Under the pieces are notes generated by a model. The model saw only the letters and a list, made by a program, of their open reading frames with translations. It was not told the origin of the DNA and searched no databases. From Planctomicrobium piriforme (GTDB lineage: Bacteria > Planctomycetota > Planctomycetia > Planctomycetales > Planctomycetaceae): DNA of 34,117 nt. This document shows positions 1-34,117 of the stretch, piece by piece (position 1 is the first letter of the stretch; each line of letters opens with the position of its first letter). The stretch spans positions 1 to 34,117 of the forward strand of contig CAMATH010000094.1 of the NCBI GenBank assembly GCA_945860955.1, read 5' to 3'. A program made the position numbers and the translations under genes.

Positions 1-1476
1 GTTCAATGGTTGATCTGCGTCATCGCCGCCATTGGGTTCGCGTTCGACATTTATGAACTGTTGATGTTGCCGTTGATCATGCGGCCGGCGCTATTGGAGC
101 TGGTCGGGGCGGCTCCCGGTTCCGAAGAGTTTCAGATGTGGGTGGGACGATTGTTCTACATCCCAGCATTTGTCGGGGGGCTGATTGGACTGTTCGGTGG
201 CTACCTGACCGATCGACTGGGACGCAGATTTGTGCTGACCTGGAGCATTTTGCTGTATGCGGTCTCGGCCTTCCTGGCAGGTTTTTCGACGAACATCTGG
301 ATGCTGCTGGCATTGCGCTGTACGACGTTCATTGGAGTGTGTGTCGAGTTCGTCGCGGCTGTCGCGTGGCTCGCCGAACTGTTTCCCAATCCACATCAGC
401 GTGAAAAGGTACTCGGCTACACTCAGGCATTCTCGTCGATCGGAGGACTGCTTGTCGCAGTTGCGAACGGTCTGGCGCTGGAGTTTTCCAAATCGCTCCC
501 CGCGATCGCCATTCCGGGCGCATTGACCAGTCTGGTGGGAACGATTGGAGAAATCCATCAGCACGAGGCTTGGCGCTATACTCTGATGTCGGGGTTGATT
601 CCCGCGATTCCCCTGATCTTTATCCGTCCGTTCCTTCCGGAAAGCCCCGTCTGGGCCCAAAAAAGATCGGCCGGAACGTTGAAACGCCCCACGATCGCGG
701 CTCTCTTTGCGCCCGATCTCGCGAGGACGACCATTGTGACCACCATCATGTTCGCGTGCAGTTATGGGGCCGCGTTTGGAGCGATTCAGCAGTTGCCGCA
801 GATCGTTCCCGGTTTGGCGGACGTCAAAGCCAAGGCCGAGAAGGCGTCAGAAAACGCAAAGGTTCCGGAGGATCCGGCGAAAGCGAAGGCTGCCCGGATG
901 GGGGCGGCCCGCGGAGTTGAGCAAAAGGTCGCGTCGGAGTACACGAAGGTCCAGGAGATTGGTGGACTGCTGGGCCGCTTCGCGCTGGCGTTTTTGGCGG
1001 TGCGAATTCTGAGTCGGCGGACGCTGCTGCGCGTCTTCCAGGCCCCTGGCATGATTCTGATGCCACTGGTCTTCTACTTCTTCCTGCGAATCGAGAACCA
1101 AACCTTTTTTGAGATCAACCTCGAGTCGATCTATCTGGGAAAACTCCCCATCACCACCATGTCACTGGGCGTGCTGATCGCCGGCTTCTTCACGGTCGCC
1201 CAATTCAGCTTCTGGGGGAACTACCTGCCACTGGTCTACCCAATGCACTTGCGCGGCACCGGTGAGAGTTTCGCCGCCAACATCGGTGGACGCATGTTGG
1301 GAACCAGTTTCGCTTACGTGACGGCACAGATCGTGACGAATCTTCCCGATACCTATGGTTCGGCTCCCGCGAAATACGCTTTGACGTCGGCGGGGGTCGC
1401 GCTGTTCGTGTATGTCGTCGGCAGTATCGCCTGTACATTCCTGCCGGAACCGGACCCGAACGCGATTCACGACTAA
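1..1476 (+). CDS. MFS transporter, 5' end outside the window
   Basis: Inner-membrane secondary transporter of the major facilitator superfamily; the substrate cannot be told. The reading frame is open from base 1 (V-Q-W before the first possible TTG at 10), so the gene starts upstream and 491 codons are visible. Family signatures are the motif-A-like loop GGYLTDRLGRRFVL (about residues 62-75) and PESPVWAQKR after the sixth helix, as in sugar or aromatic-acid/H+ symporters. Hydrophobic helices occur on both sides of a roughly 50-residue Ala/Lys/Glu-rich central loop (bases about 815-960), which is longer than the usual MFS 6-7 loop. It ends with TAA at 1476. A truncated gene on the opposite strand reads into its 3' end. 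The superfamily call is firm. Confidence 0.9.
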   Translation, partial: VQWLICVIAAIGFAFDIYELLMLPLIMRPALLELVGAAPGSEEFQMWVGRLFYIPAFVGGLIGLFGGYLTDRLGRRFVLTWSILLYAVSAFLAGFSTNIWMLLALRCTTFIGVCVEFVAAVAWLAELFPNPHQREKVLGYTQAFSSIGGLLVAVANGLALEFSKSLPAIAIPGALTSLVGTIGEIHQHEAWRYTLMSGLIPAIPLIFIRPFLPESPVWAQKRSAGTLKRPTIAALFAPDLARTTIVTTIMFACSYGAAFGAIQQLPQIVPGLADVKAKAEKASENAKVPEDPAKAKAARMGAARGVEQKVASEYTKVQEIGGLLGRFALAFLAVRILSRRTLLRVFQAPGMILMPLVFYFFLRIENQTFFEINLESIYLGKLPITTMSLGVLIAGFFTVAQFSFWGNYLPLVYPMHLRGTGESFAANIGGRMLGTSFAYVTAQIVTNLPDTYGSAPAKYALTSAGVALFVYVVGSIACTFLPEPDPNAIHD

Positions 1477-1509
1477 GTACCCGTAACGGCCTACGAGCCT
1501 AAGAACCTG

Positions 1510-2142
1510 TCCAAAATCAATTTCGTCGTTTGTAGGGTTGACGACCTGATCGAGTTTGCCATCCTTCTCGGCCCGCCTCATGAATCGCTCGGCGACCTCG
1601 AAGGGACGGCCTTTGCCATTCCGTACCGCAGGAAACGGGATCACGCCGGTTCCGGCTTGTTCCTGCGCCCAAACCAAAAAGTCCCCGGCATCCTTGGCGA
1701 TCTTGAGCAGTCGCTCGGCATTGGCTTCGTTTACGGACCTCGCCGCCAAGCATCCTTCGATGATCGTCGCCAACTCTCGTGGCAGGTGGTTTGTCTTGGC
1801 CGGATCGAGGCCAACCTTCCACCATTTCTGCTTCTCGGTAAATTCGATGTACGGGTCGAAGGCCGTGCGAAGTTCCTGCGCAGACAAAGGCTTGGCGTTC
1901 TTCGGAACTTCACGAAACTGGTCGGCAACCTCTGGTATTCCAGCTTGGTCGCCAAGCGTCTCAATGGCCTTCTTTGCGAGTCGCTTAACCTCGGCCTCGT
2001 CTTCTGACTTCTGAGCGGCAGCGAGGTCTAAGGCAATTCCTCGGAGTTTCTCCTGAGTGGCCCGTTCCAACTTGGGAGTGTCCTGTGCCAATCCGAACTG
2101 ACAAGCGAGGAGTACCGACAAGATCAAGGTCATAGTTCGCAT
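1510..2142 (-). pseudogene. Secreted protein of unknown function, truncated at its 3' end
   Basis: The ATG at 2142 is fused to the stop of the preceding gene (TAATG), and the product begins with a clear signal peptide (MRTMTLILSVLLACQFGLAQ). About 210 residues of plausible protein follow: an Ala/Lys/Glu-rich helical part, then WWKVGLDPAKTNHLPREL and FLVWAQEQAGTGVIPFPAV. From about base 1510 the frame keeps going without a stop to 1162, but there it is antisense to the transporter gene and no longer looks like protein. The natural 3' end therefore seems to be lost, with the breakpoint about 35 bases past the transporter stop. The sequence resembles the N-terminal part of planctomycete secreted proteins of unnamed family; that is from memory and unverified. 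It may be non-functional or a truncated exported peptide. Confidence 0.6.
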
Positions 2143-2317
2143 TAGTAAAGCCTCCCGCCCAGCGGAACATCGGCGTCGGGACGAAGTAGCACGACGTTGC
2201 CGTTTTCGTCTGGCACGCCGAGTGTCAAGACTTCGGACTGGTGTTTGCCGATCTGCCGAGGCAGAAAGTTCACCACAAAAAGTCTTCGAGATTTGCCGTA
2301 TCACTCGTTTCGCTCAT
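2142..2317 (-). pseudogene. CsaA-like tRNA-binding domain protein, middle deleted
   Basis: The C-terminal half reads VVNFLPRQIGKHQSEVLTLG followed by VPDENGNVVLLRPDADVPLGGRLY and a stop at 2142. This is the typical end of the tRNA-binding OB-fold domain of CsaA-type proteins (PRQIG...SEVLxLGVPD...VLLxPDxxVPxGxRL). The N-terminus also looks native: the ATG at 2317, after an AGAGG sequence, gives MSETSDTANLEDFL but stops after 15 codons (TGA near 2270) because the frames no longer match. A full CsaA-like protein is about 110 residues, so about 45-50 residues of the OB fold are missing. The position between the cupin remnant and the secreted protein, with a 23-base gap and a TAATG junction, keeps the operon layout. 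Family recognition is fairly sure; loss of function is inferred. Confidence 0.65.
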
Positions 2318-2340
2318 CCGGTCAATTCCTCTGCTTGTCG

Positions 2341-2608
2341 TCAGTCATGATGCGGCACTTTGATCTCGATCCCGTAGCATGGGGCAACCCTAAGCAGCTT
2401 TTCGATGTCCGCTTTTGTCGGCACCGGGGCAGCAGTTGCACCGGGTTCGACCGGCTGGCCCACCTCGATGAACATCTGCTCTAAGCCAGCGGGAGCGACG
2501 GAGATCAGCATCCTCGCCGGTCGCCAAGAAACGGTATACGTCTCCCACGACGGCGATGGTTCGACCTTCGCCGGGATGTCTAATCGTTGGTTTGTGAGTC
2601 ATGCTCAT
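2341..2608 (-). pseudogene. Cupin-domain protein, barrel core deleted and frame shifted
   Basis: The ATG at 2608 (or 2602) gives MTHKPTIRHPGEGRTIAVVG then DVYRFLATGED, the usual start of small cupin proteins with a PGEG...V.GD.Y.FLATGEDT pattern. The usual C-terminus is also present but one frame over: ARMLISVAPAGLEQMFIEVG, QPVEPGATAAPVPTKADIEK, LLRVAPCYGIEIKVPHHD, stop at 2341. The roughly 80 residues between them, which carry the metal-binding histidines and the beta barrel, are absent. The join GCGAGGAT fits both sides (GGCGAGGAT.. and GCGAGGATGCTG), so a deletion between short direct repeats is likely. In frame the product would be 89 residues without a barrel, so it is almost certainly inactive. 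Confidence 0.75.
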
Positions 2609-2628
2609 TAAACTACTCCCCTGTGCGA

Positions 2629-3531
2629 TCACTTGAACTTGTGCTTCTGGAAGAACTCCCACATCAGGTCATTCGCCGAGATGTTCTTGGCCGACTTGCC
2701 GATGAAGCCCACGGGCGGTTTCTGGCCCGGCCATGTGTGACCGCCTTCTTCAATGACGACCAGGACGACCTCGGAAGCATCCTTGCCGCCGCCATAGCAT
2801 GTTCGGGTCACTTTCATCTCGTCGCCATCTTTGGAAATCGTGTCGGTCTTCGGCTTCTCCTCGCAGCCGTTCAACTTCACCCAGGTCTGGATCGAGTCCT
2901 CGACGCCTTTCAACTTCATGAACGAAGGTGATTTGCCCTTCACCATCTCGAAGGGAACGATGTTGTCTTTGGAGCCGTGGAAGTGAATGACCGGCACGGG
3001 CCGTTTGGGTTTGCTCTCTTCAATGGCGATGGTTCCGGCTACGGGTGCGACGGCGGCGATCCGGTCAGACAATTCAGCGGCGAGGCGGTAGCACATCATG
3101 CCGCCGTTGCTCATACCACAAGCATAGACCCGCTTCTCGTCCACTTTGACCACCGCTCCGAGGTCGTCCAGCAACTTACCGATAAAGGCCACGTCGTCGG
3201 CCTTGCCTTCGGCCATCTTGCCGCTGAACCCACCAGCGTTCCAGGTGCGGAATGGCCCCACGCCCGAACCGCTCGGATAGACCACGACGAAGCCAGACTC
3301 GTCGGATTTCTTGTTGAGGCCGGAAAACCGAACCATCATCGCGCCATCCATTGCCGCTCCATGTAAAGCAAGCACGACCGGAACGGGTTTCTTGGAATCG
3401 TAGTCCTTGGGAACGTGAAAGAGATACCTCCGCTTCTGCTCGCCCATCAGCACGGTGCGGGTGTGATCGCCGGGGCCGAGCGGATCGGCTCCGAGAACCG
3501 TCACCAGAATCAAAGCTTGAATTGCGGTCAT
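2629..3531 (-). CDS. Secreted PHB-depolymerase-like esterase (LpqC family)
   Basis: Alpha/beta-hydrolase fold esterase of the poly(3-hydroxybutyrate) depolymerase / feruloyl esterase group, probably exported and hydrolysing ester bonds of short polymers or aromatic esters. The start at 3531 gives a signal peptide (MTAIQALILVTVLGADPLG) and overlaps the stop of the upstream hydrolase by ATGA; the longer frame to 3564 adds a charged, unlikely N-terminus. Visible residues: oxyanion loop LHGAAMDG, nucleophile elbow CGMSNGG (Ser), acid in FHGSKDNIVPF (Asp) and GGHTWPG (His). The length of 300 residues is normal and all catalytic elements are present, so this gene is intact although its downstream neighbours are not. 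The exact substrate is unknown. Confidence 0.88.
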   Translation of the reverse strand: MTAIQALILVTVLGADPLGPGDHTRTVLMGEQKRRYLFHVPKDYDSKKPVPVVLALHGAAMDGAMMVRFSGLNKKSDESGFVVVYPSGSGVGPFRTWNAGGFSGKMAEGKADDVAFIGKLLDDLGAVVKVDEKRVYACGMSNGGMMCYRLAAELSDRIAAVAPVAGTIAIEESKPKRPVPVIHFHGSKDNIVPFEMVKGKSPSFMKLKGVEDSIQTWVKLNGCEEKPKTDTISKDGDEMKVTRTCYGGGKDASEVVLVVIEEGGHTWPGQKPPVGFIGKSAKNISANDLMWEFFQKHKFK

Positions 3532-3998
3532 GGGTATTCCCTCTCGGTATGGGTCGCCTCGCACCCCCTCAACATCGCTTCCAACGACTCCGGGTCGGCC
3601 AGCCGATGATCCGTGCCGACCTCGATCAGAGTGGCTCCACTCTCCTTCGCCAATTCCTCAGAGTCGGCAAACGGAATCACGTCATCGGCCCTACTGTGCA
3701 GGATCACGGTGCCTGGCTTCACACTTCGGACCGAACCGTACTTTTTCCATGCCGGGCAAAGCAGGACGAGTTTGGCTGTTCCGCTGTCAATGTTCATGGC
3801 GACAGCCCCGCCTCTTGACGACCCCACCACAACCTCGGGGCGATGTTGGTCAAATTCACCCTGGGCAATTCGAACGGCTTCCTGAAAGTCATCATCTGGA
3901 AGCTTCGGATTGATGACCGTGTGGCCGTGGTCCTTGAGGTAGGTCGGTTTGACGCCTCCTGGAATGGAAGTCCAGCCGTGGAGGAAGAGGATTTTCAT
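3528..3998 (-). CDS. Small alpha/beta serine hydrolase
   Basis: A 156-residue single-domain hydrolase of the YqiA/RBBP9-like small esterase type, cytoplasmic (no signal peptide). It begins MKILFLHGWTSIPGG, with the HGW oxyanion region; the nucleophile elbow is VVVGSSRGG (Ser), the acid is in HSRADDVIP and the histidine in GTDHRLAD, so the full triad is present. The start at 3998 was chosen because the protein then opens directly with the first beta strand; the frame continues upstream to 4040 without homology-like sequence. Its stop overlaps the start of the esterase gene (TCAT on the plus strand), which indicates translational coupling. Substrate unknown. Confidence 0.82.
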   Translation of the reverse strand: MKILFLHGWTSIPGGVKPTYLKDHGHTVINPKLPDDDFQEAVRIAQGEFDQHRPEVVVGSSRGGAVAMNIDSGTAKLVLLCPAWKKYGSVRSVKPGTVILHSRADDVIPFADSEELAKESGATLIEVGTDHRLADPESLEAMLRGCEATHTEREYP

Positions 3999-4032
3999 GG
4001 TTCCGTCATCGCGATTGAGATTCGTAAAAGCG

Positions 4033-4353
4033 TCAAGCAAAGCTCTTCACAACCAGGCGGCGATCCAGAGCATAAGGTGGTCGTGCTTTCTGCTCGGCGT
4101 ATTTCTTGAGCGCATCCACGTCGGCGGGGTCGATGGGGCTTTCGTTCTTCATCACGAACCAACTGACGTCTTCGCTGTACGGTTCGCTGGTCAACGATCC
4201 CTCGTAATGAAACCAATTCGTGAGATCGGGTGTGTTCCCGTCCGGATGTCTGGGGAAGAAATCAATCGAGACCGGGGCCCCCGGGTCAGAGAGATGTAGT
4301 GCGTCTGTGGAGTCGAGTTTTATCGGCGATTGCCGGGTTCCGATCACGGGCAT
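4033..4353 (-). CDS. Conserved-looking hypothetical protein, 106 aa
   Basis: Not recognised. A soluble, acidic-to-neutral protein starting MPVIGTRQSPIKLDSTDALH and ending RPPYALDRRLVVKSFA, without signal peptide, membrane segment or cysteine pairs. It contains aromatic stretches (DFFPRHPDGNTPDLTNWFHY, DVSWFVMKN) that suggest a folded domain. The ATG at 4353 lies 60 bases downstream of a promoter-like sequence and the stop lies 34 bases before the next start, so it is the first gene of the minus-strand operon. Because three distal genes in this operon have deletions, this protein could also be shortened, but nothing in the sequence shows that. Confidence 0.6.
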   Translation of the reverse strand: MPVIGTRQSPIKLDSTDALHLSDPGAPVSIDFFPRHPDGNTPDLTNWFHYEGSLTSEPYSEDVSWFVMKNESPIDPADVDALKKYAEQKARPPYALDRRLVVKSFA

Positions 4354-4687
4354 TTGCGTCTCTCACGTCTTGCAACTGATTCCGAGGTGTCATCTGGTGA
4401 ATACGATAACGCAGTCTACGTCCAGGGATTCGCTGTCTCAACCTGGAATCTTTTCCACGGTTTACCCAGATGACTCATCGGCAATCTCCCGAATGGCCCG
4501 GCTGCGATTCCCGGCGACACACACGCCATCGACAAGGTCCCTTGTCACGCCGCTTCGCTCGTCAGTGACCGTCTTCGATCCGATCGTCCCGCCAGGACAG
4601 AGGTTTGCTTCCCCGCCGCCCCAGACATCCGATCCGATCCGAACTCAGTCGATTTGGCGAATTTCTGCTTTTGGCGAAGTGCGGCGT
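4354..4687. other. Intergenic region, 334 bp
   Basis: No convincing coding frame on either strand. It lies downstream of the VOC gene and upstream of the hydrolase operon, both transcribed leftwards. The only element I can point to is the promoter-like pair at 4413-4441; no tRNA-like or strong hairpin structure was seen. Confidence 0.5.
4413..4441 (-). promoter_or_regulatory. Candidate sigma-70 type promoter of the hydrolase operon
   Basis: Reading the minus strand, TTGAGA (4441-4436, 5 of 6 matches to TTGACA) is followed after 17 bases by TAGACT (4418-4413, 4 of 6 matches to TATAAT). Transcription would begin near 4405 and leave a leader of about 50 bases before the ATG at 4353. No experimental support. 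Confidence 0.4.
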
Positions 4688-5104
<417 letters not shown>

Positions 5105-5343
5105 TTATTCGGGGAAGGGACCGGGTCCGGTCTTGCTTGGCGATTCCAAATTTCATGCCGACAATATCGGTCGAAACGTGATCGCTGAAATCACCTGTGG
5201 CACGCCAGGCAGACGGCAACGAACTTCGGCGATCCGTGGAATATCTGTGGCCTGACGTTTTCGGCGACGGGAGAGATCGCCGTACCGCGGTCCGCGGCTG
5301 TCGTGGTCCGATCCAATCTCCAGATTCGACGTTGGACGGCCAC

Positions 5344-5985
5344 CTACCGCCGAGACCGTTTCTTGGAATCCGTCGATCGCTTGGCCGACGGCGATTTCTT
5401 CGCGGACTTCCGGGGCTCTCGCGAAACGGGGGGCGGGACGGCTTTTTGTTTGGTCGCAGCTACGCTCGCGAAATACAGCCCGGCGTACACCTTGAGATCG
5501 ACCAGAACCCCCCGTTTCCGTTGTCGGTTCAACCACGCTGGCACCCGATTTAGGGGAACGACATGCACGGTGATGTTTTCGTGTTCAACACCCCCGCCAG
5601 CGTGGACTCGCTTCAGTCCGGTGGCGAGGTAGAAATCAACTTTCTCAGATCCAAAACCGGCGGACACGGGGCCGGTCGCCAAATGCTTGACCCGTCGCGC
5701 GTCGAAACCGGTTTCTTCCAGCAACTCCCGCTTCGCCTGTACGCCCCAATCGTCGGTCGATTCGCCGGGAATGTCTCCCACAAGGCCTGCGGGGAGTTCG
5801 ATCACGGCGGCATTGACCGGTACCCGGTGTTGTTCGACCAGAACGAGTTCCCGATCCGGGGTGACGGCGACAATGACCACGGCTCCCAACGCGGAATTCC
5901 GCTCGGCGTATTCCCACGTTCCACGCCGTACCATCCGCATGTACTTTCCCTCGGCAAGAACTTCGACGGGAGCATTGAGATTCAT
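5344..5985 (-). CDS. NUDIX hydrolase (ADP-ribose pyrophosphatase-like)
   Basis: A 213-residue NUDIX protein that probably cleaves ADP-ribose or another nucleoside diphosphate derivative in the cytoplasm. The start at 5985 (MNLNAPVEVLAEGKYMRMVR) gives the usual beta-strand opening of the ADP-ribose pyrophosphatase group; the upstream frame to 6141 is Ser/Pro-rich and unlikely. Core sequences: LVEQHRVPVNAAVIELPAGL, then RELLEETGF of the NUDIX box and GPVSAGFGSEKVDFYLATGL, with the SAGFGSE stretch typical of ADPRases. The first part of the NUDIX box (GDIPGESTDDWGVQAK) is longer than the canonical spacing, an insertion seen at sequence level. The last 35 residues are a Lys/Arg/Ser-rich tail (SAKKSPSAKRSTDSKKRSRR), unusual for the family and probably disordered or nucleic-acid binding. 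Confidence 0.85.
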   Translation of the reverse strand: MNLNAPVEVLAEGKYMRMVRRGTWEYAERNSALGAVVIVAVTPDRELVLVEQHRVPVNAAVIELPAGLVGDIPGESTDDWGVQAKRELLEETGFDARRVKHLATGPVSAGFGSEKVDFYLATGLKRVHAGGGVEHENITVHVVPLNRVPAWLNRQRKRGVLVDLKVYAGLYFASVAATKQKAVPPPVSREPRKSAKKSPSAKRSTDSKKRSRR

Positions 5986-6250
5986 GGTTGACTGTCGCGT
6001 AGTGGAATGGGTTGACGAATCGGGGGCGGACGAGCCCTTGTGCGGAAGCGAAATGTACACAGAGTATGGTGCGGAATGCGATATCCGGGGCGGTGGACGT
6101 CGTGATGGTGACACATCCGGCATAATTGGGACAATTGACACGACCCAGTTTTCCAGTTCGGTGAACCGCCCCGCTTCCTCCCGTTCGCCCCGCCCCCTAA
6201 GATATTGTCAGACGCGTTCGTTCGTTCACCCCCACTGAGTTCAGAGCCCG

Positions 6251-6979
6251 ATGCACGAATTCATCACGGCGTTGCCGGTGTTCAATGAAGAGTCGCACAT
6301 CCACGAGGTGCTTGCGCAGGTCGGGAAGTACTCCCCGCGCATTCTGGTGGTGAACGATGGTTCGCGCGATGGAACCGCCCGCGAGCTGGCCGCGTTTCCC
6401 AAACTGGAAGTGATCACGCATTCGACCAATCAGGGATATGGTGCGGCACTGCGCAGCGCGTTTGATTACTGCCTTCGTTCCGACATCGACGTTCTGGTGA
6501 CGATCGACTGCGATGGTCAGCACGAGCCGCGATTGATTCCAGACCTCGTCGCCGCGTTGACCGATGAGGTCGACATTGTCTCGGGAAGTCGATACCTCCA
6601 GGACTATGCGGGGGACAACGCGGCCCCGGCGGATCGACGGCGGATCAATATGCAGATCACCGCCGAGCTGAACGAACGGCTGGGCCTGAAGCTGACCGAC
6701 GCGTTCTGCGGGTTCAAAGCGTACCGGGTGAGCGCGCTGCGGCATTTTGACATCACGGACAACGGCTATGCGATGCCGCTGCAAGTGTGGGTTCAGGCGG
6801 TCGCTGCGGGGTTGCGGATTGTGGAATTTCCCGTCCCGCGCGTTTATCTCGAAGAGAAACGTTCTTTCGGGGGCGCATTGGATGACGCTTCGGTGCGGGT
6901 GGGGCATTATCGGTCGGTACTCGAAGCGGCGATCGCCCAAAGAGACGCGGCTCCGGTGGAGTGTTCCGTCGGCTGTTGA
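6251..6979 (+). CDS. Family 2 glycosyltransferase (DPM1/DolP-mannosyltransferase-like)
   Basis: A 242-residue GT-A fold transferase that moves a sugar from a nucleotide or polyprenyl phosphate donor at the cytoplasmic membrane face. Visible: ALPVFNEESHI at the N-terminus, nucleotide-binding VVNDGSRDGT (about 35-44), and the DxD-like VTIDCDGQHEP, followed by DEVDIVSGSRY. No membrane helix is present, so it resembles soluble DPM1-type enzymes rather than those with C-terminal anchors. The C-terminus AAIAQRDAAPVECSVGC is Cys-containing and unassigned. The ATG at 6251 follows CAGAG weakly. BshC begins 54 bases downstream, so co-transcription is possible, but this is not the GT4-type BshA. Confidence 0.88.
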   Translation: MHEFITALPVFNEESHIHEVLAQVGKYSPRILVVNDGSRDGTARELAAFPKLEVITHSTNQGYGAALRSAFDYCLRSDIDVLVTIDCDGQHEPRLIPDLVAALTDEVDIVSGSRYLQDYAGDNAAPADRRRINMQITAELNERLGLKLTDAFCGFKAYRVSALRHFDITDNGYAMPLQVWVQAVAAGLRIVEFPVPRVYLEEKRSFGGALDDASVRVGHYRSVLEAAIAQRDAAPVECSVGC

Positions 6980-7033
6980 CGTCGTTCGCCCCACGGGCGC
7001 TTTCCCTTTGAACCTGGCTGGTTTGCGACTCTC

Positions 7034-8800
7034 ATGACGGAATCCACGTCGCCGGTGAGGACTTCTCCCGGAGACCATTCTGCCCGCCGCACGCGCTGGA
7101 AGACCCCGGCTGGGGATCTATCGGTGCTGGCAATTCCGGAACTCGGCCGGCTGGGGGAGTGCGCCGCAGGGAATGCCGCGATGTTTGGCCAGGTTCGCTG
7201 TGGAGATTCCGCCGCCCCGCTTGTTGCCCCTTGTCCGGAAGAACGACGGGAGGCTCGCCGCGCCGTGCTGGTCGCGGCCCGGGACTGGACGCGTGACTTG
7301 TTGGGTGCCATCTCAGGCGATGGCGGACACACTCGGGTCGGTGAAGCGAGGGAGCCGTCGGACGAACGTGCGACCGAGTTGCTGGACTCGGGCGAGTGGT
7401 ACCTCACCGGGCATCAGCCAGCGTTGTTTCATCCCGGGGTCTGGGTGAAGAATTTTGTCGTCGCGGAACTCGCCCGGCGCAGAAGCGGTGTCGGTCTCAA
7501 TCTGATCGTCGACAACGACACGGCGGCCCCACCGACGATCATGCTGCCCGCCGGCGATCCTCAGGCACCGCACTTCACGACCGTTCCCTACGATGTCCCG
7601 CCCACGTCGGGTCCGTGGGAGGAGGCGGGCGTAGTGAATCGGTCGGTCTTCGACCAATTCGGCGAGAGTGCGGAGCGGGCATTGAGTCAATTCTTGCCCG
7701 TTCTGGGGGAAGAAAGTGTGTTGCCGGCGTTCTGGGACAATGTTGTCCGCGCCCGGCAGAAACTCGTGAATCCGGCTTGGGCGTTTTCCGCCGCGCGGGC
7801 CGCGCTGGAACGGCAATTCGGTTGGGGAAACCTGGAGTTGCCGCTCAGTCGGCTGTGCGAATTGGACTGCTTTCGCCGATTTGTCGGCCGGGTTCTCGCG
7901 GATCTGCCCCGATTGCATGCGATTTACAATTCGGTGCTGGCCGACTATCGGCGCATCAATCGGCTCCGGAGCAAGACGCATCCGGTCCCCGATCTGCGGC
8001 GCGACCAGGAGTGGCTCGAAGCGCCGTTTTGGGTTTGGCGGGCGGGAGAGAGTCAGCGTTTGCGGCTGATGGCGCGACGGGTGGGGAATCGTCTGGAACT
8101 GAGCGACGGGCGCGAAATTCTGGGCGGATTTGAACTGATGGACGATGTGGGGCAGGGGGCAGTTGATGCGCTGGCCAAGTTGTCTCAACGGGGAATCAAA
8201 CTGCGGACCCGCGCACTGACAACCACCCTGTTTTCGCGGCTCTATCTGGCCGACTTGTTTGTCCATGGAATTGGCGGCGCGAAGTACGACGAGATGACCG
8301 ACCGCATCATCGGCCAGTTCTGGCGAATTCGACCGCCGGCATTCGCCACCCTCTCAGCGACCGTCAGACTGCCGATCGCATCGTTCACGGAATCGGCGGG
8401 TGATCTCCACACGCTCCGTCTGAAACTTCGGGACATTGAACAGCACCCGGAGCGGTTCCTCGACCAGCCGGCCTCACCCCAGGCCAAGGCGCTGGTGTTG
8501 GAGAAGCGTCGATTGATCGCGGAGCAGGGGGTGGCCCGCGGGGGACGGTTGTCCCCGGGCGATGGGGCGTGGTACGCTCCCGGCGCGGGTCGCGAGCGCT
8601 ATCGCCGTCTGCAGGCGATCTCACGAGAGTTGGCCCAGTTCACGGGAGAATGCCGACGGGAACTGATGACGCGACTGGCCGAGACCGAACGCCGGGTGTC
8701 GGCAAATGTGGTGTTGCGGAACCGTGAATACGCGTTCTGCCTGTATCCGGCAACAAAGCTCCGGAGTTTTTTCGACCATGTCTGTCACGCGGTCCGTTGA
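7034..8800 (+). CDS. bshC: BshC, putative cysteine ligase of bacillithiol synthesis
   Basis: Adds cysteine to glucosaminyl-malate in the last step of bacillithiol synthesis (family knowledge; the other genes, bshA and bshB, are not in this window). The 588 residues are slightly longer than the usual 540. Key signature TGHQPALFHPGVWVKNF is at 125-141, followed by LIVDNDTAAPPTIMLPAGD, the Rossmann-like core motif of the family. LRTRALTTTLFSRLYLADLF and FVHGIGGAKYDEMTDRII match the second conserved block, and the C-terminal third is a charged coiled coil ending in VVLRNREYAFCLYP, a typical BshC end. The ATG at 7034 begins an additional, poorly conserved 30-residue leader. The DUF58 gene starts inside its last 23 bases. 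Confidence 0.9.
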   Translation: MTESTSPVRTSPGDHSARRTRWKTPAGDLSVLAIPELGRLGECAAGNAAMFGQVRCGDSAAPLVAPCPEERREARRAVLVAARDWTRDLLGAISGDGGHTRVGEAREPSDERATELLDSGEWYLTGHQPALFHPGVWVKNFVVAELARRRSGVGLNLIVDNDTAAPPTIMLPAGDPQAPHFTTVPYDVPPTSGPWEEAGVVNRSVFDQFGESAERALSQFLPVLGEESVLPAFWDNVVRARQKLVNPAWAFSAARAALERQFGWGNLELPLSRLCELDCFRRFVGRVLADLPRLHAIYNSVLADYRRINRLRSKTHPVPDLRRDQEWLEAPFWVWRAGESQRLRLMARRVGNRLELSDGREILGGFELMDDVGQGAVDALAKLSQRGIKLRTRALTTTLFSRLYLADLFVHGIGGAKYDEMTDRIIGQFWRIRPPAFATLSATVRLPIASFTESAGDLHTLRLKLRDIEQHPERFLDQPASPQAKALVLEKRRLIAEQGVARGGRLSPGDGAWYAPGAGRERYRRLQAISRELAQFTGECRRELMTRLAETERRVSANVVLRNREYAFCLYPATKLRSFFDHVCHAVR

Positions 8801-10205
8801 GTCGCGACGAGGAAGCTGGACGAGCGCCCTGCTGCTGGTGGCGGGGCTGCTGCTGGTGATTTGGTGCGGCCGGCGACCGAGAATGGACGTGTCGCACTTT
8901 CTTTTGATGATCCTTGGGGGAGCGACAATTGTCTGGAGTTGGCGTGAGGGGGGATTCCGCTGGTTGCGATCCGCCCCTGGAACGATTCTGGCGTTTCTGA
9001 TTGGAGGTGGAAATCTCCAGGCCCGGCGATACGAAGCGCGACTCACCAAAGAGGCGGTGGTCTACACGCTGTTCATGGTGGTTGTACTCCTCGGGTCGCT
9101 GTTTGGTCACTCGAACATGCTGCTGTTGGTGTTCGCGCTGATGGCGGGGGCGTTTGTCCTGAATGGCCAGGCGACGATGTCCGTGATCCGGCGGACGCGC
9201 GCACGGCGGATGTTGCCCGACATGGTCTTCGTCGGCGAACCTTGCGCCGTGCGGATTGAACTCGCGAATCGCAAACGCTGGATGCCCTCCTGGATGGTTC
9301 TGGTGGAGGACACGGTCCAACAGGGGAAGCAACGACTGCGGCCGTCGGTGTTGTTCCAGCGTGTGCCGGCGCGGGAGGCTCGGGAGGCTTCGTACCAGTT
9401 GACACCCGGTTCCCGGGGTCGGATGGATTTCCTCCCCTTGCGGATCGCGTCGCGTTATCCCCTGGGACTCTGGGAGCGTGGTTTTGAGATCGACATTGAA
9501 GAACACGTGTTGGTGTTCCCACGAATCGGCCGGTTGACGTCACGTTTTCAAGAGGCGCACCGGGCGCATCAGCGATCGCAGTTTGACGCGCCGGCGCGCG
9601 GCGGCGTGTTCGACGAAGAATTCCATCGATTGCGGGAATTTCGCAAAGGAGACAGTCGACGGGCGATCCACTGGAGGACCACCGCCCGCCGCAATGAACT
9701 GATGGTCCGGGAGTACCAGGAACAACACGATCCCGAACTGCTGCTGGTGCTGGAGTTGTGGCTCCCTGCGTCGCCCACAGACAAGCAGCGCGAGGCGGTG
9801 GAGCATGTGGTAAGTTTCGCGGCAACCTGTTGTGTCACTCGGGCTCGGGCGACGATGGACACTGGCGTTCAGATGATTATTTGTGGCATGAACGCCGAGA
9901 GTATGGGAGAAGCGGGTTTTGGACTTCCCATCCGGGCCGCATTGGAGTCATTGGCGGTGGTTGCCGGTGGACCGCGGCCGGACTGGAGTCTCGCGGGGGA
10001 AGCGATTCGACGAAGACTGGGAGATTCGTGTCGCAAGGTGTTTGTCACCACTCATCCCGACCGAGGCGAACGATTGCGTTCCGCGTTCGTGAATGAAGAG
10101 GAAACCGCGGAGGCGGTACTGGCGGAATTCGAGGTGCTGGGGGACGCCACAGCCCCGCTGGCGGAGTATTTCACCCTGGGGACGGAATTGGAGGGGGGAC
10201 GATGA
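8778..10205 (+). CDS. DUF58 family membrane protein
   Basis: A 475-residue protein with N-terminal membrane helices (SALLLVAGLLLVIWCG, MILGGATIVWSW, and two more around VVYTLFMVVVLLGSLFGHSN) and a C-terminal DUF58 (VWA-like) domain. The DUF58 signature lies near residues 280-315: FHRLREFRKGDSRRAIHWRT then ARRNELMVREYQEQ. The start at 8778 was preferred to upstream alternatives because it overlaps the BshC stop by 23 bases and opens straight into a short basic segment plus the first helix. DUF58 proteins usually sit between a MoxR AAA ATPase and a transglutaminase; here the transglutaminase follows with an ATGA overlap, but no MoxR gene precedes. The biochemical role is unknown; a part in envelope or chaperone-like assembly is inferred from context only. 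Confidence 0.87.
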   Translation: MSVTRSVESRRGSWTSALLLVAGLLLVIWCGRRPRMDVSHFLLMILGGATIVWSWREGGFRWLRSAPGTILAFLIGGGNLQARRYEARLTKEAVVYTLFMVVVLLGSLFGHSNMLLLVFALMAGAFVLNGQATMSVIRRTRARRMLPDMVFVGEPCAVRIELANRKRWMPSWMVLVEDTVQQGKQRLRPSVLFQRVPAREAREASYQLTPGSRGRMDFLPLRIASRYPLGLWERGFEIDIEEHVLVFPRIGRLTSRFQEAHRAHQRSQFDAPARGGVFDEEFHRLREFRKGDSRRAIHWRTTARRNELMVREYQEQHDPELLLVLELWLPASPTDKQREAVEHVVSFAATCCVTRARATMDTGVQMIICGMNAESMGEAGFGLPIRAALESLAVVAGGPRPDWSLAGEAIRRRLGDSCRKVFVTTHPDRGERLRSAFVNEEETAEAVLAEFEVLGDATAPLAEYFTLGTELEGGR

Positions 10206-12631
10206 CACTCCGCGACACATTTCTCGTCAGCATTTACCTGTTGGTGATTCTTGCGAGCGCGATGGCCTGGCTGGGTGAGGGGACACCTTTTCCCGCGGGA
10301 ATTACCATCATTGTGGCGATCCTGGCGTTCAGCCTGAATGAACGACAGGGACGCTGGAATCTGCCGAAGTGGGGGACGAACACGTTGGGGCTGGTCGCGG
10401 CGGCGGCGGCGGTCGGTGAATTCCTGACTCCGAATATCGAAGCCCGACTGTTGTCTGGCGCGCACTTTCTCTCGTACCTGACGTGGATTGTGCTGTTTCA
10501 GAAAAAAGAAGCGCGCGAATATTGGTGGCTGGGGGCCTTCGCGCTCTTGCAGGTCGCCGTTGGGGCGGTCCTGACAAATTCCGGCGCGTACGGCGGGCTG
10601 ATGCTGCTGTTCCTGTTCCTCATGTTGTGGACCATGGCGGTGGGCAATGTGTTTTTACGGGCCCAGGAATATGGATTTCTGGATCGCTCCGACGAATTGA
10701 ATACCAAAGGCAATTCCGTCGCGACCCAAGCAAATTTGAAAGGGAGCGCGGCGAGTGGCGGGAGGCCGACGTCGGCGATGGGGCCGGGAAGGACAGTGCT
10801 GGACCGGCATGGGCTGTGCCAGGATACCGCGGGACGCTGGATTGGTCCCCGTTTCGTCATGAGTATCTTTCGCATGGCGGTGCTGGGAGTTCTGTTTGGT
10901 GTTCTCATTTTCATGGTTGTCCCCCGTATCTGGATTGGCTCGGGCAATCCGTTCCTGAACACATCGCTGGGGGCGGCAAGGACAGTGACCGGGTTTTCCA
11001 GCGACATCCGCCTGGGACACATGGGGCAGATTCTGGAGGATCGCACCCGGGTCTTTCGCGTAAGGCTGTTCGATCGCGATTCCGACCGCTCGGTCACTAT
11101 CCAGGAATTCGCCTCGATGCAGGGGCTGGAAGAACCGATGTTTCGTGGTGCCGTTCTCAACCACTATGAAAAAGGACGCTGGCAGGCGGTCAACCGGGAC
11201 GAACAGTTCGCGGTGGTGCCATACATTGGAAAGCCGCCGGGAATGATCCGGCAGGAGTACGTCATCGACTCCAGCGAGGAGCAGGTCATCTTTGCGATGC
11301 GTCCGGTCGATCTGGCGTATTCGATGGTTCCGTACCAGTCACTCGATCGCGAAACGAACACGCGGGTATTGCTGGCCCGCGACATGAAGGCGTCGTTGCA
11401 GGAGTATTTCATCTGGTCACGGACCGATCCGCATGCCGACATGCCAACGCTGGTGACCACCGACAATCGCGGCCGACCCGCGCGGGCCTACATCCAGTAC
11501 CAGAAATGGCCGGCGGAACTGGTCAAAATGAAGGATCTCGCCGACCGTGTGGCGGGCGAGGTGGTTGACGATGGCAAAACCTCGCATGAACGGGCGATCG
11601 CGAACCGAATTGTGGAGTTTCTCCGGGATTCGGGGGAATACGGATATTCGCTGGAAATGCGGGTTGAAGATCCCGCGGCGGATCCCGTGGAGGACTTTTT
11701 GTTTAACACCCGACAGGGGCATTGTGAATACTATGCGGCGGCCTTGGCGTTGATGCTGCGGACGCAGAAGATTCCCACACGTTTGGTCACCGGCTTCAAG
11801 GGGGCGGAATTCAACGCGTCGTCCGGGTATTACGAGGTCCAAAAGCGGCATTCGCATGCCTGGGTCGAGGCGTGGTACGACAACCGTTGGCAGACACTCG
11901 ACGCGGTCCCCTTTTCACGCGACGAGGAAGTCCGACGATTTCGCACAAATCGAGGCTTTTGGGGGAATGCGCGCGACTCCCTGTCGTCGATCTGGTCGAG
12001 CTACTTCGTCACCATGTCGATCGATCGCCAACAGAGTTCGTTCTACGAACCCTTGACCCGCATGTGGGACGACGCCAAATCGTCGCTGGCGACCATGCGT
12101 GACATTTTCACGGAGTTTGGATCGGTGGATCCAACAGGTGGGGGCTGGTCGCGCGGCAAAGGGCCGTGGATTTTGGGTGGGGTGGTCGCGGTATTCGGGC
12201 TGGTTCGCGCGCTCTATCGCGGGATGTCATTGGGGGGACGCGATGCGGCGGGGAGACCGACAAATGGCATTTCCCAGTTCTTCACGCGCATTCTGGACCG
12301 CTGGCTCGGCCGGGTTGATCCGGCCCGCATGGTCGTCCGGTTCTACGACCAATTTACCGAGGAAGTCGCCCGCCGCGGACTGGTGCGTTCGGCCAACCAG
12401 ACACAACGGGAATTCGCCAAACTCGTACAAAACCAGCTCAATGGCCGGCTGGAGAATTCGGGCCTGAGCGAATTTCCCCGGGAAGTCACCGAACTGTTCT
12501 ACCAGGTCCGGTTTGGCGATCAACAACTCGCCGTTGCTGACCTGGAACGGCTCGAACAGCAGTTGAAGCAGTTCGCGAGCGCGTTGACGCAGCCAACCGG
12601 GGGGACGCCGACTCAGGTTGCCAGTCACTAG
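10202..12631 (+). CDS. TgpA-like membrane transglutaminase
   Basis: An 809-residue inner-membrane protein with a TgpA_N-type helical region (about 1-240), a large periplasmic part with the transglutaminase core, a late transmembrane helix (ILGGVVAVFGLVRALYRGMS) and a C-terminal cytoplasmic DUF4129-like helical domain (MVVRFYDQFTEEVARRGLVR, ELFYQVRFG). The papain-like triad is visible as Cys508 in RQGHCEYYA, His552 in RHSHAWVEAW and Asp567 in LDAVP, with the usual order and spacing. It may crosslink or hydrolyse amide bonds in periplasmic or envelope protein; a substrate is not known. The start overlaps the DUF58 stop by ATGA, indicating translational coupling. The gene ends 209 bases before the convergent secretin-like gene. 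Confidence 0.9.
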   Translation: MTLRDTFLVSIYLLVILASAMAWLGEGTPFPAGITIIVAILAFSLNERQGRWNLPKWGTNTLGLVAAAAAVGEFLTPNIEARLLSGAHFLSYLTWIVLFQKKEAREYWWLGAFALLQVAVGAVLTNSGAYGGLMLLFLFLMLWTMAVGNVFLRAQEYGFLDRSDELNTKGNSVATQANLKGSAASGGRPTSAMGPGRTVLDRHGLCQDTAGRWIGPRFVMSIFRMAVLGVLFGVLIFMVVPRIWIGSGNPFLNTSLGAARTVTGFSSDIRLGHMGQILEDRTRVFRVRLFDRDSDRSVTIQEFASMQGLEEPMFRGAVLNHYEKGRWQAVNRDEQFAVVPYIGKPPGMIRQEYVIDSSEEQVIFAMRPVDLAYSMVPYQSLDRETNTRVLLARDMKASLQEYFIWSRTDPHADMPTLVTTDNRGRPARAYIQYQKWPAELVKMKDLADRVAGEVVDDGKTSHERAIANRIVEFLRDSGEYGYSLEMRVEDPAADPVEDFLFNTRQGHCEYYAAALALMLRTQKIPTRLVTGFKGAEFNASSGYYEVQKRHSHAWVEAWYDNRWQTLDAVPFSRDEEVRRFRTNRGFWGNARDSLSSIWSSYFVTMSIDRQQSSFYEPLTRMWDDAKSSLATMRDIFTEFGSVDPTGGGWSRGKGPWILGGVVAVFGLVRALYRGMSLGGRDAAGRPTNGISQFFTRILDRWLGRVDPARMVVRFYDQFTEEVARRGLVRSANQTQREFAKLVQNQLNGRLENSGLSEFPREVTELFYQVRFGDQQLAVADLERLEQQLKQFASALTQPTGGTPTQVASH

Positions 12632-12840
12632 GTTTTGCGAAACAACGGCGATGTCTTGCTGTTAGCGAGGCGTGAATGCGTTTCGCGTTCCCCGCGACGT
12701 TTGGCGACCAATCGCATTGTGATCCGGACCGGTTTTGATTGACGCCTTTCGGAAAATAGCCCACCACGCGGACATCCGTGCGGTTGCCGTATCGCGCGAG
12801 CGATTCAACGGCAATTCTGCGGTTCGATACGGGTCCTTTC

Positions 12841-13752
12841 CTAGTTCGGCTTTTTCGGCGGCTGATCGAGTTCGTCGATCAGTTCACCGATCACACTCAG
12901 ATCTTTGGAGGAGCCATTCACAATCAACGAGTTTGTTCGTTCATCAACCGCCATGGAGATCCTCGACTGCGGCAGCAGTTCGCTGATCGTCAGTTTCGCT
13001 GACTGGGGATCCACAGTCCTCAGACGATAAATTCGCAGTTGCGGCGCACGTCCGGCACCGGCGGGGGGATTCTGACCCATCGGCCTCTTCGCGTTCTGCA
13101 CAAAGCGAGCTGTCACCAATACCACGGTTTCCGTCGAATTGCCTTCGCTTGTAAAATCGATTCCCTGAACCAGTCGCGTCTCACCTTCATTCAAACGCAG
13201 GGTCGCCTGAGTCTTGAGTGTGACCGTTCGGGGTACGACTGGTGGGTCTGCCGGATTTTTTGCGCGGTCGTCCGAAGAGGGAGCCCGAGCCACGGCCGAT
13301 CGCTCGAGCGACAATTCCAGCAAAATCGTCCCCTCCTCTTCGATACGCGGTGTGGCGCTGACAACGGTCCCAAACTGCTGATGGCTGAAAACGGGAATCA
13401 TCGGGAATCCTTGGGTGTCCCCACGCGGACCGCCGCGAAATTGGCGACCTGTTTCGACTGCCGCGGTTTCGCCCGTTTGAACGGTAGCGGCGACGTCTTC
13501 CAGTGTGGTCAGCCGAACTCGCGTGATCGTCACCGGTTTCTTCTGCGTCTGCAGTTCTCGTGCGCGCGCCAGGATCGCTGCCGGATCCGTCACCTCGTCG
13601 GATTCGATCCGCTCTCCACCGGGGGGTGACTCAATCAACAGAACCTCAACCGACACACTTTGTCCTGCCAACGTAGCGAGGTCGCCTGCGGACAGTGCCG
13701 GGACCAGGAAAAGAAATGTCACCAATGACAGACAGCGAATCAGAGCGCGCAT
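12841..13752 (-). CDS. Secretin-domain protein, exported
   Basis: A 303-residue protein with signal peptide (MRALIRCLSLVTFLFLVPALSAG). The last 70 residues look like a secretin N-domain: RIYRLRTVDPQSAKLTISEL, MAVDERTNSLIVNGSSKDLS, VIGELIDELDQPP, the pattern of type II/III secretin N1-N3 repeats. The middle part (VVSATPRIEEEGTILLELSL and TLRLNEGETRLVQGI) resembles the beta-rich gate region of secretins, but shortened and placed before the N-domain, the opposite of the normal order. It is far too small to form a secretin pore on its own. It could be a pilotin-like or structural relative in the periplasm, or an orphan of a secretion system. A 13-codon frame with good ribosome binding site lies directly upstream. 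Confidence 0.7.
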   Translation of the reverse strand: MRALIRCLSLVTFLFLVPALSAGDLATLAGQSVSVEVLLIESPPGGERIESDEVTDPAAILARARELQTQKKPVTITRVRLTTLEDVAATVQTGETAAVETGRQFRGGPRGDTQGFPMIPVFSHQQFGTVVSATPRIEEEGTILLELSLERSAVARAPSSDDRAKNPADPPVVPRTVTLKTQATLRLNEGETRLVQGIDFTSEGNSTETVVLVTARFVQNAKRPMGQNPPAGAGRAPQLRIYRLRTVDPQSAKLTISELLPQSRISMAVDERTNSLIVNGSSKDLSVIGELIDELDQPPKKPN

Positions 13753-13782
13753 GTTAGGACACCGTGTCGGAGCGGAGATTTG

Positions 13783-13824
13783 TTAGACACCCTGTAGGAC
13801 CGGATCGACTGCGTTCGAACTCAT
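13783..13824 (-). other. Possible 13-codon leader peptide
   Basis: ATG at 13824 is preceded by AAGGGAG with 5-base spacing, the best ribosome binding site seen in this part of the window. The frame reads MSSNAVDPVLQGV and stops at 13783, 30 bases before the ATG of the secretin-domain gene. Further upstream lies a small hairpin (CCGCT-TGGC-AGCGG, 13871-13884). This could be a leader, a tiny protein, or the remains of a gene start; conservation would decide. Confidence 0.35.
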
Positions 13825-13951
13825 GAAGACTCCCTTGAGAATAAGAGTCCCGAGTCGTTGAGCGAAACCGCCGCTTGGCAGCGGTTGCATCCAAGGGAGC
13901 ATTCGCAAATGCCGCGCGGGTTCGTTAACCCCCCGTGCGATGGAAGCGAAA

Positions 13952-14323
13952 TCAGCCGCGCGAATTGTCGGTGGCCTCAAAAACGCCGCGAAATTTCTCC
14001 GCAGGATACTTGCGGGCGTTCTTGACCATCTTCTCCCGCACCGCGGTACTCAGATCGAGGTCGAGCGAATTCGCGAGACTGAGCAAATAACAGAAAACGT
14101 CGGCGAGTTCGTCGGCGATCCCTTCGCGGTGAGCCGGGTCGTGCCCCCGGGCGGCCGATTCCGCCACGTCGACCCATTGAAAGTGTTCCATCACCTCGGC
14201 CGCTTCAATCGCCAGCGACATCGCGAGGTTTTTTGGAGTATGAAACTGACTCCATTCCCGTTCGTCGACAAATTGCCGCATGATGGCGCGAAGGTCCGAA
14301 ACGGTTGTCGATTGGTCGTTCAT
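13952..14323 (-). CDS. MazG-like nucleotide pyrophosphohydrolase
   Basis: A 123-residue all-alpha NTP pyrophosphohydrolase of the MazG/dCTPase (RS21-C6) type, which removes pyrophosphate from (d)NTPs and helps clear non-canonical nucleotides. The metal-binding pair is present: EAAEVMEHFQW (ExxE) and DELADVFCYLLSLA (ExxD), separated by the normal helix. FVDEREWSQFHTPKNLAMSL is the typical first helix of this subgroup. It starts with ATG at 14323 and is followed by about 200 bases before the secretin-domain gene. Length and motifs indicate an intact cytoplasmic enzyme. Confidence 0.9.
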   Translation of the reverse strand: MNDQSTTVSDLRAIMRQFVDEREWSQFHTPKNLAMSLAIEAAEVMEHFQWVDVAESAARGHDPAHREGIADELADVFCYLLSLANSLDLDLSTAVREKMVKNARKYPAEKFRGVFEATDNSRG

Positions 14324-14385
14324 GGAATCGATTCAAAGGTCCGGAGGAAACAAGACGGAACAAGGACAGAGTCGTGCACGAATTG

Positions 14386-15300
14386 TCAGTCCAACAGGCG
14401 AGGTGCCGTGCGCGATTCGGCCAGATGCAACATCAGTTCGAGTGCCAGCAGGTTGGCTCGCGTCAGCACGTGGCGACTGCTGCGGCTTCCCAGTCCGTTG
14501 ATCAAACGCTCGAGGCACCGCAAGTGCAGGCGGAGCGCATTTCGCGGTGTGACGTCCGCTTGCCGGAATACATCCGCGAGCTTTCGAACGTCATCCGATA
14601 GAGTGCCCGAACTCATCATGACGTAGCCCCGGAGCAGCTCCTGGTAATAGTCCGCGAAGGCGGTTCGTTGTGTCCCCTCGAAACGCGGGTCTGTACCACA
14701 GGCCGGTTCCAATTCGGTGAGCGATTCCAGGTCAGAGACAATTTGTATCTGTTGAGCCAGAATCGACTCCGCCTCACCCCGGTCCCGCAATAGCCGGCGT
14801 CGTTCTTCTAACCGCAATCGATCGATCTCATCCCGAATTCGGCCTCGAGACACCGCCCGCGCGATCGCGGGGATCAGCGCGGTCGATTCCCAGCCGCTGG
14901 GGGTCACCAGGAGATCGACATCCAGTGCGATCGCATTTGACCAGGCGCCGTCGTCGGCCAACTGGGTCACGACGACAATGGGATCTGCCGAACCCCCCGC
15001 CCGAACTGCGCGGGCCAGAGCCAGCGGATCCTCACCCGATGGATCCCAAACAGGCTGATAGCGGAGCAGGAGACAGTCAAAGGACTCTTCGGCGAGAATC
15101 GCCAATGCCTCCGCAGGCGTGGCGACCCATCGAAACTTCGGCTCGTGGGAACCACGGGCGTCAAGCTGCAGGGTCAAGCCAACCCAAGAAGGCTCACTGG
15201 CACCGACACACAACAGGCGCAATCCCGAGGGGAGGACTTCTCTCCCAGGGGAATCGCCGGAAGGGGCCTCCCGGGCCTGTGTGATCGGTACGCTGCTCAT
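14386..15300 (-). CDS. Receiver-like protein lacking phosphorylation residues
   Basis: A 304-residue soluble protein. Residues 27-155 follow the beta-alpha order of a response-regulator receiver: GLRLLCVGASEPSWVGLTLQ, then FRWVATPAEALAILAEESFD, CLLLRYQPVWDPSGEDPL, DPIVVVTQLADDGAWSNAIA and DVDLLVTPSGWESTALIPAI. However, the acidic pair after strand 1 is replaced by GA, the phospho-acceptor Asp by Arg80 (FDCLLLRY where xDxxLLDY is expected), and the strand-5 Lys by Thr133 (LVTP for LVKP). The remaining half is helical (coiled segment IRDEIDRLRLEERRRLLRDR, then a four-helix-like part) with no output domain that I recognise. It could be a pseudo-receiver that signals by binding; function unknown. 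It lies between the MazG-like gene and the aldehyde dehydrogenase on the same strand. Confidence 0.6.
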   Translation of the reverse strand: MSSVPITQAREAPSGDSPGREVLPSGLRLLCVGASEPSWVGLTLQLDARGSHEPKFRWVATPAEALAILAEESFDCLLLRYQPVWDPSGEDPLALARAVRAGGSADPIVVVTQLADDGAWSNAIALDVDLLVTPSGWESTALIPAIARAVSRGRIRDEIDRLRLEERRRLLRDRGEAESILAQQIQIVSDLESLTELEPACGTDPRFEGTQRTAFADYYQELLRGYVMMSSGTLSDDVRKLADVFRQADVTPRNALRLHLRCLERLINGLGSRSSRHVLTRANLLALELMLHLAESRTAPRLLD

Positions 15301-15413
15301 CAGTCCATGACGAATACGATTTCAACCGAGCCATCAACACTTCATCAACTTCCCGCATCGGATCCGCGGTGATTCTGAATCTCGCGGATCCGAGTCGAGA
15401 ATCGGCGTGCGGC

Positions 15414-16850
15414 TTAGTGCGCGGGGGGGGCTTCGTTCTGGAACGCGCGGTTCCGGAACAGGAAGTCGATGATGTTCCCTTCGTGCGGTTGCAGCCAGTT
15501 CAACTGAATCGTTTTCACATCGCCGATATTCAAGCGGTCGATGTTCGTCGCATCCAGCAACTGCTGCGACCATTTCGGGTCTTTGGTGATCGCCGAGCAA
15601 ACCAGCGTCTGACCGATCTGCGAGAGCATCTTGTCTTGCGGACATTCAACGACCGTCGAGAACGGGAACATGTATTCCGCTTTGACGATCGTCGGTTCGG
15701 GACTGGCACAATGGATCACGGTCGGACGCAGGTAGTCGCACCGCTCATGCACGACCAAGCGGTCTCCACCACGATACTTCGCGCTCACCTCGGTCACGCC
15801 CGGCTGTTTGCACCCTTCGTCGATCTGGGCCGAAATCGCCTCGGCTTGTCCCTTGATAGTGAACGCCGCCAAGCTCGCCTTGGAGTCGGTCATAGGCAAG
15901 GGGGCGATCGGGCCGAGCCGTTTCCCCAAGGCGTCGGCGATCTCGGCGGTGTGCCGCGACGCCCAAATCCCCGAGCAGTTGATACAGCCGCGGCCGCTGT
16001 TGAGATAGATACTGTCGGCCATGAGGTCGATGTACTTTTCCCACTGGTCGACCACGTCGTCCCCCAGCAGAATCTTGCTGAAACCGGGACCGTGAACCTG
16101 CACACGGGGATTCCCGTGGTACCGCTCCACTGTCGCCGTTCCACCGAAGATCATCGTGCGATCGCACGACTCAATCACAGCGGCCCCAACTTCGGGTCCG
16201 CCGGGGTAGATCGAAATCGCCTCGCGAGGGATCCCCGCCTGAAAGAACGCTTCCGCCATCCGGTACGGCGTCCACGGCTCTTGCGGTCCGGGCTTCAGCA
16301 CCAGACCGATCTGCAGCGGAATCACCGGCATCCACAGGGTATGTACGCCGGGCGAGTTTGAGGGCAACACCATGCCGAGCGTCGGGCTATTCGCCTGATA
16401 GCTCAGCATGATCCCGCGGGCCTCTTTGCCGTAGCCGCGTGTCAGAATGTCGAGGGGCAGACCGCGCGTCAGGGCCTCCAGAATCTCCCGCATGTGGGTC
16501 AACACGAAGAAGTTCTTCTTCATGTTAAACGCCGACATGTGTTCGGGGAGTCCCGTGGTGGCCGACTGCATCCGGCAGAATTCGGCCGGAGTCTGGGTTC
16601 CGTTCCCCAGTGGCAGCGTCGCGTTCAAATACAGGTCACCCGCCTTGGCCATCATCTCGATCAGCGTGTCGATCGGAATCTGGCGCAGCACGTCGCGGGC
16701 ACGCTGCGAAAATCGGCGGTCCATCTTCAACATGCCGCCGTTGGCCTGATGCACCTGCGCCAGCACTTCGCCGGTTTCAAAATGCACGACCTCCTGTTTT
16801 TCCAGGCTGTCGTACTGTTTGCCCCAGCGAATGACGGGAATCTCAACCAC
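15414..16850 (-). CDS. Aldehyde dehydrogenase-fold acyl reductase (LuxC-like)
   Basis: A 478-residue member of the aldehyde dehydrogenase superfamily that probably interconverts an acyl thioester and an aldehyde using NAD(P)H. Visible: nucleotide-binding part LPSNSPGVHTLWMPVIPLQI followed by GLVLKPGPQEPWTPYRMA, the FGGTATVERY segment after the NAD fold, and the active-site region LNSGRGCINCSG with Cys289 (and Cys292). LuxC fatty-acid reductases are 475-480 residues with the acyl-accepting cysteine at a similar place, so size and layout match LuxC better than ordinary aldehyde dehydrogenases. The start codon is GTG at 16850. The gene lies 85 bases after the AMP-binding enzyme, which supports a joint acid-activation plus reduction step. 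The LuxC relation is inference. Confidence 0.75.
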   Translation of the reverse strand: MVEIPVIRWGKQYDSLEKQEVVHFETGEVLAQVHQANGGMLKMDRRFSQRARDVLRQIPIDTLIEMMAKAGDLYLNATLPLGNGTQTPAEFCRMQSATTGLPEHMSAFNMKKNFFVLTHMREILEALTRGLPLDILTRGYGKEARGIMLSYQANSPTLGMVLPSNSPGVHTLWMPVIPLQIGLVLKPGPQEPWTPYRMAEAFFQAGIPREAISIYPGGPEVGAAVIESCDRTMIFGGTATVERYHGNPRVQVHGPGFSKILLGDDVVDQWEKYIDLMADSIYLNSGRGCINCSGIWASRHTAEIADALGKRLGPIAPLPMTDSKASLAAFTIKGQAEAISAQIDEGCKQPGVTEVSAKYRGGDRLVVHERCDYLRPTVIHCASPEPTIVKAEYMFPFSTVVECPQDKMLSQIGQTLVCSAITKDPKWSQQLLDATNIDRLNIGDVKTIQLNWLQPHEGNIIDFLFRNRAFQNEAPPAH

Positions 16851-16935
16851 AGTCGTGGACTCCGAGAAACGAAACGAAATTGGCAGGTTAGAACGGCGTG
16901 TTCAACTCAGTTGGCAGCGGCCGACAGAGGGTTCA

Positions 16936-18078
16936 CTAATAGACGCCGACCGTGGTCGTCTTGGCAAACTCGTGGTACGGGCGGGTGCCGCTGATTCCAT
17001 CCCAGGGGAATTTCTCGATCGGCAGTTCGCGTTCCCCCTCGTCCCGTTCCATGAAGCCGGGAATGAACGTTTCCTTCGTGAGTGTCGTCAACTTCACACG
17101 ACCGGTCTGCCCGTAGCCGACCAACGTGTTGTAGTCCTTGAATTCCACCACTTCGATCACCGCCCGGGGCTGTGGGGCGAAGTAGGTGATCTTGTAGTTG
17201 TCGGCGGGATCGAACGGCTTGCCGCACGCCAACCCCATCAGGGTGTTGCCGTATGTGGGTGTCATGAAGACCGGACCCGACGAAGGATTTTCGGGATCGA
17301 TCAGCAGTTCATCCATCGCGAACCGGTACCACTGCGGGGTGAATTCGGTGCCGCCCGAGAAGATCCCTGTGATGCCACTCGCCTTGATGCTGGAGCCGTT
17401 CTCCATCAGTTTCATCGCCAAGGCTTCGAGCAGTTTGGGTGTGGTGAACATGCAGCGAATATTGTGGTTCGCCGACAGAATGGTGAGCGCCTGGTCGATC
17501 ACGTGATCGCGGTACGCTTCCATTTCCTTCATGTTTCCGCGTTTGATCAACTTGACGACCCAGCGGGGATCGAGATCGACACAGAAACAGATGCCGCCCC
17601 GGTACTGAGCCAAATGTTCAACCGCCAGCCGCAACCGACGGGGGCCGGACGGCCCCAGCATCAGCCAGTTGGAGCCTTTTGGGAAATGCTCGTCGGGCAG
17701 AGTGTGGCTGAACAGTTCGTAGTCGGTCTTCCAGTCGTCAATCTGCATCCGGCTTTTCGGAATGCCCGTGGTTCCGCCGGTTTCGAAAACGTACACCGGC
17801 TTCCCCTTCAAACCCTGGGGAATCCAGCGGCTGATCGGACCGCCGCGCAGCCACTCGTCTTCAAACGACGGGAACTTCTTAAGGTCGTCGTAAGTCTGAA
17901 CCGCCTTCCGCGGGTCGAACCCGAGTTCGCTCACTTTTTCCAGCCAGAACGGCGAACCGGTCGCGGGGTTGAAGTGCCACTCCACGATCTCACGAACGTG
18001 GGCGTCGAGTTTTTCTTTCGCCTGACGGAGTTGGGCTTCAGTGGCGGGGGCGTTGACGTTACTCACGATCGGAATCAC
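16936..18078 (-). CDS. AMP-binding acyl-activating enzyme (LuxE/PaaK-like)
   Basis: A 380-residue adenylate-forming enzyme, cytoplasmic. The P-loop like A3 motif FETGGTTGIPKSR is at 98-110 and the A5 motif is PTYGNTLMG; GQTGRVKLTTLTKETFIPGF is the end of the large domain (A7 region). It lacks most of the usual C-terminal lid and is the length of LuxE (about 370-380) rather than PaaK-type CoA ligases (about 430). LuxE passes the acyl group to a cysteine near its C-terminus; this protein has no Cys in its last 70 residues, so another acceptor (CoA or the neighbouring reductase) is likely. The start is GTG at 18078. It is the first gene of a minus-strand group that continues with the reductase. 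Confidence 0.78.
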   Translation of the reverse strand: MIPIVSNVNAPATEAQLRQAKEKLDAHVREIVEWHFNPATGSPFWLEKVSELGFDPRKAVQTYDDLKKFPSFEDEWLRGGPISRWIPQGLKGKPVYVFETGGTTGIPKSRMQIDDWKTDYELFSHTLPDEHFPKGSNWLMLGPSGPRRLRLAVEHLAQYRGGICFCVDLDPRWVVKLIKRGNMKEMEAYRDHVIDQALTILSANHNIRCMFTTPKLLEALAMKLMENGSSIKASGITGIFSGGTEFTPQWYRFAMDELLIDPENPSSGPVFMTPTYGNTLMGLACGKPFDPADNYKITYFAPQPRAVIEVVEFKDYNTLVGYGQTGRVKLTTLTKETFIPGFMERDEGERELPIEKFPWDGISGTRPYHEFAKTTTVGVY

Positions 18079-18253
18079 TCCGGAGAGGCGAGCCAGACAG
18101 GGGGGGAAATTTGGGTGGGAAATCGCCTGTGATCATAGAACTTCGGCGTCTGATTGCAACGCTGGCCGATGCGATCGGAGTCGCGAAATCGTATGATCGA
18201 CCGGTCCTTGTACCGTTTCGCACGCCCCTGTCGCCTCGCCCGGAATCGTTCCA

Positions 18254-19270
18254 ATGCCCAGGATCCACCAGTTCGCGCTGACAATCCGCCGCTTTCTCAC
18301 ATTGACTTGTGTCATTCTCCTGGGTGGGGTTGCCGCCCTGGGTCACGATGCGCCCCACAAGAATTCCCGAAAACCGAAATCGCGGGAGGAGTTGCGGCAG
18401 TGGTTGGAGAACATGGTCTGGCACCATCGGTTCGAGCTGGACGAGATTCGCACCGCGACCGGCTTGACGTCCGCCGAGGTCGAAAAAGCACTGGCCGAGT
18501 TTCAGATTGAAAAGGGACAAGCACCCGAACGGCCCAAAGACGCACCGCTTCTGGTTCTCCCTTATCCTGGAGGAAGACATCCCCGGATCGGGTTCCTGGA
18601 TGGCGCGGTTGATCCGCAGCGCGAAACCAAAGTCAGCGTGTTCACTCCCTGGGATCCCGCGAGCTATGTTGTCGCGGATGTGCCGGAGGCGATCTGGTCA
18701 AACCTCGGGTTGACGTACCTTGCGCATACGCACGTCCCGACGATCTGGTCGAAATCGGGAGTGGATCTCGAAGTCATGGAGTGGAGCCGGTCGTCCGATA
18801 GCTCGCTCGTTCTCGAACGCAAACTGCCTAACGGAATCTCGTTTCGAACCCGGGTCGTTGCCGGGACCGACGCCGTTCGAATGACCATGTCGCTGACCAA
18901 TGGCACACGGGAACCGCTTTCGGACCTGCGGGTTCAAAACTGTGTGATGCTCAAAGGGGCACCGGAATTCGCGGAGCAGACCAACGACAACAAAGTGTTT
19001 CGTTCCCCCTATGTCGCGGCCCGGTCGAAACGTGGCGATCGCTGGGTGATCACCGCGTGGGATCCCTGCCATCGACCCTGGGGCAACGCCCCGTGCCCGT
19101 GCCTCCATTCTGACCCGAAATTCCCCGATTGTCCCCCGGGAGAGACCAAGCTGATGCGCGGCTGGCTCTCGTTCTACGTGGGGACCGATGTCGAAGCGGA
19201 ATTCGATCGCATCGACGCGACAGGCTGGCGGACGACAAAAGAGTGGCCCGCGGCGTTTCCAAAAAAGTGA
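18254..19270 (+). CDS. Exported protein of unknown function
   Basis: A 338-residue protein with an N-terminal hydrophobic signal (RRFLTLTCVILLGGVAALG). The first mature part is a basic, helical region (SREELRQWLENMVWHHRFEL, DEIRTATGLTSAEVEKALAE) that resembles a small DNA-binding-like or helical bundle. It is followed by a beta-rich domain (HPRIGFLDGAVDPQRETKVS, MTMSLTNGTREPLSDLRVQN) with the conserved-looking cysteine cluster CHRPWGNAPCPCLHSDPKFP. This arrangement suggests a periplasmic carbohydrate- or metal-binding protein, but I do not recognise a named family. Proteins of this kind are known to me as planctomycete-specific secreted proteins. It is divergent from the LuxE-like gene, with 175 bases between the starts. 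Confidence 0.72.
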   Translation: MPRIHQFALTIRRFLTLTCVILLGGVAALGHDAPHKNSRKPKSREELRQWLENMVWHHRFELDEIRTATGLTSAEVEKALAEFQIEKGQAPERPKDAPLLVLPYPGGRHPRIGFLDGAVDPQRETKVSVFTPWDPASYVVADVPEAIWSNLGLTYLAHTHVPTIWSKSGVDLEVMEWSRSSDSSLVLERKLPNGISFRTRVVAGTDAVRMTMSLTNGTREPLSDLRVQNCVMLKGAPEFAEQTNDNKVFRSPYVAARSKRGDRWVITAWDPCHRPWGNAPCPCLHSDPKFPDCPPGETKLMRGWLSFYVGTDVEAEFDRIDATGWRTTKEWPAAFPKK

Positions 19271-19480
19271 GGTGATACGCGAACTGAATGTGGTCTTGAT
19301 CGAGAATGGTCGGCCTTTTGCTAGCTTCCGATCTCATTCACCATCCGGGCGAGCCGGATGGGGTCTGGTGCCACGAATTGTCTGATTTGACGCCGTGCGG
19401 AGTAAAGGTGTCCGCAGAGCCGCGCCCTTCAGGAAGCGGTCGACTTTTTCACTTCCTGACCTGCGCGCCACCTCCACAAA

Positions 19481-19509
19481 TTCGCGTTTTTCGCCGCACT
19501 GAGTATAGT
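19481..19509 (+). promoter_or_regulatory. Candidate promoter upstream of the Tat-exported protein
   Basis: TATAGT at 19504-19509 (5 of 6 matches to TATAAT) is preceded by TTCGCG at 19481-19486 with a 17-base spacer. The -35 match is weak. A start about 8 bases downstream would give a leader of about 30 bases with TGGAG shortly before the ATG at 19548. Confidence 0.4.
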
Positions 19510-19547
19510 GACGGGTCACGATACCCCGTTTCCTCTGGAGCGTTCTC

Positions 19548-21077
19548 ATGTCTGTCGCCAACCGTCGTGATTTTCTGTCGTTCACTGGGGCGGGGTTACT
19601 GACGGCATTGAGTGGCGGGGCCGACTGGACCCGGCTCTCCCGGGCGGCCGCCGACGAGCCGGCGCTGACGTCCGAGATCGTCCGCTTCACCCCGGAAATT
19701 GAGCCGCTGGTTCGCAAGATTGAAGAGACCCCCGCCGAACCGTGTTTTGAGATGGCGGTCGCGGAACTGAAGCGGGGGGTGACCTACCGGCAGTTTCTGG
19801 CGGCGGTCTTTCTGGCGGGAATCCGCAACGTCAATCCGCAACCTCCCGGGTTCAAATTCCATTGCGTCTTCGCGATTCACGCCGCGCATCAACTGAGTCT
19901 CGACGCGCCGGTTCGCGACCGCTTGCTGCCACTGTTCTGGGCGCTCGCCGAGTTCAAACAGTCACAGGCGGAAGACGTCAAACTGGGTGACTTCGTGTTG
20001 CGCGATCCGGTCGGACCGATTCCTTCACCCGAACAGGCGTGGACCGAATTCGACACCGCGATGAATGCCTGGGACGAGCCGCGCGCCGATCGGGCCATTG
20101 TGTCCCTGGTCCGGTCGCGCGGTGCGCACGAAGTGGTCGAGGGACTGTGGAAGTACGGTGCCCGCGACTACCGCAACATTGGCCACAAGGCGATTTTTGT
20201 CGCCAACGCTTGGCGGACGTTGCAGACGATTGGCTGGCGTCACGCCGAACCGGTGCTGCGGTCATTGGTTCTGGCGTTACTTGATTTCAAGCAGAAAGAA
20301 GTCAACAACTTCGCGTTTGAGAATCAGTCGTACCTGCCGAACCAACGCCGGGTCGCCGAGAACCTCGCGAAGCTCGCCGGCAACTGGACCGCCACGTCGG
20401 GCAATGCGGATTTCACGCGCGACCTGCTTGAGACGCTGCGATCGGGTGACATGCTGCGTTCGGCCGACCAGGCGGTCGCGGCACTGGTGGCTGGCAAAGC
20501 TCAGGCGGGTGCGGTCTGGGACGCCGTTCATCTGGCGGCTGGCGAATTGATGATGCGTCAACCGGGTATTTTCGGCATTCATACCGTCACTTCGGTGAAC
20601 GCGCTGCATTACGCGTTTCGCCAGTCGGCGGAGCCGGCGAACCGGTTGCTGTTGCTCCTGCAGGGAATTGGCTGGATGTGCCAGTTCCAGCAGTTCATGG
20701 CCTCGCGTGATTCGAAACTCAACGCCACGCGAATCACGGATCTGCCCGTAGTCGACATCGCCGCCGATGGCTCCACCGCGCTCGCGACCATTTTCGACAA
20801 GCTGTCGGGAGACCCGGCCGCAGCCGCCCCCCTGGCACTCACCTTCGCGGCGCGCGGTGGCGATCTCAGCGCGTTCGCGGGAATGGCGCGGGGGCTGGTC
20901 CTGAGGAAGCAATCCGACGCGCATCACTACAAGTACACTGCGTCGATCTTCGAAGACCTCGACGTCGTTTCCCCCGTGTGGCGACCTCAAATGCTGGCGA
21001 CGTCGGTCTATTACATCCGGGGGAGCCAGTCGCCCGATTCGCCGTTGCTGGACCAGGTACGATCCGCTCTGTCGTGA
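19548..21077 (+). CDS. Tat-exported protein of unknown function
   Basis: A 509-residue protein with a twin-arginine signal (NRRDFLSFTGAGLLTALSGG; Arg6-Arg7), so a folded, possibly cofactor-bearing protein is exported to the periplasm. The rest is mostly alpha-helical: repeated helices such as LVRKIEETPAEPCFEMAVAE, RQFLAAVFLAGIRNVNPQPP and WRHAEPVLRSLVLALLDFKQ suggest an alpha/alpha-type or HEAT-like layout. His residues are plentiful (FHCVFAIHAAHQ, NALHYAF, AHHYKY), which could bind a metal, but I recognise no named domain and no heme motif. ATG at 19548 has GGAG 8 bases upstream. The gene is convergent with the multiheme cytochromes, 119 bases away. Confidence 0.75.
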   Translation: MSVANRRDFLSFTGAGLLTALSGGADWTRLSRAAADEPALTSEIVRFTPEIEPLVRKIEETPAEPCFEMAVAELKRGVTYRQFLAAVFLAGIRNVNPQPPGFKFHCVFAIHAAHQLSLDAPVRDRLLPLFWALAEFKQSQAEDVKLGDFVLRDPVGPIPSPEQAWTEFDTAMNAWDEPRADRAIVSLVRSRGAHEVVEGLWKYGARDYRNIGHKAIFVANAWRTLQTIGWRHAEPVLRSLVLALLDFKQKEVNNFAFENQSYLPNQRRVAENLAKLAGNWTATSGNADFTRDLLETLRSGDMLRSADQAVAALVAGKAQAGAVWDAVHLAAGELMMRQPGIFGIHTVTSVNALHYAFRQSAEPANRLLLLLQGIGWMCQFQQFMASRDSKLNATRITDLPVVDIAADGSTALATIFDKLSGDPAAAAPLALTFAARGGDLSAFAGMARGLVLRKQSDAHHYKYTASIFEDLDVVSPVWRPQMLATSVYYIRGSQSPDSPLLDQVRSALS

Positions 21078-21196
21078 CGGCTGAGTCGGCATTCAATTTC
21101 TGCCGCCTCACTCGCATGGGTGGACTGATCGCTTTCGTTCGGAGGGGAGATGCCGCACTCCCGATCCGTTACCTACAATCCGCCCCTCAAACCCCC

Positions 21197-23107
21197 TCAC
21201 TCCTCCTTCGGACTTTCCTCCGGTGGAGGCAATCGCTTCAGAATCCGTTCTCTCACCACGCGGTACTTCGCGGCGTCCTCCGCCAGCCCGGCGCGCTGGC
21301 TCGCATTTTCCAGCCATTGATAGGCGGTGATCTGAGTCGGATCCCGTTCCAGCGCCAGTCGCGCCGCTGCCAACGCACCGTCAAAGTCTTCCACCTGTTC
21401 CCGCAACTGGGCCCGCAACCCTTGCGCGTCGGCGGGCCAGTCGTTCAGTTCGAGAAACGCGTCGAGGAACTCGAGTGACCGCTTGTACTGTCCGAAGCGG
21501 TGAAACGTCTGCGCCATCGCCAGCAGCGCGACTTCATTCTCGGCATCGTGACTGAGAACTTCCCGCCACAGCGGCACCGCATCGAGCGGCCGCCCGAGTA
21601 CCTGGTAGCAGCGGGCGATCGCCAGCGCCGCCGCCGCGTCCCCCGGGTTCGCCGCCGCGATTGGCTCAAGTAACGTGATCGCCCGGGCGGCGAGTTCCTC
21701 ATCGCGCTGCGATTCCGCTGTCCGCGACCCGAGGATCCCCCGCGCCCGCTGCAGGTCGACCGCCGGCAGCGCCCCTCCATCGACAAACAACTCCAACTGC
21801 CGACGCCCACCCCGGGGAGGGATCGCCTCCGGCGTACGCGAGATCGAGTGGCTGGTACGTGAAATATGGGGCTGCGCGACTCCGTCAATCGTCGGCATAT
21901 GACAGGCGACGCACGAATCGTTCTTCGCGAGCCGCTGGTCCTCCGAAAGGACACACCCCTTGTCCGCGTGGCACGTCTGGCACTTCGCCCGATAGAACGC
22001 GTCGCGTTCCGTCGGGGCGGGGGAACCATGCGCGTCGTGACAGGTGATGCAGCCGAGTTTTCCTTCGCTCAACCGGTAGCACCGGCTCGCGCGCATCTGT
22101 TCGACTTGGCTGGGGCTCCGCGGAGTGCCGTCCGAATACGAGGGTGACGGGTCCAGGTAGGTCGTACGAATCTCTGACAGGGTCATCCCCGGACGAAAAT
22201 CAAAATCGGTTCGACCGTGCCGCAAGACTTCTTCCGCGCCCGACAGATGGCACTGATTGCAAACCGCCTCGCGACGTTCGGTGTCAAGATGTTTCGGATT
22301 GACGATTGGGTCATTCGTCGCCGCCTTGTCCTTCTGTCGCAGCGCGATGTGCTGCTCTCCCGGCCCGTGGCACCGTTCGCATCCGATGCTCGCTTCGATG
22401 AACGGCGGATCGCCGAACCGGTCGAATTGTTTGCTCGCCGCGTTCACCTGACCGACGTGGCACGACAGACAGCGGGCTGTCACCCGCCGTTCAAATCGAT
22501 TCCCCGACTCCGGACGGAATCCCGGCGTCAGTTCCCAGTGATTTCCTTCGGTGCTCCAGGAGAGGGGAGACAGAAACAGCGACCCGTCGTGGAGAAACGC
22601 GTACGACTTCCCTTTGCTTCCCGAACCGATCGCGAACTGCACCGGAACCCGCTGATTGTAAATCGGCTCACTCGCGTTATCGAACAGCGCTTCGCAGTGA
22701 AACGTCGTGCCGTCCTGGTGTTCCACGCCGTACCAGCGTTCCCCCTGGGTGAAACTTGCGGCGACCGCCGGATCGAGGCTGGAACCGAACGACTTCGCCT
22801 TGCCGGTCGCCTGATATTTGTCGTAGATCTCGGTATGGCACTCCCGGCAGGCGGCGCTGCCAACGAAACCACGCGACGGGGCGGCGGGATTCTTCAGCTC
22901 CCAGCTTTTGACGATGTCTTCATATTCCGGCCCTTTCACGGGCAACAGATTCTTCTGGGGGTCAACCAGTTCCTCCGCGATCAACGGTTCCGGCTGATTC
23001 GTCCGCAAGAAGAGAAAACCTCCCACCGCGATGGCCAGGGGAATCAAGGCCAGCAGCAGCGTCACCAGAGGGGGGCGTTGTTGGGGAGCTGGAGTGGAGG
23101 ACGTCAT
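21197..23107 (-). CDS. Heptaheme cytochrome c with TPR tail (second of a tandem pair)
   Basis: A 636-residue membrane-anchored multiheme cytochrome. An N-terminal helix (LVTLLLALIPLAIAVGGFLF, about 15-34) anchors it; the rest is periplasmic. Seven CxxCH heme motifs start at about residues 87, 213, 243, 283, 353, 376 and 399 (CRECH, CLSCH, CERCH, CNQCH, CITCH, CQTCH, CVACH). The fold resembles cytochrome c554/multiheme c families. From about residue 470 tetratricopeptide repeats follow (AAAALAIARCYQVLGRPLDA, NEVALLAMAQTFHRFGQYKR), which usually bind partner proteins. The ATG at 23107 is 95 bases after the paralogue's stop, so the two are probably co-transcribed. Electron donor and acceptor are unknown. 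Confidence 0.92.
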   Translation of the reverse strand: MTSSTPAPQQRPPLVTLLLALIPLAIAVGGFLFLRTNQPEPLIAEELVDPQKNLLPVKGPEYEDIVKSWELKNPAAPSRGFVGSAACRECHTEIYDKYQATGKAKSFGSSLDPAVAASFTQGERWYGVEHQDGTTFHCEALFDNASEPIYNQRVPVQFAIGSGSKGKSYAFLHDGSLFLSPLSWSTEGNHWELTPGFRPESGNRFERRVTARCLSCHVGQVNAASKQFDRFGDPPFIEASIGCERCHGPGEQHIALRQKDKAATNDPIVNPKHLDTERREAVCNQCHLSGAEEVLRHGRTDFDFRPGMTLSEIRTTYLDPSPSYSDGTPRSPSQVEQMRASRCYRLSEGKLGCITCHDAHGSPAPTERDAFYRAKCQTCHADKGCVLSEDQRLAKNDSCVACHMPTIDGVAQPHISRTSHSISRTPEAIPPRGGRRQLELFVDGGALPAVDLQRARGILGSRTAESQRDEELAARAITLLEPIAAANPGDAAAALAIARCYQVLGRPLDAVPLWREVLSHDAENEVALLAMAQTFHRFGQYKRSLEFLDAFLELNDWPADAQGLRAQLREQVEDFDGALAAARLALERDPTQITAYQWLENASQRAGLAEDAAKYRVVRERILKRLPPPEESPKEE

Positions 23108-23202
23108 GAATCAGGGTTTCGTCGGGATTTGAGATGGGGTGAAACGACACAGCGGGGAGTGCGATAATGAGATCACTGTCCCGACCCGCTGGCGGGTTCC
23201 GC

Positions 23203-25089
23203 TCATTCAGCGGCCGTCCGCTTTTCGTTTCGCTTCTGAATCTTACGGTATCGCTCGGCTTCAATGGGACGGCCATCCTGTTCGCAAATGAACGCCAGCC
23301 ATTCCCATCCCGCCGCCATGGAAGGGTTCAACTCGGTTACACGCTTGGCCGCCTCGATCGCATCTTCCGTTTTGCCGTTCGCCAACAGTACCCGCGACCG
23401 CTGCGCCTGGTATTCCGTCCGCCAGGGATTCACCTGCGTCAGGCGATTGAAATAGGGCAGCGCCTCGGCGTGGCGGCCTGTCGACGAATAGGCGAGTCCA
23501 ATCGAATACAGCAACCCTTCACTTTTGGTGTTGGCGAACAGGGCTCTCTGCCAGGTGTCGACCGCCCGATCAGGATCTCCCGAGATCGCCAGTGAGATCC
23601 CGAACTTGTCAGCGACCGCGCTGTCAGTCGGATCGCGTTTCGAGATCGGTTCCAGCAGCGAAACAGCACGCGCCGCCCGTTCCGCATTCTGGCTGTGCTC
23701 CGCGCGCGTCGCCTCGACAATTCCCAGCGCCCGATTCAAATCAAACGCGTCGAGCGGAACTTCCTCCAGGTCAAAAATGCGAGTGACCGGTTCTCGCGGC
23801 GTCGCCACCGCGCTCAATTCTTCCGCTGTCGGTGACTGGGGACGACGCAGCACACGGTGGTCGGTCTGAGTCGTGTGCGGCACGTCGTTCGCGCCGAGCC
23901 GGGGCATGTGGCAGTCGATGCACGAACCGTTCGCGGGCGGGGCCTCGCGCTCCGCCAGCGGAAGCGAGCAGCCCCGGTCCGAATGGCAACTCTGGCAACG
24001 GGTGTTGTATTCGACCAGGCGTGTGTCACTGGTCGGAAGTCGATGCGAATCGTGACAGGTGATGCAGCCAAGCTTGCCTTCGCTTCCGATAAAACAACGA
24101 CTCGCCCGCATCTGCTGCACCTGGCTGACGGCGGTTGTCTCTCCCGCGTTCGAAACGCCCGTTCCCTCGACGAAGATCGACCAGACATCGCCAATTTCCA
24201 TTCCGGGCCGAAAATCAAAGTCGGTCCGGCCGTAGCGCAGAACCTCGTCGGTTCCAATCAGGTGGCACTGGTTGCAGACCCCTTCCCGCTTGGAGGGGGA
24301 GAGTTTTTTGGGATTGATGATGGGGTCATCCCCGGTGCGAGAATCCCCTCCGCGATGCCAGGAGACATGGTCCCGCCCGGGACCGTGGCACCGTTCGCAG
24401 GAAATCGCCGCCTCGCGAACTGCAGGATGCATGAACCGGTCATTTTCGCCCGGTTCGTGGTTCACGCGCCCCGCATGGCAACCGAGACAGCGTCCGGTGA
24501 CGGGGCGTTCGAATCGGGGGTGATTCTGATCGGGATAGCTAGGAGAGAGATCCCAGCGATTCTGCTGCGAGTACCACGAGATGGGTGACATGAACAATAA
24601 CCCACCCCGATCAATAAAGTACGACCGACCCCGATGCCCCGAACCGACCGAGTACTGGACTTCCACCCGCTGGTCGAACAGTTCTCCCTGGGCGTCGGTG
24701 TACGATTCGTGATGGTAGACTCCATCGTCCGCGAGTTCGACGCGGTAGTCGCATCCCCCTTTTGAAAATCGGGTGGCGGTGGTGTAGTCTTCCAGGGCGG
24801 GGGCTTCCGAGACCAGCGCCGCCGAATTCGCCATCGTGTGCCCGTCGTACATGTTGGCGATATCTGAATGGCAAACACGGCAGGCGCGATTGCCAACGTA
24901 AGCTTCGCTCGGTGGAGCTGGCTTGGGAGGGGCCGGCTCCACGACCTGTTCTTTTGGCTCCTGGGGAGATATTTCCACTCGGTCCCGACGCAGCCACCAG
25001 ACCCCGCCCCCCACAACCGATGCCACGAACAGCCCCAGAAAAATGGGGGTCCATCGACTGGCGACACGGCTCCGGGAAGGTTGCGTCAT
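23203..25089 (-). CDS. Heptaheme cytochrome c with TPR tail (first of a tandem pair)
   Basis: A 628-residue paralogue of the next gene with the same order of parts. The membrane anchor is at about 14-32 (PIFLGLFVASVVGGGVWWL), then a Pro/Glu-rich linker, seven CxxCH motifs at about residues 70, 201, 231, 272, 342, 365 and 390 (CRVCH, CLGCH, CERCH, CNQCH, CITCH, CQSCH, CIDCH), and a TPR C-terminus (DSAVADKFGISLAISGDPDR, EGLLYSIGLAYSSTGRHAEA). A long heme-free stretch between hemes 1 and 2 contains YSVGSGHRGRSYFIDRGGLL, matched by FAIGSGSKGKSYAFLHDGSL in the paralogue. It is probably the first gene of the operon, 80 bases downstream of a promoter-like sequence. Likely role: periplasmic electron transfer in a TPR-scaffolded complex. 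Confidence 0.92.
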   Translation of the reverse strand: MTQPSRSRVASRWTPIFLGLFVASVVGGGVWWLRRDRVEISPQEPKEQVVEPAPPKPAPPSEAYVGNRACRVCHSDIANMYDGHTMANSAALVSEAPALEDYTTATRFSKGGCDYRVELADDGVYHHESYTDAQGELFDQRVEVQYSVGSGHRGRSYFIDRGGLLFMSPISWYSQQNRWDLSPSYPDQNHPRFERPVTGRCLGCHAGRVNHEPGENDRFMHPAVREAAISCERCHGPGRDHVSWHRGGDSRTGDDPIINPKKLSPSKREGVCNQCHLIGTDEVLRYGRTDFDFRPGMEIGDVWSIFVEGTGVSNAGETTAVSQVQQMRASRCFIGSEGKLGCITCHDSHRLPTSDTRLVEYNTRCQSCHSDRGCSLPLAEREAPPANGSCIDCHMPRLGANDVPHTTQTDHRVLRRPQSPTAEELSAVATPREPVTRIFDLEEVPLDAFDLNRALGIVEATRAEHSQNAERAARAVSLLEPISKRDPTDSAVADKFGISLAISGDPDRAVDTWQRALFANTKSEGLLYSIGLAYSSTGRHAEALPYFNRLTQVNPWRTEYQAQRSRVLLANGKTEDAIEAAKRVTELNPSMAAGWEWLAFICEQDGRPIEAERYRKIQKRNEKRTAAE

Positions 25090-25169
25090 CAGGGACTCAA
25101 AGGGGGTGTGGCGCGGATGGCCCGGGCGGCTGTTGGGGAAAGTCCGGGAAGTGACTGGGATAGGTGTCG

Positions 25170-25198
25170 ATCATTGCAGGCGAATGACGCCTCGGCAA
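25170..25198 (-). promoter_or_regulatory. Candidate promoter of the cytochrome pair
   Basis: On the minus strand TTGCCG (25198-25193) is followed after 17 bases by AATGAT (25175-25170), four of six matches in each box. It lies 80 bases before the ATG at 25089. Weak by itself; position is sensible. Confidence 0.3.
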
Positions 25199-25214
25199 GT
25201 TTGGCGAATCGGAA

Positions 25215-25235
25215 CGCCGGGATCCACACCCGGCG
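25215..25235. other. GC-rich hairpin upstream of the cytochrome promoter
   Basis: CGCCGGG (25215-25221) and CCCGGCG (25229-25235) form a perfect 7-bp stem around a 7-base loop; an alternative pairing AACGCCG/CGGCGTT is possible. GCGTTTT follows on the plus strand, so a weak rightward terminator is one reading; a regulator site is another. Confidence 0.35.
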
Positions 25236-25425
25236 GCGTTTTCCGAGGCTTTCTGGGGGAAATCGCCGGCCCGATTGTCGATCGGCGGGCACTCTCCGTA
25301 CGGAAAATCGCCGAACGGCGCTGGAATTCTTTGGGCGGTCGGTGTTATTCGCGTCCCTCCACCGGGTGTGCGGTGATCACCGGAACCGTCGGTCCATTCG
25401 ACACAATCATCCCCCCTAATTTCGA

Positions 25426-25454
25426 TTGACTAAACTGCGGGTCGAAATTCTAAC
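25426..25454 (+). promoter_or_regulatory. Candidate promoter of the zinc-ribbon gene
   Basis: TTGACT at 25426-25431 (5 of 6) and TCTAAC at 25449-25454 (4 of 6) are separated by 17 bases. It lies 235 bases before the ATG at 25690, which would leave a long leader. Confidence 0.3.
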
Positions 25455-25689
25455 CTCTCCACACCTCAGTCCGGCTGCACAATTCTGGAACGACTTTCGC
25501 GTGAACAATCCTGTCCAAATCGTGTTGAGAATTCTCTTGATCGAATTCCGATCTTGCATGGCGGATACGGCCTCGGTATCGTCACGACTCCCCGAAATCG
25601 AGAACCGTCTTTAAGGACTGGTTTCAGACGGGAACTGGAACATTAAACGACTCCAGGTCAGGATTGACCGCGAACACGGAGACTCACGG

Positions 25690-26064
25690 ATGAGTACATT
25701 GCGATTGTTCAGCCCCACCGAGCTTTCGATTTGTTGTGTGGAGGATGTCAGTGTGGCAGTCGAGGGAGTCGACGCCCCGGTCATACTGTCGTTTCCCTCG
25801 CGTGCGACACTCCCCAATTCGCACTACCGGGCTCTTGGGCCTTTCCGCGAAACCCGCGGCGCACTGAACGAACCGCTGGAACGGGCCAGGCAGCTCCACA
25901 AAAACCGCCATTGTCCCTGCTGTCAGCGGGGTGGGGTGATCCCGCGCGAGGAATTCTCACTCGCCAAGACGGGCGACTGTATGCCGACTCCCGGGGCGGG
26001 CCGTCTGACAGGCTTTGATTGCCGTCATTGCGGGCATGAGTGGGGGGTGACCTTTTCGAACTGA
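25690..26064 (+). CDS. Small zinc-ribbon protein
   Basis: A 124-residue protein whose C-terminal half contains two Cys pairs, HCPCCQRGGV and FDCRHCGHEWGVTF, about 45 residues apart, the arrangement of a zinc ribbon. The N-terminal half (LRLFSPTELSICCVEDVSVA, VEGVDAPVILSFPSRATLPN) is beta-like and unassigned. No signal peptide or membrane helix is seen. Such proteins may bind nucleic acid or mediate protein contacts; there is nothing more specific here. It stands alone and converges with the kinase fusion gene, 47 bases away. GGAGACTCACGG precedes the ATG and gives an acceptable but distant ribosome binding site. Confidence 0.7.
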   Translation: MSTLRLFSPTELSICCVEDVSVAVEGVDAPVILSFPSRATLPNSHYRALGPFRETRGALNEPLERARQLHKNRHCPCCQRGGVIPREEFSLAKTGDCMPTPGAGRLTGFDCRHCGHEWGVTFSN

Positions 26065-26111
26065 GTCCAGCCGGGTGGTCGAATTCGATGGCACTGGACG
26101 CGGCACCGGGC

Positions 26112-27701
26112 TTACGCCACCCCGCTCGCCAGGTCGAATTTAACGAGCGTTCGTCTCGCTTGGGAGTGGGCTGCGAGATCTGTGCGGAGTGTTGACTGGC
26201 GGCGCAGGGTCGCCGCTGCGCTGGGTTCCCATTGGTCGCGTGCCGACTCGTAGATTCCCCAGTCGGCGTCACTGGCGTCGCCGTGGCGGTTTGCCAGCCG
26301 CTCGCGAATTGTCTGGGGTGATGCTTCGCAAATCAGCAGTCCCCCTGGCACCCCCAATCGGTCGGCCAATGCCAGGCCTTGCGCGCGATGGGCCTCATTT
26401 CCAAACGTCGCGTCAATGATCACCCGGCTTCCCTGCCAGATCTGTTCCGCCGCTTGCCGAAAACACTCTTCGTAGGTTCGGGTCGTCCAGTCCGCGCTGT
26501 AGTACTTGGGAATCAGTTTTTGGGTCGCGCAGTCGGCCTGTGACACGCCGGCGAGTTCCTTGCGAACGACGTCGGATCGAATCACCTCAAATCGAAACTC
26601 CGCAGCCAACTCGCGAGACAGGGTCGATTTTCCTGTCCCGGGAAGTCCGCCCACCAACAACAAGCCAGGACGTTCGTCGGCGGCACACAATTCGCCATGG
26701 GCCAACAACCAGTGTCCCCGCGCCCGCATCGCGGCTGCGGTGCGTTCGGCTTCCGGAACCTCCGGCTCGCACATCAACAACCCTTCCACCTTCCCCCGGA
26801 CCGCCGCCCGGTACGCCGAATAGAGGGGGACCAAAGCTCGCCCTTCATCATCGTCGACCGCGTCGAAATAGCCCTCGAAAAACCGCGCCGCCAGATCGCG
26901 TCGTCCATGAAACTTGAGATCCATCAACAAAAACGCCATGTCGGCGATGGGGTCGGTGAACCGAAACCTCTCGTTGAACTCGATACAGTCGACGATCACC
27001 AGATCATTCGGAGTGGCTGCCGCCGGGAACAGATAGACGTGATCGAGATGCAGGTCGCCGTGGGTTTCACACGGGACACCGCGCTCGGCACGCGCGGTGA
27101 TCAACGCCTGGTGGCGCAAGAGCGCCGCTTCTTGGGCGCGATCGAGTTGAGCCCAGACGTTTGCGGAGACCGTCTGGCCCACCTGGTGTGACGCGAGTCG
27201 CAGGTTTTCCCTCAGGTTGAGCGACACCACATCCATGCGCCCGAACGACGCGATGTGCGGATCGCGTCGCGCTGTTCTATGGAAGTCGGCGAGCCGCACG
27301 CCGAGGCGCGCGAGCTGGTCCCCCTGGACGGCGTCGTGTTGGACGAGATGTTCCAGCGTCGCGTCGACGGGCAACCGTGTCATTTTGACCGCCCATTCCA
27401 CAGCCTCTCCCGATCCTTCAAAGACGCATCCGCTGGGATCGCAGGTGATCGGAACAACTCCCAGATAAACCTGCGGGGCGAGTCGCCGGTTGAGCCGGAC
27501 TTCTTCGTGACAGTCGCGTTCCCGTTTTTCCAGCGTGCTGAAGTCGAGGAATGGCAGGCGGACCGGTTTGCGGATTTTGTACGCGACGTCACCGGCGATG
27601 AAGACCGTCGAGATGTGGGTCTGGTGTGTTTCGACCGCATCGACGGGAACCGGAAAGGCCGCCGGACGTGCGAGATCGTTGATGAGAGTTGCGATTTCCA
27701 A
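26112..27701 (-). CDS. APH-like phosphotransferase / P-loop kinase fusion
   Basis: A two-domain protein of about 529 residues. The first part is an aminoglycoside-phosphotransferase-like kinase fold: THISTVFIAGDVAYKIRKPV with the ATP-binding Lys, HGDLHLDHVYLF (catalytic HGDxHxxx near 213) and IVDCIEFNERFR (metal-binding acid). The second part begins near residue 350 with a Walker A motif LLLVGGLPGTGKSTLSREL and looks like a gluconate-kinase/zeta-toxin type P-loop kinase (VIRSDVVRKELAGV, VIIDATFGNEAHRAQ). Substrates are unknown; fusions of this type are common in bacteria and are generally annotated as AAA family ATPase. No ATG is available: TTG at 27701 (LEIATLINDLARPAAFPVPV) fits the family start and has GGA upstream; a TTG at 27788 is the alternative. 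Confidence 0.85.
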   Translation of the reverse strand: MEIATLINDLARPAAFPVPVDAVETHQTHISTVFIAGDVAYKIRKPVRLPFLDFSTLEKRERDCHEEVRLNRRLAPQVYLGVVPITCDPSGCVFEGSGEAVEWAVKMTRLPVDATLEHLVQHDAVQGDQLARLGVRLADFHRTARRDPHIASFGRMDVVSLNLRENLRLASHQVGQTVSANVWAQLDRAQEAALLRHQALITARAERGVPCETHGDLHLDHVYLFPAAATPNDLVIVDCIEFNERFRFTDPIADMAFLLMDLKFHGRRDLAARFFEGYFDAVDDDEGRALVPLYSAYRAAVRGKVEGLLMCEPEVPEAERTAAAMRARGHWLLAHGELCAADERPGLLLVGGLPGTGKSTLSRELAAEFRFEVIRSDVVRKELAGVSQADCATQKLIPKYYSADWTTRTYEECFRQAAEQIWQGSRVIIDATFGNEAHRAQGLALADRLGVPGGLLICEASPQTIRERLANRHGDASDADWGIYESARDQWEPSAAATLRRQSTLRTDLAAHSQARRTLVKFDLASGVA

Positions 27702-27858
27702 GCTTGGAATTCCATCGCGCCGGGTGAGGCGCTTGACAATTGAGCGGGGGACGAATGAAATGGCGCGTATGTCGACGCAAGTTGGCAATCCCTGCCGCTA
27801 TTCGACCGCGTGTTCGCGATCGAGACAATACCACGGTTTAGACAAGGAGAAGAAGTCG

Positions 27859-28014
27859 ATGGGTGGACCAATCGTACGCACGGGAACAACTCCCGAATTC
27901 TGGGAGAACTACGACCGCGTGTTTGGCGCGAAGAATGCGCCGGCGAAGGCAGCGGCCAAGAAAGCCGCTCCCAAAAAGTCGGCACCCAAGAAAGCCGCCA
28001 AGAAGAAGAAATAG
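27859..28014 (+). CDS. Small basic protein with Lys/Ala-rich tail
   Basis: A 51-residue protein. The first half, MGGPIVRTGTTPEFWENYDR then VFGAKN, looks like a conserved short domain with two aromatic-centred segments; the second half is a low-complexity tail of Lys, Ala and Pro (AKAAAKKAAPKKSAPKKAAK) like histone H1 and other planctomycete basic tails. AAGGAGAAG lies about 6-14 bases before the ATG, a strong ribosome binding site. The repeated AAGAAAGCCGC-type codons make the tail prone to slippage. It probably binds nucleic acid or the ribosome; I recall similar planctomycete proteins of unknown function, not verified. Confidence 0.75.
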   Translation: MGGPIVRTGTTPEFWENYDRVFGAKNAPAKAAAKKAAPKKSAPKKAAKKKK

Positions 28015-28081
28015 TCCGCCGTCGATTCCCCACCCCCCCGCGTCGCTCGCGGCGTCCCTGGTTCGCCTTGGCGTGTTTCTG

Positions 28082-30028
28082 ATGCGAACACCTCGACGGG
28101 CCACGCTGATCACGGTGGTGGGTGTCGCACTGTTGCTGGCGGCCGACGCGTCGTGGCGCGCGACGATTCCCGGCGTCAACGAACCGCATTATCTGTCGAA
28201 GTCCAGGCATTTCTGGATCGACACTTGGTGCCAGCGCGACCTCTTCGCCGCGTCTACCAACGCGCATTGGTTTTTTTACGCCGCGGTCGGCTGGCTGGCC
28301 GCGGTGTTTTCTTTTCCCGTGGCGGCGTGGTTGGGGCGGATCGCGGGATGGTCGGTTTTGGCCTGGGGATGGAATCGGTTGGGAACCGGTTTGATTCCGC
28401 AGGTATTGGCGTCGACGGCTGCCCCGTGTACGCCTGTTGAAACGGGAACGCACAATGGCGGCTCGGCAGGAGCCTCGCCCTCCCGTGGCTTGGTTTCCAC
28501 TCAACGCTTGTCGGGTGAGGCAGAGGGGGGAACTTTCGGGGAACTCGGGTCGGGGGCTGCCCCTTGTTCGCCTGTCGAAACGGGAAAGCACAGTGGCGGC
28601 TCGGCAGGAGCCTCGCCCTCCCGTGGCGGGTTTCTCGACACCATCGTTCGCGGAATGCGATTCCAACTGCTTCCATTGAATTGGTCGATTCTCTTCGCCG
28701 CCATTCTTTGGATGGCGTTCGCGACTCCCAACGGACTTTCGGGAGAATGGGTGATCGGTGGAGTCGAATCGAAGGTATTCGCGTATGGCCTGTTGTTCGC
28801 CGGGCTGGGGAATCTGCTCCAAAATCGGCTACGGTGGGCGGGGCTCCAGTTGGGCCTTTCCGTCGCGTTCCATCCGCTGGTCGGCGGATGGGGAGTGGTG
28901 GCACTCGCCCTGTCGTTGGGCTGTGACCGAGTGCGACTGGCGATCTGTCGCTGGCGTGGACTCTCTTCGAATCGATCCGCAAACGCCCTCCAACTCGAAA
29001 CGGTCGACACGTCGGCGGGTCAACAGAAGCACTCGGGATTATTCGCGATTCTCCTGCTGATGGTCGCATCGATGCCGGGGATGATTCCCGCCTTGACGAT
29101 GCTCGCCAATGTCCCCTCGCGCGAAATCGCGGAACAAGGGACTCGAATTCAGGTACTCGATCGGCTGCCGCATCATTTGCTGCCAGCACACTTTCGACCG
29201 CAAGACGTACAGTGGTCCGGCACGTTACTGGGGGTCTTCCTGCTGGGGTGTTGGCTGGGTCCACGAACGACTTCGTGGCGACTGTGGCGTGGTGGGATTC
29301 TCGGGTGCGCCGGCATCGCGCTCGCGGGTCTGCTGGCTGATCTGACTCCATGGCGCATTTCCTTGTTGAAGTTTTACCCGTTTCGCCTGATTGACGGTTT
29401 GCTCCCCTGCGCGGCGGCGTGGGAGCTGGTCGCGCTTTGGCCCGCCGTGCGCCGAAAGCTCGAACGGTGGATTCTGTTATTGACTCACTGGAGCCAACGC
29501 TGGCCGACGCTTAGTAGGCCGCTCCAAAAGTTTCCCCAGCATATGACGTCGGCAATCGGAATCGGCTGCCTCGGAGTCGCGCTGGCGGTGCCGTATCGCC
29601 TGCCGGCGTTGGATCGCGTGCAGCCACGCTGGAAAGACGAGAATCGCGCCGCTTGGCGGGAGGTGTGCGAATGGGTCCGTACCGAGACCGAACCCGACGC
29701 GTTGTTTCTCACCCCCAAGTTCTCTTTTGGGTTCAAGTGGTTGGGGGAGCGGGCCGAGTACGCCGTCTGGAAAGACTGCCCGCAAGACGCCGCCAGTCTG
29801 GTGGAATGGAAACGTCGGCTGGATTACGTTAGCGCCTGGCGACGCAAGCACGTCGCGAAGGGTTTTGGGGAACAGGCGGTCGCCGAGTTCTCCAGCCAGA
29901 CCGGTGTCGACTATGTCGTCGCCTGGAACAAGGATCCGTTCAAAATTGAACCGATCTTTCGCAATCCTTCATTCTCCGTCTATCGAATTCGAGTGCGGGA
30001 TGGTAAACCAGAGGAGACAGCCCCCTAG
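28082..30028 (+). CDS. Polytopic membrane protein of unknown function with repeat insertions
   Basis: A 648-residue protein with about ten hydrophobic segments (for example ATLITVVGVALLLAADASW, WLAAVFSFPVAAWLGRIAGW, GLFAILLLMVASMPGMIPAL) and a soluble C-terminal part (EVCEWVRTETEPDALFLTPK, RLDYVSAWRRKHVAKGF, VDYVVAWNKDPFKIEP) like that of membrane proteins with an extracytoplasmic C-terminal domain. I recall a DUF6798-like family, unverified. The ATG at 28082 is preferred; a GTG at 28073 is possible and no good ribosome binding site is visible. Between the helices at about residues 110-185 lie two in-frame copies of a 73-bp repeat, giving a Gly/Ser/Pro-rich loop (GGSAGASPSRG twice). It is followed 45 bases later by the acyl-CoA synthetase fusion. 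Confidence 0.78.
   Translation: MRTPRRATLITVVGVALLLAADASWRATIPGVNEPHYLSKSRHFWIDTWCQRDLFAASTNAHWFFYAAVGWLAAVFSFPVAAWLGRIAGWSVLAWGWNRLGTGLIPQVLASTAAPCTPVETGTHNGGSAGASPSRGLVSTQRLSGEAEGGTFGELGSGAAPCSPVETGKHSGGSAGASPSRGGFLDTIVRGMRFQLLPLNWSILFAAILWMAFATPNGLSGEWVIGGVESKVFAYGLLFAGLGNLLQNRLRWAGLQLGLSVAFHPLVGGWGVVALALSLGCDRVRLAICRWRGLSSNRSANALQLETVDTSAGQQKHSGLFAILLLMVASMPGMIPALTMLANVPSREIAEQGTRIQVLDRLPHHLLPAHFRPQDVQWSGTLLGVFLLGCWLGPRTTSWRLWRGGILGCAGIALAGLLADLTPWRISLLKFYPFRLIDGLLPCAAAWELVALWPAVRRKLERWILLLTHWSQRWPTLSRPLQKFPQHMTSAIGIGCLGVALAVPYRLPALDRVQPRWKDENRAAWREVCEWVRTETEPDALFLTPKFSFGFKWLGERAEYAVWKDCPQDAASLVEWKRRLDYVSAWRRKHVAKGFGEQAVAEFSSQTGVDYVVAWNKDPFKIEPIFRNPSFSVYRIRVRDGKPEETAP
28417..28489 (+). 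repeat. 73-bp dispersed-type repeat, copy 1, inside a coding region
   Basis: Starts GGCTGCCCCGTGTACGCCTG and ends with GGCTCGGCAGGAGCCTCGCC plus CTCCCGTGGC. It matches copy 2 at 68 of 73 positions. In this frame it encodes AAPCTPVETGTHNGGSAGAS then PSRG. The core is one I associate with dispersed planctomycete repeats. Confidence 0.85.
28555..28627 (+). repeat. 73-bp dispersed-type repeat, copy 2, inside a coding region
   Basis: Starts GGCTGCCCCTTGTTCGCCTG and has the same last 34 bases as copy 1. The copies are 138 bases apart (46 codons), so both are read in the same frame; here the product is AAPCSPVETGKHSGGSAGAS then PSRG. Confidence 0.85.
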
Positions 30029-30073
30029 CGACCACAAGCGGCCAACAAAACTTGCGGAGAGCGTTGACCCGAC

Positions 30074-32776
30074 ATGAGTATTCGGAATCTCGACAAGATC
30101 TTCCAGCCCAAGCGAATCGCCGTCGTCGGAGCCAGCGACGATCGGTCGAAAGTGGGTGGCACTGTTTTGCGAAACCTGATCAGCACCGGTTTCACCGGCG
30201 TCGTCTATCCGGTCAATTCCCAGCGGGAGGCAGTCTCCGGGATTCTCGCTTATCCCCGCATCTCGGCCCTCCCCCGCGTTCCCGATCTGGTGATCATCTG
30301 CACGCCCGCGCACACGGTCGCGGGGCTGGTGCGGGAATGTGGCGAAATGGGTGTCGGGGGAATCGTGGTCCTCACTGCGGGATTTCGCGAAACGGGTCCG
30401 GAAGGAAAGGCGCTGGAAGAGCAGATCGCGCTCGAAAGCAAAAAGTTCCCAGATCTACGGATCATCGGTCCCAATTGCCTGGGGATCATCGCCCCGCACT
30501 CCCGCGTCAACGCGAGTTTCGCCGCCGACACCCCCAAGGCGGGGGACATCGCCCTCATTTCGCAGTCGGGTGCGCTTTGCACGTCGCTACTCGATTGGGC
30601 GATGCAGCAGAAGATCGGATTCTCGCACTTCGTTTCCGTCGGCAATATGCTAGATGTCGGGTTTGGCGACCTGATCGACTACTTCGCCGAGGATCCGCAT
30701 ACGAAGTCGATCATCCTCTACGTCGAGTCGATCAGCGACGCACGGGGGTTTGTCTCGGCGGCGCGGTCGTTCTCCCGGTCGAAACCGATCGTCGCGTACA
30801 AGGCGGGGCGGTTTTCTGAATCGGCGCACGCGGCGGCCTCGCACACCGGGGCGATGGCCAGCGAAGACGCCGTCTGCAACGCCGTTTTCCAGCGGGCAGG
30901 CATCGAACGCGTCTACGAAATGGGGGCGATGTTCGACTGTGCCGAGCTGCTGGCGGGGAATCGCCTTCCCCGCGGTCCCCGGATGGCGATCGTCACCAAC
31001 GCAGGGGGACCGGGGGTGATGGCGACCGACGCACTGATCGAACGCAAGGGAGTTCTGGCCCGGTTGAGCGACACGACCGTAACCAAACTCTCGGCGGCGC
31101 TTCCTCCCTGGTGGTCGCACGGAAACCCGGTCGACGTATTGGGAGACGCGGGGGCCGATCGGTTCGCCACGGCGTTGTCGATCGTACTCACCGACGAACA
31201 GGTCGACTCGGTCTTGGTGATGCTGACTCCGCAGTCGATGACCGATCCGACAGAGACGGCGGCGCAAGTCGCGGCGGCGGGACGAACGGCGGGTAAGCCC
31301 GTTCTCGCGACCTGGATTGGCGGGATGCGGGTCGCCGAAGGGACACGAATTCTCCAGGAGGGGGGGATTCCGACCTATCCCAGCCCTGAAGGAGCGGTCG
31401 AGGCGTTCATGCACCTGGTTTCATTCGCGCGGAACCGGGAGATCCTCTATGAAATTCCCCGAGATGTTCCGGTTTCGTTCCGACTCGATCCACAGTCGAT
31501 GGCCGACGTGGTGCGGCCCTTGATGAACGCTGGCAGTACAACACTGTCCGAGACCGACAGTAAGACGCTGTTGGATGCCTATGGTATTCCGACGATCCAG
31601 GCGCGTCCCGCGCGCTCAGTCGAAGAGGCGGTCGCACTCGCCGAGTCGGCCGGCTACCCGATTGTCCTCAAGATCTGGTCCCCCGATATCACCCACAAGA
31701 CCGACGTGGGGGGAGTTCGGCTGGGGCTGCGCGACGCCGACGGGGTTCGGGCCGCCTATACGGAACTGGTCGAAGCGGTCCGCATCAAACGACCGCACGC
31801 CCAAATCTGGGGCGTGACGGTTCAACCGATGGCGGACGTCAGCAGCGGGCAGGAACTGATTGTGGGGATGAAGAAAGATCCGAATTTCGGAGCGATCCTG
31901 TTGGTCGGATCGGGCGGCGTGACCGCCGAACTCGACCGCGACCGCGCGCTGGAACTTCCGCCCCTCAACGAACGGCTCGCCCGACGGATGCTGGAGTCTC
32001 TTAAGGTCTGGCCATTGCTCAACGGCTTTCGCGGCCGGGTGCCGCTGGATGTTGACGCGCTGATTGAAACGATGATTCGGCTGTCGTACCTGACGGCACA
32101 CAATCCTGAAATCACGGAATTTGACGTCAATCCGCTGCTGGTACTACCGCGCGGCGTCTTGGCGCTCGACGCCCGGGTTGTGGTCGACACGCCAAAGCCG
32201 GGTTCGGTGTCGCGACCCTACCATCATCTGGCGATTCGTCCGTATCCAGAAGAGTTCGTGGCGCGACATCAGCTCGCGGATGGGACGTCGGTGGTACTGC
32301 GTCCCATCCGGCCGGAAGATGAACCGTTGTGGATGGAGCTGGTCGACGCCTGCACTCCGGAAACCCTGCATGCGCGGTTTCGGTATTTGTTCAAACGGCC
32401 CACTCACGAGACGGCGACCCGGTTCTGTGTGCTGGATTACGATCGCGAACTGGCGATCATGGCCGAGATTGAGCAGGAAGGGCGAAGGAAGTTTATCGGC
32501 GTGGGTCGGCTGGTGGCTGATGCCGATCATGAGACGGCCGAGTACGCCGTTCTGGTCGCCGACGCCTGGCAGAATCAGGGTTTGGGTTTGAAACTGACAG
32601 AGTACTGCCTGGAGATCGCCGCTCGGTGGGGGATCCGCAAGATCGTATCGGAAACGACCCAGGACAACTCGCGGATGCTGTCGATTTTCAAGCAGCAGGG
32701 ATTCGCGGCGCAGGGGACGGTCGATGCGGGAATCGTCGCGTTTGAAAAGCCGATGGAGCGGCCGACGGAGATTTAG
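30074..32776 (+). CDS. ADP-forming acyl-CoA synthetase fused to GNAT acetyltransferase (Pat-like)
   Basis: A 900-residue fusion. Order: CoA-binding Rossmann domain (RIAVVGASDDRSKVGGTVLR, about 10-130), succinyl-CoA-ligase-like domains (about 150-450), ATP-grasp (about 480-700: YPIVLKIWSPDITHKTDVGG), and a C-terminal GNAT domain (about 735-890: DAWQNQGLGLKLTEYCLEIA, with QNQGLG as acetyl-CoA loop; ETTQDNSRMLSIFKQQGF). The phosphohistidine position of ADP-forming synthetases is retained (His257 in AASHTGAM), as is the ATP-grasp His541 in THKTDVGG. Protein acetyltransferases of the Pat type share this layout but are reported to have lost the synthetase catalytic His. So both acyl-CoA formation and lysine acetylation are possible. 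ATG at 30074 has GGAG upstream; it is likely co-transcribed with the membrane protein. Confidence 0.92.
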   Translation: MSIRNLDKIFQPKRIAVVGASDDRSKVGGTVLRNLISTGFTGVVYPVNSQREAVSGILAYPRISALPRVPDLVIICTPAHTVAGLVRECGEMGVGGIVVLTAGFRETGPEGKALEEQIALESKKFPDLRIIGPNCLGIIAPHSRVNASFAADTPKAGDIALISQSGALCTSLLDWAMQQKIGFSHFVSVGNMLDVGFGDLIDYFAEDPHTKSIILYVESISDARGFVSAARSFSRSKPIVAYKAGRFSESAHAAASHTGAMASEDAVCNAVFQRAGIERVYEMGAMFDCAELLAGNRLPRGPRMAIVTNAGGPGVMATDALIERKGVLARLSDTTVTKLSAALPPWWSHGNPVDVLGDAGADRFATALSIVLTDEQVDSVLVMLTPQSMTDPTETAAQVAAAGRTAGKPVLATWIGGMRVAEGTRILQEGGIPTYPSPEGAVEAFMHLVSFARNREILYEIPRDVPVSFRLDPQSMADVVRPLMNAGSTTLSETDSKTLLDAYGIPTIQARPARSVEEAVALAESAGYPIVLKIWSPDITHKTDVGGVRLGLRDADGVRAAYTELVEAVRIKRPHAQIWGVTVQPMADVSSGQELIVGMKKDPNFGAILLVGSGGVTAELDRDRALELPPLNERLARRMLESLKVWPLLNGFRGRVPLDVDALIETMIRLSYLTAHNPEITEFDVNPLLVLPRGVLALDARVVVDTPKPGSVSRPYHHLAIRPYPEEFVARHQLADGTSVVLRPIRPEDEPLWMELVDACTPETLHARFRYLFKRPTHETATRFCVLDYDRELAIMAEIEQEGRRKFIGVGRLVADADHETAEYAVLVADAWQNQGLGLKLTEYCLEIAARWGIRKIVSETTQDNSRMLSIFKQQGFAAQGTVDAGIVAFEKPMERPTEI

Positions 32777-32933
32777 TAGCCGTCCAGAAACATATTTGTG
32801 ACTTGCGATCCTCACGCGGAGCCGTGAACCCAACACCTTGACGCCCACGTTTCAGTTTTCGGCGGGTTGAGTATCGTCTCAGAGAAGATTAACGATTGAC
32901 AGCTCTACCTCCACTGCGGCGCAGCCGCCGGTC

Positions 32934-32951
32934 GCATCCCGTTCGGGATGC
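32934..32951. repeat. Perfect inverted repeat at the edge of the helicase fragment
   Basis: GCATCCCG and CGGGATGC, separated by two bases, give an 8-bp perfect palindrome (7-bp stem with 4-base loop if folded). It lies just before a G7 run (32964-32970) and the point where helicase homology begins (about 32970). It might be a leftover recombination or transcription signal. Confidence 0.45.
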
Positions 32952-32978
32952 AATACAGTAGCCGGGGGGGCCGATCTG

Positions 32979-33455
32979 GTGCTGCTCGACTACATCCAGC
33001 GGACTGCGCCGCCGGGTGAACATGGCGACAAGCGGGGATCGGTCGACGCGACCATGAACTCTCTGCGACAGTTTGCCGACGCGGGGACGGCCGTTGTTGT
33101 CGTGTCGGCTGTCGGTCGCACGAAAGACAATCGCGGGCGTTCGTCATACGACGGCGACGGGTTGAACCTGGCGTCGTTTCGCGAATCGCCGGAACTCGAA
33201 TTCGGGGCCGAGGACGCGTTCATTCTGGTGCCCGACCCGAAAGCCGACGATCTGGTGACGCTGCGCCACTTGAAGGCCCGGCACAGCGAAGCCCGCGACC
33301 TCGAACTGCGGTTCGACCGTCGGCTGCAACGCTTCACGCCGCTGGCAGCGGGTACCCGACTTGTCGGAAACAACGAAGTGCCAGTCACGCTTCGAACTGC
33401 CTGGGAAACAACGATGCCCGCCGAGGAATGCGACGCCGGGGGAACCGTGGCATGA
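32979..33455 (+). pseudogene. DnaB/RecA-type replicative ATPase, 5' part missing
   Basis: The visible 158 residues start at the Walker B strand: (AD)LVLLDYIQRTAPPGEHGDKR, then SVDATMNSLRQFADAGTAVV, VVSAVGRTKDNRGRSSYDGD, FRESPELEFGAEDAFILVPD and LRHLKARHSEARDLELRFDR. These are the last RecA-fold strands and arginine-finger region of DnaB-like helicases or phage/plasmid RecA-family ATPases. The Walker A part and the N-terminal domain (about 250 or more residues) are not found upstream in any frame; 200 bases before it is the end of the acyl-CoA synthetase gene. The only start in this frame is GTG at 32979, inside Walker B. The stop overlaps the start of the next frame (ATGA at 33452), as in a real operon. 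I judge it a truncated remnant. Confidence 0.7.
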
Positions 33456-33882
33456 CAACCGGAATCACCGCTCCATTGCTGGCAGGTTGCGAAGTGCTGC
33501 CGCCGACGGAACCGTTGCCTGAGAGTCCCCCCCCCTGGTTCGCCACTCGAAGTATCCTTCGAACGGGCGGTGGGATCGACCAAAGGGGAAAAGCGGTCGG
33601 TTCGCCATTCTGAACACGTTTCTCGATTTCACCCTGGCGACGCTGGGGCGGAATGAGATTGCGGTCTGGTTGCTGCTGTACCGCGACAAAAAGCCCGAGG
33701 GGACCGCCCGAACCTCGATTGCCGATCTGGCCCGCCGGGCGGGAATCTCGAGCCGAACCACGCTGCGGGCGGATGCCCGACTCGAAAAACGGCGATTGCT
33801 TCGAGTCGTCCACAGGGGCGGACTCCGCCGCGGCTCTTCGATATACCAAGTACTTCCGATGGACCGGGGACCGCCCGTGTGA
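33452..33882 (+). pseudogene. Winged helix-turn-helix protein, frame broken at a C9 tract
   Basis: ATG at 33452 (overlapping the helicase stop) reads MTTGITAPLLAGCEVLPPTE then PLPESPPPW and stops at 33613. One frame over, with no start codon, an intact DNA-binding domain follows: SGRFAILNTFLDFTLATLGR, NEIAVWLLLYRDKKPEGTAR, TSIADLARRAGISSRTTLRA, DARLEKRRLLRVVHRGGLRR, GSSIYQVLP, stop at 33882. Both frames overlap at nine consecutive C (33527-33535). With ten C the whole would be a single 143-residue protein. The helix-turn-helix is IADLARRAGISSRTTLRADA. It could be an inactivated gene, a phase-variable gene, or a sequencing error in a homopolymer. Confidence 0.65.
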
Positions 33883-33920
33883 CAGACGGTGCGTCTTCCT
33901 GGTGACAAAGCTCTGTCACA
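33878..33920. promoter_or_regulatory. Operator-like cluster of GTGACA half-sites
   Basis: TGTGACAGA (33878-33886) is repeated inverted as TCTGTCACA (33912-33920), and inside this GTGACA (33902-33907) and TGTCAC (33914-33919) form a second perfect pair 6 bases apart. Three half-sites in 43 bases between two regulator genes is typical of repressor operators. Confidence 0.45.
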
Positions 33921-33940
33921 TCTCCCAGAAAGGACCAGAA

Positions 33941-33968
33941 GCGGTGCCCCCCTCGACGGGGGGACCGC
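33941..33968. repeat. Strong GC hairpin
   Basis: GCGGT G CCCCCC - TCGAC - GGGGGG ACCGC: 11 base pairs with one bulged G and a five-base loop. No T run follows, so it is not a typical terminator for rightward transcription; it could be an RNA structure or a protein site. Confidence 0.55.
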
Positions 33969-33972
33969 ACAA

Positions 33973-34015
33973 GGAACAGATTGACGACTGCCCCCCCGCA
34001 TGTAACATCTGTTCC
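33973..34015. repeat. Inverted repeat directly before the XRE gene start
   Basis: GGAACAGAT (33973-33981) and ATCTGTTCC (34007-34015) are a perfect 9-bp inverted pair with 25 bases between, ending 3 bases before the ATG at 34019. The right arm covers the place of the ribosome binding site, so folding or binding here could block translation or transcription. Confidence 0.5.
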
Positions 34016-34018
34016 ACC

Positions 34019-34117
34019 ATGGCCGCGCGAATGACGATGACCGATACACTGAGGAAGGCGATCGCCGACAGCGGAAAGACCTTCCTGGCCCTCGAACGGG
34101 AGTCGGGAGTCAAACGC
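34019..34117 (+). CDS. XRE-family helix-turn-helix regulator, 3' end outside the window
   Basis: The 33 visible codons read MAARMTMTDTLRKAIADSGK then TFLALERESGVKR. The DTLRKAIADSGKTFLALERESGV pattern (helix 1, then ALExxSGV as start of the recognition helices) fits the Cro/C1-type helix-turn-helix found in planctomycete mobile elements and phages. The gene runs off the window edge. ATG at 34019 is possible; ATG at 34031 (MTMTDTLRKA) is equally good, because no clear Shine-Dalgarno is seen before either. Confidence 0.6.
   Translation, partial: MAARMTMTDTLRKAIADSGKTFLALERESGVKR

Follow-up and report, generated by a model that had tools for sequence, protein, structure and literature searches.

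A polytopic membrane protein gene in the window (the whole 34,117-nt stretch of DNA analyzed) carries two closely similar segments in frame, which raises the question of whether these belong to the ancestral protein or are copies of a repeat that entered the gene. The open frame of this host gene spans 27863-30028 on the plus strand, probably starts at the ATG at 28082, and encodes a protein that matches DUF6798 (PF20604) over residues 533-591 when numbered from 28052. By use of find_repeats on the window, element copy 1 (28402-28489) was aligned with element copy 2 (28540-28627), both on the plus strand and 88 nt in length, at 88% identity and 138 nt from start to start. Within these copies, a recount of the 73-nt stretch 28417-28489 against 28555-28627 revealed 5 differences (68 of 73 positions identical), and the host frame was found to stay open across both copies with the translation PVETG.H.GGSAGASPSRG; the sequence-only reading, which had described two 73-nt copies 138 nt apart that keep the reading frame, was right on both counts. 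An identity profile at the 138-nt offset restricted the likeness to about 28408-28490, the conserved body of copy 1, while the remaining period was near background. Thus, simple tandem duplication of one homogeneous 138-nt unit does not account for the pair. Beyond its 3' end, copy 2 seems to continue with weak conservation to about 28660. Each copy includes a REP-like core of stem type GGC-AGGA-GCC on the plus strand, composed of a palindrome (28460-28479 in copy 1, 28598-28617 in copy 2) and a CTCCC tail, such that the cores occupy 28460-28484 and 28598-28622. The 20-nt core matched the window twice at up to 3 mismatches and had no match in 100 dinucleotide shuffles of it. At gathering thresholds, no known Rfam RNA family was matched in the window.

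Comparison to orthologues was used to distinguish old protein sequence from insertion. Of 150 genomes from the family, 143 had a relative of the host protein, and the 29 best matches among these were aligned. Segment W118-W209 was missing, with no residue in its place, from all 28 relatives that aligned on both sides; the 29th (L087) had no left-side alignment and was uninformative, with one stray residue put into the gap by the aligner. The gap corresponds to 28403-28678 on the plus strand and measures 92 codons or 276 nt, exactly twice 138 nt, with ends that shift by a few codons with the aligner. By hydropathy, the segment falls between two hydrophobic stretches of the host protein. Since none of the 28 informative orthologues carries it, the segment is an insertion and not old protein sequence, as had been proposed from the sequence alone. 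The alternative, a long-standing part of the protein or a duplication within the gene, is refuted by this alignment and has next to no probability: the open frame and nothing else speaks for it, and 138 further places of the family are spread across the genome. The orthologue from G079, a genome of the same genus, was uninformative on the insertion because only the 3' end of its gene was assembled.

The repeat was found to be dispersed in the 8.40-Mb genome. A 29-nt extended core was detected at 92 places at up to 3 mismatches (47 forward and 45 reverse), 38 of them without mismatch, and a sister core of type ACG-AGGA-CGT was detected at 46 places at the same threshold; the reversed-pattern controls gave 0 for both. 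Thus, the core is not confined to the host gene, and its earlier description as a dispersed repeat proved correct. When 96 copies of this genome (up to 5 mismatches) were taken with their flanks, conservation was high between about -50 and +30 relative to the core and lower as far as about -95 and +55, and in a subset of copies it extended to about -300 and included the sister core in inverted orientation. In this lineage the element comprises 80-138 nt around the palindrome and occurs as singles, head-to-tail repeats and head-to-head dimers. Head-to-tail repeats 138 nt apart were present at several places in the genome; the element length of 138 nt is based on this copy spacing and on two indels, and strong conservation is limited to about 80 nt.

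The core is a 20-nt imperfect palindrome, GGC TC XYZ RGGA Z'Y'X' TC GCC, followed by CTCCCG, and in this it corresponds to the hairpin-capable imperfect palindrome of 20-40 nt that is typical of REPs. Neither GTAG nor CGTC, the terminal tags of REPs, was detected beside the stem in the printed copies, which keep the CTCCC tail. For analysis of the stem, the middle 10 nt of the core were left free and complementarity of the two triplets was scored against re-dealt 3' triplets. By this approach, fully complementary stems were found in 104 of 112 distinct cores from loci of this genome (mean of 41 and maximum of 55 in 2000 shuffles) and in 211 of 223 cores from loci of other genomes (shuffle mean 139, maximum 154), loci that were mostly retrieved with patterns favoring GGC or AGC stems. 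When both triplets were left free in seven whole genomes, which were listed completely and mostly selected on the basis of a GGC or AGC core, 85 of 96 cores had complementary stems (shuffle mean 44, maximum 57); G441, also a complete listing with 54 matches, stands outside this count. Related copies are not independent, and these stem counts are not probabilities. The stem types included GGC/GCC, AGC/GCT, ACG/CGT, GCC/GGC, ACC/GGT, ATC/GAT and CGC/GCG. It is difficult to account for several stem types that differ in both halves unless stem pairing is constrained, and coding constraint alone is insufficient since the ACG/CGT type alters two amino acids in the coding frame. Taken together, the sequences indicate that the core hairpin is constrained, its stem halves changing together.

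Head-to-head dimers, which are common among REPs, were common here as well. In this genome, the 69 pairs of neighboring cores separated by no more than 400 nt comprised 40 divergent (-+), 14 convergent and 15 same-direction pairs; 25 of the 40 divergent pairs were 223-226 nt apart, giving head-to-head dimers of about 225-nt spacing with interiors of about 200 nt. No divergent (-+) pair within 150 nt was found in this genome, unlike other genomes. Core groups in 117 loci among the matches listed, mostly from other Planctomycetota, were divergent (-+) in 84 of 174 cases, convergent in 6, tandem in 22 and single in 62, and 67 of the 84 divergent pairs of these other genomes had REPIN-like loops of 10-32 nt. 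The two copies in the window point in the same direction, unlike the two inverted REPs with a short loop that make up REPINs. One inverted pair from another genome folds with a z score of -12, and for a G079 dimer (L249) none of 200 shuffles folds as well, whether as DNA or as RNA (z about -3.4); the single-copy element, both window copies included, folds no better than shuffles (z from -0.8 to +0.8).

Head-to-head dimers of constant length with the core at both ends would also be expected of a MITE of a DDE transposon that has the core as its terminal inverted repeat. The MITEs ERIC, NEMIS and RUP, as outlined in PMC2229807, share with the element a non-autonomous nature, an inverted architecture, some in-frame fusions and a size of 100-300 nt. 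However, 32 of the 40 divergent pairs join two different stem types, and the inner stem of the core covaries although it would be unneeded for recognition of double-stranded ends. Moreover, no target-site duplication was established, and neither a parental IS nor a core-bounded transposase was noticed, the latter without a systematic search. A MITE origin is thus quite improbable.

The location of copies relative to genes was examined by scoring the flanks of 63 clusters with a codon model trained on long ORFs. By this score, nine clusters were in-frame in genes (L003, L015, L027, which is the window gene, L044, L056, L059, L069, L070 and L073), compared to 1304 of 2882 random points in the window and 793 of 1580 in the other loci, or 45-50%. 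The count of 9 of 63 is a lower bound and the true in-gene share is above 14%, since the test calls only 45-50% of random points in-gene and since the longer upstream repeat of some copies weakens the left-flank score. Copies in genes were under-represented about threefold compared to random points; the repeat is thus predominantly extragenic, as are REPs, and its in-gene copies look like tolerated survivors. The suggestion that this is a peptide-tolerant mobile unit therefore stood in part: the frame is kept in the host gene, but 'peptide-tolerant' was an overstatement in light of the low in-gene share, and mobility, never observed as such, is something we infer from the scattered copies, their patchy occurrence and the length differences that separate relatives.

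Under-representation in genes and a covarying hairpin might instead reflect a selected regulatory hairpin, that is, a terminator or mRNA-stability element and not selfish DNA, and many clusters do have a coding sequence that starts close by on their 3' side. This explanation is very improbable, as the repeat is missing from two genomes of the genus and copies are also found inside genes.

Seven in-gene loci were judged solid based on Pfam matches, open frames and the codon model. These are the window gene with its DUF6798 membrane protein; an Lhr-type helicase (L059), in which the insertion lies between the DEAD and Helicase_C matches; two M10/PKD proteins (L070 and L073) with Pfam matches on both sides; L003, with a PMT_2 match on one side; L015, by the codon model alone without a Pfam match; and L017, which has a PMT_2 match on one side and four copies 189 nt apart in an open frame and is outside the nine because its left flank failed the codon test. 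Loci L044 and L056, where the copies are located before the first domain match, and L069, which has no domain match and a weak score, were not considered solid. The GGSAGASPS frame is used in 5 of the 7 solid loci, which is suggestive of a frame preference for a sample of seven loci only. The linker of the Lhr-type helicase was variable among 15 aligned relatives. At the same site, one of these relatives, the Lhr-type helicase of G002 (L321), has a REGEAPSEP stretch of its own, which suggests repeated use of one permissive site.

The covarying hairpin, the inverted pairs and the under-representation in genes are hallmarks of REPs and REPINs, and would be accounted for by a bona fide REP/REPIN family that is moved in trans by the genome's own Y1/HUH REP-associated transposase. 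Pfam PF01797 (Y1_Tnp) had 13 matches in this genome, several of which carry a motif that we take to be RAYT-like. However, no recognizable core was found near the 13 matches in flanks that reached 1.5 kb at most and were shorter at contig ends, although a core look-alike with 5 mismatches lies about 0.9 kb from the Y1_Tnp match of L035. Among core-bearing genomes elsewhere, the core was beside 1 of 30 Y1_Tnp loci examined (L299, a weak match), where the flank scans listed core matches of up to 7 mismatches and the 30 loci are part of the Y1_Tnp matches present. No Y1_Tnp match was found in 3 of 22 core-bearing genomes, some of which may be incomplete as MAGs. Short inverted sequences other than the core, AAAGGTGTCAGGAACC or AAAAGGGGTCAG, were found to bound the RAYT-like genes of L032 and L033 on both sides and those of L035 and L036 on the side seen, and the Y1 gene of L031 is located amid a different inverted repeat. 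With the core beside 0 of 13 and 1 of 30 Y1_Tnp loci, linkage to a RAYT was absent from what was examined, and the REP-associated transposase gene anticipated by the sequence-only reading received no support from the PF01797 search of this genome and 22 others or from the core scans near the 13 and 30 loci. Since the tag differs and RAYT linkage was not found in the loci examined, the repeat does not qualify as a member of the GTAG/CGTC REPs, and we regard mobilization by the genome's own Y1/HUH transposase as rather unlikely.

Several features of these transposase loci were observed in addition. The RAYT-like genes of L032 (on contig C13) and L035 (C231) are duplicates with 97% identity over 642 nt, and those of L033 (C16) and L036 (C81) are duplicates with 91% identity over 373 nt and a stop in L036. 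In L031 (C69, about 40900-43267), an IS200-like Y1 transposase gene lies among four copies of an inverted repeat of about 130 nt (GGGGTC..GACCCC, GCATCCC..GGGATGC) that resembles stretches in L005 and in the G079 locus L239.

Occurrence of the repeat in other genomes was patchy. Of 294 genomes sampled across the phylum, 5 had the exact core pattern, with this genome counted among them. Within the genus, G079 had 36 core places at up to 2 mismatches, and G046 and G099 (83% complete) had 0 cores, free-stem search included. Named genome contigs included at least 117 stretches with the core, mostly of Planctomycetota among the matches listed, and among these matches the core was also found in MAGs titled Zixibacteria, Armatimonadetes, Chloroflexi, Deltaproteobacteria and Acidobacteria. 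A free-stem search had matches in 29 of 31 chosen genomes, 27 of which were chosen because the core was already shown there, and its controls were 0 in all. The matches numbered 682 in a Fuerstiella MAG, 176 and 22 in two Zixibacteria MAGs, 54 in a Chloroflexi MAG, 25 in an Acidobacteria MAG, 18 and 14 in two Armatimonadetes MAGs, 6 in a Deltaproteobacteria MAG and 55 in the isolate Aquisphaera insulae. These record titles and counts reject a restriction of the repeat to Planctomycetota and agree with the statement in the sequence-only reading of a core in planctomycetes and other phyla, with the caveat that most of the multi-phylum records are MAGs with the phylum taken from the title and binning unchecked. 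An HMM of the element from this genome gave 295 matches at E<=10 against those 117 loci, and among the 60 of these that were listed a near-full element was seen in L206 alone, partial leftward matches in a few (L129, L229 and L192 among them), and mainly the core in the others. Thus, the core is widespread and the element, as far as seen, nearly lineage-specific.

With regard to plasmid or phage carriage, the lineage-specific consensus had no match in a plasmid collection, and one inverted pair had no match in phage records. Viral contigs (L351-L377) included 27 stretches with a free-stem core, some of which may be host sequence or prophage edges, and close inverted core pairs were noted in four of these contigs (L355, L365, L366 and L377).

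Differences between close relatives bear on whether the family is still spreading. This genome is 138 nt longer than G079 at two loci, L049 (versus L241) and L048 (versus L255), in each case next to an existing copy; for this reason, recombination that adds or removes tandem copies, and not transposition, could have produced the two differences. In G079, 23 of 33 stretches matched a copy-bearing stretch of this genome (two pairs overlap), a proportion that is biased by selection of the stretches of this genome for their copies. Comparison of the two genomes yielded no empty site that was clean and had a target-site duplication. The most promising candidate, L249 in G079 compared to contig C22 of this genome, showed a large difference and a composite copy with an internal deletion, and was rejected as an empty site because repeat remnants were present on both sides in both genomes. 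A second candidate, the repeat cluster L253 (contig C1217 of G079), was rejected since its flanks correspond to separate contigs (C13 and C2) of this genome; this cluster joins those flanks and is possibly a repeat-mediated rearrangement or an assembly join at the repeat.

The matching stretches in G079 (selected with the bias described), the position of the 138-nt differences beside existing copies and the composite copy with its internal deletion are all consistent with a fossil family that spread long ago and now changes only by recombination, tandem slippage and decay; an ancient spread is suggested for CGTC repeats in PMC3733652. However, the absence of copies from two other genomes of the genus (one of them 83% complete) and the patchy spread in the phylum suggest gain in this lineage, and over a third of the places (38 of 92) match the 29-nt core without mismatch. 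We therefore consider a fossil family unlikely.

We favor as probable, though far from certain, an orphan, non-autonomous REP/REPIN-like hairpin element that spreads by a trans-acting enzyme and of which in-frame copies in protein loops are tolerated. Copies would spread via a trans-acting enzyme for which the single-stranded hairpin is the substrate, in the manner of REPINs and RAYTs, and which may be encoded elsewhere than beside the repeats. Insertions into genes would mostly be lost, and the few that keep the frame and fall in loops or linkers would persist as added Gly/Ser/Ala/Pro-rich peptides, functionless as far as shown. A broader proposal, which we put forward tentatively, is that a single orphan REP-like superfamily, with the frame GGCTC-(stem)-RGGA-(stem)-TCGCCCTCCC strictly kept and stems freely exchangeable, may cross bacterial phyla with a dedicated mobilizer other than the known Y1/RAYT enzymes and seed in-frame Gly/Ser/Ala/Pro linkers in planctomycete proteins.

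Among bacteria, Rickettsia offers the best-known in-frame selfish DNA, and a comparable planctomycete-like case, with a hairpin core common to several phyla and no visible transposase, makes testable what mobilizes orphan REPs and how often insertions add protein loops. By analogy, the element may work like a REP/REPIN and behave in genes like a Rickettsia palindromic element (RPE). Based on PMC3733652 (Di Nocera et al. 2013), likeness to REPs and REPINs includes an imperfect palindrome of 20 nt whose tail is unpaired, the presence of many copies, common head-to-head dimers, under-representation in genes with some copies inside, and occurrence in several phyla including Planctomycetes. By contrast to the GTAG or CGTC tags of REPs, the tail is CTCCCG here (CGGGAG on the other strand); the element also differs in that no linked RAYT was found for the core, that the core is unchanged outside the stem across records of several phyla, and that it is embedded in an element of 80-138 nt with 225-nt dimer spacing. 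The same source indicates that CGTC repeats, among which the R. conorii elements are counted, seem to be without a dedicated transposase. Likeness to RPEs, which according to PMC2229807 and PMC10969869 are 105-146 bp, lies in similar size, dispersal and in-frame presence in unrelated protein genes, and the window gene conforms to this pattern with an in-frame element of about 105-150 nt that 28 of 28 informative orthologues are without. Nearly half of RPEs are in ORFs by the account in PMC10969869, compared to at least 9 of 63 clusters here; sequence and phylum are unrelated, and the single-copy element folds no better than shuffles.

A literature text search for the core, its reverse-complement pieces and the encoded peptides found nothing related in a corpus that leaves out figure sequences and most subscription papers. 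On REPs, REPINs and dispersed repeats in Planctomycetes, the same literature yielded the REP survey (PMC3733652) and a HuH survey, along with papers of no relevance. For annotators, GGSAGASPSR- and REGEAPAEP-like stretches in proteins can be repeat-derived. Elsewhere in the window, a 42-nt stretch is present at 22028-22069 and 24043-24084 with 88% identity, in the neighboring minus-strand ORFs 21197-23107 and 23203-25089, which are perhaps paralogues.
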